Shown here piece by piece: positions 1 through 64,000 of a stretch of 64,000 nucleotides of DNA. Source of the DNA: Candidatus Poribacteria bacterium (GTDB lineage Bacteria > Poribacteria > WGA-4E > WGA-3G); NCBI GenBank assembly GCA_026710795.1, contig JAPOQK010000009.1, positions 1 through 64,000 on the forward strand. Direction: 5' to 3'. Made by a program: the position numbers and the translations under genes. The notes under the pieces are model-generated. The model saw only the letters and a list, made by a program, of their open reading frames with translations, was not told where the DNA came from and made no database searches. Each line of letters begins with the position of its first letter. The first letter of the stretch is position 1.

Positions 1-476
1 ACCGAATCGCTTGTATCCGAAACGATGCGCACCATAAAGCAACAACAGATATTGTCAATAAGGCATCTGCTATCGGTATTGAGACACTCAAGGTTACCAA
101 TATGGTAAAGAATAAGAAACTCGCACAAGCATTGTCACATTCAGGATTAGGCGGGTTTCTCTCTAAACTCAAGACCAAAGCAGAAACGCTTGGAATACCT
201 GTCACAGAAGCATCGCAATTCTATGCGAGTAGCAAAACCTGTAGCAGTTGTGGATATAAAAAGAAAGATCTAACGCTTTCAGAAAGAACGTATCATTGCA
301 GTCAATGTGATGTTTCTATAGATAGAGATGTCAACGCTGCAATCAACCTAAGAAATGTCGCGGTAGGGCATACCGAGACAGAAAACGCTTGTGGAGTCCA
401 AATAAGACCTCACACGGAGGCACGAGAGACGGAAGCAGGAAAAGCCGTTTGGAAGCAACAAGTGCTGCCAATATAA
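1..476 (+). CDS. tnpB: TnpB (IS200/IS605 family RNA-guided nuclease), 5'-truncated by window edge
   Basis: This is the C-terminal part of a TnpB/OrfB protein; the frame is open from base 3, so the gene begins outside the window. The visible part has the RuvC-II glutamate context (IGIETLKVTNM), a four-cysteine zinc ribbon (CSSCGYKK ... CSQC) and the RuvC-III aspartate context (DRDVNAAINLRN), the usual order at the TnpB C-terminus. TnpB is the transposon-encoded nuclease that uses an RNA derived from the element's right end to recognise DNA. All catalytic residues expected in this part are present, so this segment gives no sign of decay. The element's right-end hairpin follows the stop codon directly. 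No TnpA is visible; it could lie upstream or be absent. Confidence 0.93.
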   Translation, partial: RIACIRNDAHHKATTDIVNKASAIGIETLKVTNMVKNKKLAQALSHSGLGGFLSKLKTKAETLGIPVTEASQFYASSKTCSSCGYKKKDLTLSERTYHCSQCDVSIDRDVNAAINLRNVAVGHTETENACGVQIRPHTEARETEAGKAVWKQQVLPI

Positions 477-481
477 GAGCT

Positions 482-516
482 AAGAATCCCCATGCTTTAG
501 CTGGGGGAGTATGTCA
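482..516 (+). mobile_element. Right end of the TnpB element (hairpin, omega-RNA 3' region)
   Basis: Six bases after the tnpB stop codon is a hairpin with CCCCA/TGGGG arms around GCTTTAGC (488-507), followed by a GTCAA end at 513-517. This resembles the subterminal hairpin and cleavage end of IS200/IS605 elements. The sequence from about 517 on would be host DNA and, if an omega-RNA is made, its guide. A related hairpin lies alone at 20659-20698. Confidence 0.75.
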
Positions 517-625
517 ACATCAAGTTATGTTCATATTTATTATTACAATTTATTGAAAATTGGAATATCAGAAAAAACAGACAGAAATTGTCAAAATATA
601 ATTATGTGCAAGGAATTATACATAA

Positions 626-2380
626 ATGAAATTAATACTCTCAACACTTATTTTTTTCTTAACAATCTCAATCGTCCTTGCTGAAGAACCTTCTTCGTTT
701 GGGACCCCTCCGTGGCAACCTACGGGAAAATATACACATACTGATATCCGTGAGAGTTCTGGAATTGTTGCAAGTAGACAATTTGAAGGTGTATATTGGA
801 CGTTGAACGATTCAGGCAATCCCGCTGTGCTTTATGCAACAAAACGAAATGGGGAATTAATCCGAGAAATCCAGGTGAACGGTGCACGAAATTTCGATTG
901 GGAAGCACTCGGTATTGACGACAAAAGACAGCTCTGGATTGGGGACATTGGCAATAATAGTAGAATGCGATTTAATTTAAGTGTGGCTGTTGTGAAGGAA
1001 CCGAATCCTAACACTGATACTGAAGCAGATGTTATCGCAAAATATCCGTATCGTTATCCTGATAATAATGTTGATGCGGAAGGATTGTTTATTGCTGATG
1101 GGATACCTTATATCGTATCTAAAGAACAAACTCGGGCAGTGCTGTATCGTTTTCCTGAATTGAAAGTAGGGACAAAACAGGTTTTGGAACAGGTCGGTGA
1201 GTTCGCAGGAGCAAGACTGGTCACAGGTGCGGGTATTTCAGAAGATGGAAAACGGGTTGCTGTCTGCACTTACAATTCGCTTTGGGTATATAATATAACT
1301 GCTGGAAACTTAGCAGATGCGATAGAAGGTCAACCTTGGGAATTAAGGCACAATTTTCAAGGTGAAGCTATCTGCTTTGAAGGGCACAATCTCTATCTTA
1401 CAAACGAAGCACGCGATATCTATGCCCTGCCTCAGTTTTGGTATGAGAAAACGTGGAAAATACCACCTAAGAATACACAATCAGCAGTATCGTTGTTAGT
1501 TGACCAAGAAACGGATATGTATAAGTTAGAAAGTTATCGTGAGTCGGGGATTGATATAGATGGTGGACATGTCGCTTTGAACGGCAATGCTGCTGGTGTG
1601 GAAGTCCATCAGAAAATTAAGGTTCCTTACAGAAACCTATATCAAATCAGTGCCATTATGACTCGTGGACCTGAATATGGACTTGCAGAACTCACTGTTA
1701 ATGGAACAACAGTCGGACAACCTTATGATTGCTATCAGGATGAACTGGTTGCGGGGACGTTGGTGGAATTTGGTGAAGTGCCATTGAATCAAGGAGATAA
1801 TCATATTATCTTAAAGAGTGTTGGAAAATCTACTGAGTCAACAGGCTACAAAGTCGGTATCGATTCCTATCAGGTATTGCACGCTTCTCCGTTTGTGCGG
1901 AAATACATGGTCTTGGGTCCATTTCCAAAAGGAGATGTTAACACGAATATTCCAACGATTTCTCCTGATCAGCCACTTAACCTGAATGAAACCTATACAG
2001 GTTTAGATGGAAAAACGATCCGTTGGCGTGAAGCAGAGACCAGAACAAGTGGTATGCTGGATTTACGATCAAACATCGGAATGAACACAAACGTAGTTGG
2101 CTATGTGGTTACTTATGTCTATGCACCTAAAGTAGTGGATACAGCAATGTTATTAGGCAGTGATGAAACTGTTACTGTTTGGCTAAATGGAACAGAAATC
2201 CATAGAAAGCGGGTCTATCGTCGTATAACACCAGATGTAGATACTATTCCTTGTCAACTGAAGGCAGGGTGGAATGAGGTTGTGTGTAGTGTTGAGCAGA
2301 ACAGTTGGACGTGGGCACTGTATATGCGTTTTACTGATGCAGATGGGGTTTTTAAATATAGACCGCGTTTGCAGGAATAG
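626..2380 (+). CDS. Secreted beta-propeller protein with C-terminal carbohydrate-binding-like domains
   Basis: A 584-residue protein with a signal peptide (about residues 1-19, cleaving near VLA-EE). Residues about 30-290 hold beta-propeller-like segments (WTLNDSGNPAVLYA, NFDWEALGIDD, LWIGDIGNN, DAEGLFIADG, YLTNEARDIYAL), of the kind seen in secreted phytase-like and SdiA-regulated-like propellers. Residues about 290-430 look like a beta-sandwich (TVNGTTVGQPYDCYQDE), and the C-terminal 150 residues resemble the PA14/sugar-binding fold with the typical 'LLGSDETVTVWLNGTEIH' segment. A substrate cannot be named; extracellular carbohydrate or ester chemistry is a guess. AAGGAA at 609-614 gives a plausible ribosome binding site. 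It stands alone between the TnpB element and convergent ileS. Confidence 0.7.
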   Translation: MKLILSTLIFFLTISIVLAEEPSSFGTPPWQPTGKYTHTDIRESSGIVASRQFEGVYWTLNDSGNPAVLYATKRNGELIREIQVNGARNFDWEALGIDDKRQLWIGDIGNNSRMRFNLSVAVVKEPNPNTDTEADVIAKYPYRYPDNNVDAEGLFIADGIPYIVSKEQTRAVLYRFPELKVGTKQVLEQVGEFAGARLVTGAGISEDGKRVAVCTYNSLWVYNITAGNLADAIEGQPWELRHNFQGEAICFEGHNLYLTNEARDIYALPQFWYEKTWKIPPKNTQSAVSLLVDQETDMYKLESYRESGIDIDGGHVALNGNAAGVEVHQKIKVPYRNLYQISAIMTRGPEYGLAELTVNGTTVGQPYDCYQDELVAGTLVEFGEVPLNQGDNHIILKSVGKSTESTGYKVGIDSYQVLHASPFVRKYMVLGPFPKGDVNTNIPTISPDQPLNLNETYTGLDGKTIRWREAETRTSGMLDLRSNIGMNTNVVGYVVTYVYAPKVVDTAMLLGSDETVTVWLNGTEIHRKRVYRRITPDVDTIPCQLKAGWNEVVCSVEQNSWTWALYMRFTDADGVFKYRPRLQE

Positions 2381-2601
2381 TATTTTCAGAGACACAAATT
2401 TATTTCCACATTCTAAGTTAGTCTTTACGTTCGCCTTGAAAAATATCTTCTTTTCAGCTAATTTGAACCCTCAATTTATATTTTCAAGCCATTTCTAAAA
2501 AATATCATATTTTTGGTAGCCTTTTTGCTACGAATCTACACTTAATTAGCAAAAGGACAAAAAATGTTTTTATATAGAAATGTAGAATCGTGTGATATAT
2601 T

Positions 2602-2745
2602 ATGGTAAACATTGAAATTAAAGAGACACATTTCTGTAGGAGCGATCTCCGAATCGCGACAAAACTCACTGATAGTCGGGAATCGGAGTTCCCTCCTACA
2701 ACTCAAAATGTCCTGTTAATTCTAAAGTTCACTATAAATAGACAT
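2602..2745. repeat. MITE-like palindromic repeat (copy A)
   Basis: The core at 2635-2700 begins TGTAGGAGCGATCTCCGAAT and ends in the near-complement ATCGGAGTTCCCTCCTACA, giving a long imperfect hairpin. The flanks (about 2602-2634 and 2701-2745) are also imperfect inverted repeats of one another. The same core, in opposite orientation and with a shorter loop, sits at 28381-28434. It lies in the 553-bp spacer between the propeller gene and the end of ileS, which otherwise holds only AT-rich sequence and the repeat at 2777-2858. Confidence 0.75.
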
Positions 2746-2776
2746 TTAAGTCCGATAATAGAAATGGTATTACATT

Positions 2777-2858
2777 AACGCGAATTCGGTATTTGATACG
2801 AAAATTATTAGATTGCGTCTTCTACGACACAATCTAACAGATTGTGCTACAAAAAGAG
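2777..2858. repeat. Dispersed ~78-bp repeat (copy 1)
   Basis: This stretch aligns along its whole length with 18910-18988. The longest identical block is ACACAATCTAACAGATT, and 'CGTATTTGA/GGTATTTGA' blocks are conserved near the left end. It contains a perfect 8-bp hairpin, CACAATCT-aac-AGATTGTG (2828-2846). No coding potential is seen. Both copies sit just 3' of a gene end (ileS here, purB at copy 2). Confidence 0.7.
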
Positions 2859-2933
2859 ACATAATATTTTAGTGGTAATATAAGTATCTTACAGACAGCA
2901 CGATGGAGGGTGCCAATTACCATTGCATGGAAT

Positions 2934-5900
2934 TTACACTTGTTCAACGCTAAGTGTTGCAGGCTCTCCGTTGAGTTTTTGGTCAAGACTGAATGCTTTT
3001 TCACCAAGAGATTCTACTACTTCTGTTGTCAAGGTTTCAGCAAGGATATAATCTCGATGTGTATCAAACGCTTCCATTACAAGTTCTGATGATGTATTGA
3101 CACTGAGCTTAATCCTATCAGACACGTTAAAGTCTGCATCCTTCCGCATGTTTTGGATTTTGTTGACAAGTTCACGTGCCATACCTTCAAGCACTAACTC
3201 GTGCGTCAGTTCGGTTGACAATGCAACGAACTTTCTCGCATCTACCTCCACAAAAAATCCTTCGCGATTTTGTGTCTGCATGTCAATCTCTGATGTCTCA
3301 AGTGTATAGGTTTCACCTAATGCCTCAATCTGCAGACTTCCGTTCGCTTCCAATTCGGCTTTTAGCTGCATTGTATCTGCTGTCGCGAGTGCTTTTGCGA
3401 TTGCCTGTACACCTTTGCCATACTTCGGTCCCAAAACCTTGAAGTTCGGTTTGAGGGAAACTTGAGCAAATGTGTCTAATTTCTCTGTAAAGACGATTTC
3501 CTTAATATTCAACTCGTCGTGAACAAAAGATGCCATGCGATTGACGGTCTCCTTTTCTTCATCGGACAGTCCACCAAGTGTGATTTCAGCAAGCGGTTGG
3601 CGCGTTTTGATTCCTGAGCGATTTCGTGCTGCGTGTCCCATGCTAATAACCTCGCGTGTAAATGCCATATCTCTTTCTAATACTGAATCTATGAGTTCTG
3701 AATCTGCGACTGGGTATTCTGCAAGATGAACACTGAGTGGTGCATCTGGGGCAAGTGAACCGACTAAGTTTCGATAAAGTTCGTCGGACAAAAACGGTAT
3801 GAACATTGCGGCGAGTTTTGCAACGGTAACAAGCACTTCATATAACGTGGCATATGCAGCCTGCTTGTCCTGTCCTGCCTCTGCACCCCAAAAGCGGTCG
3901 CGAGAACGGCGGACATACCAGTTGCTAAGGTCATCCACAAAAGATTCAATGGCACGAGGTGCATTCGTGAGGTGATAGTTTTCCATGTCGTCGCGTACCT
4001 TGTTAATCAAGGTATGTAAGCGCGACAGAATCCAGGTATCTAAGATTGCGCGTTCCGCTACCGGTGGGGCATCTTCCAAGACATCAACCTGTTCCAAGTT
4101 AGCATACATTACGAAAAAACTATATACATTTTGAAGCGTTCCCATAAACTTCTTCAATGCTTCATCAACACCTTCAATCTGGAAAGTAAGCTGTGTCCAT
4201 GGTGGTGATGCTGTGAATAGATACCAGCGTACTGCATCTGCCCCCTGTTCGTTCAATATCGTCCACGGGTCAACTGTATTGCCACGACTTTTGCTCATCT
4301 TTGATCCATCAGAAGCGAGGATCAGTTCAAGACAGAGGCAGTTTTTGTATGCAGGTTTATCGTAAAGCAGAGTGCCTGTTGCTAATAGGCTATAGAACCA
4401 TCCACGGGTTTGGTCAATCGCCTCTGAGATGAAATCTACGGGATAAGAACGTTCAAAAAGTTCTTTGTTCTCAAATGGATAGTGCCATTGTGCGGTGTGT
4501 GCGCAACCTGAGTCGAACCAGCAGTCAATGACATCCTGTACGCGATGCATCGTTCCACTACATTTCTCACAGGTTAGGATTACATCATCAACGTAAGGTC
4601 GGTGTAATTCAATATCGTCCGGTACATCTTTACCGATTTCCTTCAATTCGGCAATACTACCGACACAGTGTTGATGTCCACAATCGTCACATATCCAGAC
4701 AGGTAGTGGTGTTCCCCAGTAGCGTTCACGACTCAATCCCCAATCAATGTTATTTTCCAGCCAATTGCCGAACCTACCATCTTTGATATGTTCGGGATAC
4801 CAGTTGATTTCTTGATTGTGTTGCTGCATCTGGTCTCGGATGGCAGTTGTACGGATAAACCACGATTCGCGCGCATAATAGAGGAGTGGATTGTCGCATC
4901 GCCAACAGAACGGGTATTGGTGTGTATATTCAGTAGCCTTGAACAGTAAGCCACGTTCGTCCAAGTTCTCTATGATCATCGGATCAGCGTCTTTGACGTA
5001 TTCACCTGCCCACACGTCCTTTACATCGGGAACAAATTTACCATCATCACCTACCAATTGTACAAATGGCAGATTGTGTTTCTGTCCAATATCGTAGTCA
5101 TCTTGTCCGAATGCGGGAGCGATGTGGACTAATCCACTACCTTCTGTGGTTGTTACGAAATCAGCTGTGACGATGTAGTGAGACTTTTCATCATGTTGTC
5201 CACTGTCAAACAACGGTTCGTATTCCCACTTGCGGAGGTCAGTGCCTTTGTAACTTTCAATGATTTCTGGAGGTGCATCGTCAAATAAACTTGATATACA
5301 TTCCTTTGCGAGGATGAGTTTTTGTCCGTTATCTTCTACGGCGACGTAATCGTAATCTTCACCGACAGCCACCGCTAAGTTAGATGGGAGTGTCCACGGG
5401 GTCGTTGTCCAGACAAGTAGATAGGTATTTTCTTTATTCTTCAATGGAAAGCGGACAAAGATTGATGGGTCAGCTACTTCCTGATAACCGAGTGCGACTT
5501 CATGACTTGCTAAGGTTGTACCACAGCGATAGCAATATGGTTGCACCTTATGTCCTTGATACAGTAGTTTCTTATCCCATGCTTGTCGTAGAACCCACCA
5601 TACGCTTTCGATATAATCGTTTGACAATGTGATGTATGCTTCATCTAAGTTGACCCAGAATCCGATACGTTCAGTCATCTCGCGCCAATCCTGTTCGTAT
5701 TGGAAAACATTTTCCTTGCATTTTTCAATGAAGTTCTGAACTCCGTAAGCCTCTAATTCTGCTTTATTCGTGATATTCAGTTGTTTCTCAACCTGATATT
5801 CGACGGGAAGTCCGTGTGTGTCCCAACCTGCTTTTCTGTGGACATAATGTCCTGTCATCGTCTTATATCGGCAAACGGCATCCTTCATGATGCGTGCGAG

Positions 5901-6077
5901 GACGTGATGCACGCCGGGTGGTGCATTTGCAAACGGCGGACCCTCAAGAAAAACGAAGGGTGGCGCGTCTTTGTGCATGTCCATGCTTTTCTGAAAGATG
6001 TTGTTTTCACGCCAGAACGTGAGTGTCTGTTTTTCTTTTTCAGCGAAGGTGAATTGCGGTGATACCTCTTCAAACAT
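2934..6077 (-). CDS. ileS: Isoleucyl-tRNA synthetase, type 2 (IleRS2) with GxHH motif
   Basis: A 1047-residue class I synthetase that charges tRNA-Ile. N-terminal catalytic residues include the start of the Rossmann fold (FVFLEGPPFANAPPG) and GVHH at residues 55-58 in place of the usual HIGH. KMSKS is present near residue 590 (SDGSKMSKSRGN), zinc-ribbon-like cysteine pairs lie near CRCDNP, CDDCGH and CEKCSG, and an editing insertion lies between. Length and motif fit the bacterial type-2 group related to eukaryotic cytosolic enzymes. In that group a swapped HxGH-to-GxHH signature has been reported to give extreme mupirocin resistance, so resistance is an inference here. AGGAGG precedes the ATG. 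Expression appears to be controlled by the attenuator at 6140-6415. Confidence 0.97.
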   Translation of the reverse strand: MFEEVSPQFTFAEKEKQTLTFWRENNIFQKSMDMHKDAPPFVFLEGPPFANAPPGVHHVLARIMKDAVCRYKTMTGHYVHRKAGWDTHGLPVEYQVEKQLNITNKAELEAYGVQNFIEKCKENVFQYEQDWREMTERIGFWVNLDEAYITLSNDYIESVWWVLRQAWDKKLLYQGHKVQPYCYRCGTTLASHEVALGYQEVADPSIFVRFPLKNKENTYLLVWTTTPWTLPSNLAVAVGEDYDYVAVEDNGQKLILAKECISSLFDDAPPEIIESYKGTDLRKWEYEPLFDSGQHDEKSHYIVTADFVTTTEGSGLVHIAPAFGQDDYDIGQKHNLPFVQLVGDDGKFVPDVKDVWAGEYVKDADPMIIENLDERGLLFKATEYTHQYPFCWRCDNPLLYYARESWFIRTTAIRDQMQQHNQEINWYPEHIKDGRFGNWLENNIDWGLSRERYWGTPLPVWICDDCGHQHCVGSIAELKEIGKDVPDDIELHRPYVDDVILTCEKCSGTMHRVQDVIDCWFDSGCAHTAQWHYPFENKELFERSYPVDFISEAIDQTRGWFYSLLATGTLLYDKPAYKNCLCLELILASDGSKMSKSRGNTVDPWTILNEQGADAVRWYLFTASPPWTQLTFQIEGVDEALKKFMGTLQNVYSFFVMYANLEQVDVLEDAPPVAERAILDTWILSRLHTLINKVRDDMENYHLTNAPRAIESFVDDLSNWYVRRSRDRFWGAEAGQDKQAAYATLYEVLVTVAKLAAMFIPFLSDELYRNLVGSLAPDAPLSVHLAEYPVADSELIDSVLERDMAFTREVISMGHAARNRSGIKTRQPLAEITLGGLSDEEKETVNRMASFVHDELNIKEIVFTEKLDTFAQVSLKPNFKVLGPKYGKGVQAIAKALATADTMQLKAELEANGSLQIEALGETYTLETSEIDMQTQNREGFFVEVDARKFVALSTELTHELVLEGMARELVNKIQNMRKDADFNVSDRIKLSVNTSSELVMEAFDTHRDYILAETLTTEVVESLGEKAFSLDQKLNGEPATLSVEQV

Positions 6078-6139
6078 TTTAAACTATTAGCCTCCTGACT
6101 GTTTGGTCCGTTGTCCGATACGGTTATCTGGTAAATTCG

Positions 6140-6189
6140 TTAAAAAAGAAAACACCCTCACCGATATGTATGTTTCAGTGATGGGCGTT
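6140..6189 (-). terminator. Intrinsic terminator (attenuator) in the ileS leader
   Basis: Read on the minus strand, AACGCCCATCACTG (6189-6176) pairs with CGGTGAGGGTGTT (6163-6151) to give a 13-bp stem with one bulged A and a 12-nt loop, followed at once by TTCTTTTTTAA (6150-6140). It lies about 63 nt upstream of the ileS start codon and downstream of the leader peptide. In that position it would stop ileS transcription rather than end an upstream gene. Confidence 0.85.
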
Positions 6190-6228
6190 CTAATAGTATT
6201 TCTTATCTGCTTGCGGTTAGCCCACCAC
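6178..6228 (-). promoter_or_regulatory. Antiterminator of the ileS leader
   Basis: GTGGTGGGC (minus strand, 6228-6220) is complementary over nine contiguous pairs, with one G-U, to GCCCATCAC (6186-6178). GCCCATCAC is the 5' half of the terminator stem, so the two structures exclude each other. The first segment overlaps the last codons of the leader peptide (Val-Val-Gly-stop), where a ribosome reaching the stop codon would cover it. Confidence 0.75.
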
Positions 6229-6336
6229 AGCACGACGAATTGCTATAATAATATGTATGGCGCGATGGGAGTCTTGGTGTAGGTCGGTGTGGTGCGCAGA
6301 CTTTTTGTATTGTGATCTCAGTGATTGATAAAACAT
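6217..6336 (-). CDS. 39-residue Ile-rich leader peptide of ileS
   Basis: A short reading frame opens with ATG at 6336-6334, with an AGGA ribosome binding site seven bases upstream, and closes with TAA at 6219-6217. Residues 27-33 read IHIIIAI: five Ile codons in seven (ATA, ATT, ATT, ATA, ATT), followed by RRAVVG and the stop. It lies between a consensus-like promoter and a terminator/antiterminator pair in front of ileS. By analogy with leader peptides of amino-acid operons and of E. coli pheST, ribosome stalling at the Ile codons when charged tRNA-Ile is scarce should favour the antiterminator and let ileS be transcribed. The frame is too short for routine gene calling, so it would normally be missed. 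Confidence 0.8.
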   Translation of the reverse strand: MFYQSLRSQYKKSAHHTDLHQDSHRAIHIIIAIRRAVVG

Positions 6337-6386
6337 CCGAAAATCCTGTTGAATACATACGTGGTTAGCGTTTTGAGTTCGTTAAA

Positions 6387-6415
6387 ATGATACTACATGC
6401 TACTGTGGATGTCAA
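6387..6415 (-). promoter_or_regulatory. Sigma70-type promoter of the ileS leader
   Basis: On the minus strand TTGACA (6415-6410) and TATCAT (6392-6387) are separated by exactly 17 bases. Transcription would start near 6380, about 45 nt before the leader peptide ATG. A separate rightward TATAAT at 6448-6453 probably belongs to the divergent protease gene. Confidence 0.8.
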
Positions 6416-6477
6416 ATCTTTTTGGATGTGAATTCTGAGATATGGTGTATAATGTATATATTTGGAGGAACACTTTT

Positions 6478-7944
6478 ATGGAACAGGAATGGGATGAGAC
6501 ACTACAGCAAATTGCTGAAAGTGCATTAACTAATTCTGTTGTGCATTTGGATGTAGGAAGAGGAATTCCGCTTTTATCGTTACGTCCTCAATATACTATA
6601 TCCAAAGTAACTTCAAGCGGTGGAAGTGGATTTTTTATAGAAGAGCACTTGATAGTGACGAACTGTCATGTCATCTTAGGGGCGACATCTGTATCAATTG
6701 AACTTTCAAATACAGAAGACACATTTCATATTGAGAGTGTTAAGTCGTGGGACTTTGATAATGACTTAATTGTTCTCAAGGTAACTAAGAAGGGTACACC
6801 ACTCAAACTTGGGGATAGTGACAGGATAGCAAACAAGGATTTAATTTGTGCTGCGGGTTACCCTAAAGGCAATCCTGATATTACACACGGCACCATTGAT
6901 GGAATCCAAACAAAGGATAATCGGCTCCGAATGAAAATCGGTACAGCCAGGGGCAGCAGCGGTTGTCCTATAATGAATAGAAAGGGTGAGGTGATAGGGA
7001 TTGATACCTCATCGGACAAGACCTACAGTTACGCTATTCCTTCAAATACTTTAAAATCACTAATCAGAAAGACTGGAGAATCACTACCTTTCAAGGAGTG
7101 GCAAGAACTTCCACATATACGTGCCTATTATGCAACTGATGTAGCTGATGATATGTTGGAAAAGGGAGAATTTAAGGAGGCAGTTACGTATTATGATATA
7201 GCGATTGAGTTAAAACCTGATATAGCTGCTGCATACAAAGGATGCGCAGTCGCAAGGATGGGACTGGGAATGTTCCGTCGGGCAATGGAAGATTATCTCA
7301 CTTGTCGAAAACTCAATCCAAAGTCATTAAGAGGGTCCGGTTTTTGGTCATATTTAACTTGGAAGTGGGTAGGGTTTTGGATTATAGTTGGACATTTCCT
7401 CATCAAGTTGCTGAAGAAATTTATTAGTGAAAGTAGTTGGTATAGATTCAGAGGAATTGGTAAGTCTGCCTTTGCAAAATCTGCAACGAAAGATGGGGAA
7501 CATTCCAAAGCCAGAATGCTATTTAAAGAAGCAATAAGTGACTTTTCTGAGGCTATTAATCTTGAACCAGAGAAGTCAAAAATCTATAATAGTCGTGGGT
7601 GGACAAAGTATCTACTTGGAAAAGTTGAAACTGATCAAGAAAATGAAGAAGAAGCGAAAAAACTATATCAAGAAGCAGTATCGGACAGTGATATGGCACT
7701 CCAGTTAGAGTTAAAGAAGCCAAAATATAGGTCTGCCTTTTTTCACACCCGTGGTGTTGCTAAGGCAGGATTAGGTGACCACTGTGGTGCCATTGAAGAC
7801 TTTGATGTATCCATCAAGTTATATTCAGAAAAAGCATTATATTTTCATGATCGTGGACTTTCAAAAGAAGCACTTGGACAGCAAGAAGCAGCAGAAATTG
7901 ACTTTTCAAAGGCAAAGGGATTAGATCCAAAAATCAAGAGATAA
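6478..7944 (+). CDS. Trypsin-like serine protease with TPR repeats and a membrane segment (copy 1)
   Basis: The start is placed at 6478: GGAGGA lies at 6464-6469 and the N-terminus MEQEWDETLQQIAES then matches the adjacent paralogue. An in-frame upstream ATG at 6442 precedes the ribosome binding site. The 488-residue protein has an S1C-like trypsin fold in residues about 20-210 with His64 (TNCHV), Asp96 (NDLIVL) and Ser161 (GSSGCP). A TPR pair follows (about 220-285), then one hydrophobic segment (WVGFWIIVGHFLIKLL), then further TPRs to the end. There is no signal peptide, so the protease domain is probably cytoplasmic or membrane-tethered. Domain order suggests a sensor/effector-type protease using TPRs to bind a partner; the substrate is unknown. 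It is followed after 24 bp by its paralogue. Confidence 0.82.
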   Translation: MEQEWDETLQQIAESALTNSVVHLDVGRGIPLLSLRPQYTISKVTSSGGSGFFIEEHLIVTNCHVILGATSVSIELSNTEDTFHIESVKSWDFDNDLIVLKVTKKGTPLKLGDSDRIANKDLICAAGYPKGNPDITHGTIDGIQTKDNRLRMKIGTARGSSGCPIMNRKGEVIGIDTSSDKTYSYAIPSNTLKSLIRKTGESLPFKEWQELPHIRAYYATDVADDMLEKGEFKEAVTYYDIAIELKPDIAAAYKGCAVARMGLGMFRRAMEDYLTCRKLNPKSLRGSGFWSYLTWKWVGFWIIVGHFLIKLLKKFISESSWYRFRGIGKSAFAKSATKDGEHSKARMLFKEAISDFSEAINLEPEKSKIYNSRGWTKYLLGKVETDQENEEEAKKLYQEAVSDSDMALQLELKKPKYRSAFFHTRGVAKAGLGDHCGAIEDFDVSIKLYSEKALYFHDRGLSKEALGQQEAAEIDFSKAKGLDPKIKR

Positions 7945-7968
7945 TACCATTTTTAAAGGAATGTTAAC

Positions 7969-9501
7969 ATGGAACAGGAAAAAGATGAAACACTAAAGCA
8001 AATTGCTGAAAGTGCCTTAGCTAATTCTGTTGTCCGTTTAGAGCTTTGGTCACCTACTTCGTATGAGGATTATGTTCAGTCTTTTGATGTGGAAAATCCT
8101 ACACTATACCTACAGAATGAAACTGCTGATTTTTCATCATACAAGACACATTCTATCATTGAAGAACATAAGAGTGGTGCAAGTGGTTTTTTCGTTGATA
8201 AGCACATGATAGTTACCAATTTTCACGTTGTACAGGGACGATCTTCTATTATCGCGGAACTTGAAGGAAGGCAAGAAGGATTTCAGATAGAATCAGTTGA
8301 AGCATACGACATTGAAAATGACCTGATTCTGTTAAAGGTTGCTGGTGAAGGAGTTCCGCTTACGCTTGGTGATAGTGCTGAGATTAAGGATGAGGATGCT
8401 ATATATGCTGTTGGTTATCCGAATGGAATTGCAGAAATTATACACGGTGATATTGATGGAATCCGGGTTAGTGATAATCGAATCCGTATGAGAATTGGTA
8501 CTACTGATGGTAGCAGTGGGAGTCCTATTTTCAATAGTCATGGGGACACAATAGGAGTTGATGCGTCTGGTGATGAAGTTTATAGTTATTCTATCCCATC
8601 TAATAAGTTAAGAGAATTAATCAATAAGACTAAAGAATCAATTCCATTAAGAGAGTGGCAGAAATTACCGCTTGTACGCGCATTTACCGAAACTAAGGAA
8701 GGTGATAAATTGCAGACAGAAGGTGCCCACAAAAAGGCAATCGCGCATTATGATACTGCAATTGAACTTAACCCGGAAATGATAAAAGCGTATGAAGGTC
8801 GCGCAGATTCAATGATGGAACTTTGGGCATTTGGCAGAGCAGCTGAGGATTTGATTACTTTTCGTCGTCTTGATCCAGTAACATTCAGTTTGTCCAATTT
8901 CCGGAAGTATGTTACATGGAAGCGTAAAGGTGTTTGGATTTGGGGTGGTTATCTTTTTATCTTGTTTCTGAGGACTGTATTCGGTAAATATGGATGGTTT
9001 AGATTTAGAGGACATGCAAAGATTGGTATTGCAAATTCAGAAGCGAAAAAAGGAAGCAAAACTAAGGCTAAAATGATTTATCAAGAGTCCATATATGACT
9101 TTACAGAGTACATTATTTTAAAACCGAAAGTTGCTGGACTCTATAACAGCCGTGGATGGGCAAAATACTTGTTAGGGGAACTTGAAACTAAAGAAGAAAA
9201 TGGACCGAAAGCACAAGAATTGTTTCAAGACGCGATATCTGACGCAGACTTAGCACTTCAGTTGACGACAAAGGATTCGAAACATAAGGCTGCATGTTTC
9301 CACACTCGCGGTGCTGCAAAGGCGGGGATCGGTGATCACGAGGGAGCAATCACTGATTTCAATGAATGTATCCGACTAAGACCGAAGAAGGCATTATACT
9401 ACCATGACCGTGGACTTTCAAAAGAAGCACTTGGACAACACGAAGCAGCGGAAGTGGACTTTGCTAAAGCGAAGGGATTAGATCCGAAAATAGAAAAGTA
9501 A
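7969..9501 (+). CDS. Trypsin-like serine protease with TPR repeats and a membrane segment (copy 2)
   Basis: A 510-residue tandem paralogue of the preceding gene, with the same order: trypsin-like domain, TPRs, one hydrophobic segment (GVWIWGGYLFILFL), TPRs. The triad is His86 (TNFHV), Asp118 (NDLILL) and Ser183 (GSSGSP). It carries an extra 20-25 residues before the catalytic His compared with copy 1 (around DYVQSFDVENPTLYL). The C-terminal repeats are nearly identical in both (LSKEALGQ.EAAE.DF.KAKGLDPKI). A weak AAAGGA lies upstream and the 24-bp gap suggests co-transcription. Both copies keep all catalytic residues, so neither looks decayed. Confidence 0.82.
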   Translation: MEQEKDETLKQIAESALANSVVRLELWSPTSYEDYVQSFDVENPTLYLQNETADFSSYKTHSIIEEHKSGASGFFVDKHMIVTNFHVVQGRSSIIAELEGRQEGFQIESVEAYDIENDLILLKVAGEGVPLTLGDSAEIKDEDAIYAVGYPNGIAEIIHGDIDGIRVSDNRIRMRIGTTDGSSGSPIFNSHGDTIGVDASGDEVYSYSIPSNKLRELINKTKESIPLREWQKLPLVRAFTETKEGDKLQTEGAHKKAIAHYDTAIELNPEMIKAYEGRADSMMELWAFGRAAEDLITFRRLDPVTFSLSNFRKYVTWKRKGVWIWGGYLFILFLRTVFGKYGWFRFRGHAKIGIANSEAKKGSKTKAKMIYQESIYDFTEYIILKPKVAGLYNSRGWAKYLLGELETKEENGPKAQELFQDAISDADLALQLTTKDSKHKAACFHTRGAAKAGIGDHEGAITDFNECIRLRPKKALYYHDRGLSKEALGQHEAAEVDFAKAKGLDPKIEK

Positions 9502-9604
9502 ATATCATTTAGATAGTTCAGCAGTTGAGTGTAAGATGCACAATGAATTGCGCGTCTACAAACGCGTTATGTTTATGGGAAGACTTCATTCGGAAGTATC
9601 ATTG

Positions 9605-9869
9605 CTATAGTTTGGACACTTTTAGAAGATCTGAAATAGTTTCAATGTTGCATGATGCTTCCTAACAGGACTGATTTTTCCACCTGTCGCCCCTCTGGGG
9701 CTTTGTGTTTTGGGGAATTTCGTATTCTATACACATTCCGCCCCTCTGGGGCTGCTTAGATATGTATCAATTATACTCGATTACGAGTTGCGATCCTAAT
9801 GAAAATCAAAAAAAACAGAAAATTCTTGAGCACTTATCATGAAACAGACAGATACTGTCCAAACTATAG
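9605..9869. mobile_element. 265-bp MITE-like element with 13-bp terminal inverted repeats
   Basis: CTATAGTTTGGAC at 9605-9617 and its exact complement GTCCAAACTATAG at 9857-9869 face inward, with TA-rich ends of the kind used by IS630/Tc1-type transposases. The interior has no open frame; it holds two copies of a CCCCTCTGGGGCT palindrome (9691-9702 and 9741-9752). It fills most of the 398-bp spacer between the protease pair and the TonB receptor. The mobilising transposase is not in the window. Confidence 0.55.
9681..9710 (+). repeat. CCCCTCTGGGGC palindromic repeat, left copy
   Basis: The 30 bases here match 12199-12228 in the same orientation, differing by about one substitution and one or two indels (shared block CTCTGGGGCTTT plus flanking CACCTGT and GTGTTT). 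A second partial copy (CGCCCCTCTGGGGCTGCTT) starts at 9740. Together the copies bracket the TonB receptor gene. Confidence 0.7.
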
Positions 9870-9899
9870 TTAGTATTACATTGGTTTCTTTTGATATTC

Positions 9900-12134
9900 T
9901 CAAAAGCGTCGTAACAATTCTAAACTCCAAAACCGGGGTTCATTGACAAAACCTGTTAGGTTGTTGAAATCTATCCCTCCTGTTGGCGAAGTATCATTGA
10001 GGATGTTCCGTCCTATGAGTGCGATCTCTGTCTTAGTATCAGGCAATTGGCAGGTAAGACGAACTCCTCCCTCAAACAGCCAATCGTCACTATATTCCTC
10101 AGAGTCGTAAAGAAAGAAGTGTACACGACTGCGATATGCCCAATCTGTGGATGCGACAAGTCGAATACCGCTGGAAAGTTCAAGCATGTAACGCAACGTC
10201 ACATCTGCAATCCAAGTTGGTGCTTGGGGTAGACTGTTGCCGTCAATTGAAAAAGTTCCCTCAGCAGAAGCAGGTGGATCCAGCACTTTACACGGTGCAC
10301 CGCAGCCCTGAATTGCCAAATTTGGATCATCAATACTTGTATAGTTGTAGCTTATTCCCGCTGAAATCTGTAGTGTGTTGACAGGGGCAAAAAGTAATTC
10401 CGCTTCAACACCGCGTCCGATAGTGTTATCTGCATTGACCAACCGATTGAAATTAGACTCACCACCAACGGCAGTCAGTTGCTGATCTTGCATATTGTAG
10501 TTGAACGCTGCCAGATTCAGATGTAGGCGCTGTTCCAACAGACGCAACTTCGTGCCAAGTTCGAAAGATAGAATAGTCTCTGTATCTGCAACCGTTACCT
10601 CGTTGCCAAACAGTAAACGTCCTTGAATACTGGGTGCGCGAAACCCGCGCGCTGCACGCACATAAGTCTGCATGCTGGGTGCAATCTGATAACGAAGACT
10701 TAGATCACCACTCCACACCGTATCTTCTGGATTTTGATGGATAGGATCAAGGGTGCCTGCTTCTGTAACAGCGGGTGCTTCCTCTCTCCAAGCAGTATAG
10801 TCTTTAGTATCATGAGACAACCGCACACCAACACCCAACTCCAAATCTTCAAGCAATTGATACGTCGTTGATCCATAAGCTGCCAGTGCTGTCGCTGTCT
10901 GCTCCTGAAGTGCTAAACCATCTTGCACACCACCAGCCAAAGTATCGTAATTGTAATCCTCCATCTCAACGAACTCGCGAAAATAGTATAGACCGAACTG
11001 ATAGTTGAGTCGATTCTCTCCAGTACTCATCAATCGGACTTCTTGACTAAACTGACTTAGCAAAGGTATGCCTGATGCGGTTTCAGAAGGGAAAGGTATC
11101 ACACCAGGACCACTTGACGGAAGGAACGCAGCACCGAATCCTCCGTCAATATCACCGCGCGTAAATAATGTCAGTCGTTCCAACCCCGTCAGTGAAACCA
11201 GTTGTAAGTTACCAATATCATAGCGAATTTCAGCTGTTATACCACCCGATCTGAGCATCTGCTCATTGCGTCCATCCTGTGAGACGGTTTCACGTGCAAA
11301 ATCCTCCACCAAATCTCCCTCGTCTGGTACTAGGATATTTGCTCGAAACATACGTGCAGTGCCATCGAGATCGCGTGCATGGAATTTGAACCATGTTTCT
11401 AATTCTGGTATAGGTGTCCACAACAACTGTAAGCGTCCTGCTAAGTCGCGATGTCCACCGAGAACACTGTCCTCATTTGTATGTGCGTTATCTATCCAAT
11501 CCCCTCGCTGTTGTGCAAGTAATGATAACCTTGCAGAAAACACAGATGGTATGATCGCACCAGATATTGCTCCTTCAAAATTGACACTATTGAACCGTCC
11601 ATAACTGATCCGTCCATATCCGTCTAATGTCTGTGTAGGACGCGCTGATTCAAACTTAACGGCACCCGCAGGTGTATTACGTCCAAACAGCGTGCCTTGA
11701 GGACCACGCAGCACCTCAATCCTTTGTAGGTCAAAGGCGGGAACCCCTTTTAACAATGCATTCTCAAGTACCACCCCATCGTAAAGGACTGATACGGGTT
11801 GGGATGCATTTAGGTCAAAGTCTGTATTACCAAGTCCACGAATATAAAAACGTGGAAAAACCCGTCCAAATGACGACTCCATCTGTAGACTCGGTGTGCG
11901 GTTAGACAGAAATCGCACATCCATACCTGATGATCGTAATGCATCAGATTTTTCACCTTGGATTGTTGAGACTGAAAGTGGTACCTGAAAAGATAATTGC
12001 TCACGTTTTCTGGCAGTGACTACTATCTCTTCTAACATATATACATCTTCGTTTTCTTCATCCGCAGCGGTTGATAAAGAAATAAATAGTATTGCCACAA
12101 AGATTAATACGCATATCTGTTTGCCTATGTTCAT
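9900..12134 (-). CDS. TonB-dependent outer-membrane receptor
   Basis: A 744-residue outer-membrane transporter with a signal peptide (residues about 1-24, STAA-DEE). A TonB-box-like EEIVVTARKR segment is followed by a plug domain containing the RVFPRFYIRGLGNTDFD and RIEVLRGPQGTLFGRNTPAGAV motifs. The rest is a 22-strand-type barrel ending in the terminal aromatic residue (SLELLRRF). Length is usual for the family. It would import a scarce ligand such as a siderophore, cobalamin or glycan fragment using TonB energy; the ligand cannot be read from sequence. No TonB, ExbBD, SusD or ABC importer is adjacent. AAGGGGAG lies just upstream of the ATG. It is flanked by matching direct repeats at 9681 and 12199. 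Confidence 0.93.
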   Translation of the reverse strand: MNIGKQICVLIFVAILFISLSTAADEENEDVYMLEEIVVTARKREQLSFQVPLSVSTIQGEKSDALRSSGMDVRFLSNRTPSLQMESSFGRVFPRFYIRGLGNTDFDLNASQPVSVLYDGVVLENALLKGVPAFDLQRIEVLRGPQGTLFGRNTPAGAVKFESARPTQTLDGYGRISYGRFNSVNFEGAISGAIIPSVFSARLSLLAQQRGDWIDNAHTNEDSVLGGHRDLAGRLQLLWTPIPELETWFKFHARDLDGTARMFRANILVPDEGDLVEDFARETVSQDGRNEQMLRSGGITAEIRYDIGNLQLVSLTGLERLTLFTRGDIDGGFGAAFLPSSGPGVIPFPSETASGIPLLSQFSQEVRLMSTGENRLNYQFGLYYFREFVEMEDYNYDTLAGGVQDGLALQEQTATALAAYGSTTYQLLEDLELGVGVRLSHDTKDYTAWREEAPAVTEAGTLDPIHQNPEDTVWSGDLSLRYQIAPSMQTYVRAARGFRAPSIQGRLLFGNEVTVADTETILSFELGTKLRLLEQRLHLNLAAFNYNMQDQQLTAVGGESNFNRLVNADNTIGRGVEAELLFAPVNTLQISAGISYNYTSIDDPNLAIQGCGAPCKVLDPPASAEGTFSIDGNSLPQAPTWIADVTLRYMLELSSGIRLVASTDWAYRSRVHFFLYDSEEYSDDWLFEGGVRLTCQLPDTKTEIALIGRNILNDTSPTGGIDFNNLTGFVNEPRFWSLELLRRF

Positions 12135-12198
12135 ATCTCCCCTTTAAAGTCAATTGTTTGGTGCTAACTACATTTTATCTCATAAAACGTTTACCATA

Positions 12199-12257
12199 CA
12201 CCTGTTGCCCTCTGGGGCTTTAGTGTTTATGTCGGAGGTCGCTTCGCTCGCTCCGAC
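12199..12257. repeat. CCCCTCTGGGGC repeat, right copy, plus GAGCGAAGCG-type palindrome
   Basis: 12199-12228 is the third copy of the repeat at 9681-9710. It is followed directly by GTCGGAG (12231-12237) and CTCCGAC (12251-12257) around a TTCGCTCG core, a common shape of poribacterial intergenic palindromes. The spacer 12135-12951 otherwise holds no credible gene; it becomes strongly AT-rich from about 12590. Confidence 0.65.
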
Positions 12258-12349
12258 CTACGATAATGTAAGTGGTGCCAAATGCCATACGTGTATTTGG
12301 CGTAGAAGCATTATATTCTTACCTCATGATATGTAACTTTCCCCTCATG

Positions 12350-12434
12350 AAAATGTGACCTTTTGCACGTCACTGTGACGTTTTGAATCCAGTCAGGATA
12401 AGGAATGTGACGCGAATTTCGCTTTTTTTTTTTT
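12350..12434. promoter_or_regulatory. Cluster of TGTGAC sites and a perfect 15-bp palindrome, followed by a 12-T run
   Basis: ACGTCAC-t-GTGACGT (12367-12381) is a perfect palindrome. TGTGAC occurs at about 12354, 12374 and 12405, the outer two at roughly 50-bp separation. A 12-base T run follows at 12423-12434 after a short GCGA/TCGC hairpin. This could be an operator region (the half-site resembles CRP/FNR-type sites) or a weak terminator; no regulator is assignable. Confidence 0.35.
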
Positions 12435-12883
12435 GCGCCTTTTTTGTTATGTTTTGTTCAACATATAAGGGTATATTTAAAAACACACCTGTTCCCGTGG
12501 AATCAACGTATCCCAAAAAAAATGTTGATTTCGCTAAGATTACACTTTTAGGTTTATAAAGTCTGGGGTCCCGTATCATCAGAAATCCTTATTCTCTCTC
12601 ATAGTATATCAATTCGTGTGATAACTATATGGCTGAAATATAAACATGTGTTAATTATATAGAACTTTTTTGTGTATGTCAAATAAAAAAATATAATTCT
12701 ATATTGGATATATATTGGGTTTTTTATAATATGTGAGTTCGGTGTAAAAAATATGAGATATTTTCCTTGAATTCTATTTATCTGTTCTAAATATCAATAA
12801 TTTCCTCATGCAAAATATGTGTTTAGTATATCACAAATATGTAACATATTCAAAAACACCTCTCTCCGTGTCTTTTATTTATG

Positions 12884-12912
12884 TTGCTAAAATATTAGAT
12901 GGTTGTTATGAT
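12884..12912 (+). promoter_or_regulatory. Promoter of the LamG-domain gene
   Basis: TTGCTA (12884-12889) and TATGAT (12907-12912) are spaced by 17 bases, 40 bp upstream of the start codon. AGGAGGAGA at 12939-12947 provides a strong ribosome binding site. Confidence 0.6.
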
Positions 12913-12951
12913 AAAATAGTTTGAATAGGAGATTAACAGGAGGAGATAATT

Positions 12952-13800
12952 GTGGTGCATAGATTACTCACGGATAGAATCGGGTGGTTTTCCAGTATAT
13001 CGTTATTCCATATTGTCGTATTAATTATGTTCTTGACCTTTATTACATTGGATGCATACGCTGTTCCTTCAAGACCGGATGCATATTGGACTTTTGATGA
13101 CGGTACTGCAAGGGACAGTTCAAATAGGAGATTACACGGTACTATTATCGGAAAACCGACATCGGTAAAAGGTATTTCTGGTAATGCTATGAAGTTTGTT
13201 GGTGGACAAGGAATTAAAATCCCAGATTCTCGTGGGATTAATACAGGTGGAACATTTGCTAACCGTACGGTTGGTGCGCTGTTTTACTGTGAAAATGCCG
13301 GACAATCATCGAAACAAGTTATTTTTGAAGCAGGTGGTATCACGAAGGGTTTAGCCATATATGTCCATAAAAATAGGGTGTATGTGGGTGCTTGGAATGT
13401 TCCGGGTATTAACTGGAACGGAGCCTATATTTTTTCAACCATAAAGTCAAAAAGATGGTACTATGTTGCGTTAGTTATTCGTAGGGCAACGAATAAAGTG
13501 CAATCTGACAAGTTTGAGATGTGGATGGACGGTAGACTTATTGAGAAAGAAAGAGGGGCATATCTCCAAGCACACGGACAGGATATAGGTATCGCTCACG
13601 TTAGTCAGCATACAAAATACCATGATGATACAGGTAGGGGTAGAGATGTTGATTGGTTTGAAGGGTTAATTGATGAAATTGTGATTTACAATCGGGCATT
13701 AAGTGAAGCAGACCTAACAAGTTTGATGAATCCGCTCAACGTTGAACCACAGGGGAAATACACGACTACTTGGGGGAATCTGAAAGACGCGTATCGGTAA
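12952..13800 (+). CDS. Secreted LamG/concanavalin-A-like domain protein
   Basis: A 282-residue protein starting with GTG, chosen because a strong ribosome binding site precedes it. Residues about 1-38 form a signal peptide or anchor (HIVVLIMFLTFITLDAYA). The rest is a single LamG/Laminin_G_3 fold: AYWTFDDGTARDSSNRRLHG at the first strands, the central WYYVALVI strand and the closing GLIDEIVIYNRALSEADL segment. Such domains bind glycans or protein partners at the cell surface. The ending (KYTTTWGNLKDAYR) resembles the tail common to poribacterial LamG proteins. No enzymatic domain is present. It stands alone, convergent to the small kinase pair. Confidence 0.8.
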   Translation: MVHRLLTDRIGWFSSISLFHIVVLIMFLTFITLDAYAVPSRPDAYWTFDDGTARDSSNRRLHGTIIGKPTSVKGISGNAMKFVGGQGIKIPDSRGINTGGTFANRTVGALFYCENAGQSSKQVIFEAGGITKGLAIYVHKNRVYVGAWNVPGINWNGAYIFSTIKSKRWYYVALVIRRATNKVQSDKFEMWMDGRLIEKERGAYLQAHGQDIGIAHVSQHTKYHDDTGRGRDVDWFEGLIDEIVIYNRALSEADLTSLMNPLNVEPQGKYTTTWGNLKDAYR

Positions 13801-13852
13801 GTTGCTTTGTCCGTTTCTCCTTACTCCTCCATTCCTACATACTGATTTCATA

Positions 13853-14065
13853 CTAATTATCTGCACTTCCTACATTCTGCATCGGATCCTCTTTGGTTAG
13901 TTCTCCATTCGGTAATTCATAGTAAAGGTGTCCGTTGATATCATAGACATTGGGGATCCCTTTTTTACGGTTTTCTTCCTGTGCCTTTTTGACTGCCCTA
14001 TTACCAATTCTTAATAGTTCTCTCCCTTGTTTATAGGTTTCAAGGCTTACGTCGTCTTGATGCAT
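13853..14065 (-). CDS. Small hypothetical protein coupled to a zeta-toxin-like kinase
   Basis: A 70-residue charged protein (MHQDDVSLETYKQGREL ...). Its ATG shares one base with the stop codon of the upstream kinase gene (TAATG), and GGAGG lies eight bases before it inside that gene, so the two are translationally coupled. The first half is predicted helical and basic (KKAQEENRKKGIP) and the second half acidic. I do not recognise a named family. Position and size fit an antitoxin or accessory partner, but toxin-first order is less common than antitoxin-first, so the role is an inference. Confidence 0.6.
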   Translation of the reverse strand: MHQDDVSLETYKQGRELLRIGNRAVKKAQEENRKKGIPNVYDINGHLYYELPNGELTKEDPMQNVGSADN

Positions 14066-14658
14066 TATGCGCCTCCGTTGTTGATGTCTTGCATAAATAA
14101 CTTTAAGAAAGTTTCGTTTGTGACCATAAATCGGTTGGCTTTTCCAGAGGCAACTTCCTGAAGATGTTCACCAGAATTATAAAACAGATACCACCGGTCT
14201 ACCATATTTTTGTAAATATGCCAAAAATTCTGTTTGCTCCGATAGAACCGTCTCACGATGTCTTCCGTTGGCACATGATGACCCCCTGCTCTTACCCGAT
14301 TTCGGACGCGAGTGATACACGTTTCAGGTGATTTAAGGAAAAGGAAGATGATTGTTACTGTGTATCCAGTGTCTTTCAATTCAGATATTATTCTTTGAAA
14401 TCCTTTACCTGCAAGGGTTACCTCAACAATAAAATCCTTTTCTGTCTCAATGAGTCGGTGGATTTTGTCAAAAAATAGTCGACCTGCTTGGATTCGAACT
14501 TTGCTGAATTCTGCTGGTGTAGAGACGAGTTGTGCTGCAATTGCGTCAGCACTGATGTATTCAGAAATTTCAGAAGATTGTAGATATTCAGTAGCAAACG
14601 TCGTTTTACCAGATCCGTTTGGACCGGCGATGATCATCACATTTTTTGACAAGGACAT
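14065..14658 (-). CDS. Zeta-toxin-like P-loop kinase (COG4185 type)
   Basis: The start is set at 14658 (MSLSKNVMIIAGPNGSGKTT); the frame is open further upstream but lacks conserved sequence. The 197-residue protein has a Walker A at residues 12-20, SADAIAAQL and FIVEVTLAGKG segments, and the RVRNRVRAGGHHVPTEDI ... RRFYRS block typical of COG4185 zeta-like ATPases/kinases. Relatives are annotated as zeta toxins or predicted sugar-nucleotide kinases; the true zeta toxin phosphorylates UDP-N-acetylglucosamine. That specific activity is not demonstrated for COG4185 members. It is coupled to a 70-residue downstream gene and lies divergent from the large ATPase at 14914, in a defence-like neighbourhood. 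Confidence 0.78.
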   Translation of the reverse strand: MSLSKNVMIIAGPNGSGKTTFATEYLQSSEISEYISADAIAAQLVSTPAEFSKVRIQAGRLFFDKIHRLIETEKDFIVEVTLAGKGFQRIISELKDTGYTVTIIFLFLKSPETCITRVRNRVRAGGHHVPTEDIVRRFYRSKQNFWHIYKNMVDRWYLFYNSGEHLQEVASGKANRFMVTNETFLKLFMQDINNGGA

Positions 14659-14913
14659 CCTCTCTTCTGGTTTTGATTTCTTAATACAATGACTATACCT
14701 TATTGGACAAATGTGTCTCAAAGTATAGCACAAAAATGTTGGAAAATCAATAGTGTCCATTGATTGTTCTAGTTCTAATAACCTGCTTGACATTTTTCAA
14801 AAAATATGGCTTAATGGCATAAGCATTATAGATCAATTGTGCTGTTTGATAATTCTGTTTACTACTTAACCAATAGCAAGAAAAATGCAATCCTCCAGAA
14901 GGGAATATACACA

Positions 14914-17274
14914 ATGGAACATAAAATTCCAAAAGCCTTTTTTGCATATCCATCGAGTCGCGACTCCTTAAATGAGGCAATCCAAAACGCTGTTCCACTA
15001 TTAAATAAAAGTGGATTAGTAAATATTAAAACATGGGAGGAATGTAATCCCAGCGGAAATTTCATTATAAAAAGCATTCGTCAGGCAATTGACGAAGCCG
15101 AACTATTCTTCGCTGATTTGACAGGATTGAATCACAATGTGATGTTTGAACTTGGTTATGCTATAGCTCATAACAAACGGATCTGGTTAATCTTTGATGA
15201 CACATATACAGAAGCAAAAAAATTGTTTAATCAGTTGATGGTTTTAACAACAGTTGGATACACTCGATGCTGTAATTCTGATGATATCGTCAAAAGATTC
15301 CATAAGGAAAAACCCTACGTCGACATAAAAAATACAATTTTTCACAGTCAGATAGAATGTAATTTAGAAGAAAGCAAATCAGCTTATATTTTCCACTTAA
15401 AAAGAGAGCATGAAGACCAAGCAGCAGTCCGCGTATCTAATTTACTTCAAAAAAGATTTACTGATCCAGTTCCTAATGACGATCCTCGTGAATCTACTGG
15501 TCAATCGTTAGAATGGTACGGAAGTAATGTTTTTGACTGTAACGGTGTGATTTGCCACTTCATGAGTTCTAAAAGAGAAGGTGGATACATTCAAACTGCT
15601 CGACAAGCATTGGTCTGTGGGATGGCTTCTGGTTGGGAAAAACCTTTGCTCATGCTCGCTGAAGATGATTTCCTACCACCTATTGATTTTCGTGATGATC
15701 TTAGATCTTATAAAACATCCCTGGAGGCACTAAGGTATTTGGAGGAGTGGCTACCCCCTGTTGAACAGACTATAAAAGTCGCACAGGAAGCAACTGGATT
15801 CCAACATACAGTCAAATTAGCAAGAGACCTTAGGAGTTTACGTTTTGGAGATCATGTCGCCGAATATGAAGAGGAAAAGTTAGTAGAAGAATACTTTATT
15901 CCAACAGCAGCATACTATGACGCTGTAAGAGGAAATCAGACCTTGTTTGTTGGTCGCAAAGGATCTGGAAAAACTGCTAACCTGATAAAATTAAAAGATG
16001 AACTTAGTAGACATCAGCGAAACGTGGTATGCGTCATAAAACCACAACGCTTTCAAATGCTTGGAATAGTTGATCTATTAAAAAAGTATCAGCGTCGAAA
16101 TGTTAAGGCTTATACGATTGAAAGTTTATGGAAATTTCTTCTTTTGACTGAAATTGCCAATACTGTCTATAACAACCTTCCATCTCTACAGAATACAGAA
16201 ATAACAGAACGTTTCTTCAATTTTATTGAGAATAACAGGGATATAATTTGTGAAGATTTCTCCACGAGGCTAGAAATTTGCATCCAAAAGCTTGAGGAAT
16301 CAATAGATACATCTGAGGAAGAGAATTCCTATTCCTCTGTCTCTGAGGCACTACATAGTTCAATTTTGAGGGAATTGCGGATAGAACTAGGGAACTTCTT
16401 ATCAAATGAACGACGGATTGCCATTCTAATTGATAATTTGGACCAGGCGTGGGAACGTCAAAATGATATAGATGCCCTATCTGAAATATTGTGGAATTTA
16501 CTGGAGGTTGCAAAAAAACTTCCTAAAGAAGTACAACAACAAAGCGATAAACAGTATAGACTTGAACTCAGTCTTGCTGTTTTTCTACGGTCCGACATCT
16601 TTTACAGAATCAGACAAGTTGCCGATGAACCTGATAAAATGACTTACTCATTACTAAATTGGGATGACACAGATTTGTTGAGAATAATAGAAGAACGATT
16701 CTATTCCTTGTTTGAGAATGAAGAACCGCATACTCTATGGGAAAGATACTTCTGCACAACCGTTAAGGGAACACCCACCAGAGAATATATAACCGGTACT
16801 ATCTTGAAGAGACCAAGAGATATAATCTATTTTGTAAATGAAGCGGTAAGAAGTGCAATCAATAACAGACATCCAAAAATAGAGGAAGATGATATATTTC
16901 AGGCAGAGAAACTATATTTTACACAGGCTCTTGATAGCATTAAAGTAGAAAACACTTCACCCGACATTAACCTTGAAAACGTTATTTATGAGTTTGCTGG
17001 AATGTCTGATATTTTATATAAGAACCAAGTAGTAGTAGCATTAAAGTCAGCGGGAATTTCAGATGAAAGAACAAACCTTACGATTGACCTACTTCATGAT
17101 TTGACATTTCTTGGAATAGAGATTGGAGAAGATAAGTTTGTTTTTTCCGATGATCCTGAGAGTTCACATAAGAACAAAATAATGGCTAGGAGATTTACAG
17201 AAATAAAAAATCAAGAAAAACGTTTCCAAATACATCCTGCCTTTCGAGCATTTTTAGAAATAAATGAAACCTAA
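14914..17274 (+). CDS. Deoxyribosyltransferase/TIR-like domains fused to a Sll1717-type P-loop ATPase; candidate defence protein
   Basis: The start at 14914 follows AGAAGGGA with a 9-base gap; the frame is open 75 bases further upstream. The 786-residue protein has three parts. Residues 1-145 look like a nucleoside 2-deoxyribosyltransferase/TIR-like fold (AFFAYPSSRD ... FFADLTGLNHNVMFELGYA), with Glu79 in the position of the catalytic glutamate. Residues 150-285 look like a second such fold (SAYIFHLK ... DCNGVICHFMSS). Residues 320-786 are a P-loop ATPase with Walker A at 347-354 (GRKGSGKTA), a Walker B-like IAILIDNLDQ near 510 and a downstream FLRSDIF sensor-like segment, resembling the Sll1717 family. 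I infer an NAD- or nucleotide-cleaving effector gated by an ATPase sensor, as in antiphage TIR/STAND proteins. Activity is not proven by sequence. Confidence 0.72.
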   Translation: MEHKIPKAFFAYPSSRDSLNEAIQNAVPLLNKSGLVNIKTWEECNPSGNFIIKSIRQAIDEAELFFADLTGLNHNVMFELGYAIAHNKRIWLIFDDTYTEAKKLFNQLMVLTTVGYTRCCNSDDIVKRFHKEKPYVDIKNTIFHSQIECNLEESKSAYIFHLKREHEDQAAVRVSNLLQKRFTDPVPNDDPRESTGQSLEWYGSNVFDCNGVICHFMSSKREGGYIQTARQALVCGMASGWEKPLLMLAEDDFLPPIDFRDDLRSYKTSLEALRYLEEWLPPVEQTIKVAQEATGFQHTVKLARDLRSLRFGDHVAEYEEEKLVEEYFIPTAAYYDAVRGNQTLFVGRKGSGKTANLIKLKDELSRHQRNVVCVIKPQRFQMLGIVDLLKKYQRRNVKAYTIESLWKFLLLTEIANTVYNNLPSLQNTEITERFFNFIENNRDIICEDFSTRLEICIQKLEESIDTSEEENSYSSVSEALHSSILRELRIELGNFLSNERRIAILIDNLDQAWERQNDIDALSEILWNLLEVAKKLPKEVQQQSDKQYRLELSLAVFLRSDIFYRIRQVADEPDKMTYSLLNWDDTDLLRIIEERFYSLFENEEPHTLWERYFCTTVKGTPTREYITGTILKRPRDIIYFVNEAVRSAINNRHPKIEEDDIFQAEKLYFTQALDSIKVENTSPDINLENVIYEFAGMSDILYKNQVVVALKSAGISDERTNLTIDLLHDLTFLGIEIGEDKFVFSDDPESSHKNKIMARRFTEIKNQEKRFQIHPAFRAFLEINET

Positions 17275-17482
17275 GACTCGCACCTAAACGTGTACATTTT
17301 ATGTTGTTTTGTAGTCAGAATAAGAAAACTACTTCTCTACCATCCGCTTATTCCTATGTAAATGCATTATTAATCCAATTGTTGAATTTGTTCTCACACA
17401 ATACCTCACAACAACAAAATACTTTACATACTTAATATCATGGTATACAATTCAACAAAAAATAATTGGAGAATTGTGTTCT

Positions 17483-18898
17483 ATGCAGCTATATGAAGCC
17501 GTCAGTCCTTTAGATTTTAGATATTATGGCGGCGATGAAACTTTTATGAAAAGCCTCTTGCCTTATGTTTCGGAGGCAGGATATGTCACCTATCAGGCAA
17601 AGGTGGAGGCAGCGTTGACACGCACACTCGCAAACTACGGAGTCTGTTCTTCAGAAATTGCTGATGAAGTGGAACAGGCAGTAGAACAGGTTACAGCGGA
17701 AGCGGTTTATGAGGAACAGAAACGCATTCGACATAACATCCGTTCTCTTGTCAATGTAATTCGGAGCAAAATTAGTCCGGAAGCACGACCTTATGTGCAT
17801 CTGTTTGCTACCTCTGCTGATATCTTGGATACCGCTACCTCATTGCGATTCAAGGCATTGATTGAAAATGTAATTGTCCCTGATATGATTGCATTGGTGA
17901 AGCAATTAATTGTCTTAGCGCGTGAACATGCAAAAACACCTCAGATTGGTAGGACGCATGGTCAACACGCAGAACCTATAACGTTTGGCTATGCGTTGGC
18001 ACTCTACATCAGTCGACTTGGTTCACGAACTGAGAAGATACACGAGGCAGGTCAAAATCTACGCGGGCAATTTTCTGGTGCGGTGGGTGCGTTTAACGGA
18101 CTGGCACTGATACATGATAATCCCGAACAAATTGAAAGAGATTTTTTGGAATTGCTTGATCTAAAACCGTCTGACACACACACCTCAACGCAGTGTGTGG
18201 AACCTGAATTTATCTCGGACTTAGCGTATCAAGTGACAGCAGCATATACAGTGCTTGCTAACTTTGCAGACGATATGCGTCACCTCTACCGAACTGAAAT
18301 CGCTGAAGTTGGTAGGAAATATAATCCGAAACTGGTTGGGTCATCTACGATGCCTCACAAAGTCAATCCAGAGGCATACGAGAATATCAAAAGTTTGTGG
18401 AAAGCGTTTGTGCCACGCATGCAGACCGTCTTTATGGATAGTATATTGGAACACCAACGCGACCTGACTAATTCTGCTTCCAGTCGATTTTTGACTGAAC
18501 TGATTACAGCATTTGATTATTCAATCTATCGGCTTCGACGTGCTTTGGATGAGATGGATGTCAAAGTGGAAAACATGCAACACAATCTTGATATGAGCGC
18601 AGAGGATACAATTGCTGAACCGATCTATCTGTTGATGGCGTATTACGGGTTTCCAGATGCCTACGACCATACCCGTAAGTTGATTGGACAAGTACATCAG
18701 ACTGGTAAAAGTCTGACAACTCTACTATGGGAGGATGAGACCTTCAAACCGTTCTTAGATAAGTTGACAGAACCGCAACGCGAGGCACTTAGTTCACCAA
18801 CGAATTATATCGGTGCTTCTGTTAGGTTGACACACGCGACATGTGATGAATGGGAAAGCCGGATAGAAAACCTAACAACAAGTTTTGATGCGCCTTGA
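17483..18898 (+). CDS. purB: Adenylosuccinate lyase
   Basis: A 471-residue member of the fumarase/aspartase superfamily that cleaves adenylosuccinate and SAICAR in purine synthesis, in the cytoplasm. The ATG at 17483 is preferred over an upstream in-frame TTG because GGAGAA sits nine bases before it. Conserved regions are GRTHGQHAEPITFGYA (general acid/base His) and the flexible-loop signature GSSTMPHKVNPE near residue 290. Length is usual. It is a single gene, with a dispersed repeat immediately after the stop codon. Confidence 0.93.
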   Translation: MQLYEAVSPLDFRYYGGDETFMKSLLPYVSEAGYVTYQAKVEAALTRTLANYGVCSSEIADEVEQAVEQVTAEAVYEEQKRIRHNIRSLVNVIRSKISPEARPYVHLFATSADILDTATSLRFKALIENVIVPDMIALVKQLIVLAREHAKTPQIGRTHGQHAEPITFGYALALYISRLGSRTEKIHEAGQNLRGQFSGAVGAFNGLALIHDNPEQIERDFLELLDLKPSDTHTSTQCVEPEFISDLAYQVTAAYTVLANFADDMRHLYRTEIAEVGRKYNPKLVGSSTMPHKVNPEAYENIKSLWKAFVPRMQTVFMDSILEHQRDLTNSASSRFLTELITAFDYSIYRLRRALDEMDVKVENMQHNLDMSAEDTIAEPIYLLMAYYGFPDAYDHTRKLIGQVHQTGKSLTTLLWEDETFKPFLDKLTEPQREALSSPTNYIGASVRLTHATCDEWESRIENLTTSFDAP

Positions 18899-18909
18899 TA
18901 ATAGTAAAT

Positions 18910-18988
18910 AACGTGAGTTCCGTATTTGAAGCGTAAACTTTAGTTTGTGTATTATAGGACACAATCTAACAGATTCTGCTACAAAACA
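18910..18988. repeat. Dispersed ~78-bp repeat (copy 2)
   Basis: It aligns end to end with 2777-2858 and starts 12 bases after the purB stop codon. The hairpin arms are CACAATCT and AGATTCTG, so one base pair of the copy-1 stem is lost. Confidence 0.7.
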
Positions 18989-19117
18989 TCTGTAGATTCT
19001 ATAAAATACACCTATGAGTATCAGTTGACTGGACTTATGGAACTGGCGTAAAATAGTAAATATGTAGCGGGTTATCAACGAAGTCGAAAGAACTTGAAAG
19101 TTCTCGTTTGACAGAAC

Positions 19118-20626
19118 ATGTTTGATATTGTCTATTTGGGACGGAGATTTATCCATTTTATCAAACGTTACCCGCGCACTTGGATAACAATTGGGTTCGT
19201 TACAATCTTCTGCATTGGCATCTTGGTTGGTAGAGAAGTACCTTTTGAAAAAATACCAAATTACTTTAAATCCTATACGGATCCTGTAAAGACAGACGAA
19301 ACAAAACAGGTGATGCCAGGTATTGTGCATCGGCAGATATTCGATGATGGTGTCTTGACGAACATCCTATCTATTGCCCCAGATGCAGTTGACATCCGTC
19401 TACTTAGTGCCCTCAATTCTGCAATTGGCACTGAGAATTTACCCTCTATCGCAAAACGACACAAAGCCCCAATTGCCATAAATGGTGGGTTCTATGAAAT
19501 GCAAGGCACTTATCGCGGTGAATCGGTTGGGGCATTGAAAATAGACGGAGAATGGGTCAGTGAACCAGAACAGGGGAGATCGGTTGTCGGGTTCAAAAGT
19601 GTCAACGGCAAAATAGAAACTTATATTGATCGAATAGTGCTGCAACATGATCTCATTTTACCTAATGATACAACATTGAAAATTGATGGTATAAATCGCG
19701 GGCGTATTTGGAACGAACTTGTGATTTACCGTCCGATCTTTCACAGCGTGACGTTGACAATGCACGATGGTGTTGAAGTTGTCATTCGAAACGATAAAGT
19801 GATTGACATCAGGGATGGACACGGAAGCACTCGAATTCCAGTTGATGGGTATATCCTATCTGCTCATGGAAGGAAAAGAGGTATGCTTTTGAAAAATATC
19901 GCTATTGGGGATACAGTCACAATTCGAGAGCAGGTAGTTCCTGAACGTGTCGGAGACAGCAATTTGTGGTCAAGTATCACCCATATTATCGGTGGAGGTC
20001 CGTTGCTGGTGCGAAATGGCATTGCATCTACGACAAAATCTTTTGAGCAGGAGGGATTCAAACCTTCATTTCATAGTTTTTGGCATCCCCGTACTGCAGT
20101 CGGTAAAAAAGAGGATGGTACACTGCTTTTCGTAACGATCACAGGTGCTGATCCTCGAGTTCGTCGTGGTGTCACGCTGCCAAAACTTGCCAAACTGTTC
20201 CAGGAATGGGGAGCAGTAGACGCAGCGAATTTGGATGGAGGTGGCTCATCAATGATGGTGATACGGGATCAGGTTGTAAGTGTTAAGTGGGAACAACGTC
20301 AACGTCCTTCATCTAAAGAGGAATCCAAACCGACTTCACCTGACAAACCATCTGAGAAGAACGCTAAATCTACTACACCTGAGAAGGACAGTAAACCGAC
20401 CGAACCTGATAAGCAACTTAAGAAAGATGAAAAACCCACTGCACCACCTGACAAAGATGAGAAATCCACTGCACCAGATACACAAAAGTCAAAACAAGCA
20501 GCCCCTGAGAAGAAAACGATAACTGCTCGCGGTAACCGTAGAATACGACCTATGCCTCAGTATCAGGGACGTGCTATTTCTGATGCCATACTAATATACC
20601 CTCGCAGTGCAAACATATCCAAATAA
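19118..20626 (+). CDS. Membrane-anchored phosphodiester glycosidase-family (NAGPA/DUF2233) protein with K/P-rich tail
   Basis: A 502-residue protein with one N-terminal membrane anchor (about residues 22-40, WITIGFVTIFCIGILVG). It has a NAGPA-type domain at about 60-395: PIAINGGFYEMQGTYRGESVG early and the hallmark AVDAANLDGGGSSMMV late. The family includes the mammalian uncovering enzyme that removes GlcNAc from phosphodiester-linked mannose, and bacterial members of the cell wall. The C-terminal 100 residues are low complexity, with repeated Lys-Pro-Thr/Ser-x-Pro-Asp-Lys units about 14-15 residues long, probably a wall-spanning or flexible linker. The ribosome binding site is weak. Substrate unknown. 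Confidence 0.83.
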   Translation: MFDIVYLGRRFIHFIKRYPRTWITIGFVTIFCIGILVGREVPFEKIPNYFKSYTDPVKTDETKQVMPGIVHRQIFDDGVLTNILSIAPDAVDIRLLSALNSAIGTENLPSIAKRHKAPIAINGGFYEMQGTYRGESVGALKIDGEWVSEPEQGRSVVGFKSVNGKIETYIDRIVLQHDLILPNDTTLKIDGINRGRIWNELVIYRPIFHSVTLTMHDGVEVVIRNDKVIDIRDGHGSTRIPVDGYILSAHGRKRGMLLKNIAIGDTVTIREQVVPERVGDSNLWSSITHIIGGGPLLVRNGIASTTKSFEQEGFKPSFHSFWHPRTAVGKKEDGTLLFVTITGADPRVRRGVTLPKLAKLFQEWGAVDAANLDGGGSSMMVIRDQVVSVKWEQRQRPSSKEESKPTSPDKPSEKNAKSTTPEKDSKPTEPDKQLKKDEKPTAPPDKDEKSTAPDTQKSKQAAPEKKTITARGNRRIRPMPQYQGRAISDAILIYPRSANISK

Positions 20627-20658
20627 TACGTATGGTTTTTGATATATAAACTTCTTAG

Positions 20659-20698
20659 CCGTCTACATCCCACAAGCTAAAGCATGGGAATTTGACGG
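20659..20698 (-). mobile_element. Orphan IS200/IS605-type end hairpin (PATE-like relic)
   Basis: Read on the minus strand, CCCATGCTTTAGCTTGTGGG is the same hairpin type as the TnpB right end at 488-507 (identical block CCCATGCTTTAGCT), here enclosed by CCGTC and GACGG arms. No transposase frame is adjacent, so this is either a solo end left by a decayed element or a small non-autonomous element. Confidence 0.65.
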
Positions 20699-20751
20699 AT
20701 AGGTGTTAATACGCAAAATATCTGCTAAAGTCTCGATTCAGACAATCTACC

Positions 20752-21522
20752 TCATATATTAGAATGTGACTGGCACCCGTCAACATTGATACATGCCCCA
20801 GTGACAAGGCTTGCACGTTCGGAAGCAAGAAAAACAGCGACATTAGCGATCTCTTCTGGCTTACCGAAACGTCCCAATGGCATCTCACTTTCTACAAATG
20901 CTTTCATCTTTTCTGGATCTGCTTTTATACGACGATCCCAACCGCCACCTGGAAATAGGATAGAACCCGGTGCAATACTATTGACACGTATGTTGTCGGG
21001 GGCAAGTTCCTTCGCCAACGATTTCGTCATACTGATTTCTGCGGCTTTCGCTGCGTTATAGGTGATATGTCCTCCACCTTCTCTACCGTAAATAGATGTA
21101 ATCATAAGGATCGTTCCCTCACCTTGCTTCTGCATTACGGGAATAACATGTCGATTGATACGGGTGGCAGATACGAGATTGAGATCAAGAATTTCGTGCC
21201 ATTCCTCATCGGAAATCTCGTTTAATGGTGTCCACCGACTCCCACCAACATTGTTGACAACAACATCAATTCTGGTGAATCGATCCAAGGTTTCTTCAAT
21301 AAACGCTTCCACTTGATCGTTGTCAGTTACATCGGTTGGTTTTGATACGACCTTTATTCCGTGTGCTGTGAGTTCCTCAGCGGCGGATTGTAAAGTATCT
21401 GGGTCTCTACCACAGATACTGAGTCGTGCACCCTCTTCCGCAAATCCATTTGCTATTGCCCTACCTATACCACGGCTTGCACCTGTCACCACAACAACTT
21501 TGTCTCTTAGTCTTAAATTCAT
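20752..21522 (-). CDS. SDR family oxidoreductase (FabG-like)
   Basis: A 256-residue short-chain dehydrogenase with the NAD(P)-binding TGASRGIGRAIA motif near residue 13, NNVGG near 90 and the Ser/Tyr-Asn/Lys catalytic set (ITSIYGREGGGHITYNAAKAA). The closing SLVTGACINVDG segment is typical. It would oxidise or reduce a hydroxyl/keto group using NAD(P)H; the substrate is not defined, and FabG is only the nearest well-known relative. GGAG lies nine bases before the ATG. It follows the response regulator gene by 45 bp on the same strand. Confidence 0.88.
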   Translation of the reverse strand: MNLRLRDKVVVVTGASRGIGRAIANGFAEEGARLSICGRDPDTLQSAAEELTAHGIKVVSKPTDVTDNDQVEAFIEETLDRFTRIDVVVNNVGGSRWTPLNEISDEEWHEILDLNLVSATRINRHVIPVMQKQGEGTILMITSIYGREGGGHITYNAAKAAEISMTKSLAKELAPDNIRVNSIAPGSILFPGGGWDRRIKADPEKMKAFVESEMPLGRFGKPEEIANVAVFLASERASLVTGACINVDGCQSHSNI

Positions 21523-21567
21523 TCAAGGCTCCATTTCATTCGGAAATATAAATAGTCTACTGTTCTT

Positions 21568-22287
21568 CTACGATTTCTTCTTTTTCTGTTTCTGACTTTT
21601 TACTTCTTTAAGTCGATATCCAACACCGTACACAGTTTCAATATGCTTCCCTAAATCTCCGAGTTTACGTCTGAGACGGCTGACGTGAGTGTCAACAGTC
21701 CTATCTATGCCGTAATACTCTTGTCCCCAGATGACATCCATAAGAATGTCGCGTGAGAATACTCTACCGGGAGAACGTGCGAATAAGGTGATAATCTTGA
21801 ATTCCGTAGCAGTAAGATCAATCTCGCCATCTTCGGTTAACACTTGATGTCGGTCTAAGTCAATTGTCACACCGTGCGTCTGTATCTGATTTTCCTCCTC
21901 AGCCTCACTGCTCGCTTTTAGTCTCCGTAGGACAGCATTGATGCGTAAAACAACCTCGCGCGGACTGAAAGGCTTTGTAATGTAATCGTCAGCCCCTAAT
22001 TCAAGACCTGTGACGCGGTCACTCTCTTCCGTTTTTGCTGTGAGCATAACGATTGGGATGTTTTTTGTGCGGGGGTCGTTTTTTAGGAGTCGACAGACAA
22101 TTAATCCGTCTATTTCAGGAAGCATGAGGTCTAATAAAATCAGATCGGGTGGATTATCTACTGCGCGTTGTAATGCGTCAGCACCATTGCGAACAGCATC
22201 AACTTTAAAGTCTTCCTGTCGCAGGTTATATCTTAGCAACTCTACGATATCACGTTCATCCTCTACAATCAATATTTTGGCTTCCAT
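21568..22287 (-). CDS. OmpR/PhoB-type response regulator, no adjacent kinase
   Basis: A 239-residue DNA-binding regulator. The receiver domain has Glu9/Asp10, the phosphorylation site Asp53 (LILLDLMLPEIDG), Thr83 and Lys105. A winged-helix output domain follows (VFSRDILMDVIWG, VDTHVSRLRRKLG). The closest named style is PhoB/RegX3. The tail is unusually lysine-rich (KSQKQKKKKS). AAGGAG lies six bases before the ATG. No histidine kinase lies nearby, so the partner must be encoded elsewhere. A weak TTACAT-18-TAGAAT promoter-like pair lies upstream. Confidence 0.92.
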   Translation of the reverse strand: MEAKILIVEDERDIVELLRYNLRQEDFKVDAVRNGADALQRAVDNPPDLILLDLMLPEIDGLIVCRLLKNDPRTKNIPIVMLTAKTEESDRVTGLELGADDYITKPFSPREVVLRINAVLRRLKASSEAEEENQIQTHGVTIDLDRHQVLTEDGEIDLTATEFKIITLFARSPGRVFSRDILMDVIWGQEYYGIDRTVDTHVSRLRRKLGDLGKHIETVYGVGYRLKEVKSQKQKKKKS

Positions 22288-22423
22288 CAGGTCTCCTTGC
22301 CGTTAGCATTGAATGTTCAAAATAAGTTTCATAAAGGCACGTAACTTCACACAATTATTCTAACATATTAAAGATTAGAAATGTAATGAAAATAGAACGT
22401 TAAACAATTGTATTGGATTTGCA

Positions 22424-23467
22424 TCACGTTTTTTCCTCAATAACAACCGCTTCAATCGGTTTTAATGTGACGGCTTCCCCTACCTCAAAAATCCTCTGAT
22501 AGTCGGTTTGGACAAAATAATGTTTGCCGTCTACCTTAACACGATATGTAAAATCATGTCCTTTGAATTCACGATCGGTGATATGTGCATACTGTTTGTC
22601 ATCGGAATCAGTTAAATGTTTCTCTATGCTAATATGTTCTGGACGTATTGAGAGGAGTGCTTGTATTGTATCAGGTGCATCCACCGCGAGTATTCCTATT
22701 GGGGTTTGTGCGATTCCGTCTTTGATGTCTGTTTCAATGATGTTTGTTGTTCCGAGAAAACTCGCGACATATACAGTTTTTGGGTGTCGGTATACCTCTT
22801 CTGGTGTGCCAATCTGTTCAATAATTCCGCTATTCATGACTGCCACACGTTCAGCAAAACTCAACGCCTCTTCTTGGTCGTGCGTCACCAAGATTACAGT
22901 GATACCTGCGGATTTTAGCAATTCGCGTATCTCTTCTCTTGTCGTTTGGCGGAGACCGGTATCCAGGCTTGAAAAAGGTTCGTCTAGTAGCAACAGTTTT
23001 GGCTGTTTTGCGAGTGATCGAGCTAATGCGACCCTTTGCTGTTCACCACCAGAGAGGTGATGTGGCATACGTGTATGTAAATGCGCTATGCCAACTCGTT
23101 CAAGAGTGTCCAAAGCTTTTGCGTGTCGTTCTTTTTTTTCCATTTTTCGACTGAGTCCGAATGCTGCATTTTCCAATACATTCTTGTCAGGGAAAAGTGC
23201 GTAATCTTGAAAAACAAACCCGATTCCACGTGATTCTGGTGGCGTATGTATGCCTTTTTCTTCAAGAACACGATCTTGCATTGTAATTGTGCCTGAGTCT
23301 GCTTTTTCGAATCCCGCAATTATGCGTAAAGTAGTCGTTTTGCCACAGCCGCTTGCACCTAATAAGGCGAATATTTCTCCTGGATATACCTCAAAACTAA
23401 CATTGGTTACAATGGGCATTGATGTGAACTGTTTTGTTATGGAGTTGACAGAAAGTAGTGGTACCAT
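22424..23467 (-). CDS. ABC transporter ATP-binding protein (FbpC/PotA-like)
   Basis: A 347-residue importer ATPase with Walker A GASGCGKTT (37-45), the signature LSGGEQQRVALARSL, Walker B LLLLDEPFSSLD, the switch His in VILVTHDQEEA and a C-terminal TOBE-like region (ISIRPEHISIE). The nearest style is the ferric iron/spermidine/sulfate group. It has no permease or binding-protein neighbour, so the cargo is undetermined and it may serve a transporter encoded elsewhere. No clear ribosome binding site precedes the ATG. It lies 28 bp after the membrane protein gene on the same strand. Confidence 0.9.
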   Translation of the reverse strand: MVPLLSVNSITKQFTSMPIVTNVSFEVYPGEIFALLGASGCGKTTTLRIIAGFEKADSGTITMQDRVLEEKGIHTPPESRGIGFVFQDYALFPDKNVLENAAFGLSRKMEKKERHAKALDTLERVGIAHLHTRMPHHLSGGEQQRVALARSLAKQPKLLLLDEPFSSLDTGLRQTTREEIRELLKSAGITVILVTHDQEEALSFAERVAVMNSGIIEQIGTPEEVYRHPKTVYVASFLGTTNIIETDIKDGIAQTPIGILAVDAPDTIQALLSIRPEHISIEKHLTDSDDKQYAHITDREFKGHDFTYRVKVDGKHYFVQTDYQRIFEVGEAVTLKPIEAVVIEEKT

Positions 23468-23495
23468 AATATGACTATTATAACATATTTATGAG

Positions 23496-25427
23496 TTATA
23501 GGCTATGTCCTGCACCTGACGAAGGCATGTATAGATTCAACACAAAACTAATTATACTGAGTATACTTCGCGGAACAAAATCTCCTAAAACTAATCCGAG
23601 GAAAAATGGAATTGCTCTCCGGTATGTTTGCCATCCTGAGAACCGTAGGATCATGAACTTTATAAACCAACTAACCATGACAGGAAACCAAAAATAGATA
23701 AGACCACCCCAAGAAGCACCTGAAAGCACATACCCTGACGGATGTAGTGTCCACCATAGCAGACGCGTTCGTAAGAAATTGAGCAGGAACACAAATAGGA
23801 AGCCACCACCCATAAATACGATTGAGCTAATATTTGCTTCCTTTGGATGCTGCAACCAACTCTGAAGTGGATTGAAACTCTCCCACCCGAAATGTCCAAC
23901 GTGACCTTGACACCTCGCCAGCACACCATAATGATACCCTACATGTAGATATGTCCAAAACGTAGCAAGTGCACCAACACCGATAGCAAGTCCCATGCAT
24001 AGCAGTAAGGTCTTACCGGGGATCTTCGCTTGATCCCCAATTCTAAGTGATTCAATTTGGTTCGGCATTGGGTGGGACCGGTTACATCGGTTAAATGCAT
24101 AAAGAAACGTCATCACAGTAAGGTTTGCTGCACCTAAACTACGTGAACCGAATGTATTGACCATGATTTGACGCGGATTAATACCGATTACCTCATGATA
24201 GGGTGGTCCAAGTTCAGCGCGAACTCGTCCGATTGCTAATGCAAACGCAATAAACAATGCGTAAAAGATACCAATCACCCATAACGACATTCCTGCTATA
24301 TAGCAGAATCCAAACACTGCAGCCACGCTAAGAACAGTGAGAATTGCTGTTGTTCGATAGGATATTGGTTCGTTTGTATCATCGCCTCGTTCAAGTCCCA
24401 CAACATGCTTGAAAAATCTAAGGATGTGTCTACGTCCCATCCATAACGTCAACACAGCAATTCCTATCCACGCTCCCGATGCGCGGTCATTGAGGTGGAG
24501 TTTGCTGATATTTGTTATACCGACAGCACTTGCAATCACCCGTTCAGCGCGTGTAAGCCAAAAGAAAAACCATGTAGAAAATGCAAGATCAAGCGGCATG
24601 AAATATGTCAATCCAACGATTGCGAGATTGAAGTTCATTGAAACATAGCCGACTGCGTTCCAAGGTCTGTCTGTGAGATGTTGATCAAGTCGGTAACTTG
24701 AAGGAAAAGCAGGTATAACAGGAAATAGATCGTGTAAACCAGCGAGAACACGAACCGATGCGGCAATCCCAAACCCTATCCAGAGCGAACGTGAAGTGAA
24801 AAAACTACGGTTTGTTGTCATCTGCAATGGTAACTGTGTTAATGGAAAGCTTAATTTCTCGCGTTCCATCCACTGTTTCCGAAGTAGTAACCCCAAGCAC
24901 AACAACGAACCGTATAGAAATAGTATAAAAATTGACCAGATTAGTACTGGCTTCACCCATATCCGCAGATGCTCCGGCAAATATAGACTTGATTCCCCTT
25001 CATAATAACCCGTCAACCACTCGGATTCATGTACCGTTAACCATTCGGGGATGTGGTGTAAAAAGAATTGTGCCCATTCATTTTCTGGTGTTGCGAACCA
25101 GAACGGGTGCGCAAGAGTCCCCATCAGGATTGCCATCATCGCATGTCCTGAGATGGTGGAGACCATCGTAACCATGATGTAGATGAGTAGCAATTCGGCA
25201 GGTGTAAATGCGAAACGTGGTGTTATTTTTCGGAGGATGACATTCAACGCGAGTAGGACTACCAGCGTAAAAACTGCATTAGAAAAAGGGGAAACGAGTG
25301 TGTAGACTGCATACCAGAGTTCACTTGCTATTCCGACCCAGTATGCGTTGACGATGACGAGGATTAAGCCAACAATTATCGCTTTTTTTGTGATGACCTC
25401 GGTAGTTTGCGAGGGTTGTGGATTCAT
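23496..25427 (-). CDS. Large multi-pass membrane protein (DUF6785/DUF6784-like)
   Basis: A 643-residue protein with about 13-14 hydrophobic segments, starting AIIVGLILVIVNAYWVGI and ending SIISFVLNLYMPSS. Segments such as FAFTPAELLLIYIMVTMVS and WMEREKLSFPLTQLPLQM are those I associate with the DUF6785/DUF6784 pair, found in Planctomycetes and Poribacteria and distantly like OPT-type transporters. Solute transport is an inference; no substrate is known. The following ABC ATPase gene is 28 bp away but need not be functionally linked. Confidence 0.68.
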   Translation of the reverse strand: MNPQPSQTTEVITKKAIIVGLILVIVNAYWVGIASELWYAVYTLVSPFSNAVFTLVVLLALNVILRKITPRFAFTPAELLLIYIMVTMVSTISGHAMMAILMGTLAHPFWFATPENEWAQFFLHHIPEWLTVHESEWLTGYYEGESSLYLPEHLRIWVKPVLIWSIFILFLYGSLLCLGLLLRKQWMEREKLSFPLTQLPLQMTTNRSFFTSRSLWIGFGIAASVRVLAGLHDLFPVIPAFPSSYRLDQHLTDRPWNAVGYVSMNFNLAIVGLTYFMPLDLAFSTWFFFWLTRAERVIASAVGITNISKLHLNDRASGAWIGIAVLTLWMGRRHILRFFKHVVGLERGDDTNEPISYRTTAILTVLSVAAVFGFCYIAGMSLWVIGIFYALFIAFALAIGRVRAELGPPYHEVIGINPRQIMVNTFGSRSLGAANLTVMTFLYAFNRCNRSHPMPNQIESLRIGDQAKIPGKTLLLCMGLAIGVGALATFWTYLHVGYHYGVLARCQGHVGHFGWESFNPLQSWLQHPKEANISSIVFMGGGFLFVFLLNFLRTRLLWWTLHPSGYVLSGASWGGLIYFWFPVMVSWFIKFMILRFSGWQTYRRAIPFFLGLVLGDFVPRSILSIISFVLNLYMPSSGAGHSL

Positions 25428-25460
25428 TTATTTTTTGTGGGGAGAATAAATACTCAGCGG

Positions 25461-25625
25461 CTCCTGACTGTCAGGAGTTGGATAGAAAAACGGATGTCTC
25501 AGTGGGTAAAGTAAAACACAAATCTGAGTGGTATTCTTCAGGTAACTGCACCAACTGGTTGGTTACGACACGCGAGCGTGCCTATTACCATGTTGGGTTT
25601 TACTTCGTTCTATGGAACCTAAAAG
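25461..25625. repeat. Palindromes and degenerate poribacterial-type repeat upstream of the membrane protein
   Basis: The 199-bp spacer holds CTCCTGAC-t-GTCAGGAG (25461-25477), ACCAAC-tg-GTTGGT (25550-25563), CACGC-ga-GCGTG (about 25568-25580) and a TTGGGTTT...GAACCTA stretch at about 25592-25622. No open frame of interest is present. Confidence 0.5.
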
Positions 25626-25626
25626 T

Positions 25627-27162
25627 TCAAACGCCACGCACCAGAGTCTGCAATTCTTGTCCCATATATTTCAGCATCTGACCGAGTGTTTGATATAACT
25701 TAATAGTGCTTCCTACCTCATCTGCGTTTATGATACGAATTGCTTCCTGTAGCTGTGTGTCATGACGTAAATTTACAATTCGTTCAATACCAACATTGAA
25801 ATTAAAGAGTTGTTCAGCTCGTATAATCAACCACCGTAAACTAACGCGGTATCCATCATCTGCAAGTTTATTTCTAAATTCTGGAAGTGTTTCCTCAAGT
25901 AGTGCGAAATCTTTGGGGATTTCCCCTATCCGCTTGACTTCATCTTCAATCCAATTGGTGACATAATTCTCAACCGATTTCTTTTCTGCGACAAGCCGCT
26001 GCATCATCTGTTCGATTCTTTCAGGTTGCTGTTCGGTGACAGGCACATGCGGGGTAATACCTGATTTGTCAATTGACGTTCCGTTGGGAGTATAATATGA
26101 GGAGATGGTAAGTGATATTGCACCGATACTTGTCAGCGGATATCGTTTTTGGACAACACCTTTTCCATAAGTTTTTGTACCTACGAGGATACCTCGACCT
26201 GTATCTTTTATTGCCCCTGCAACGATTTCGGATGCGCTTGCACTGTATTCATCAACAAGAACGACAACAGGTATTTCTGGCGAACACAAGATATCAGGAT
26301 GTGCAGGATATTCTTCATCAAAATTGCTTTTCCTGCCTTTTGTAGATACAATAATGCCTTTATCAATAAATGCGTCTGCAATATGGTATGCGGCATCAAG
26401 TAACCCTCCCTGATTACTACGTAAATCCAAGATAAGTGCTTGCATACCTGCTTCGTGATGTGCAGCGAGTGCTTTGTTGAATTCCTCTTCAGTGCCACCT
26501 ACCCGGTTTGTACCGATGAATTTGGTGATTCGGATATACCCGATTTTGCCATCCAGCATAGTAGTTGTCACACTGGGAATTGATATTTTTGCACGTTTCA
26601 ATTTGACATCAAAGGGTTCGAGGAATTTTCGTTGTACTGTTATGGTGACATCAGTATCGACTGCGCCTCTAAGTAGGTCGACTACATCATCAACCGTCAT
26701 GCCTGTTCTGTCTCCCAAGAATACTTGTGTTCCATTGACTTTAGTGATGTAATCTCCAGCCTGCAAATGGGCAGAGTCTGCGGGTGTGCCCGGTATAGGT
26801 TTAGATATTTTAATGAACCCTCGGTGATCGGGAAAAATTCCTACACCAATCCCACCGAAATTTGCATTGTATAGATTTTCGACGGAACGTTGATGGTCGC
26901 GTTCAGATAAGAGATATGTGTAGGGATCGCCCATAGCAGCGAGTGCCCCCTTGATTGCGCCATGGTACATTGCATTTCTGTCTACTGGTTTATAGTAATT
27001 TTCTTCTGCGATGTATATTGCATTCGAGAGTGCTTCACTCAGCATTCTGAGGGTGTACCGTTTATCATCACTCGTCGCACCATTCTCACTTGAATGTATG
27101 ATAAGTAAAGGAAGTCCTATCGCGACCACTAAAACGATGAAGGACAAAGTAAATCTTTTCAT
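25627..27162 (-). CDS. ctpA: S41-family carboxyl-terminal processing protease
   Basis: A 511-residue periplasmic protease with an N-terminal signal/anchor (TLSFIVLVVAIGLPLLII). A PDZ domain follows at about 85-175 (GGIGVGIFPDHRGFIKISKPI ... GDYITKVNG). The S41 catalytic core has ILDLRSNQGGLLDAA, the serine block DEYSASASEIVAGA and the general-base lysine in TYGKGVVQ. CTPs trim C-termini of envelope proteins or degrade unfolded ones. The last 130 residues are a helical C-terminal extension. AGGG precedes the ATG by seven bases. It is a single gene. Confidence 0.92.
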   Translation of the reverse strand: MKRFTLSFIVLVVAIGLPLLIIHSSENGATSDDKRYTLRMLSEALSNAIYIAEENYYKPVDRNAMYHGAIKGALAAMGDPYTYLLSERDHQRSVENLYNANFGGIGVGIFPDHRGFIKISKPIPGTPADSAHLQAGDYITKVNGTQVFLGDRTGMTVDDVVDLLRGAVDTDVTITVQRKFLEPFDVKLKRAKISIPSVTTTMLDGKIGYIRITKFIGTNRVGGTEEEFNKALAAHHEAGMQALILDLRSNQGGLLDAAYHIADAFIDKGIIVSTKGRKSNFDEEYPAHPDILCSPEIPVVVLVDEYSASASEIVAGAIKDTGRGILVGTKTYGKGVVQKRYPLTSIGAISLTISSYYTPNGTSIDKSGITPHVPVTEQQPERIEQMMQRLVAEKKSVENYVTNWIEDEVKRIGEIPKDFALLEETLPEFRNKLADDGYRVSLRWLIIRAEQLFNFNVGIERIVNLRHDTQLQEAIRIINADEVGSTIKLYQTLGQMLKYMGQELQTLVRGV

Positions 27163-27306
27163 GATAATACCCTACTATGGAAAATTGGCTCACAATTTGG
27201 TGTCGTATTTAGGCATGTTATTATATCATATCATGACTTGAACGATTGTGCAATGCAAATTTGTCACACTGACTATAGAACCATAGAAGATAATCGCATT
27301 CAGAAG

Positions 27307-27328
27307 GTCACTCCTACACAAGAGTGAC
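27307..27328. repeat. Short hairpin between the S41 protease and acyltransferase genes
   Basis: GTCACTC (27307-27313) and GAGTGAC (27322-27328) form a 7-bp stem 15 bases past the acyltransferase stop codon. There is no T run on the minus strand, so it is at best a weak terminator. The CTCCTACA within resembles the end of the larger palindromic repeats. Confidence 0.35.
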
Positions 27329-27342
27329 ATTATTTTATTCAA

Positions 27343-28239
27343 CTACTTCGGTTGCGTTTTCCATCGGTTGTGTAACCAAAGCCACTGTTCTGGATATTGT
27401 TCTATGTATTTCTCCAATTTTTTCATAAGTATCGTTGTGTACTTTTCTATATCATGCTCAGTATCGTTGGATGGTTCCATATAAATCGGTGGAGAAATAT
27501 GTACTTGATGTTGGTTATTAGGTTGACGAATATCCAAAGAAAAAAGTATCGGTGCATCTGTTTTTAGTGCGATGGCTACTGGACCTTTCGCAGTAGAAGC
27601 ATGTTTTCCAAAAAATTCAATGAATACACCTTGTTCTCCTGCGTTTTGATCGGCAAAAAAACCTACGGCATCGTTATTTTTTAGTGCACGTAATGTGGAA
27701 CGAATTGCGTTTTTTCGTGGTATTAATTCTAAACTCATAAGTTCCCTGCTCTGCCAAACGTAGTCATTGAGTTTTGCATTTTTGAGTGGAAATGCAATCG
27801 CTTTAGCACGGTTCGGGATGAGTAAACCATAGACAAGTGAAAGAAGTTCCCAATTCCCAAAATGTGGCAGAAATACAATTGCCCCTTTACCTTTGTCCAA
27901 TGCTCTATTGAGATGTTCTACGCCATCTACAGTAACGTTGTTCCACATATTCTCAGGAGTCAATTTGCTGAAACGCATGAATTCAATAATTGTTTTACTG
28001 AAGTTGATAAAACTTGCTTTACATATTTCTCGTTGTCGTTCCTCATTAATGTCGTTCCCAAAGGCTATTTGTAAGTTGCTAAGTGCAATCTGTCGACGTT
28101 TTTTAAGTATTCGAAATAGAAGTTTACCAATTACAGTTCCAAGTGACATTGCCCATTTGTTCGAGAGGAGTCGGCATATCCAACCAAAAAACATAACAGT
28201 CTGATATACAAGACTGTCTTTCCACCTGTTTTGTGCCAT
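27343..28239 (-). CDS. Lysophospholipid / lipid A acyltransferase family protein (LpxL/HtrB-like)
   Basis: The start is placed at 28239 (MAQNRWKDSLVYQ); the frame is open for 83 more codons upstream, but that stretch is encoded by a MITE-like repeat. The 298-residue protein has an N-terminal hydrophobic segment and the acyltransferase HX4E motif (HFGNWELL) near residue 130. It also has the RKNAIRSTLRALK and GFFADQNAG blocks and a C-terminal PEQWLWLHNRWKT, all hallmarks of LpxL/LpxM-type enzymes that add secondary acyl chains to lipid A at the inner membrane. The final Trp-rich motif is very diagnostic. This supports an LPS-bearing outer membrane. Confidence 0.9.
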   Translation of the reverse strand: MAQNRWKDSLVYQTVMFFGWICRLLSNKWAMSLGTVIGKLLFRILKKRRQIALSNLQIAFGNDINEERQREICKASFINFSKTIIEFMRFSKLTPENMWNNVTVDGVEHLNRALDKGKGAIVFLPHFGNWELLSLVYGLLIPNRAKAIAFPLKNAKLNDYVWQSRELMSLELIPRKNAIRSTLRALKNNDAVGFFADQNAGEQGVFIEFFGKHASTAKGPVAIALKTDAPILFSLDIRQPNNQHQVHISPPIYMEPSNDTEHDIEKYTTILMKKLEKYIEQYPEQWLWLHNRWKTQPK

Positions 28240-28342
28240 TGTTTCTATCCGTCTGTAATGTCTATAAACATCTTTATTATGTATTACTATAAATTTAGAG
28301 TATATCACGGGTGATTGTATAAGGCAACTTGTGTTTAGTAGT

Positions 28343-28473
28343 GGGTGTGTAAAGTTTTTGGCATTAACCGCATAATTCTTTGTAGGAGGGAACTCTGATT
28401 CCCGATCTGTCGAGATTCGGAGATCGCTCCTACAAGTATTTTGATCATATTTTACCAAAAACTTTACACACCC
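28343..28473. mobile_element. 131-bp MITE-like element with 19-bp perfect terminal inverted repeats (copy B)
   Basis: GGGTGTGTAAAGTTTTTGG (28343-28361) and its exact complement at 28455-28473 bound the element. The core at 28381-28434 is itself a long hairpin, TGTAGGAGGGAACT...AGATCGCTCCTACA, matching in inverse orientation the core at 2635-2700. It sits 104 bp upstream of the acyltransferase start and just before the cupin promoter. Confidence 0.8.
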
Positions 28474-28489
28474 GGTACTGGTTTTCAAC

Positions 28490-28518
28490 TTGATAGGTGT
28501 TTAGTTGTGTGATAGAAT
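28490..28518 (+). promoter_or_regulatory. Promoter of the cupin gene
   Basis: TTGATA (28490-28495) and TAGAAT (28513-28518) are 17 bases apart. The ribosome binding site AAAGGAG (28528-28534) and the ATG at 28542 follow closely, giving a 5' leader of under 20 nt. Confidence 0.65.
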
Positions 28519-28541
28519 GATGGCATGAAAGGAGAAAACGA

Positions 28542-28847
28542 ATGTCAGAAACAGTTAGGACAGATATAAAAGGAATTGATCGTTTTATACTTGAGGCTGG
28601 GGCAGATAGAGAACAACTTAGTCTACATATATCAGAAGTCGGACCCGGTCAACGCGCACATCCACCACATACTCATGATGGACAGGAAATATTCTATGTT
28701 TTTTCAGGTGAAGGTGAAGTGCTATTCGGGGAACAGGCACACCGTATTAGTGATAACGAAGCGGTGCATGTTGACTGCCAAGTATTACATGGTATACGTA
28801 ACGTTGGAGAGACACCGTTACGATATGCCGTAATAATTGCACGTTGA
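28542..28847 (+). CDS. Cupin-domain protein
   Basis: A 101-residue single-cupin protein. The first cupin motif supplies the metal ligands (HPPHTHDGQEIFYVFSGEGEV) and the second is the shorter ...DCQVLHGIRNVG segment with its His. Such small cupins bind a metal and act as sugar isomerases, dioxygenases or ligand sensors; the function here is open. Start and ribosome binding site are clear, and it appears to have its own promoter. Confidence 0.85.
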   Translation: MSETVRTDIKGIDRFILEAGADREQLSLHISEVGPGQRAHPPHTHDGQEIFYVFSGEGEVLFGEQAHRISDNEAVHVDCQVLHGIRNVGETPLRYAVIIAR

Positions 28848-28881
28848 TCAACATTTTTTGAGTATAAATGTTTAACATTTT

Positions 28882-29310
28882 TTATTCTGAAGGAGGTTCA
28901 GCCAATTCCGCATGTCGCAATTGATAGATACCGTAGATTCCGCCAATTATTAACAGTATTCCTATCGTGCTTATTCCTCGTCGTATCCATACTGGGTGTA
29001 AGAATTGCGATATATTGGCAAGTGGTTGTAACAATCGCGACACACCAATATTCACATAGAATACGCCATAGGCAATCAAACACATCTCGCTAAGAAGTTG
29101 CTGCTTCAATGAATTTACTGATAGACCGAAGGGGTTTATGAGGTAATCTCCAGAGAATATGAGTGTTATGCCGACAATAAAAAAAGTTACCAGTGTTATC
29201 ATAGAATATGCGGACTGCCGTAGGACTATGGCTAACAGGATACTTACACCACCCAAAATCACACTAATAATACCCTGAAATATTTGAACCCCTCTGCTGT
29301 GTGCTATCAT
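28882..29310 (-). CDS. Small membrane protein, four transmembrane segments
   Basis: A 142-residue protein with four hydrophobic stretches (IISVILGGVSILLAIVL, MITLVTFFIVGITLIFS, MCLIAYGVFYVNIGV, ISTIGILLIIGGIYGIY) and short loops; the C-terminus is acidic. I do not recognise a named family. AAAGG precedes the ATG. It lies 19 bp after the disrupted outer-membrane barrel gene on the same strand and may have been co-transcribed with it. Confidence 0.7.
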   Translation of the reverse strand: MIAHSRGVQIFQGIISVILGGVSILLAIVLRQSAYSMITLVTFFIVGITLIFSGDYLINPFGLSVNSLKQQLLSEMCLIAYGVFYVNIGVSRLLQPLANISQFLHPVWIRRGISTIGILLIIGGIYGIYQLRHAELAEPPSE

Positions 29311-29329
29311 TTTGCCTTTCTAATGTTAA

Positions 29330-30439
29330 CTAAAATGAATATAATACTGTCACAGAGACCAGTGGACCGAATTCAAACGCATCGCTTTCTTCAAATTTTA
29401 CAACATCAAGCGCGTCAGTGTCATCATAAAGCGTTTTTTGATGTAATGGCAACAGCAACGAAACTGATAACGGGACGTTAAACGGTGTACTTATTGATGT
29501 TCCCATAGATGCCATGCCGAAAAGGAGTCCAGTATTTTTATCTATTTCTCCATCCCAATGCGCAAAAGATTGATATATCCCAAGGTAACCCGCTCGGAAA
29601 GAGAACCATTTATTCAGACGGTAATTCAACCCAGCAGTATATGTAAGTTCATTCGAACCGCGATATGTTTTGTTGTTCTCGTAAAACGGTAATTTTGCAC
29701 GCAGGCTGGTATGCGTTGCCAATCCTTTATAAACAGGCAGGTTATAGTGCAGATTTACAATAGGGTTGAAAGTGCCAGTTCCGAATTGGATATGTAGATG
29801 TTCCTCTCCCTTTTTCCCAAGTTTCCACGGATCTTCCTCAGTATTACCAAATGGAATAGACATTCCGATACGACCCATCACATAATCTTTCTCAGCAAGA
29901 ACACCTACTCTATAATGTCCAAGAAAAACTTCTGAATCTGTTAGACCGGTGTATGTTTCATTGCGATGATGGATACGTCCATTTTCTTCAATAGCATCCC
30001 ATTGTTCTTGAGTATACTCAACGCCTTCGATCTTCTCTATACTTGCATCTTGGACTTTGGATTCATAGGGTAAGTTTGCTTCCAATATCCATTGAAGACC
30101 GATAAGGTATTTTAATGCGACATCAATGCGGTAAATGTTTAAATTGACATGATGCCTATGTTCTGGAACCGTGTCTATTTTTCGTATTCCGTTTTGGTCG
30201 ATGAAAACGCCTTCATCTTCAAAGTGTCCACCTTGTGCATCAAACCATCGCATCATGCTAACAGATGCTTGAAATCTTTTTCCTTCTGAAGTCAAACTGA
30301 CTTCACCCGACCCACCACGTGGGATTGCGGGATTGCTTCACGCGCCTCAGCTTTCCTGTCCAAATGCACTATGCAGGATACCGAATGGGAGTAATAGAAA
30401 TTGTAGTAGGAGTATTATGTGTGAAATTCGAGTTTTCAT
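29330..30439 (-). pseudogene. Outer-membrane beta-barrel protein interrupted between signal peptide and barrel (pseudogene or phase-variable)
   Basis: From ATG at 30439 a clear signal peptide reads KTRISHIILLLQFLLLPFG ... AFGQES. The same frame then meets TGA at 30349-30347 and again at 30340-30338 before continuing as an open 321-residue barrel (SLTSEGKRFQASVSMMRW ... SVTVLYSF). Between them lies an exact tandem duplication of 8 bp (GGGATTGC twice, 30321-30336). In the +2 frame the gap region reads plausible protein (KAEAREAIPQ), so I infer two frame-compensating indels: the 8-bp duplication and a 1-2 base change in the GAAAG run. Alternating strands and a terminal aromatic residue indicate an outer-membrane barrel. 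An internal TTG start would lack the signal peptide and so could not be exported. Confidence 0.7.
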
Positions 30440-30590
30440 TGTGTAGTTTTGAGTAGGCAATGTTTGCCTTTTTCCTTATTGTTTTGTGTTGACAACCCGT
30501 GTCTATTATGTTTTAGATTTGTCTTTATTCAGCAGGCAAATTCAAGTAAATAGGCGTTATACATTCGAAGATATGTACTTACGATCATGT

Positions 30591-31526
30591 TTATTTTCTT
30601 TCAAGGTTTAACCAAGCCATTTCGTCATCGGAGAGATCAAGATTCAATGCACCAAGTGAAGATGCCATCTCTTCTAAGTTAGCTGGACCGACGATAGGAA
30701 AGATAGGGAAAGGTAGGTGGACGCAATAAGCGAGAGAGACCTGAATTGCGGAAAATCCGTATTTTTTACCTAATTGTTTGGCGCGTTCGAGTCTTTCAAA
30801 GTTATCATCGTTGTAATACACGCGTACCATATCACCGTTATCTCGGTTCTCTTGTGTAAATGCACCACTAAAGAACCCTCGTGCTTGCGATGACCACGGC
30901 ATCAAAGGGAATTGGCTTTCTACATGCCAACGGCGTGCATCAGCATCAACGTTTACACAGCCTCCCCACATCGGTTCCATTGGGACAGCAAGGCTTATGT
31001 TGTTACTACAAGCAACGAAACCGCTCAAATTGTTTTCTGAAGCGTAGGTATTTGCTTCAACGATACGGTTGGGTTGCCAATTTGAAGCGGCGATAGTTCG
31101 GATACGTCCAGCGTCTATCTCTTTGTTCAAATAATCAATGATCGTGCTTACTGGCATTGCAGGATCATCTCTATGGAGCATATAAAGGTCAATATAATCG
31201 GTGTTGAGACGAGTTAGGTTTTCGTCAAGGTCCTGTTTGATGTATTCTGGTGAAACACGGTTTGGTACACCACCATGAGGATGTCCACCTTTATCTATCA
31301 GAAACACCTCGTCCCTATTTCCACGTTCCTGCATCCATTGTCCAATTAACCTTTCGCTATTACCGCCTCCATAAATGTGTGCTGTGTCAAGTATATTTCC
31401 ACCTGCTTCAAAGAATGTATCCAACATTTTAACACTATGTTCATAGTCCCCAGGTGAATACATCATAGTTCCCAGAATTAGTTGTGAAATCTCTTGGTCA
31501 ACACCGGGAATTTTTATCCGCTTCAT
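30591..31526 (-). CDS. Aldo/keto reductase
   Basis: A 311-residue NADPH-dependent reductase of the (beta/alpha)8 AKR family. The catalytic set is visible: Asp and Tyr in NILDTAHIYGGGNSERLIG, Lys in VFLIDKGGHP and His in IDLYMLHRDD. The C-terminal IFPIVGPANLEEMASSLGAL segment binds the cofactor. The substrate is unknown. It is a single gene, followed upstream by a 534-bp spacer that contains a small inverted-repeat element. Confidence 0.92.
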   Translation of the reverse strand: MKRIKIPGVDQEISQLILGTMMYSPGDYEHSVKMLDTFFEAGGNILDTAHIYGGGNSERLIGQWMQERGNRDEVFLIDKGGHPHGGVPNRVSPEYIKQDLDENLTRLNTDYIDLYMLHRDDPAMPVSTIIDYLNKEIDAGRIRTIAASNWQPNRIVEANTYASENNLSGFVACSNNISLAVPMEPMWGGCVNVDADARRWHVESQFPLMPWSSQARGFFSGAFTQENRDNGDMVRVYYNDDNFERLERAKQLGKKYGFSAIQVSLAYCVHLPFPIFPIVGPANLEEMASSLGALNLDLSDDEMAWLNLERK

Positions 31527-31767
31527 TTAATTGCTTTCCTCATTTCTACCTTTTCTTTGTTTCTAAACGCTACGATTTTGATGATTTACATCAGAACATT
31601 GTATCACATTAGATACAGGAATTCAATGTAAAATTCTAATCTTACCAGAGACAATTATTTCTCTCGAATCGTATTTACAGCAGGTGTTAACAAACTCAAT
31701 TCACACACAATAATTGTTGTTTAGGGGTTTTCATACCTAACTATCCAACTTATAGCACAACCCTAAA

Positions 31768-31881
31768 AGTTTTAGAGTCAATCCTGACAAAAATTGTCAT
31801 AATAAAGCCGTAATCCCTGTGCTGATAAGAGTTTGTAGCCTTAGTCAAAAATTGACAAAATTACGATTGACTCTAAAAACT
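31768..31881. mobile_element. 114-bp MITE-like element with TAGAGTCAATC inverted ends
   Basis: AGTTTTAGAGTCAATC (31768-31783) is mirrored by GATTGACTCTAAAAACT (31865-31881), differing by one extra A. Inside, GACAAAAATTGTC is a further small palindrome. The 31527-32060 spacer has no gene; apart from this element it is plain AT-rich sequence. Confidence 0.6.
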
Positions 31882-32060
31882 CTAAAGTATGACATTTAAA
31901 ACCCGTCAATAGTCGTGAATATATTGAGAATGTGTTTTCTTATCCGTATTATGTTTTCGGTGGTAAATCTTATTTGTTTAACAGACAGAATCCTCCTACT
32001 TTATTTCTATTCACCTTTTTAAAATACGACAAATGATTGTCTGTAAATATTGCCTTACCG

Positions 32061-33020
32061 TTAGAGGCGATTCTGGTAAATTGCTTGAACGAGTTCCATG
32101 GTTTTGATTGCATCAGCAAAACAAGTTAACGGTTGTTTGTCTTGCTGAATACAATCAACGAAATGTCTACTTTCTCCATAAAATCCGTAGGTCTTATGTA
32201 CTGAATCAGAATTAGCTGCTTCTTCAGGGGTAATTTCAGTTTTTCCTTCATGCGTGTGTAGTATAGCAGCACCACCAGCATCCGGATTAATATATGCGGA
32301 TATACCTTGTGCGTGCATCTCAAAGGTATGGATTCGTCCACCGACTGCCCAATTGGTGCATAAATACCCGGATGCACCGCTTGTGAACTTAACAAGTGCG
32401 TTGAAACTGTTCTCTCGTTCGGAGTAGAAACGATTGATGTCACTCGCAACTGCTTGAACATCACCACCACCGAGCCAACGAAGTGCGTCTACAGCGTGAA
32501 TAGCATCACATGTCAATACATCAATAACACCATCATAATATAGAGCGTTTGGTGAATTTTTGTGGAAGGTAGACATACACTGAATAATTGGTCCATTCTC
32601 TTCAACGATCTGCTTAACTTTTTGCATAAGCGGAATAAAACGACGGTTGAAACCTACCATCGTTTTGCACCCATGCTTTTCTGCTGCCAATGCCATTTCC
32701 TTTGTTTGATGCATCGTGATTCCTGGTGGTTTCTCAATGAATACATGATGTTTCTGTGATAAACAGTGGATTACAAGAGGGAACAGATGTTGTGGAGGCA
32801 TCAAGATGTAGACAGCATTTGGACTTGTTTGTTCAAGCATTTTCCGATAGTCAGTAAAGGTATGTTCTATCTGAAATTTCTCTGCGGTTGTATGGAGTTT
32901 GGATTCTACAAAATCACATAACCCTACGAGATTGACATCTTCAAATTCTGAGAGTGATGGATAGTGCACCCCGTTTGCCATACCACCTGCTCCGATTAAA
33001 GCGATGTTAACTTTGTTCAT
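32061..33020 (-). CDS. Gfo/Idh/MocA family oxidoreductase
   Basis: The start at 33020 follows GGAGG; the frame extends 31 codons upstream without conserved sequence. The 319-residue protein has an N-terminal Rossmann fold (ALIGAGGMANGVHYPSL), the signature VFIEKPPGITMHQTKEM with its catalytic Lys, and a C-terminal sheet domain with TCDAIHAVDALRWLGGG containing the usual His. Members oxidise or reduce sugars and polyols with NAD(P). The substrate is not inferable. Divergent from the hyuB-like gene, 96 bp apart. Confidence 0.9.
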   Translation of the reverse strand: MNKVNIALIGAGGMANGVHYPSLSEFEDVNLVGLCDFVESKLHTTAEKFQIEHTFTDYRKMLEQTSPNAVYILMPPQHLFPLVIHCLSQKHHVFIEKPPGITMHQTKEMALAAEKHGCKTMVGFNRRFIPLMQKVKQIVEENGPIIQCMSTFHKNSPNALYYDGVIDVLTCDAIHAVDALRWLGGGDVQAVASDINRFYSERENSFNALVKFTSGASGYLCTNWAVGGRIHTFEMHAQGISAYINPDAGGAAILHTHEGKTEITPEEAANSDSVHKTYGFYGESRHFVDCIQQDKQPLTCFADAIKTMELVQAIYQNRL

Positions 33021-33116
33021 AATTTCCTCCGACCTGTTGTTTTTCTTGTATAATACAGAAGGAAATGTTAAAATGCAACATACTTCTAAATCCAAAATAT
33101 CCTCCATCAACATCTT

Positions 33117-34697
33117 ATGAACTTTGATCCAATCAAATTAGAACTTTATAAAAACCTACTTACCTCAGTATCGGAAGAAATGGGTGTTACGCTACAACGG
33201 ACTGCTTTTTCTCCAAACATCAAGGAACGCCTTGATTTCTCTTGTGCAGTTTTCGATGGTTCAGGACAAATGGTAGCGCAGGCTGCACATATACCTGTCC
33301 ATCTGGGTTCAATGCCACTTTCGGTTTTGGCAGCAATAGAACATACCGACATGAAACCTGGTGACATGATAGTGCTAAATGATCCATATCGTGGTGGTAC
33401 ACACCTTCCGGACATAACTTTGGTTGCTCCAGTTTTTGGAGAAGAATCTACAAGTTATCCGACTTTTTATGTTGCTAACCGCGCACATCACGCAGATGTC
33501 GGGGGTATGACTCCAGGTTCCATGCCACTTGCGACAAGTGTGATTCAGGAGGGGATCCGTATTCCGCCAGTAAAACTTGTACGAGGCGGTGAACTGGATA
33601 CCGATCTGTGGGAATTGATCCTTGCCAATGTGCGGACACCGACAGAACGTCGTGGGGATATGGAAGCACAACTTGCAGCCAACCGTATCGGTGAACGTAG
33701 ATTACAAGAAATGGTATCCAAATACGGTGTTCCAGAAATCAAGTCGTATATGCAAGAGTTATGTGCCTATTCAAGTCGGATGGTTCGTTCATTCTTACGT
33801 GACCTCCCTGATGGAAGATACGAATATACAGATTATATGGATAACGACGGTATTACTGATGATCCAATTGGGATTCGTGTTGCAATAGAAATTAAAGATG
33901 ACACAGCAGTTGTTGATTTTACAGGAACATCTGGACAAGTTCGAGGTTCCGTTAATGCGATATACGCTATAGCGGTCTCAGCAGTCTTTTATACGTTCCG
34001 ATGTGTTGCTGGTGTTGATGTCCCATCCAATGCGGGATGCATGGAACCGATCCGAGTTATTGCTCCTGAAGGTAGTGTTATCAATGCTAATTTCCCTGCT
34101 GCGGTTGCTGGTGGAAACGTTGAAACCTCGCAGCGAATCGTTGATGTGCTTTTTGGTGCATTGTCTCAAGCGTGTACAGACCTTATTCCCGCTGCAAGTA
34201 GTGGTACTATGAATAACATTACAATAGGTGGATACGATGCATTACGTGAACGGGATTATACATATTATGAGACTATCGCTGGGGGTATGGGTGCACGTCC
34301 AACTTGCGATGGGATTGATGCTATTCATACGCACATGACGAATACTATGAATACTCCTATTGAGACAATAGAGACGAGTTATCCGTTGCAGGTTGAGAAT
34401 TACGCGATTCGACAAGGAACTGGTGGTGCTGGAGAATATCAAGGTGGGTCAGGGATTGTGCGTTCTTTCAGACTTCTCACAAATGCTGAGGTTACCATCC
34501 TTTCTGAACGTAGAGTGTTTCATCCTTATGGATTGCAAGGTGGGGAACCGGGGCAGTTAGGACGGAACGTGCTAATTCGTGATGAGAAGGAACAACCACT
34601 TGACGGGAAAGTTACCTTTTCTGCCCGCGAAGGTGATGTCATTCAGATTGAAACACCTGGGGGTGGCGGTTACGGAGAACCTGATAATAGTTCGTAG
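33117..34697 (+). CDS. Hydantoinase B / oxoprolinase family protein
   Basis: A 526-residue HyuB-type subunit with the usual N-terminus (FDPIKLELYKNLLTSVSEEMG), AFSPNIKERLDFSCAVFD, DMIVLNDPYRGGTHLPDITL and the C-terminal PGGGGYGEP. These proteins form ATP-dependent amidohydrolases (5-oxoprolinase, N-methylhydantoinase, acetone carboxylase beta) with a HyuA subunit. No hyuA lies nearby, so the partner must be elsewhere or the protein acts alone. No good ribosome binding site precedes the ATG. A TATAAT at 33049-33054 may serve it. Confidence 0.93.
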   Translation: MNFDPIKLELYKNLLTSVSEEMGVTLQRTAFSPNIKERLDFSCAVFDGSGQMVAQAAHIPVHLGSMPLSVLAAIEHTDMKPGDMIVLNDPYRGGTHLPDITLVAPVFGEESTSYPTFYVANRAHHADVGGMTPGSMPLATSVIQEGIRIPPVKLVRGGELDTDLWELILANVRTPTERRGDMEAQLAANRIGERRLQEMVSKYGVPEIKSYMQELCAYSSRMVRSFLRDLPDGRYEYTDYMDNDGITDDPIGIRVAIEIKDDTAVVDFTGTSGQVRGSVNAIYAIAVSAVFYTFRCVAGVDVPSNAGCMEPIRVIAPEGSVINANFPAAVAGGNVETSQRIVDVLFGALSQACTDLIPAASSGTMNNITIGGYDALRERDYTYYETIAGGMGARPTCDGIDAIHTHMTNTMNTPIETIETSYPLQVENYAIRQGTGGAGEYQGGSGIVRSFRLLTNAEVTILSERRVFHPYGLQGGEPGQLGRNVLIRDEKEQPLDGKVTFSAREGDVIQIETPGGGGYGEPDNSS

Positions 34698-34730
34698 GTC
34701 GGCATTAAGTGTACGTAGTTCGACCATTTA

Positions 34731-34762
34731 AAAGAAAAAAGGAACGGTTAGAAAACCGCTCC
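34731..34762 (-). terminator. Intrinsic terminator after the DUF1552 gene
   Basis: On the minus strand GGAGCGGTT-ttct-AACCGTTCC (34762-34741, one mismatch) is followed by TTTTTTCTTT (34740-34731), 28 bases past the DUF1552 stop codon. It would end the leftward transcript. On the plus strand there is no T run, so hyuB is probably not terminated here. Confidence 0.75.
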
Positions 34763-34790
34763 TACCAGTATATATATAGGTTATTGCTAA

Positions 34791-36140
34791 CTAAGATAAA
34801 CCTTCTAATGTTCCTGTACTATCTCCTAATTTCCTTAAATTAACGTCCACTCGTTGTAACATAGAAAGCCATAAGTTGTTGAGTGGTGTTTCTTTGGGGT
34901 ACTCTATATGTCGTCCACCATTTATTGTGCCACAACCACCGCCGGACAATAGGATGGGTAGGTCGTGGTGACTATGTCTGTTGCCATCTGAGTTTCCACT
35001 ACCGTAGCAAATCATAGAATGGTCAAGTAGTGTGCCTTCACCTTCAGGAACGGAATCAAGTTTTTCCAGCAGATATGCAAGCTGCTCAATGTGGAAGATG
35101 TTAATCTTTCGTATTTTATCTATTTTCGCAGCATCACCACCATGATGTGAAATGTTATGATGACCATCGGAGATGTTTATTGTCGGATAGGTCTTATTAC
35201 TGCCTTCATTTGCTAATGCAAAGGTCACAATACGGGTTACATCGGTTTGGAATGAGAGAACGATCAGGTCTAACATAAGTCGGACATGTTCCTGAAAATC
35301 TGCGGGGATCTTTTCCGGTGCAGAATATTCAATGTTTTCTATAGGTGGGAATTTTTCAGCGGATGCGATTCTCATTTCAATGTCTCGTATGGCAGTGAAA
35401 TATTCATCAAGTTTTCGCGCGTCGTTTCCGCTTACGTTGTGGATTAGGTCCTTGGAATCTTGTTTCACAAAATCAAGGATGCTTTTTCGTTCTTCATCGC
35501 GTTGTAATATTGCTGCGTTAGGTTCAGTAGAGAACATACGGTCAAAGGCAAGTCTTGGATTAACCTCTTTTGGCAGGGGTTGAGTTGCTGACTTCCACGA
35601 CATTGTTGCAGAATATACGCAGCTATAACCGGAATCACAATTACCAGCTCTATAGCCGGGTTCAATGCCGAGTTCCAACGAAGGAATACGTGTTTGGTCA
35701 CCTATTTGTGAAGCTGCTGCTTGGTCAACAGAGATTCCAGCATGTATGTCTGTACCACTTGTTTTTCGAGGTTGTGCTCCTGTCAGGTATGCAGCCATTG
35801 CTCTTGCATGATCTCCACCACCATCACCATTTGCGCGTGCCTTATCTGCAGTTAGTCCACTGAGAACCAACGTTTTATCTTTGACGTTTTGCAACGGTTT
35901 CAAGATTTCAGTAAGTTCAAAGTTTGCACCAATCTGTTCAGGTTTCCATTTTTCCATTATTTTCCCGTTAGGACTATAAAGGAATGCCATCCGATTTGGC
36001 GCAGTTTGCGTTGACACCTCTTTTGTAGATGCAGTTGCAAAACTTGTGAGTGGTCCCATTGATTCTAACCACGGTAGGGCAACGCTGACACCTAATCCTC
36101 GTAAAAATGTTCTGCGTGAAAGTTGTTTAGAAAAATCCAT
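34791..36140 (-). CDS. Tat-exported DUF1552 protein
   Basis: A 449-residue protein with a twin-arginine signal (SRRTFLRGLGVSVALPWLES) and the DUF1552 body: RMAFLYSPNGKIMEKWKP, VLSGLTADKARANGDGGGDHARAMAAYLTGA and the late GSGNSDGNRHSHHDLPILLSG block. DUF1552 genes nearly always sit beside DUF1592 cytochromes in Planctomycetes and relatives; the activity is undetermined. Here it is the last gene of a leftward cluster and is separated from the DUF1592 gene by two other genes. A terminator follows it. Confidence 0.92.
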   Translation of the reverse strand: MDFSKQLSRRTFLRGLGVSVALPWLESMGPLTSFATASTKEVSTQTAPNRMAFLYSPNGKIMEKWKPEQIGANFELTEILKPLQNVKDKTLVLSGLTADKARANGDGGGDHARAMAAYLTGAQPRKTSGTDIHAGISVDQAAASQIGDQTRIPSLELGIEPGYRAGNCDSGYSCVYSATMSWKSATQPLPKEVNPRLAFDRMFSTEPNAAILQRDEERKSILDFVKQDSKDLIHNVSGNDARKLDEYFTAIRDIEMRIASAEKFPPIENIEYSAPEKIPADFQEHVRLMLDLIVLSFQTDVTRIVTFALANEGSNKTYPTINISDGHHNISHHGGDAAKIDKIRKINIFHIEQLAYLLEKLDSVPEGEGTLLDHSMICYGSGNSDGNRHSHHDLPILLSGGGCGTINGGRHIEYPKETPLNNLWLSMLQRVDVNLRKLGDSTGTLEGLS

Positions 36141-36156
36141 ATTTTCTTTACCTCAT

Positions 36157-37200
36157 CTAAAATAGGGGTGCACCTTGTGCTTCTACATAAACTGAATATA
36201 GAGACTGACTTGCAGTCATAAAGAGTCTGTTCCTTTTAACGCCTCCAAAACAGATATTGGAACAAATTTCTGGGAGATGGATTTTGCCAATCATTGTTCC
36301 ATCTGGCGCGAAGATATGGACTCCATCGTAACCTTCACCGACCCAACCTGCACCAGCCCACACATTCCCATCAACATCACACCGAAGACCATCAGCATTA
36401 CCGGGTGCTGTCTCATAGAACACCTCTTTTTTACCCAGACGTTTACCTTCAAAGACATCAAAGACAACGATGTTTTTGGGTGGACCTGTGTCAGCAATAT
36501 AGAGTTTTTCAAAGTCTGGTGAAAAGCATAAGCCATTCGGTCTTTCAAGATCACTTGTAACAACCGTTGCCTTACCAGTGTCCGGATTGAGGCGGTAGAC
36601 AGAGGTAGGTAATTCAAATTCGGCTTTATGTCCTTCGTAATTATAAAGGATACCGTATCCAGGATCGGTAAACCAGATATGTCCATCAGGATGAACAACC
36701 ACATCGTTAGGTGCGTTGAACCGTTTACCCTCAAAGTTATCAATGAGTACGGTTAAGGACCCATCATATTCAGTTCGTGTGACGCGCCGTGTGCCGTGTT
36801 CACAACTGATGAGTCTCCCTTGACGATCTCGTGTATGTCCGTTGGTATAGTTAGAAGGTTTGCGGTAGACACTTACTTTTCCTGTTGCTTCCTGCCATTT
36901 CAGGATACGATTGTTAGGAATGTCACTCCAGAGCAGATAGCCGCCATCACCGAACCATACAGGTCCCTCTGACCAACGCGCACCTGTCCACAACCGTTCT
37001 ACAACAGTATTTCCAATTTTGTATTTGGCAAAACGCGGATCAATAACTTCAATGGCAGGATCAGGATACCGTTGAATGGATTTCCCATCTGTATCTGCCC
37101 AACTTGAAAATGCCCCTACAGATCCTAATAAAGGTAAGGCTGCACCCATACCAAGGTTGCGAATAAATGACCTGCGTGTATGTTGTTTTGAAGCACTCAT
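36157..37200 (-). CDS. Tat-exported SMP-30/gluconolactonase-like protein
   Basis: The start at 37200 (MSASKQHTRRSFIRNLG) follows AAAGGTG and gives a twin-arginine signal; ten more upstream codons are open. The 347-residue protein has a six-bladed propeller with SEGPVWFGDGGYLLWSDIPNN, FNAPNDVVVHPDGHIWFTDPGYG, RPNGLCFSPD and GNADGLRCDVDGNVWAG, the metal-site blades of the SMP-30/gluconolaconase family. It would hydrolyse a sugar lactone in the periplasm using a divalent metal. It lies 16 bp before the DUF1552 gene and is preceded by its own promoter with an overlapping palindrome. Confidence 0.92.
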   Translation of the reverse strand: MSASKQHTRRSFIRNLGMGAALPLLGSVGAFSSWADTDGKSIQRYPDPAIEVIDPRFAKYKIGNTVVERLWTGARWSEGPVWFGDGGYLLWSDIPNNRILKWQEATGKVSVYRKPSNYTNGHTRDRQGRLISCEHGTRRVTRTEYDGSLTVLIDNFEGKRFNAPNDVVVHPDGHIWFTDPGYGILYNYEGHKAEFELPTSVYRLNPDTGKATVVTSDLERPNGLCFSPDFEKLYIADTGPPKNIVVFDVFEGKRLGKKEVFYETAPGNADGLRCDVDGNVWAGAGWVGEGYDGVHIFAPDGTMIGKIHLPEICSNICFGGVKRNRLFMTASQSLYSVYVEAQGAPLF

Positions 37201-37206
37201 AAGTAT

Positions 37207-37249
37207 CACCTTTGATGTGTATTTTACCACACATCAAAGGTGTTGTCAA
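37207..37249 (-). promoter_or_regulatory. Promoter with overlapping 14-bp inverted-repeat operator for the SMP-30/DUF1552 pair
   Basis: On the minus strand TTGACA (37249-37244) and TAAAAT (37226-37221) are 17 bases apart. A perfect inverted repeat, ACACATCAAAGGTG against CACCTTTGATGTGT (arms at 37207-37220 and 37229-37242), fills the spacer on one side and the start-site region on the other, with the -10 box in the middle. The downstream arm also contains the ribosome binding site AAAGGTG. A dimeric repressor could bind here; an RNA hairpin hiding the ribosome binding site is the alternative if transcription starts upstream. Confidence 0.75.
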
Positions 37250-37255
37250 GTCAAT

Positions 37256-38302
37256 TTACATGCGATTTAGAGATACATAACGTGCACCGTAGGTTTTCAT
37301 GATCCGATTACGAATAAAGTCGTACTTTGCAGGGTTTATGGAACGAAGTCTATCTGGATAGACAAGATAGAATGCGAGGGTTTCCGCCATATCTTCGTTC
37401 GGGTTTTTTGTATGAGCGTAATCGGATACAAATGTTTTTCTATCTTTATTTGTTGACCAACCTTCTTCATTCTTCGGATCTTTATACCAACCTCCAAGTT
37501 CTTGCCAGTTGTTTTTTAGTTGTGCAGGAAAAAGATGAGACCATAAAAAATGCGCTTTTTCATGTGCGATTACGCGACGAGTATCACTCGTATAATTGCG
37601 ATTAAACATTGACTGTACTAATTCAATATACTGATTAGTTGTCCATGCGACCCCCGCTGCTCTGATGTCATCATCAATCCTACAAATTATATACTTTAAT
37701 TGCGGAACTTTATGTAATGCCTGTGGGAAATCTTCAAAAACAGAAATCAGCAGCATCAGGTCTTTATTCTCAAAATCTGCATAGTGTCTTGTGTTTTCTT
37801 TTGTTGTAAGTTGGGTTAGGATCTCGTAGGATGGTATATCAACTATTATATCATACCTTTCTTTTAATATCGTTACGAGGGCAGATCTATTCGTGCCATT
37901 TTCACTAATGTACACAACGGCAGCATTAAACAAACGTCTTTCAGGTGCTAAAATATCTACCGCACCTTCATTTGGGAAAACATCACTGCTAATCGCAACG
38001 GTTTTCATATTATTTCGAGATTCTATCTGGATATCATTTTGCATTTCATCATGACTTATTGTCCATTTCGATGGTATTAATTTCTCACCAGGATTTGGAG
38101 ATATTGATTCCAAGATATTTTCCAAGGTTTGAGCATGTATTGTTGACCACGTAGAATCTAAATGGATAGAATATTTATATGCAAGTTGCTCAATCGGATT
38201 ATCTTTACGGATTTCAAGTGGAACTGTATAACAACCTATTTGAATTATCAGAATTGTAAAGAAAACGATATATATTAATGGAAACAAAAATTTTCTATGC
38301 AT
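37256..38302 (-). CDS. Putative zinc metalloprotease-like envelope protein with HExxH motif
   Basis: A 348-residue protein with an N-terminal hydrophobic segment ending IIQIGC, so a signal peptide and possibly a lipoprotein, though the lipobox is not canonical. HEKAH at residues 247-251 (RRVIAHEKAHFLW) is an HExxH zinc site, and EDMAETLAFYLVYP about 45 residues later offers a glutamate as third ligand. I do not recognise a named family; the helix context resembles gluzincin-type peptidases. It lies between the DUF1592 and SMP-30 genes, four bases after the former, suggesting co-transcription. Confidence 0.65.
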   Translation of the reverse strand: MHRKFLFPLIYIVFFTILIIQIGCYTVPLEIRKDNPIEQLAYKYSIHLDSTWSTIHAQTLENILESISPNPGEKLIPSKWTISHDEMQNDIQIESRNNMKTVAISSDVFPNEGAVDILAPERRLFNAAVVYISENGTNRSALVTILKERYDIIVDIPSYEILTQLTTKENTRHYADFENKDLMLLISVFEDFPQALHKVPQLKYIICRIDDDIRAAGVAWTTNQYIELVQSMFNRNYTSDTRRVIAHEKAHFLWSHLFPAQLKNNWQELGGWYKDPKNEEGWSTNKDRKTFVSDYAHTKNPNEDMAETLAFYLVYPDRLRSINPAKYDFIRNRIMKTYGARYVSLNRM

Positions 38303-38306
38303 GGTA

Positions 38307-40751
38307 TTATCCTTTTGTTCCGCGTCGTAAAAGAAACGGATCGCTTTTGACTATTGCTGTAATCAATACGGATATTTTATAGTCTTTTGTTTCAAGTTCA
38401 TTTACAATGTGTTCAATCGTTGGACGATCATAATACTCTAAACCTCTGCCTATGGCATAGATTAACATCTTTTCTGTTACACATTGTGCGAACTGTCTTT
38501 TTCTGTTTTTAAGAATTTGTTTTAGATCAGTAATACCTTCAAATGATGTACCGTCTGGTAGTTGTCCGGCAGTGTCTATTTCCTTCTCTCCATCCTTCGT
38601 TCGGTACTTTCCAATGGCATTGTAGTTTTCCATTGCAAACCCGATAGGATCCATTTTTGCGTGGCAGTTTGCACAAGCAGGATCATCTCTGTGTTGTTCA
38701 AGACGTTCTCTGAGTGTGGTACCGGTAATGGCATCATGTTCCTCTTCCAATTCGGGAACATCTGGCGGTGGTGGAGGTGGTGGTGCACCGAGTATCTGTT
38801 CTAAAACCCAACGACCTCTTTTTACAGGTGAGGTGCGTGTCGGATTAGAGGTTACTGTCAAGACACTGGCGTGTGTGAGGATACCTCCACGCGGGTGTTT
38901 TTGTAATGCAACGCGTTGAAAAGCATCGCCTTTAATCGGTTCTCCTTGGGCATTCCTCCAAATCTCGTAATGTCCTGCCAAACGCTGGTTTAGAAAAGTA
39001 TAGTCGGCATCAAGTAGATCAAGGATACTGCGATCTTCACGGAATATTGACTCCAGAAATAGTTTTGTCTCTTTCATCATATCTGCACGTAGTTTTGGAT
39101 TGAATGTCGGAAAACGTTTTGGATCAGGTGTAACGGTTTCCAGTCGTTGAATCTGTAGCCATTGTGCGCCAAAGTTCGTAGCTAATTCGTTTGCTTTTGG
39201 ATCAGCGAGCATTCGTATGATTTGGGTTTCAAGTGATTCGGTTAGTTGGTTTTTCTCAGCGAGTTCAAGGAGTTCGTCATCTGGGATGCTGCTCCATAAG
39301 AAATAGGATAGCCGAGATGCGAGATGAAATTCATCAATCGGATGTGGTTCTTCGGTTTGTGGACGATCATCTAATTCTAATCGGAATAAAAACTTTGGTG
39401 AACATAGTATAACTTTAATCGCTTGTTGGATAGCTGCTTCCCATTTTGCACCTTCTGCTTGAAAAGATTCCGCAAACTGAACGAGTTCTTCTATTTCCTG
39501 ATTGCTGGGTGGACGACGATATGCTTTTCGGAGTAATCTTGTTAACACCTCACGTGTCTGTTCTGTTTGAGAAATGTCTGGTGTGCATGCTAATATTTTT
39601 AGATGCGATTCGGGTCTGGTTTCCAGCGGTCCTACCGATGTGATAGCACGAATGTGAAGTATTGCTTGTGGTTCACCCTGTTCAGGTTTTACCATAGCAA
39701 TTCCTGCCAATTGGATATTCGGTACTCGACTAACAAGGTGTCTGATTGTCTGAAGTTTCTTTGGATCACGCGCTGTAATTTCAAATATTTCTAAAATTTT
39801 AATTCCTTGTTGCACATTAGGGTCTACACCGATTAACTGTGAGAGTTCCTCTGGTGAAGAGACATCTTCAAGGTTCTCACCTTGAATGAAGAGTGCCACG
39901 TGGACGGGTATTTCACTCTCTGTTTCAACATAAACCGTTGCCCGTAAATATGTTTCTACATCGTGTAAGAGTTTGAGAGTGGAAGCGTTTGCTTTAAATG
40001 GTCCAGATAACCAAGGTTCTGTTGATTTTGGATCAAGCGGACGAAAACGCTGATCTCGAACACTATCGTGACGTGGGAGTAGGTATTTTGTATTCAGGTA
40101 ATTTGTGGAGGGTTTGGGTGGATCAAGAATGATAACTCGTGTCGCTATTGCTTCTGCTGCTTCGAGATACCGTTCCATTAACAGTGGTGACATCGTCAGC
40201 ACATCACCGATGTTATCAAATCCGTGTCCCACATCATCTGCAGGAAAACTTTCGGTCGGATCAAAATCTGCCCCCAATAAATCTCTAACGCTGTTTCTGT
40301 ATTCGACTTTATTGAGTCTGCGGACGGTTACGCGACCGGGATCCGGTTTAGCGTTGCGGCTTGCATCCTCAAAAACCGCATTGATGTGTTGGACAAACGA
40401 TTCCATTTCTTCCAATGAAGGTTGCTCGTTACCCTCTGGAGGCATGTGACGTGTTTCTACCATTTGAAGCACTATATCCCAGATATCACTATCTTTGATG
40501 AGTGACATGTTGTCCTCATAAGAATCAAATCCGAGACCTGCCTCGGGTTGATCACCTGCATGGCAGCCAAAGCAGTATTTCTCTAAGAATGGGATACCCT
40601 CTTTTGCAAAATTTGGAACACGATTTTCACCGATACTTGGTTTTAAGGATATAAATATCAGTAGCAAGGTTAGAAAAAGAGGTAATGATAGGTATTTGTA
40701 AAGGATTAATGGTTTCATAGTTATGAGCGTTTTTATTCTGTTGTAGTTCAT
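38307..40751 (-). CDS. DUF1592-family planctomycete-type c cytochrome
   Basis: An 814-residue exported protein; an in-frame ATG 11 codons in (MKPLILYKY) is an alternative start, and neither has a strong ribosome binding site. After the signal segment (LPLFLTLLLIFISL) come an N-terminal haem site CFGCH near residue 60 (PSCyt1-like), the DUF1587 motif VTVRRLNKVEYRNSVRDLLG, DUF1595 and DUF1592 regions (LASRLSYFLWSSIPDDELL), DUF1588 with CANCHAKMDPIGFAMENY and a closing DUF1585 (YAIGRGLEYYDRP). Length and order are standard. Role unknown; probably periplasmic redox chemistry. A proline run (PPPPPPPDVPELEEEH) lies before DUF1588. Confidence 0.93.
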   Translation of the reverse strand: MNYNRIKTLITMKPLILYKYLSLPLFLTLLLIFISLKPSIGENRVPNFAKEGIPFLEKYCFGCHAGDQPEAGLGFDSYEDNMSLIKDSDIWDIVLQMVETRHMPPEGNEQPSLEEMESFVQHINAVFEDASRNAKPDPGRVTVRRLNKVEYRNSVRDLLGADFDPTESFPADDVGHGFDNIGDVLTMSPLLMERYLEAAEAIATRVIILDPPKPSTNYLNTKYLLPRHDSVRDQRFRPLDPKSTEPWLSGPFKANASTLKLLHDVETYLRATVYVETESEIPVHVALFIQGENLEDVSSPEELSQLIGVDPNVQQGIKILEIFEITARDPKKLQTIRHLVSRVPNIQLAGIAMVKPEQGEPQAILHIRAITSVGPLETRPESHLKILACTPDISQTEQTREVLTRLLRKAYRRPPSNQEIEELVQFAESFQAEGAKWEAAIQQAIKVILCSPKFLFRLELDDRPQTEEPHPIDEFHLASRLSYFLWSSIPDDELLELAEKNQLTESLETQIIRMLADPKANELATNFGAQWLQIQRLETVTPDPKRFPTFNPKLRADMMKETKLFLESIFREDRSILDLLDADYTFLNQRLAGHYEIWRNAQGEPIKGDAFQRVALQKHPRGGILTHASVLTVTSNPTRTSPVKRGRWVLEQILGAPPPPPPPDVPELEEEHDAITGTTLRERLEQHRDDPACANCHAKMDPIGFAMENYNAIGKYRTKDGEKEIDTAGQLPDGTSFEGITDLKQILKNRKRQFAQCVTEKMLIYAIGRGLEYYDRPTIEHIVNELETKDYKISVLITAIVKSDPFLLRRGTKG

Positions 40752-40850
40752 CGGTGTAAATAGTAACTGAATTTATGCTTCTGTGTTTATGAATACATTA
40801 TGTTGCAGTTGATTTCTCTTCATTATCCAATAAATTGGTTGTATGATAAA

Positions 40851-41194
40851 CTTGAGTTGAGAATAAGCCGGATTCTGTATATGATGATCATTCATCTGGG
40901 ATCAATGTTTCCATTAACCTCAAGCGGTTACCCGGAGACGAGGCGGACACACCTTTAAATGTCTCCATTTTACCTTGCTCCAAACGGGGTTTACCGAGCT
41001 CCATAAGTCACCTTATGGACTGGTGCGCTTTTACCGCACCGTTTCACCTTTACAACGTTGTTGGACGTTGTAGTCTACTTTCTGTTGCACTTTCCATAGC
41101 GTTGCCGCTCCTGGGGGTTACCCAGCATCCTGCCCTGCGGAGTCCGGACTTTCCTCATCTCATTTTGAGACGCGATCACCTACTCAACTCAAGT
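40851..41194 (-). ncRNA. rnpB: RNase P RNA (class A)
   Basis: The minus strand has the universal 5' core GAGGAAAGTCCGGACTCC (CR-I/P4 region), ACAGAAA, GGTAAACCCC and the 3' core AGAATCCGGCTTAT. The ends ACTTGAGTTGA (41194-41184) and TCAACTCAAG (40860-40851) pair to form P1, which sets the boundaries at about 344 nt. It matures the 5' ends of tRNAs. It lies between the DUF1592 gene and nrdJ, all leftward. Confidence 0.95.
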
Positions 41195-41280
41195 ATTTCT
41201 TAAGGGTAACATATTTTAACTTTGGTCGGCAATATAAATATTGAATTTGGGTTATGGCTTAGATAAGAATTAGTTAAATT

Positions 41281-41322
41281 ATTAGGACTTACACAACCTC
41301 AATGGTTCGTGTAAGTCCTAAT
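41281..41322. repeat. 42-bp palindrome ATTAGGACTTACAC after nrdJ
   Basis: ATTAGGACTTACAC (41281-41294) and its exact complement (41309-41322) flank a 14-base loop, 18 bases after the nrdJ stop codon. It has no T run on the minus strand, so termination is uncertain. The GGACTTAC end resembles termini of several IS families, so it may be a relic of a small element. Confidence 0.6.
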
Positions 41323-41340
41323 GATATCAAAGAGGAGGGT

Positions 41341-44300
41341 TTATGAACATCCGCTTGTTGCACCACAATTAGTGCATCGGTAGCAGATACCGCTTCGGAT
41401 CATTATCGTCCCACAATCATGGCAAGGTGGGGCATCTCCGTGACGAAGTGAAATAAGTTTTTCGCGATCAGTCCATGGATTTGCGTCCCCATTATTTCCA
41501 TGTCCATGCGGACGAGTTTCTGTGGTTAATGCCATCTGGTCATCTAACTCAAGAACTTCCGTAGCCTCTTCCTGAACATCTTTCGGAAGGAACTCTTTAC
41601 CGAGATAACGGAATATATAATCAACAATCGATTGTGCCATCGGAATATCAGAATTTTGCGTGAAACCCGACGGTTCAAACCGGACATGACTAAATTTATT
41701 GACAAGCGATTCTAACGGAACACCGTACTGTAGTGCGACAGATATGAGGATGGCAATAGAATCCATAAGTCCTGATATAGTAGACCCCTGTTTGCTCATA
41801 GTAAGGAACACTTCACCAGGCGTACCATCTTCAAAGAATCCGACACTCATGTAACCTTCATGTCCACCGACACTGAATTTATGTATCCTTGCATCGCGTG
41901 TATCTGAGAGTCGTCTTCTGATGGGACGTTCACTTGCTTCGTCCTGTGCATCCTGTTGACTGCTGGTTGATAGCGGTTGGCTGCCTTTGCTACCATCACG
42001 GTAGATTGCGAGACATTTGACACCGAGTCTCCACGCTTCTACATAAAGTTCCTTGATATCGTCTACTGTTGCTTCTCGCGGGACGTTAACTGTTTTTGAA
42101 ATAGCACCTGAAATGAAAGGTTGCACAGCTGCCATCAATTTGAGTGGTCCCATATGATATATAAAACGTGTTCCATGCTTACCAGACTGTACTGCACAAT
42201 CAAAAACAGGATAATGTTTAGATGACAGATGTGGTGCGCCTTCAACGGTTCCTGTACCACAAATGATTTCCTCAGCACTTGCGATTTCGCTTGGGTTGAA
42301 TCCGAGATATGTGAGCAGGTTAAAATCAGGATCCGCAGCTTTTTCAGCTGTGATTCCCAGCCTTTCAAGGCATTCTTCTCCGAGAAAACCGGGTGCAAAA
42401 GCGAGATTGAGATCAAACGCACTTGGTAACATTTCTTCAACATGCGCGATGTCTTCCTCAGTGAAACCTTTGTATTTGAGAGATTCCGGATTGATATAAG
42501 GTGTTCCCTCAAGTGTCCCTGTTCCAACGATATGTGTGACAATCGCTTCAATGTGTTGTTGTATGTAACCGAGTTTTTCTAAAGCATCACGTACACTTTG
42601 GTTGACGATCTTGATGTAACCACCACCAGCTAACTTTTTGAATTTGACAAGTGCAAACTCAGGTTCAATACCAGTTGTATCACAATCCATAAGGAGGGCG
42701 ATGGTTCCTGTAGGTGCGAGAACACTAATCTGTGAATTGCGATAACCGAAGTTTTCACCTTTTTGTTGACAGATATCCCAATCTTTTCGCGCGGCTTCTA
42801 ATAGATCTATCGGACATGTTGTTGCATCAATTTTGTACGCAGCATCCCGATGCATATTGATAACACCCAACATTGAATCGCGATTCTTAGCATATCCGTC
42901 AAAAGGTCCGATACTCTTAGCGATTTCTGCGCTTGTTTGATATCCATGCCCACTCAAGATAGCAGTGATAGCACCAGCATAACTACATGCTTCTGCACTA
43001 TCATAAGGAATACCTAATCGCATTAAGAGTGCACCTAAATTCGCATATCCAAGACCGAGCGGACGATATTCATGGGATTTTCTGGCGATTTTTGGAGTTG
43101 GGTATGATGAGAGGCTCACAATGATTTCCATTGCTGTGATAAATATTCGCACAGCTGCTCTAAAACCATCAATATCAAAAGTGTCATCATCATTCAGGAA
43201 TTTGACGAGGTTTATACTGGCGAGGTTGCATGCAGAATCGTCTAAAAACAGATATTCACTACAAGGATTACTTGCGTAAATCCGATCAGATTGCTTACAT
43301 GTGTGCCATTTCTGAATTGTGTCATCAAATTGGACACCTGGGTCCGCACATGCCCATGCAGCTTCAGCAATTTTATCTACCAACATTTTTGCTTCATATT
43401 CATTAGCAACTTCACCGGATGTGCGATAAGTTGTTTGCCATTTTTTCCCTTGTAGATAGGCATCCATGAAGATATCAGGAATTCGGACGGAATTATTGCT
43501 GTTTTGTCCACTAACAGTTCCGTAAGCCTCTCCGTTAAAGTCAGCGGGATAACCTGCTGCAATGAGTGCTTTTGCCTTCTCTTCTTCTTTCATTTTCCAG
43601 TCAATGTACTCAACGATTTCTGGATGGTCCATATCTAAAATGACCATCTTTGCGGCGCGCCGAGTTGTGCCACCAGACTTAATGCTGCCAGCCCATCTGT
43701 CAAACCCCTCAAGGAAGGAGAGAACACCGGAACTTTCTCCGCCACTGGAAAGGTGTTCACCTTTTGCACGTACCCTACTAAAATTAGAACCTGTTCCACT
43801 ACCATATTTAAAGAGTCTAACTTCTGCTTTTTGAAGATCCAACATGGAATCTAACGAATCATCAACACTTTGTATGAAACATGCGGAATTTTGCGGGTAT
43901 TGATATGCGTTTTCTGAAATGCTAACTTTCTGTGCTTCTCTATCCCAATAATAATTTCCACCGCCGCCTTTAATCCCATATTCATGCCATAAACCGCAGT
44001 TGAACCATACGGGTGAGTTGAAAGCACCTCGTTGCGTGACAAGGATGTGCGTTAACTCCATTTCGAAAGTTTCTGCGTCATCGGGTGTAGCAAAATAACC
44101 ACCAATTTCTTCACCAGCACGACGAAGTGTACGAGCGACACGAGTTACTAATTGACGAACACTGGTCTCAGATTCTATCTCTGGAATTCCAGCTTTTCGA
44201 AAATACTTTGAGGCAGCAATATCCGTGGCGAGTTGTGTCCAAAAAACAGGGACTTCCACGTCATCCTGCTTAAAGATGGCATCACCTTTCTCATTGTAAA

Positions 44301-44448
44301 TTGCGGCATCACGATGTTCCCACTCTATCTCATCATACGGATGTGCCGCCGAATTCGTGAAGTGACGTGGGAAGGTAAGTCCTGTCCCATCACCTTCCAT
44401 CGGATGTTTCACTGCTTCATCAATTTCTTTGATATCGTTAGCAGCCAT
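41341..44448 (-). CDS. nrdJ: Vitamin B12-dependent ribonucleotide reductase (class II)
   Basis: The start at 44448 (MAANDIKEIDE) follows AGGAGGAAA; the frame is open for ten more codons. The 1035-residue NrdJ makes deoxyribonucleotides using adenosylcobalamin, without need of oxygen. Visible are the N-terminal RGAFNSPVWFNCG, the KYGSGTGSNFSRVRAKGE loop, GQNSNNSVRIPD, the active-site PCSEYLFLDDSACNLAS region, the GYANLGALLMRLG block and a C-terminal zinc/redox cysteine tail (CHDCG ... CYRCTNCGATSGCS). Length is usual for the long NrdJ form. I looked for a cobalamin riboswitch upstream and did not find its core. Confidence 0.96.
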   Translation of the reverse strand: MAANDIKEIDEAVKHPMEGDGTGLTFPRHFTNSAAHPYDEIEWEHRDAAIYNEKGDAIFKQDDVEVPVFWTQLATDIAASKYFRKAGIPEIESETSVRQLVTRVARTLRRAGEEIGGYFATPDDAETFEMELTHILVTQRGAFNSPVWFNCGLWHEYGIKGGGGNYYWDREAQKVSISENAYQYPQNSACFIQSVDDSLDSMLDLQKAEVRLFKYGSGTGSNFSRVRAKGEHLSSGGESSGVLSFLEGFDRWAGSIKSGGTTRRAAKMVILDMDHPEIVEYIDWKMKEEEKAKALIAAGYPADFNGEAYGTVSGQNSNNSVRIPDIFMDAYLQGKKWQTTYRTSGEVANEYEAKMLVDKIAEAAWACADPGVQFDDTIQKWHTCKQSDRIYASNPCSEYLFLDDSACNLASINLVKFLNDDDTFDIDGFRAAVRIFITAMEIIVSLSSYPTPKIARKSHEYRPLGLGYANLGALLMRLGIPYDSAEACSYAGAITAILSGHGYQTSAEIAKSIGPFDGYAKNRDSMLGVINMHRDAAYKIDATTCPIDLLEAARKDWDICQQKGENFGYRNSQISVLAPTGTIALLMDCDTTGIEPEFALVKFKKLAGGGYIKIVNQSVRDALEKLGYIQQHIEAIVTHIVGTGTLEGTPYINPESLKYKGFTEEDIAHVEEMLPSAFDLNLAFAPGFLGEECLERLGITAEKAADPDFNLLTYLGFNPSEIASAEEIICGTGTVEGAPHLSSKHYPVFDCAVQSGKHGTRFIYHMGPLKLMAAVQPFISGAISKTVNVPREATVDDIKELYVEAWRLGVKCLAIYRDGSKGSQPLSTSSQQDAQDEASERPIRRRLSDTRDARIHKFSVGGHEGYMSVGFFEDGTPGEVFLTMSKQGSTISGLMDSIAILISVALQYGVPLESLVNKFSHVRFEPSGFTQNSDIPMAQSIVDYIFRYLGKEFLPKDVQEEATEVLELDDQMALTTETRPHGHGNNGDANPWTDREKLISLRHGDAPPCHDCGTIMIRSGICYRCTNCGATSGCS

Positions 44449-44855
44449 AAATTTTCCTCCTGTTAAAAAGTTTATCAAAATAGTGAAGATTCTGCAAGGA
44501 AAAAACGAGAATATCTACCTAATTTATTTCTCTATATATTGTCAGCGGCATGCATTTATATCTTCATCTCAAATATAAAATTTCTATAAATATAGTAATA
44601 CTACACTCTCATGGTATATGGAAGTTATAAGTTAATGTGTGAAATATAACCAGTAATGTTCCTTTTTCATATTAACGCCAGAAATGTATTAATCAGTACA
44701 GTAAAATTGGAGATTTAATCTGATTAATTGTGAATGATTATTTTTACAGATTTTATGTTTATTGAAAATGAATTGGTGGGGTTGTAGGCAAACAACATTA
44801 AGGTAAATATATGCGGTAAATTGGGTTGACCTGAAGTGAGACGCAGCATACATAA
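44449..44855. other. Gene-free AT-rich spacer upstream of nrdJ
   Basis: Apart from the nrdJ ribosome binding site at about 44455-44461, these 407 bases show no open frame of interest, RNA motif, long palindrome or clear promoter. It must contain the nrdJ promoter and the end of the C25 protease transcript. Confidence 0.6.
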
Positions 44856-47800
44856 TTAACGCAAGATTGCAAGTTTTCCAATCTTTTCAACAGAGCTATT
44901 CTGCGTTTTTGCGATTACACGGTAAAGGTATACTCCATTGGCGCAGCGTATTCCTGTTTCATCCCTTCCATCCCAAAATGTCTCATTGTTTCCCCGCTCT
45001 GCACTTGCATCTGAGATGGTTTTGATCAACCTACCGCTAACTGTATAGATTTTAATGGTAACTTTATCGGAGGGTTGCACTAATTTGTATGTGAAAAAGG
45101 TTTTGCCATCTTCTACCGGATTAGGAACATTAAAAGCATCGCTGATATTGACTGCCTCATCAAGTGTGAAGATTGTATCAAGTTTAGTGGTGTTTTCACT
45201 TGTATCTGTGGCAGTTACTTGCAACCGATATGTACCGTTCGGAAGATCAGGTGCAAAACTGAAATCTGCTTTAACTGGATCCTTTTCATCAAATATCCAT
45301 TTTGCATCATCAAATTCAGGATAGCGTCGTGTGGAATCACCCACATCAGTATCTGTAGTTATCATATTGAATGTAATGTTGAGAAGCGAATTGTCAAGAG
45401 CTGTTTCATCCGTGACACGGATTTCACAGTACGGTTGTTCTGTGATACGGTTTTTGTCAAAATCAACCCCTATCCCAGTTGAATTAGTATCAGTAACTTC
45501 TTCACCAATTAGGACTTCATCGTTTACGAGAATATCTATCACTGGAGGTGTAATGTCAGGCATTTCAATCACTACGAAACTGATTCGGATTTTCTTCTCC
45601 TTTCCACCAATTGAATTTCCATTAAAATCACTTGCTTCAATTTCAAAAGTGTACTCACCTGGAAATAATATAGGATGGTAATCAATCGGTACAGTGTTGA
45701 CATTCTTTGGATTCCGTAATTTGTAGTCAGAGATAGGTTTAAGCGATTTACCGTTGTCACCTCGTCGAATAACCAAGGTATCCAAGTTAACACCATCAGT
45801 ATCCTCAAGTAAAATAGAGATATGTGGACGTGGTGAAATGACGCTACCAGATTTAGGTTGAACACCATCTACCCATAGATTGAATGCAGGAGGTGTTACA
45901 TCATCGCTACTAAGGAGTGTAAAAGGTGTAAGTTCAGTCGTTTCTGCGGTGATTGTAGCGACTTGTGCTGTGCTGAATTTTATCTTATCTCCAAATTGAA
46001 AAGGTTCCGAACTTGATGTGACAAGTATCTCAAACCCGAGATGACTAAGGTAGAGACTTTTGTTAACTTGTCCGTCCACAAGAGCATTGTTTGGTAAATA
46101 GACCTTTGTTCCATTCCTATCACGGATTTCATAGCTTTGATGAGAAGTAAAAAAGATGAACCAATCTCCTATTGCAAACTCATTATTGGGACCGAGTTTT
46201 GTCGTAATCGTGGCAGTTCCGTTACCAGCATTCTGACTTCGTGTCCCCTTTAGGAAAGATAAAGTCTCTTTATAATCTGTTTCAAAGATGAGAATATCTC
46301 CAAATTCAAATGGGACAATTTGTATTCCATCACCCAGTTCTGGTGGTTGTTCCCAATTTTTGGGTATTGTAAATTCTAATCCATAATTTTCTTCGGTAAA
46401 TGGTATATCAAGTTCTCCGAGTTCTTCAAATTGCTCATATACAACATGATGCTTCCTTTTTAAGTATACCGCGTATTGGGTTGGGTCCACAAACAGGATG
46501 ACCCAAATCCCCGCAGGTGTCCGCTGCGGGTCAATCTTGATGTTTTCTGTTTGGAGAGGCTGTATATTTGCGTTTTCCGCTTGAATAGGCGTAACATAGT
46601 TTTCCAGTTGAAAAATTGGTCCCTCATTTTCGGGTTGTGGTTTACCGTTCCCATTAAAATAATTGACCTTAGACGGCAGCCGTTTCCATTTTTCGTATTC
46701 AGGTTTCCATCTATATATGCTGAGTTTTTCAGCTTCCTCAATCAATGATGCACGATAATCCTTACTACCTACCTGCCACGGTGTGTTCTCTCTAACAGTA
46801 TCTTCTAAACTGCTATCATCAAACCGCAGTTTAAGAGTTGCCGGTTTTTTCAATGTAATATCTGACGTGCGGAATGACACTTCATACTGTTGCGCATACT
46901 CATCCCCAGTTCGGAGTAGACCTCTTCGGAGTGCGGCGACACGAGGTATGGTGGCATAACTTAAGGATGGCTGTGTCAAGCCAAATGGATCGCTGGAAGA
47001 TATCGTAAGTGGCACCCTATCACCTTCAATTTCTGCCGCCTCAGTTGGAAGATCTATATCAAAGACTCTGTCAAGACTAAATGCTGACAATGGTTCTGAA
47101 GGCGCGTAGTAGAATTCGTTAACAACAAAAGTAATATATAGGGTATTGTTAGATTCGATCGGTTCCACAACATTACCTTTGATATCTCCATCTTCGGTAT
47201 CTACTTCTGGGTCAACCATAACATAAACTTTGTGTATTCCGGTTGGCAGACTTGTGTCTAACCTTAACATCGCAATTGTATGCTGTAAGACTGTATTTCC
47301 TTCCTGCCAGTCCTCGGGTTTCAGTGTAATTATGCCTAAGATATTAGCATCTTTATCTACAATCTGATTATTGTCTAAATCAGGATTTCCATTTGCGAAA
47401 ACAACATCAACGTCAGTTTTGACAGTCCTTCCTCCATTATTTATGATCTCAGCAGCAAGGAAATATTTTTCTATTTTGCTATCAAAAACATAGCGTATTG
47501 GTGCGATACTTGCCCCATCGGTATTAATGGAGAGACTCGGTCCTTCTGGAATATTAACCTTGACCCTATCAGTTTTTGAGGGGTATACAATTTCAAACCC
47601 GTTGGTATCCGTAACGATGATGCGATAACGGATATACCGTCCACCCAGCGGTAACGGTATAGGTGTTTGAATACCGTACCACTGTCCCCCGGGTTGTATT
47701 TCGCTGGTGCCTTGAGGCGGCTGAATCTTGACCATTGACGTGTATACGTCTTGAGGATTGACAGTACTATTCCATTGGACAACAATGGATCGTATACCTT

Positions 47801-50800
47801 GGTTACCACCTTGATCATCATAAATGAGTACCTGAATGTTGAGTGTATGGGTTTCTATTGCATCTAATTCATCACGCACATCACCGATTATCGGTGTATC
47901 TACCCAAAACAGATCACCACCAATAGCTGCCCGTTTACCATCATGAGCAAACAGCTGCACTGCCCCTCTTCCGGGTATTGCTTTTGTTGGGACATTCATC
48001 CGGATTGTTCCATATTCACCTTGCCATATTTTTCTTGTCGTTCTTTGTGTAAATTCATTTCCATACAAGGAGTCAAAATTGTTCTGAAAAACTGCGGAGA
48101 TGATAAAGTTTTCTGTATTAAACCTGTCTGCTTTCCACCACGCACCATTTGTGTCGTATGTGCCAACCTCGTTGTTCAAAATAACAATCTGTTTGTCAGA
48201 ATTAAGTGCGAATTCTTCCAAATTAACCTTAATATCAAGGGTTGGTAATGCGAGTGGTGTTGCCGGATCCCCGAAGAGCACATACTGCTCAGTTCCCGGA
48301 ATAAATCTCCTATTGCCAACACGAGAAATATAGCTAATTTTTGCTTCGTTGATTAGTTTACCGATACTTGGAGGGGTTGCACCTATTTCACTAGCACCTT
48401 GCTTAGCTTCAAATGGATCGCGAACAAACATAGCCGTAAACAGGTCCTCATCAAAATCTGCGTTTGCTTGTGCGTATGTTAACCGAGAAGCGGAAAGCGA
48501 AGCGATAGCACCGTATTTTCCATGTAATAGTTGTTCACTAAGACAATGTCTATCGAATTCTTGTGGTTTATCAAACTCTCCATTTAAGCATGTGGTTGTT
48601 ACAACAAATGGCAGATATTCGTTCCGCAAGTTGATGGCATCTGGGAGTCTGAAAATGCCTTCGTCTGCCCATGTTTGATTTCCACCGTGTCCTGCATATT
48701 CGATGACAAGTGCTCCCTTGTTGAAAGCATCAAGTATGGCGCGGTGAGTTAGGTCAGGTCTCTTTATCTGTCGCAAATATATCTGTTTCGTGTTGTAGGC
48801 TACAGGAATATAATCTTTGATCAGTAAGTTTCGAGTTTTCTCAAAAATTTCATCAGAAGGATTATCTGTTTCGTCATCAGAAACTTGAACAAGAGTACCT
48901 TGCCACGGACCAATTTTGGGGTTCTTTTCAAAATTGATTATTTTCTCGACCATTGTGTCGAGTTGATCATTTGTCTGAACCGACAACCTTCCAATCATCA
49001 TATCTGGAAGTGCATCATCTCCACTCACGTTCACAAACCTTTGATCTATTGCCGTTTCTCCACTTTCCGGTGACCATGCATGGTAAGTAGGTACAAAAAT
49101 TGGGTATAGTTTAAACTCCGGGTTGTGTTCTACGCTAACTCTTTTATAATCATAATGTGCATCACCAACGAGTAAAACGTAGGTAGGAGCAGGTGGTTGC
49201 CATGTATGATATGCATACCGTAAAAAATATTTAATGGCAAACGGACTGAAAAGACCAGAACTGAATTCATTGTAGATTTCGTCTATATTCACAACTTTGA
49301 CTGTCAATCCTTGTTCTCGACGGAACTCAACCAAAGGTTTTATGCTCTCTAAAAATGTTTTATGTGTGATAACGATGTAATCTGCTTGTGTTGCGGGATT
49401 CCTTAAGTTGCTTGGTGGAACTTCAACGAGACTCCCAATACTATGATAGGCGTTGTTAGCAATTGCATAGTAACCACTACGACGTGTCACATCTTCCTCA
49501 AACAAGATATTGTATGTATTAAAACTCCTTGTTATTCTTCCGTCAACCAATTTTTCAGATATTCCACTGCTATGATTTAATGCATATACATCAATTGCGT
49601 CGGATGAGAAATTGACAATTTCAAAATGTGTCTTACCGTCAGCGACTGGCTCTGTATCGGAGTTAAATTCGAGTCGGTTTGATGTTGCGCGAAAAACGTG
49701 CCAGTATTCAAATTCATACCAATCAAGATAGAAGTCAATAGTACCTCTTGGTGTATTGTTTGTATCCTTTGCTTCAATGACCAGATGATTTACTTCATTA
49801 TGATGAATTTTGTTCTGTGGAAAAACTCGTGTCACAACAGGAGCATCTTGTCGTTTCCATTCCGCGTCATCACCAAGTGTATTATTATTGAAATGAATCG
49901 CAGCTGCATGTGGTGCTGCATTCTTACGGTGTGCTCCTTGCAACCTTACACGAATGATGGCATTTCGTTCATCAGTAAAATGATCTCGGTTTACTGCATT
50001 AGGCAACTCAACCAAAAAAAGTTTCTTACTAATTTCAGAATTATCACCTCTAAGCCCCGTCCAGAAATAGTGGTCAGCTAACTCCGATAGTATATCATCT
50101 CCATCAAGTGCATTATAGTGTACGTTTTTTTCAAACCTTAATTTCGTTTTAAATGCACTTGGAATATTGATATCATCTGATATCGGTGTGACGGACCGAG
50201 TACCTATACGAAGTGTGTCACTTACTCCTTGTGTAACTGCTGCTCCTTTTTCTGTAAAGCTGAACCAGTAGATATTTGTATCTGTAAATTTATTACTCAA
50301 AGCCCGTCCATAAAAGACAATCATATCCCCTTGATCTATAGTATCATTCTGGTTATTATCAAAGATATAATAACCCTGTTTTCGACTATTTTCTTCTACA
50401 GGAGTGCTATCTAAATCTATCAGTATGCTATCCAAATCTATCTTTTCAGGTGTCACACCTGCTGATTTAAGATTACTATAACTGATGCGATACATATTAC
50501 TTCGTGTTATTTGAATCTTGAATCGTCTTCGCGTTGTATCAGTTGAAGCAGGAGCTCTCGGTATCTGCATGGAATGTATCCGAGCTGGCCTGTGCCGCCA
50601 CGGATATGCTTGTGTGTTGTTAATCAACATCATCTGAAATAGATCTTCATAAGCGGAACTCTCAAGAGAATGTGATGTGAAAGGTGCAGGTGCATTTGTT
50701 GAAGCACCGAAAAAATCTATGCGAAAGGTGATGTCATCTGTGATTTTTATCTGATTAGTATTACTATTAAATTGTATCGGACAGATGTGGAGTACCCCAA

Positions 50801-51362
50801 TCCGTTGTGAACGAACATATCCTACTGGCATGACATTTACCATTTCAGCAGGATATAAAGGTGATGGATTCGTTCCTGTAGATAAAGTAGATTCTGATGT
50901 AATATCGTCCCTATTATATGCATCTGGAAAAAAAGGATCTGTTGCTTGATTTGTAGATAGTGGGTACTCAATTTTCTTGAAGGAACTTTGCTTTTGAAGC
51001 ACTGTAGCGGTGACACTGCTGGAGGATGGGAGACCGAGTGTGACGGAGTAAATTGGGAGTTGCGGTTTTCCAATTTCGGATGTCAAGTGTGCTCCATTAA
51101 AATGTAAATTTGTTACCTTTTGCTCGTTCTGTTGCGAGTTTTGTATGACCAGTTTGGGAAGACGGAAACGAAGTATAAGAAAATGTGGCTCCGTTTTTAC
51201 TACCTCTATCAGATTAGCAGCTGTGTGGGAGTTGCTTTTCAGAACGGGAGATTTAAGTCCATTTGACAGTGGATTGCCTAATGTACCTACATTAAACTCA
51301 ACATATAGGACACTCATTAACAAACATAATATAAAAATAGAAAATGGAAAACGTTTTTTCAT
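44856..51362 (-). CDS. Giant C25 (gingipain/PorU-like) cysteine peptidase with C-terminal sorting domain
   Basis: A 2168-residue secreted protein. After a signal peptide (FSIFILCLLMSVLYVEF) comes a C25 pro/N-terminal region, then the peptidase with His892 (EYAGHGGNQTWADEG) and Cys925 (TTTCLNGEFD), 33 residues apart as in gingipain R. Long beta-rich and Ig-like regions follow (for example PRPHISILLEDTDGV and TYRLQVTATDTSENT). The last 90 residues (FNVPNPVEDGKTFF ... DETGIRCANGVYLYRVIA) form a type IX secretion/FlgD-like sorting domain. PorU, the T9SS sortase, is about half this length and lacks such a tail, so this may be a secreted cargo protease or a fused relative. It follows pdxA by five bases. 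Confidence 0.85.
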   Translation of the reverse strand: MKKRFPFSIFILCLLMSVLYVEFNVGTLGNPLSNGLKSPVLKSNSHTAANLIEVVKTEPHFLILRFRLPKLVIQNSQQNEQKVTNLHFNGAHLTSEIGKPQLPIYSVTLGLPSSSSVTATVLQKQSSFKKIEYPLSTNQATDPFFPDAYNRDDITSESTLSTGTNPSPLYPAEMVNVMPVGYVRSQRIGVLHICPIQFNSNTNQIKITDDITFRIDFFGASTNAPAPFTSHSLESSAYEDLFQMMLINNTQAYPWRHRPARIHSMQIPRAPASTDTTRRRFKIQITRSNMYRISYSNLKSAGVTPEKIDLDSILIDLDSTPVEENSRKQGYYIFDNNQNDTIDQGDMIVFYGRALSNKFTDTNIYWFSFTEKGAAVTQGVSDTLRIGTRSVTPISDDINIPSAFKTKLRFEKNVHYNALDGDDILSELADHYFWTGLRGDNSEISKKLFLVELPNAVNRDHFTDERNAIIRVRLQGAHRKNAAPHAAAIHFNNNTLGDDAEWKRQDAPVVTRVFPQNKIHHNEVNHLVIEAKDTNNTPRGTIDFYLDWYEFEYWHVFRATSNRLEFNSDTEPVADGKTHFEIVNFSSDAIDVYALNHSSGISEKLVDGRITRSFNTYNILFEEDVTRRSGYYAIANNAYHSIGSLVEVPPSNLRNPATQADYIVITHKTFLESIKPLVEFRREQGLTVKVVNIDEIYNEFSSGLFSPFAIKYFLRYAYHTWQPPAPTYVLLVGDAHYDYKRVSVEHNPEFKLYPIFVPTYHAWSPESGETAIDQRFVNVSGDDALPDMMIGRLSVQTNDQLDTMVEKIINFEKNPKIGPWQGTLVQVSDDETDNPSDEIFEKTRNLLIKDYIPVAYNTKQIYLRQIKRPDLTHRAILDAFNKGALVIEYAGHGGNQTWADEGIFRLPDAINLRNEYLPFVVTTTCLNGEFDKPQEFDRHCLSEQLLHGKYGAIASLSASRLTYAQANADFDEDLFTAMFVRDPFEAKQGASEIGATPPSIGKLINEAKISYISRVGNRRFIPGTEQYVLFGDPATPLALPTLDIKVNLEEFALNSDKQIVILNNEVGTYDTNGAWWKADRFNTENFIISAVFQNNFDSLYGNEFTQRTTRKIWQGEYGTIRMNVPTKAIPGRGAVQLFAHDGKRAAIGGDLFWVDTPIIGDVRDELDAIETHTLNIQVLIYDDQGGNQGIRSIVVQWNSTVNPQDVYTSMVKIQPPQGTSEIQPGGQWYGIQTPIPLPLGGRYIRYRIIVTDTNGFEIVYPSKTDRVKVNIPEGPSLSINTDGASIAPIRYVFDSKIEKYFLAAEIINNGGRTVKTDVDVVFANGNPDLDNNQIVDKDANILGIITLKPEDWQEGNTVLQHTIAMLRLDTSLPTGIHKVYVMVDPEVDTEDGDIKGNVVEPIESNNTLYITFVVNEFYYAPSEPLSAFSLDRVFDIDLPTEAAEIEGDRVPLTISSSDPFGLTQPSLSYATIPRVAALRRGLLRTGDEYAQQYEVSFRTSDITLKKPATLKLRFDDSSLEDTVRENTPWQVGSKDYRASLIEEAEKLSIYRWKPEYEKWKRLPSKVNYFNGNGKPQPENEGPIFQLENYVTPIQAENANIQPLQTENIKIDPQRTPAGIWVILFVDPTQYAVYLKRKHHVVYEQFEELGELDIPFTEENYGLEFTIPKNWEQPPELGDGIQIVPFEFGDILIFETDYKETLSFLKGTRSQNAGNGTATITTKLGPNNEFAIGDWFIFFTSHQSYEIRDRNGTKVYLPNNALVDGQVNKSLYLSHLGFEILVTSSSEPFQFGDKIKFSTAQVATITAETTELTPFTLLSSDDVTPPAFNLWVDGVQPKSGSVISPRPHISILLEDTDGVNLDTLVIRRGDNGKSLKPISDYKLRNPKNVNTVPIDYHPILFPGEYTFEIEASDFNGNSIGGKEKKIRISFVVIEMPDITPPVIDILVNDEVLIGEEVTDTNSTGIGVDFDKNRITEQPYCEIRVTDETALDNSLLNITFNMITTDTDVGDSTRRYPEFDDAKWIFDEKDPVKADFSFAPDLPNGTYRLQVTATDTSENTTKLDTIFTLDEAVNISDAFNVPNPVEDGKTFFTYKLVQPSDKVTIKIYTVSGRLIKTISDASAERGNNETFWDGRDETGIRCANGVYLYRVIAKTQNSSVEKIGKLAILR

Positions 51363-51367
51363 ATATT

Positions 51368-52471
51368 TTAAGAACTCACTATTTGTGATGCTGCAGCTAA
51401 TGCAGCGATAAGGCTTGTATCGTTAGCAATACCTTTACCAGCAATGTCGAACGCTGTGCCATGGTCAACACTTGTGCGGACAATAGGCAAACCTAATGTG
51501 ATATTCACAACCTGTCCAAAACCTATAAGTTTAATTGGAATATTTCCTTGGTCATGATACATTGCGACAACAGCATCCCATTGACCACGGATCGCCTTTT
51601 TGTATAACGTATCTGCCGGAAGTGGACCATCAACTTGATAACCCGCTGCGTTTGCCTGTTGTATTGCTGGAGTGATGTAGGTCTGTTCTTCTTTGCCGAA
51701 CATACCCTCTTCTCCTGCGTGAGGGTTTAATCCCGCAACAACTAAACGCGGTTTTGCTAAACCGAATTGAACTAACGCGTCATGTGTTATTCGGATGACA
51801 TCGCTGATTCTTTCCACAGATAATTGTTGTGATACTTCTGAAATCGGAATGTGGTTGGTGACAAAAGAAACAGTTAAATTTTCTACTGTGTTTGTTGAGT
51901 TAAATGTATTTTTCTTCTCTTTTTTTAAATTATCACTAAATCTGGATATAATTTGGGAAGGAAAATCCCAAGTTTTGAGCATCATAACAGTATTCGAAGT
52001 TTGTGTCAAACCTGAGAGCATTTCAGTGTGTCCAGGAAATGGTGATCCTGCCCGTTGAATCGACGCTTTACAAATTGGTGCTGTTGTAATAGCATTGACC
52101 TTACCATCAAGTGCAAGTTTTACTGCAGTCTCAATTGCTTGGATGGCGGCTGCACCGCAGCGTGGATCTATAGTGCCATACGATATTTCTTCTGGTTGTA
52201 ATGTACTCGCTTCTAGTACATCAATCCTACCGTATTTTGCTGTAATGTGTTTTGTAAATTGGAATAGTGAAATGCTGGGGAGGTTTTCTTTACCTTTGGG
52301 GAGTATGTCTTTGTCGGCAAGTAGTTTAACAGCGTTCTGAATTATTGCTGGACTACCTATGACAATCGGATGACATATCTGGTAAACATAATTGTGTGTT
52401 AGGGCTTTGACGATAATTTCAGGACCGATGCCGGCAGCATCACCCATTGTTATTCCAATGCGTGGCAACAT
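51368..52471 (-). CDS. pdxA: 4-hydroxythreonine-4-phosphate dehydrogenase
   Basis: A 367-residue PdxA that oxidises 4-phosphohydroxy-L-threonine in the DXP-dependent pyridoxal phosphate pathway. It shows GITMGDAAGIGPEI at the N-terminus and metal-ligand histidines in PGHTEML, NPHAGEEGMFG and AMYHDQGN. The closing block is LPIVRTSVDHGTAFDIAGKG. Length is about 35 residues above average because of an insertion around residues 180-205 (NLKKEKKNTFNSTNTVEN). It sits in the lon-S4-pdxA-C25 stretch. Confidence 0.95.
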   Translation of the reverse strand: MLPRIGITMGDAAGIGPEIIVKALTHNYVYQICHPIVIGSPAIIQNAVKLLADKDILPKGKENLPSISLFQFTKHITAKYGRIDVLEASTLQPEEISYGTIDPRCGAAAIQAIETAVKLALDGKVNAITTAPICKASIQRAGSPFPGHTEMLSGLTQTSNTVMMLKTWDFPSQIISRFSDNLKKEKKNTFNSTNTVENLTVSFVTNHIPISEVSQQLSVERISDVIRITHDALVQFGLAKPRLVVAGLNPHAGEEGMFGKEEQTYITPAIQQANAAGYQVDGPLPADTLYKKAIRGQWDAVVAMYHDQGNIPIKLIGFGQVVNITLGLPIVRTSVDHGTAFDIAGKGIANDTSLIAALAAASQIVSS

Positions 52472-52514
52472 AGTGATTTTGTATGGAAAACGGAATGTCT
52501 ATTGTTCTACTTGT

Positions 52515-52778
52515 CTACTTTATAAGTCGATACAGTGTGGTCGCACGTGTTTTAGAGACATTACCTGAAGGCACATCAAGAATTTCATAAGTCAATTCCT
52601 GTACATCCTCTGTTGGGAGTCTATCAGTAATTATAGTAATGCGGTCACCGACACTGACAACTTTACCTGCTTTTGCAGGATGGTTGTTGAGTAATACTTT
52701 TCCGCGACTACATAGGGCATTTGCAGTATTACGTCGTTTGACAAGTCGTGAAATTTGTAGAAATTTGTCTACACGCAT
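52515..52778 (-). CDS. S4-domain RNA-binding protein (RlbA/HslR-like)
   Basis: An 87-residue protein made of one S4 domain (MRVDKFLQISRLVKRRNTAN ... GKVLLNNHPAKAGKVVSVGD). Relatives HslR/Hsp15 and RlbA-type proteins bind rRNA or stalled 50S subunits, so a role in ribosome rescue or assembly is likely. It is placed between lon and pdxA on the same strand, 39 bp after the lon stop codon, consistent with a proteostasis operon. Confidence 0.88.
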   Translation of the reverse strand: MRVDKFLQISRLVKRRNTANALCSRGKVLLNNHPAKAGKVVSVGDRITIITDRLPTEDVQELTYEILDVPSGNVSKTRATTLYRLIK

Positions 52779-52817
52779 TTTCTGTGTATAACCGAATATT
52801 TTTAGATATAACGGTTG

Positions 52818-55313
52818 TCAGTTTCCTGTCTGTCCGATTACATCTGGATTCTGTAAGGTTGTATCATCTGCTGTAGGTGTAATTCCATCATGTTCAGATT
52901 CAGATACACTTTCTGTGTCTTTTTTGAGTGCTAACTCCAAGACTTGTGTCATGTCACTTACCTGATGCCATCTAATGTTCTCGCGTATTTCATCAGGAAC
53001 ATCCACAAGATCTTTTTCATTTTCCTCTGGCATTATGATGTTGACGATACCGTTTCGATAGGCAGCGAGTGCTTTTTCTTTGAGTCCACCGATTGGGAGA
53101 ACATGTCCCCGAAGCGTGATTTCACCTGTCATTGCGAAATCCTTCCGCACCATTTTTCCAGTGATAGCACTGTGAATCGCTGTAGCAACGGTAATCCCCG
53201 CAGATGGACCATCTTTTGGTACTGCCCCTTCAGGTATATGAATATGAATATCGTTCTTTTCAAAAGTGTCTTTAGATATGTCAAAATTGTCTGCTCGGGA
53301 TCGGAGGTATGCGACTGCTGTTTGGACAGATTCCCGCATTACTTCTTGCAGTTGTCCTGTCATATCTAACTTACCTTCACCCGGCATAAGTGTTGCTTCA
53401 ACAGAGACAATATCACCGCCGACTTGTGTCCAGACCATACCGGTTGATACACCTACTTCATCATGTTCTTGTGCTTTAGTCCGCGTCCACTTAGGTGGTC
53501 CCAGATAATCACTTAAATTCAGAGATGTAACTTTAACCTTCAGGTCAGGTGTGTCGTCCGTCACAATCTGTTTAGCGATTTTTCTACAGACACTGGTAAT
53601 ACTGCGTTCAAGACTTCTAACACCTGCTTCACGTGTATATTTATGGACTATGTCATAAATCGCAGAATCATCAAACTCAATATTCTCTTCAGTTAGTCCA
53701 TGACTATTCAACTGCTTAGGAATGAGTCCATTCGGATGGAATGTTGCGATATTATGTTTCTCAAAATCGGTATATCCGGGTAGTTCAATGACTTCCATGC
53801 GGTCTTCAAGCGCGGGAGGTATTGTGATACGCGTATTCGCTGTGGTGACGAACATAATATCCGACAGGTCAAATTCAACATCCAGGTAGTGGTCACGGAA
53901 GGTTTCATTCTGTTCGGGGTCAAGAACTTCAAGCAGTGCTGATGCGGGGTCACCGCGCCAGTCAGAACTCAGTTTGTCTATTTCATCAAGAAGAAAGAGT
54001 GGATTTTTCGTTTGGACATCTCGCAAACCTTGAATGATGCGACCGGGAATAGCACCGATATAGGTTCTGCGATGCCCGCGTATCTCGGCTTCATCACGAA
54101 CACCACCGAGGGACATCCTGACAAATTTTCTTCCGGTTGCACGCGCTATAGATTTACCTAATGATGTTTTTCCGACACCTGGAGGACCGACTAAACAGAG
54201 TATTGGTCCTTTAACCTGTTCAACCAATTTTAGGACAGCAAGGTATTCTAATACATTCGATTTTGGTTTCTCTAATCCGTAATGATCTTCGTTGAGGATC
54301 TTTTCTGCCTGATCAAGTTCGATGGTATTTTCAGTACGTTCTTTCCACGGAACAGCAAGAAGCCAATCCACATAGTTACGAATCACTCCAGACTCTGCTG
54401 ACATTGGTGGTATTTGTGCAAGCCTATCAAGTTCTTTAAGTGCTTTCTTTTCTGCTTCTTCCGACATGCCAGCATTTTCGATCTGCTCGCGCAAATCGTC
54501 TATTTCATCTACCTCATTCTCCCTACCAAGCTTCCGTTGTATAACTTTTAGTTGTTCTTGCAGATAGAATTCACGATGTGTTTTCTTAACAGACTCACTC
54601 ACTTCAGACTGAATTTCATCTTCAAGGTCAATTAAGTCAAGGTCTGCCTCAAGAAACGCAATAAGTAATTTAAGACGTTTGATTGGATTGAGTTCGGAAA
54701 GGATTTCTTGACGTCTGTGCGGTGGAATGTCCTCAACAAAACGCGCGATGTTATCCGCGAGGATTCCAGGCTCTATGATTTCATGTATATGCCTTTCCAT
54801 ATCAGGTAGTATCTGTTTTGAATGTGTCTTTGCATAACTACGAAATACACCCTGTGCTTCTTTAATGAGTGTTTTAGACGCATCTGCAACACCTGTAAGT
54901 TCGGATGCGATTTTGACTGATGCTTTCAAATAACCATCATCTTCAGAGCATTGTATGACGATTGCACGTACCGTAGTTTCTACAGCAATACGTAGTGTGC
55001 CATTTCCGGGATCATGTTCTTGGATAATATTCCCAACGATCCCAACATTATGTAAATCATCTGGTTCAGGTTCGGCATCGTCATCAATTTCATTGTTTTG
55101 ATGAAGGAACAGAACTTTCCAATTTGTATTGATAGCCGATTTTGCGGCAAGAACTCCCATTTTTCGTTTAATTGTCAACGGGGTCCAATCTACTAATCTG
55201 TTATCTATAATAGCTTTAGTTTTTGGATAAAATGTCTCAAAATGCGGTGGTAAGACAATCACAGGTAATAAGATAGTTGAATCGTTCGCAAGTTTTTCAG
55301 CATCTTGGTTCAT
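52818..55313 (-). CDS. lon: ATP-dependent Lon protease
   Basis: An 831-residue Lon with its three parts. The N-terminal substrate-binding domain (1-310) begins unusually ([20 protein letters not shown] rather than the common LPVLPLRDVVVFPG). The AAA+ domain has Walker [14 protein letters not shown] and Walker [11 protein letters not shown]. The protease domain has catalytic Ser in [10 protein letters not shown] and Lys in [11 protein letters not shown]. It degrades misfolded and regulatory proteins in the cytoplasm. It follows clpX by 11 bp. Confidence 0.96.
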
Positions 55314-55324
55314 GGTTTGCTCCT

Positions 55325-56614
55325 TTACGCTGTTTTTAAAGCTTCAGAAGTTGTGTCAACTAATTCAGGAGGACTATTGCCTAAAACACTATCTTTGGTT
55401 ATCTGACAAACACCCACTTCAGAAAGTGATGGTATCTTATACATTGTATCAAGCATGATCTTTTCCATTACTGCTCGTAAGCCACGTGCACCAGTTTCGC
55501 GCTCTATTACCTGATGCGCAATTGCAGAAAGGGCATCATCAGTCACATCAAATTTCACACCCTCATAGGCTAAAAGTTGCCTATATTGTTTAACGAGGGC
55601 GTTTTTCGGTTCGGTAAGGATTTTAATCAGGGCAGATTCATCAAGTTCTTGTAGAACCGCAACTACAGGTAACCTTCCGATGAGTTCAGGTATGAAACCA
55701 TATTTAGTAAGGTCTTTGGCGGTAGTTTGTTCCAGTATCTCATGGATCTTTTGTTGGTTTTTGGATTGAATTGTTGATCCGAAACCGATACTATGTTTTC
55801 CGAGTCGGTCTTTAATTTGTTTCTCTAATCCGATAAATGTGCCTCCGCAAATAAAAAGCACATTTTTTGTATCCACCTCTAACATCTCTTGATGTGGGTG
55901 TTTTCTTCCGCCTCGTGGTGGAACGCTAGCAATAGTACCTTCCAAAATCTTTAGTAATGCCTGTTGTACGCCTTCACCGGAAACATCGCGAGTAATTGAT
56001 GGATTTTCAGATTTGCGTGTAATTTTGTCAATTTCATCAATATAGATAATTCCTGTTTGTGCGCGCTTAATGTTTCCATCTGCTGCCTGAATAAGTTTCA
56101 GAATAATGTTCTCTACGTCTTCTCCAACATATCCTGCTTCAGTAACGGTAGTAGCATCGGCGATAGCAAAAGGGACATTTAATATCTTCGCAAGTGTCTG
56201 TGCAAGTAGTGTTTTACCAGTTCCAGTAGGACCTATCAACAAGATGTTACTTTTGTCTAATTCAATGTCGTCAGTATTTTCATGTTGCAACCGTTTATAG
56301 TGCGTATAAACAGCGACTGATAAGATTTTTTTAGCGTGTTCTTGTCCTATGACATATTCGTCAAGTTTTGCCTTGATTTCAGCAGGTTCTAAGACTAAAA
56401 CAGGTGGCTCAATATCTTCCTCTTCTTGTTCCTCAGTGGCATCGGGTGGATCAGGTAAATCTGCAGCTATATTTTTCTTAACGAGTATTCTATTACATTC
56501 ATTAATACATACATCGCATATCATCGCTTCTGCTCCCTGAAGGAGCTCAGTTACTTGGCTGCGTTCTCTATTACAGAATGAACAAAACATCCTGTTATCA
56601 ATTGATTCTGACAT
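55325..56614 (-). CDS. clpX: ClpX, ATPase subunit of the Clp protease
   Basis: A 429-residue unfoldase. It has an N-terminal zinc-binding domain (CSFCNRERS ... CDVCINEC), an acidic linker ([13 protein letters not shown]), Walker [13 protein letters not shown], Walker [11 protein letters not shown] and the sensor segment [17 protein letters not shown]. An IGFG loop (HSIGFGSTI), which docks into ClpP, is present, agreeing with the upstream clpP gene. Standard length and order tig-clpP-clpX-lon. Confidence 0.97.
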
Positions 56615-56706
56615 GGTATCCTCCGACTTCTTTTCCGAATATGCTTATTAATAACATGGGTATGTGTTTATCATTTAATGCATAAAAAACATACCCAATT
56701 ATATTG

Positions 56707-57297
56707 TTATTGACGATGCGTGACAACGGTATCAACGATACCGTATTCAAGTGCTTCTTGGGAAGTCATGTAAAAATCTCGGTCTGCATCTGTTTCAATT
56801 TTTTCTAAACTTTGCCCAGTATGTTTGGCTAATATATTGTAAAGTCGTTCTCGTTCTCTTAAGATTTCATTGGCATGGATACTGATATCCGTTGCTTGAC
56901 CGCTAATTCCACCAGCCATAGGCTGATGTATCAGTGCTTTTGCATGTAGTAATGCGTATCGTTTACCAGGAGTACCAGCAGCTAACAGGACCGCACCCAT
57001 GCTGTAAGCACGTCCTAAACACCATGTTTGGACATCTGCCTTGATATACTGCATTGTGTCGTATATTGCAAGTCCTGCAGAAACCGAACCACCGGGTGTG
57101 TTGAGATATAGGATAATATCTGCATCTGGGTCTTTCCCTTCAAGAAAAAGCATCTGGGCAGTAACCAGATTTGCCACAGTATCGTCTTCAATCATAGTAC
57201 CGATCATGATAATTCGATCTTCCAGCAACCGAGAAAAGATGTCATAAGACCTTTCACCTCGGTTAGTTTGTTCAACAACAAAGGGTACAAGATTCAT
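56707..57297 (-). CDS. clpP: ClpP, protease subunit of the Clp protease
   Basis: A 196-residue serine peptidase with catalytic Ser99 ([11 protein letters not shown]), His124 (ALIHQPMAG) and Asp173, at the family's usual spacing. The first residues ([20 protein letters not shown]) are standard and leave little or no propeptide. The motif has Tyr where E. coli has Ala (AYSMGA), a common variant. It assembles into tetradecamers with ClpX from the next gene. Confidence 0.97.
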
Positions 57298-57431
57298 TTT
57301 GTGTCCGTAGGGGATATTTGTTTGGTTATATTGTTAAGTCTCATCGGGCAGTTAACAATATGTTTTCTATCAAGTGAATGTAATATAACAAACACGATAC
57401 CATATACGTTAACAATCCAATTAATTTGAAA

Positions 57432-58742
57432 CTATCCAGTAATAATTAATGTCTTTTTAGCTGATGCATTTTCAATTAAATACTGGAAAATCTTTTCGTG
57501 CTGTAATTGAACCCTGAAATCTTCTAAACGCTTGTTAGTTTTCAGCAATTCGGCATATTTTTGTGCATCCCGGTTCATTTGTTCGGCAGCACGTCGAATT
57601 TCCCACTCTAATTCTTCATCACTAACATAAATATTTTCAGACGCTGCAATTTCCTCAAAAATCCAATTCTGTTTTGTTTGCTGAATAACATCCTTACGCA
57701 CGTCTGATGGTAACTTCTCAAAATCAATCCCTGCTTGTTCGGGGGTTTGTTGTTGTGCTTGTAACTGCTGACGTACATTTTGTAATGACTGTTCAACATA
57801 TTGGTCAATCAGATCTTCGGGAATCGTTATGTTTGTCTTATCAATCAACTGTTCAAGTATCTCAACTTTTTGTCTTTCAATCTGCAGAATACGTTCATTT
57901 TCCACCAAAGTATTCCAAATAACTCCATGCATCTGGTTATAGGTTTCATATCCGAGATCTTTCGCAAATTCATCATCCAGTTCAGGAAGATGTTTCAGGG
58001 TGATTGCATGCAGCGTCACAGTGTACATTATTGTTTTGCCGGAAAGTGAAGCGGTAGCGTGTGTTGTATCATCAAAGTTAACCTCAATCGATTTTGTTTC
58101 ACCAATACCCATTCCTATTAAGCCATCTCTTAAGTCAGTGTTAAGTTCCTTTGATGTAAGGTCAAGATCTATATCTTGAGCAGATTCGTTTTCTAGTTCT
58201 TCACCGTCTATCGAACAGATCCAATCCACACGGACACAATCGGATGCTTCAACAGGACGTTCTTCCTCAATCGGTTCAAAAGTTGCAGATTGTAATTGCA
58301 ATTGTTCAATATGAGACTCTACATCCTCACGTGCCACATTGACCGCTGTCTTGTCGGTTTCGATCTCTTCATAAGCAGGAAGGGTAATTGAAGGTTTTAC
58401 TTTGACGATGGCAGCGAAAAGAAGTGGTTGATTTTCGGTGACTTTCAGTTGTTCCAAAGGTGGGTCAAATGTTGGTTGTGCAAGAGGCATTAACTCTTTA
58501 GATATCAATGCATTTTCGTATGCTGTGGAAACGAGTTCCTTTACAACCTCGGTATTTATATGTTCAGGGAATCGGGATTTGAGAATGGTTAAAGGTACTC
58601 GACCTTTTCTGAAACCCGGTAGTGTAACGTAACTCCGCATGGTTTGGTAAGCTTCTTCTAATGCTTCGTCTACATCTACAGCGGGGACCTCAATCTCAAT
58701 TCTTACTTGCGTGTTATCAAGTGTCTCTACTTCAATTCTCAA
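57432..58742 (-). CDS. tig: Trigger factor
   Basis: The start is set at TTG 58742: GGAG lies eight bases upstream and the protein then begins MRIEVETLDNTQVRIEIEVP, as usual for Tig. A TTG seven codons further upstream is open but lacks a ribosome binding site. The 436-residue ribosome-bound chaperone has the GFRKGRVP ribosome-docking loop near residue 42, a central FKBP-type PPIase domain (ASDCVRVDWICSIDGEE, GETKSIEV) and a helical C-terminal arm. It binds nascent chains at the exit tunnel. It lies between six tRNA genes and clpP. Confidence 0.95.
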   Translation of the reverse strand: MRIEVETLDNTQVRIEIEVPAVDVDEALEEAYQTMRSYVTLPGFRKGRVPLTILKSRFPEHINTEVVKELVSTAYENALISKELMPLAQPTFDPPLEQLKVTENQPLLFAAIVKVKPSITLPAYEEIETDKTAVNVAREDVESHIEQLQLQSATFEPIEEERPVEASDCVRVDWICSIDGEELENESAQDIDLDLTSKELNTDLRDGLIGMGIGETKSIEVNFDDTTHATASLSGKTIMYTVTLHAITLKHLPELDDEFAKDLGYETYNQMHGVIWNTLVENERILQIERQKVEILEQLIDKTNITIPEDLIDQYVEQSLQNVRQQLQAQQQTPEQAGIDFEKLPSDVRKDVIQQTKQNWIFEEIAASENIYVSDEELEWEIRRAAEQMNRDAQKYAELLKTNKRLEDFRVQLQHEKIFQYLIENASAKKTLIITG

Positions 58743-58888
58743 GTTAGAATCTCCATTTATCAACTCACAAAAGGTACGCTTATCGCAATTTCATTGTCTT
58801 GTATTTATCTTATATTGAGGCAGAAAATGCAACCTACAAGTTTTAAAACTTATACACCACATTTTGAATCCATGTTGTTTTCTGAAAG

Positions 58889-58974
58889 TGGGCGAGGAGG
58901 GACTTGAACCCTCACGAGGCGTAACCCCAATAGATCCTAAGTCTATCCTGTCTACCAAATTCCAGCACCCGCCC
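58889..58974 (-). tRNA. tRNA-Leu(UAG)
   Basis: A class II tRNA with a long variable arm. The anticodon loop is CTTAGGA within ATAGA/TCTAT and the acceptor is GGGCGGG/CTCGCCC with discriminator A. The 3' CCA is not encoded. Last tRNA of the array, 146 bp before tig. Confidence 0.93.
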
Positions 58975-59034
58975 TTTTTTCTAACCCTATAAAGAGAAAC
59001 AGTAATACGGGCATCCGTTCTATGTTAGAACCGA

Positions 59035-59107
59035 TGCGCCGTGAAGGAATCGAACCTTCAACCCTCTGATTAAGAGTCAGATGCTCTGCCAATTGAGCTA
59101 ACGGCGC
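59035..59107 (-). tRNA. tRNA-Lys(CUU)
   Basis: Anticodon loop CTCTTAA within TCTGA/TCAGA; acceptor GCGCCGT/ACGGCGC, discriminator A. Only one base separates its 5' end from the 3' end of the preceding tRNA-Arg(UCG). Confidence 0.95.
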
Positions 59108-59108
59108 A

Positions 59109-59181
59109 CGCGTCCGGAGGGATTCGAACCCCCAACTTATAGCTCCGAAGGCTATTGCTCTATCCATTGAACTACGGACGC
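59109..59181 (-). tRNA. tRNA-Arg(UCG)
   Basis: Anticodon loop CTTCGGA within ATAGC/GCTAT; acceptor GCGTCCG/CGGACGC, discriminator G. Confidence 0.94.
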
Positions 59182-59189
59182 ATACGAAA

Positions 59190-59262
59190 GGTGGATGATG
59201 GGATTTGAACCCACGACCTCCTGATCCACAGTCAGGCGCTCTACCCCTGAGCTACATCCACC
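59190..59262 (-). tRNA. tRNA-His(GUG)
   Basis: Anticodon loop CTGTGGA within CCTGA/TCAGG; acceptor GTGGATG/CATCCAC. The encoded G at -1 faces discriminator C, the identity pair of tRNA-His. Confidence 0.95.
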
Positions 59263-59272
59263 ATATACAATA

Positions 59273-59346
59273 CACGCCTAGCAGGACTCGAACCTGCAAC
59301 CCACAGCTTAGAAGGCTGTTGCTCTATCCAATTGAGCTATAGGCGC
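59273..59346 (-). tRNA. tRNA-Arg(UCU)
   Basis: Anticodon loop CTTCTAA within ACAGC/GCTGT; acceptor GCGCCTA/TAGGCGT, with a G-U first pair and discriminator G. Confidence 0.94.
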
Positions 59347-59354
59347 ATGTGGAA

Positions 59355-59430
<76 letters not shown>

Positions 59431-59465
59431 ATAATCATTGTCTTTCATTGGAAAAATGTCTCTAT

Positions 59466-59494
59466 ATTATAATACATTATCTTGACAATTGCAA
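59466..59494 (-). promoter_or_regulatory. Promoter of the tRNA-tig array
   Basis: TTGCAA (59494-59489) and TATAAT (59471-59466) on the minus strand are 17 bases apart, 36 bp before the tRNA-Pro 5' end. No terminator is visible between the tRNAs and tig, so read-through into tig is possible. The stretch 59495-59721 shows nothing else of note. Confidence 0.75.
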
Positions 59495-59721
59495 GTTAAA
59501 CATTAAATTTTCAGAGACCTGCAATTGTCGTATTTATGAACGGTGAACTGGCATAAAGTAGGAGGAATTTGTCCGTTGAACACACAAAATTTACCTCTGC
59601 ACATAACTAATACGTTAGATACCACTTTTACAAAATATTCGCAGCAAATGATTGGTTTCAATGAGATATGAAATACACCAATAATTATAATTAACGACAA
59701 TTGAATTGCTCTGTTAGATTC

Positions 59722-59750
59722 TTGCTAAATAGACGGTATCATGCTATTAT
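59722..59750 (+). promoter_or_regulatory. Promoter of the cohesin/dockerin gene
   Basis: TTGCTA (59722-59727) and TATTAT (59745-59750) are 17 bases apart, pointing rightward. The -35 box is identical to that of the LamG gene at 12884. Confidence 0.55.
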
Positions 59751-59875
59751 ATTTCTATGCGAAAAATAATGGTGAATTTCGGTTGTGAATAAAATGAATA
59801 CAAGTGAAATTAAGTCTAATAAATTTATGTAATGTGACAAAAAATAAGGTTTTACATTTCCAACAATTAAGAATA

Positions 59876-61954
59876 ATGCTAATGGATATAGTTTACCAAA
59901 AAAGCAGCTATGCTTTTACTATTGTGCTTTGGACTATTATATTCTCAATATCTCCATTTATTATACAAGCACAAACAACTGATACCGACGATAACAACGT
60001 TCAGAATACCAATCAAACAGCCCTACTGACATTTTCGAAAGATGATACAGCAATTTATATTGGGAACACGTTTACGCTGCACCTGAATGTAGAAAACATC
60101 ACCGATTTAGCGGGTTGGCAATGTAATATTGTTTTTGACCCTAATGTGCTTGAAGCGGTTGAAGTAACTGAAGGTGATTTCTTAAAAAAAGGTGGTGGAA
60201 CAACCTACTTTCAGGCGAGTACGATTGATAACACAGTAGGGACAATAACTGATCTTGTCGCTGCACGAACTTCCATAGGTGGTGTTAGTGGGACAGGTAG
60301 GTTGTTGTCCGTTACATTCAAAGCAAAGACTATTGGTAACACACAAATCACTGTTACCAACTTACATGCAGGTACAGGTGGTATATCAGTGACAATTCCT
60401 CTAACTACTCCTGAGATTGTCATCACTGTAGAAGATCAACCCATATTGAATATAGGTGATCCTACTTTTTCCTTTTTCACAGAAGCTTCGCCTATTCTCG
60501 TCGGAGACACATTCACTTTACATCTGAATGTGGAAAACATCACCGATTTGGCAAGATGGCAATGTGGTATTGTTTTTGACCCTAATGTGCTTGAAGCGGT
60601 TGAAGTAACTGAAGGTGATTTCTTGAAAGAAGGGGATGCAACAACTTTTTTTCTGGAAAGCACAATAGATAATACAGCTGGTAAAATCACCGGTCTTGAC
60701 GTGGTAAGATTAAGCAGAGATGGAGTAAGTGGCACAGGTAGATTGTTATCGGTTACATTCATGGCAAAGGCTATTGGGGAAACACAAGTCTCACTTACTA
60801 ACCTTTATGCAGGTACAAGCAAGTCGGTAGCAATCCAGATAAATATACCTGAAATTGCGATTACCGTATCGGATGTAGGCAGTACCAGACTCTACTTTTC
60901 TATAGACGAAATCCCCGTTCGCGTTGGAGATACGTTTACACTCAACCTTAACATAGCAGATGTTACAAATTTAGCAGGATGGTTATGTGATATAGTATTT
61001 GACCCAGCCGCACTTGAAGCGGTTGAAGTTATTGAAGGCGACTTTTTAAAGGAAGCAGATGCATCAACCTTTTTTTTCAAGAGTACGATTGATAACGCTG
61101 CTGGTAAAATAAACAGTCTCGGTGCAGTAAGAATGAGTAAAAGTGGTGTTAGTGATACAGGAAAATTGGTATCGGTAACATTTGTGGCAAAGAGACTTGG
61201 AGAAACACAAGTCACAATTACCAATCTGTATGCAGGCTCAAGTGACTTGATAACAATTCCTATGCACACTCCCGAATATATTATCACTGTGGAAGAACGT
61301 GTGTTTCAATCTTGGGATGTTAATCAGGATGGAGAGGTGAATATCTTTGATCTCATGCAGGTGGCACAATACTTAGGAGAAGATGCTTCGGTCAATCCAC
61401 AGTCTGACGTGAACGAGGATGGAACGATTGGTATCTTAGACCTTATTGTTGTCGCACAACACATAGACGAATCAACAGCTTCTGCCCCTGGTAAGATTGC
61501 TAACAGTAGTATTGATTTTGCTAATGCAGATTTAAACAACACTGCATTGTCTGCAACAATACGTACGTGGATCACGCATGCCCAGGTAGAAAATGACGGT
61601 TCTATTGCCTTCAATAAGGGTATCGCAAACTTACAAAAACTGCTTAGTTCAATGAATCCTATGAAAACAGATCTTCTTCCCAACTATCCGAATCCATTTA
61701 ATCCAGAGACATGGATTCCCTATCAACTTGTGATTCCTGCAAATGTAACTTTGACAATCTATGACGTGAATGGTAATAATGTGAGGAACTTCGCTTTAGG
61801 TTATCAGGATGTAGGTATCTACAAAAACCGTAGGCGTGCGGTATACTGGGATGGTAAAAACAGTTTAGGTGAAACAGTGGCAAGCGGTGTCTATTTCTAT
61901 ACACTTACAGCAGGAACTTTCACTGCTACCAAAAAAATGTTAATAAGGAAGTAA
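59876..61954 (+). CDS. Secreted protein with three cohesin-like domains, a dockerin and a C-terminal sorting domain
   Basis: The ATG at 59876 is chosen because it directly precedes the signal peptide (SYAFTIVLWTIIFSISPFIIQA); the frame is open to 59804. Three cohesin-like modules of about 130 residues follow (about 60050-60425, 60500-60850, 60900-61285), each with 'VGDTFTLHLNVENITDLAGW', 'FDPNVLEAVEVTEGDFLK' and 'GVSGTGRLLSVTF' type segments. A dockerin with two EF-hand-like calcium loops is next (61310-61470, DVNQDGEVNIFDL and DVNEDGTIGILDL). The end is a poribacterial/T9SS-like tail (61680-61951, YPNPFNPETWIPYQL). Cohesin plus dockerin in one chain allows self-assembly or scaffolding on the surface. 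No glycoside hydrolase is adjacent. Confidence 0.88.
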   Translation: MLMDIVYQKSSYAFTIVLWTIIFSISPFIIQAQTTDTDDNNVQNTNQTALLTFSKDDTAIYIGNTFTLHLNVENITDLAGWQCNIVFDPNVLEAVEVTEGDFLKKGGGTTYFQASTIDNTVGTITDLVAARTSIGGVSGTGRLLSVTFKAKTIGNTQITVTNLHAGTGGISVTIPLTTPEIVITVEDQPILNIGDPTFSFFTEASPILVGDTFTLHLNVENITDLARWQCGIVFDPNVLEAVEVTEGDFLKEGDATTFFLESTIDNTAGKITGLDVVRLSRDGVSGTGRLLSVTFMAKAIGETQVSLTNLYAGTSKSVAIQINIPEIAITVSDVGSTRLYFSIDEIPVRVGDTFTLNLNIADVTNLAGWLCDIVFDPAALEAVEVIEGDFLKEADASTFFFKSTIDNAAGKINSLGAVRMSKSGVSDTGKLVSVTFVAKRLGETQVTITNLYAGSSDLITIPMHTPEYIITVEERVFQSWDVNQDGEVNIFDLMQVAQYLGEDASVNPQSDVNEDGTIGILDLIVVAQHIDESTASAPGKIANSSIDFANADLNNTALSATIRTWITHAQVENDGSIAFNKGIANLQKLLSSMNPMKTDLLPNYPNPFNPETWIPYQLVIPANVTLTIYDVNGNNVRNFALGYQDVGIYKNRRRAVYWDGKNSLGETVASGVYFYTLTAGTFTATKKMLIRK

Positions 61955-62238
61955 TAAGTTAACTATACAATATCAATGATATTCTGATAAGCTGCTCCTA
62001 CCATTGTATGTATTATTTCCAATTGCTACAAAATAGATAAATTTGGACATACCTACAATATATTAATTACTATTCATTTTTATTGACCAACAAAAAAATT
62101 TGAGATATAATTCATTTAGACAAAAAACAAATAAATTTTCAAAATAATTATTATTGTCTAAATATGGCTATTAATACGTTAGACATCAACTTAGGTTTTC
62201 GCATCTGCATACTATAATAATATAAGAAGGGGAATAAA

Positions 62239-64000
62239 ATGAAATTGTTGAAGAATGTCGTCTTATTCAGTTGTTTATTAATGTTCATTTTAGGTTATCA
62301 AAATATAGAGGCACAGAATATCGCGCAAGAAGCGTATGCTATTTTTGAAAATAGTTGCAATGGTTGTCATGGTGAAGGTGGTTCCTACACGGAGCAACTC
62401 ATCATTCAATATCCCGCAGTAATTGAAGACGGTTCTGTTATTCCGGGGGAACCAGAAAATTCTGAGCTCTATAAACGCTTACTTGGACCTACCGAAAACG
62501 GTCTTCAAATGCCTTTCAACAGTGATCCGTTGCCACCAGAGCAAATACAGACGATCCGTCAATGGATTTTAGCAGGGGCACCAGATTGGAATGTTGATCG
62601 TCCTTTAGATCGTAGCTTCATCACCACCGATGCGATGCTTGATTCCATACAGAATCATTTGGATATACTCGGTCCATCTGACCGTCCTTATGCGCGGTAT
62701 TTTACATTGACACATCTTTACAATGCACGTGAACGATCTGATACACTGGTTGACTATCGCAACGCGCTTTCAAAACTGGTGAACAGCCTTTCATGGGGAC
62801 GTGATGTTGTTAATCCGGAACCGATTGATCCTGATGAAACAATATTTTACATCGACCTGCGCCGCTACCAATGGGAACAAGGAATTAATCGGTGGACGCT
62901 GATAGAAGAAGTATTTCCTTATAGTCTTAATTTCAATTTAGAAACAGAAACAGGACTACTTAGAAAACTGACAAATTTACGTGAAGCAATGGAGTGTAAC
63001 GTGCCGTTTGTACATGTGGATTGGTTTCTTGCGACTGCCTCCTTACCCCCGCTTTACAACGACATCCTTGGACTCCCCGAGACAGACCGTGCGTTAGAGG
63101 CAGAACTTAATGTGGATGTTGCAGCAAATCTACAGACAGCACCCGGTATCCGCGTATGGCGTGCAGGTTTCAATGATTCCGGTGTCTCAAGACACAATCG
63201 GGTTGTTGAACGTCACGAATCTCCCTACGGAGCATATTGGAAAAGTTACGATTTTGCTGGAAGTGTAGGAACGCAAAATATCTTTAACTACCCGCTTACC
63301 TTTACCCACGATGGTGGTGAGATAATATTCAACTTGCCGAACGGTTTACAAGCATACTTTCTTATAAACGCTAATGGCAATAGACTTGATGTTGCACCAA
63401 CGGAAATTGTTTCAAATCCTGCTGCGAGCGATCCTGCTGTACGTAATGGACTTTCTTGTATTGGGTGTCACACAGAAGGTATGAAGCAGGACTTTGAAGA
63501 TACAGTGCGTGCAGTAATTGAGGCAAATGCTAATCTATCCGGTAGAGACCATGCACTACGCCTCTATGTGGAAAAATCGGAGATGGATGCACTTGTGAGC
63601 ATGGATACCGAGCGATATAGGGTGGCACTTGAAGCAACAGGTGGTGACATTAAAGATATTGAACCTGTGCATCGTTTCTATGAAGCGTTTCAGGCACCGA
63701 TTTACGCAGAACAGGCTGCAGCAGCTGTTGGTTTAGAAACAGCGAATTTCCTTGAGAAGATAGATACAAATCCACGTTTACAAGACTTAGGTTTGCTACA
63801 ACTTGTAGGTGATAATGGACAGATGCAACGAGATGCATGGACAGCAGGTTTCCCCCAAGTGATTTCCACGCTATATGATGACACCATCGTAGACCCGTTA
63901 CCACCAGGTCCAGAACCAGGTCCCGGAGGTATAGTTTTTATCCCTGACCTGAACCTAAGCAGTGCAATTAAACGGACGCTCAACATGTCACCCGATGCTA
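62239..64000 (+). CDS. Exported di-haem c-type cytochrome protein with leucine-rich-repeat-like end, 3'-truncated by window edge
   Basis: The frame is open from ATG 62239 (ribosome binding site AAGAAGGGGA just upstream) to the window end, giving at least 587 residues. A signal peptide (NVVLFSCLLMFILGYQNIEA) is followed by haem site CNGCH at about residue 42 and CIGCH at about residue 411. Between them is a DUF1592-free region with MPFNSDPLPPEQIQTIRQW, the usual closing part of a short cytochrome c domain. The visible end, IPDLNLSSAIKRTLNMSPDA, after a Pro-Gly linker, resembles the first repeat of poribacterial leucine-rich-repeat domains. It is probably a periplasmic or surface redox protein. 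A TATAAT at 62213-62218, with weak TTAGGT 16 bases upstream, may be its promoter. Confidence 0.85.
   Translation, partial: MKLLKNVVLFSCLLMFILGYQNIEAQNIAQEAYAIFENSCNGCHGEGGSYTEQLIIQYPAVIEDGSVIPGEPENSELYKRLLGPTENGLQMPFNSDPLPPEQIQTIRQWILAGAPDWNVDRPLDRSFITTDAMLDSIQNHLDILGPSDRPYARYFTLTHLYNARERSDTLVDYRNALSKLVNSLSWGRDVVNPEPIDPDETIFYIDLRRYQWEQGINRWTLIEEVFPYSLNFNLETETGLLRKLTNLREAMECNVPFVHVDWFLATASLPPLYNDILGLPETDRALEAELNVDVAANLQTAPGIRVWRAGFNDSGVSRHNRVVERHESPYGAYWKSYDFAGSVGTQNIFNYPLTFTHDGGEIIFNLPNGLQAYFLINANGNRLDVAPTEIVSNPAASDPAVRNGLSCIGCHTEGMKQDFEDTVRAVIEANANLSGRDHALRLYVEKSEMDALVSMDTERYRVALEATGGDIKDIEPVHRFYEAFQAPIYAEQAAAAVGLETANFLEKIDTNPRLQDLGLLQLVGDNGQMQRDAWTAGFPQVISTLYDDTIVDPLPPGPEPGPGGIVFIPDLNLSSAIKRTLNMSPDA

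Follow-up and report, generated by a model that had tools for sequence, protein, structure and literature searches.

The ileS gene in the DNA analyzed here, a 64-kb stretch from a Candidatus Poribacteria bacterium that we call the window, is very probably controlled by a ribosome-mediated transcription attenuator that senses charged tRNA-Ile. The parts of this element, their order and spacing, their conservation, and a segment that is used in full by both of two hairpins can be read directly from the sequence. An earlier note on this DNA had proposed that a ribosome stalled at Ile codons turns ileS on and that one reaching the stop codon turns it off; the conserved leader frame, Ile codons and pairings described below argue for that reading, as far as sequence comparison goes.

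Layout of the leader and predicted switch

All parts of the element lie on the minus strand. The promoter TTGACA-17-TATCAT proposed earlier was borne out at 6387..6415 (TTGACA 6415-6410, TATCAT 6392-6387, spacer 17), with 11 of 12 consensus matches. A leader frame, MFYQSLRSQYKKSAHHTDLHQDSHRAIHIIIAIRRAVVG, of 39 codons plus a stop (6217..6336; ATG at 6336, stop 6219-6217), which has related frames in relatives, sits between this promoter and an intrinsic terminator, and is preceded by the ribosome binding site AGGA (6347-6344). Re-reading of the strand recovered the length of the frame, its ribosome binding site and, as codons 27-33 (6238..6258), the control codons IHIIIAI, all as previously described. 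Region 2 (GTGGTGGGC, 6220..6228) spans the last three leader codons and forms the 5′ arm of the antiterminator; region 3 (GCCCATCAC, 6178..6186) is its complement, and the nine-base pairing of the two claimed in the earlier note was confirmed at 6228-6220 / 6186-6178. The last Ile codon ends 9 bases 5′ of region 2, and the stop codon lies directly 3′ of it. The terminator hairpin and its T run occupy about 6142..6190, and since region 3 is used entirely by both structures, antiterminator and terminator are mutually exclusive. Downstream follow the ribosome binding site AGGAGG (6091..6096) and ileS itself (2934..6077), encoding 1047 aa that match TIGR00392 at 969.6 bits against a cut-off of 621.4. 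On the other side, divergent from ileS, are two adjacent related genes (6442-7944 and 7969-9501), which by eye resemble a trypsin-like protease domain fused to repeats. The minus strand of the window also carries a Class A RNase P RNA (40849-41191) and a group of six tRNA genes (58889-59430).

The trp/phe attenuation model is well established, and a ribosome usually covers about 9 bases past its A-site codon. By analogy with that model and footprint, in-cell stalling, masking and termination at this element would run as follows. The ribosome would trail RNA polymerase along the leader and, when Ile-tRNA is short, would stall at the Ile codons and leave region 2 free to pair with region 3, so that no terminator forms and transcription runs on into ileS. 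With plentiful Ile-tRNA it would move on to the stop codon directly after region 2 and cover that region; region 3 would then pair with the downstream arm, leading to termination in the T run near 6142. The spacing fits this scheme, in that for the usual footprint region 2 is free with a ribosome at the control codons and covered with one at the stop. The search for a trp-type protector 1:2 helix in the leader returned matches no better than those of codon shuffles. Such a helix is not universal among attenuators, and we did not treat its absence as decisive; because none was found, an untranslated leader should leave ileS on as well.

Folding predictions support the terminator in particular. 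Its energy of -20.2 kcal/mol compares with a shuffle mean of -7.12 (sd 2.33, z -5.61), and none of 200 shuffles was equally stable. The earlier note was right about a hairpin with a T run that reuses GCCCATCAC, but its stem of 13 bp has to be revised to a predicted 16 pairs with one bulged base, some of the pairs extending into the T run. A simple terminator scan of the window did not list this hairpin, probably because the predicted loop of 10 exceeds the limit of 8 set in the scan. The fold of the whole leader gains modestly over shuffles (z -1.76; 8 of 200 as stable). Across relatives (n = 51), the antiterminator helix has a median energy of -12.9 kcal/mol and the terminator one of -19.2 kcal/mol; the former being weaker, the switch must be kinetic. 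With the leader taken as covered to 10 bases past the stop, seven to nine of the nine region 3 bases are paired in the best fold.

We estimated how often such an arrangement occurs elsewhere using a signature script with three requirements: a stable terminator; 20-85 bases upstream of the 5′ side of the terminator, a 9-base arm with full complementarity; and an open frame that stops near this arm and has, within six codons whose end lies 3-30 bases ahead of it, three or more Ile. Over both strands of the 64-kb window, the full signature occurs at one place (listed twice, with two T-run anchors of the same hairpin), and in other phyla it was found at none of 51 ileS loci, which together cover 266,797 bases (in six of them, <600 bases lie upstream of ileS). 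The pattern GTGGTGGGY-N20-50-CCCATCAC has one match in the 4.70-Mb genome, and a reversed control has none. Within the same genome, the signature was not found at other class I synthetase genes or at ilvB, either by the script on those loci or by eye.

Conservation among relatives

The earlier note had named as its check an alignment with relatives, where conserved Ile codons with synonymous change and covariation in both stems would count in its favor. We searched 84 genomes of the phylum with the first 200 IleS residues, and 76 of them gave a match at E 1e-20 or better. Within the family of the window, ileS is found in 55 of 58 genomes, with two copies in one, giving 56 loci; as one contig (G055) starts inside ileS and lacks upstream DNA, 55 were assessed. 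Region 2, region 3 and the terminator stand in the same order before ileS at 52 of these 55, and in 51 of the 52 the stop codon follows region 2 directly; in L065 it is lost and the frame runs two codons on. In L005, also among the 52, the DNA breaks off upstream of region 2. The other 51 loci have visible codons, and in all of them the 13 codons that lead up to region 2 include four or more Ile (four in 10 loci, five in 33, six in 7 and seven in 1). Of 51 family loci, 49 have a TTGACA + TA(T/A)NNT pair 5′ of region 2, at a greater distance in one of them (L042), and of the 52 family loci numbered L002-L053 the signature script recovers 48. The comparison thus bears out the note: relatives keep the leader frame and the Ile codons as well as both pairings.

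Between these loci, the Ile tract differs in length by whole codons, and the spacer that follows the stop does so by single bases (27-32 nt). Of the variable cells in the last eight codons, 11 fall on the first codon position, 12 on the second and 39 on the third, a bias to third positions of the kind expected from synonymous change; the true frame gives 34 synonymous and 22 non-synonymous cells there, compared with 9/46 and 5/48 in the shifted frames. Leader pN/pS is 0.28 over the last 11 codons and 0.78 overall, shifted frames giving 0.78 and 0.72; upstream of the tail it is 0.83, which indicates no constraint on the peptide beyond that of the shifted frames. The leader end AIRRAVVG is nearly invariant across the family. 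Another well conserved stretch, about GCAGATAAG, lies in the spacer between the stop and region 3 (window 6187-6216; alignment A2 columns 37-69) and is explained by neither hairpin; a polymerase pause site is one idea. From the T run to ileS the distance is 13-623 nt (n = 51 family loci), often of repeat-like sequence, while the attenuator itself keeps a constant length.

Several loci depart from the common arrangement or complete it. One genome (G015) has the element at both of its ileS copies (L031, L044). The three assessed family loci outside the 52 are L016, L066 and L051. L016 lies near a contig edge, with the whole element on another contig of the same genome (L211), and the element of L066 is split across two contig ends (L066, L210). 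In the named genome (L085), region 2, region 3 and the terminator are kept and the Ile stretch is reduced to NIAIRR, with two Ile codons. L051 (G019) has no leader and a TTGACA promoter close before ileS, and at L157 (G065), which belongs to one of the more distant families, the leader is lost, with a TTGACA element shortly before ileS; these two are natural losses of the switch.

Pairing of regions 2 and 3 is nearly complete in the family, with standard pairs in 99.8% of 459 cells, and falls to 33-66% when the partner is slid by 1-3 columns. Covariation is weak inside the family because the stems hardly vary: two cells change on both sides (C-G to U-A, in L044 and L046), the covariation score is reached by 24 of 500 shuffles, and the inner terminator stem is 100% paired with zero two-sided changes. 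When 13 distant loci were added (n = 65), two of the nine pairs changed on both sides, in 13 cells (shuffle mean 2.4; none of 1000 as many), although this test between families leans towards pairing, the distant arms having been picked as best complements. With the 14 distinct arm pairs only, six two-sided cells were seen, and 2 of 1000 shuffles had as many. The covariation that the earlier note looked for is therefore found mostly between families, and within the family it remains weak.

For seven other families, the DNA upstream of 20 loci was read as well, and the strict signature script accepted eight of these loci. Ile runs precede region 2 in five of the seven: in f3 (L054, with region 2 pairing over 8 of 9 bases; L055, whose frame has no standard start codon; and L056), in f4 (L154, L155, L156 and L158), in f2 (L160, with the stop just before region 2, and, weaker, L159), in f7 (L161) and in f9 (L064). 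At L055, L056, L154, L155, L156, L158 and L161, the leader frame runs through region 2 in a different register (GGT GGG within the arm, not GTG GGC), which argues that its sequence is kept for pairing rather than for the peptide; as this holds at most loci of three families, arm and Ile codons are kept for separate reasons. L153 has the terminator and lacks region 2. Two families show other leaders: f6 (L057, L058) keeps the hairpins, and its leader abounds in Phe, Tyr and Trp and lacks an Ile run; in f5 (L059-L063) a terminator is present, the arms are weaker, and the leaders are mixed Ile/Leu, with few Ile and no clear run.

A second copy, the enzyme and competing readings

A covariance model of the family element was run over the 84 genomes, with stricter filters that may lose weak matches. 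In 30 of the 38 genomes of genus g2 it found, besides the ileS element, a weaker second place; the window's own genome has a single copy. Among 20 of these second places (L187-L206), 19 have a related leader (e.g. MFYLSLTTLIHENCLCTFIGLGIVLIGISMCRAEVGL). An Ile run is absent from all of these, and seven to nine of the nine bases of regions 2 and 3 pair. The gene downstream, as seen in L187, is an open frame of 735 residues that matches CBM9_1 and DUF5916 (the family match was made in L187 only), and by eye the gene starts look alike in most of 18 second-place loci.

The enzyme behind the leader also differs between families. The IleS of L207 (f4) passes TIGR00392 too (699.6 bits) and, like that of the window, has GVHH at the usual HIGH position; at the usual KMSKS position it has MHKS. 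A 2023 paper deals with IleRS with a GXHH motif and mupirocin hyper-resistance (PMC10485003). L207 is 77% identical to the partial f7 enzyme L208 and 41% identical to the window IleS; its identity to the latter is 36-37% over residues 1-680 and 54-62% over 680-1047. These values, low in the first part and higher in the second, do not show that the enzyme was replaced as a whole while the leader stayed the same; such unevenness makes divergence or recombination as likely as replacement. Tentatively, the attenuator may be an old portable cassette of the phylum that stayed with ileS through divergence or exchange of the catalytic part of the enzyme (f2, f4, f7) and was copied in g2 to the CBM9/DUF5916 gene, where its control codons changed, an account that we hold possible but doubtful. 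If it is true, a ribosome-sensing switch of a tRNA synthetase was re-targeted to a gene with no relation to it.

Similar hairpins that lack an Ile run, as in the f5 and f6 leaders and in the copy at the DUF5916 gene, are what speaks for a leader that senses slow translation in general, or several tRNAs, rather than isoleucine specifically. We consider this very unlikely, given that each of the 51 family loci whose codons are visible keeps Ile, that five distant families keep it with their other leader residues differing, and that the gene under control is ileS. The near-invariance of AIRRAVVG could likewise point to an arrest peptide whose conserved end acts on the ribosome, the Ile codons being incidental. 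However, the matching residues differ elsewhere (IPRDGGLM, IIRLLQTMVG), partly with the other frame of region 2, while the Ile codons persist, so that this explanation is very unlikely. An ordinary terminator, with an ileS promoter downstream of the hairpin and a fortuitous leader frame, is extremely improbable: the 13-623 nt between T run and ileS in relatives could hold promoters, but in the window the minus strand has no promoter-like site from the terminator to ileS, the divergent upstream gene leaves the terminator no other gene to end, and leader frame and pairing are conserved.

T-boxes, known systems and significance

Known RNA control of ileS is usually by a T-box. A T-box stands directly before ileS in 17 of the 51 loci of other phyla (an 18th, L120, has one 1.8 kb away), and the ilvB gene of the window's own genome has a T-box-like leader (L171:1085-1361; 90.8 bits, E 7.8e-19, slightly below the gathering score of 93); control of ileS by a T-box or another ligand-binding leader RNA nevertheless has next to no probability, since neither the T-box (RF00230) nor any other Rfam element matches at the window ileS at gathering level, nor at L002 up to E 0.05. 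The upstream stretches of 15 relatives gave no Rfam element at gathering level, and eight upstream loci searched up to E 0.05 gave no T-box at ileS; L055 has a sub-threshold Thr_leader match (32 bits vs 55). At four loci of the same genome taken as other class I synthetase genes, their exact identities being inferred (L163, L165, L166 and L167), there was no Rfam match at gathering level, nor for the first three up to E 0.05, and no leader was found by eye or by the signature script. On sequence evidence, ilvB and ileS of this genome seem to rely on different devices, the former on a T-box and the latter on a leader peptide.

Control by a leader-peptide attenuator of this kind has a well-known counterpart in E. 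coli pheST, a synthetase operon. As there, a synthetase gene stands behind a leader rich in cognate codons, with a terminator competing against an antiterminator; here the codons are for Ile instead of Phe, the phylum is another, and the protector helix was not found. PheST is given as an example in the available passages of PMC1262725, which also present predicted leuS and trpS attenuators in Streptomyces and T-boxes at ileS of Actinobacteria, and excerpts from PMC2965389 describe His leaders at hisS paralogues in bacilli. The ileS element shares with these cases the predicted leader-peptide attenuation of a synthetase outside the proteobacteria, but differs in amino acid and phylum, and Actinobacteria have T-boxes at ileS instead. 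Operons of ilv genes are known for Ile/Val leader peptides. Their sensor, like the one proposed here, consists of Ile codons, but they control biosynthesis genes, whereas here the peptide leader is at ileS and a T-box-like leader is at ilvB. In Caulobacter, the ilvBN leader has tandem Ile and Val codons, according to the passages available from PMC4117421.

The earlier note knew of no ileS case, which was too strong. A figure legend in PMC4117421 names, as a negative control, an 'ileS leader CDS' of Caulobacter crescentus (CCNA_03934), like the present leader a small translated frame before ileS. The available passages give no sequence, Ile codons, hairpins, regulation or mechanism for it. A 2010 paper on attenuation of synthetase operons (PMID 20198868) is cited in the available text of PMC4833913. 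No ileS attenuator of comparable kind was recognized in the passages obtained from the literature searched, most subscription journals lying outside its scope, and none of the matches listed joined Poribacteria with an attenuator, a leader peptide or a riboswitch. The kind of switch is known; gene and phylum appear to be new, though an earlier prediction for ileS is possible.

What the element would mean for these bacteria follows from its setting, an Ile-rich leader peptide before ileS in several families of an uncultured phylum, in which the window's own genome has a T-box-like leader at ilvB. It would be a natural case of two different sensors of tRNA charging within one amino-acid pathway, and a leader peptide as well as short RNAs, of a kind missed by gene finders, are predicted from it. 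Its more unusual sides are the record across much of the phylum and the possibly re-targeted copy; since another gene has a related copy, how such switches evolve becomes testable.
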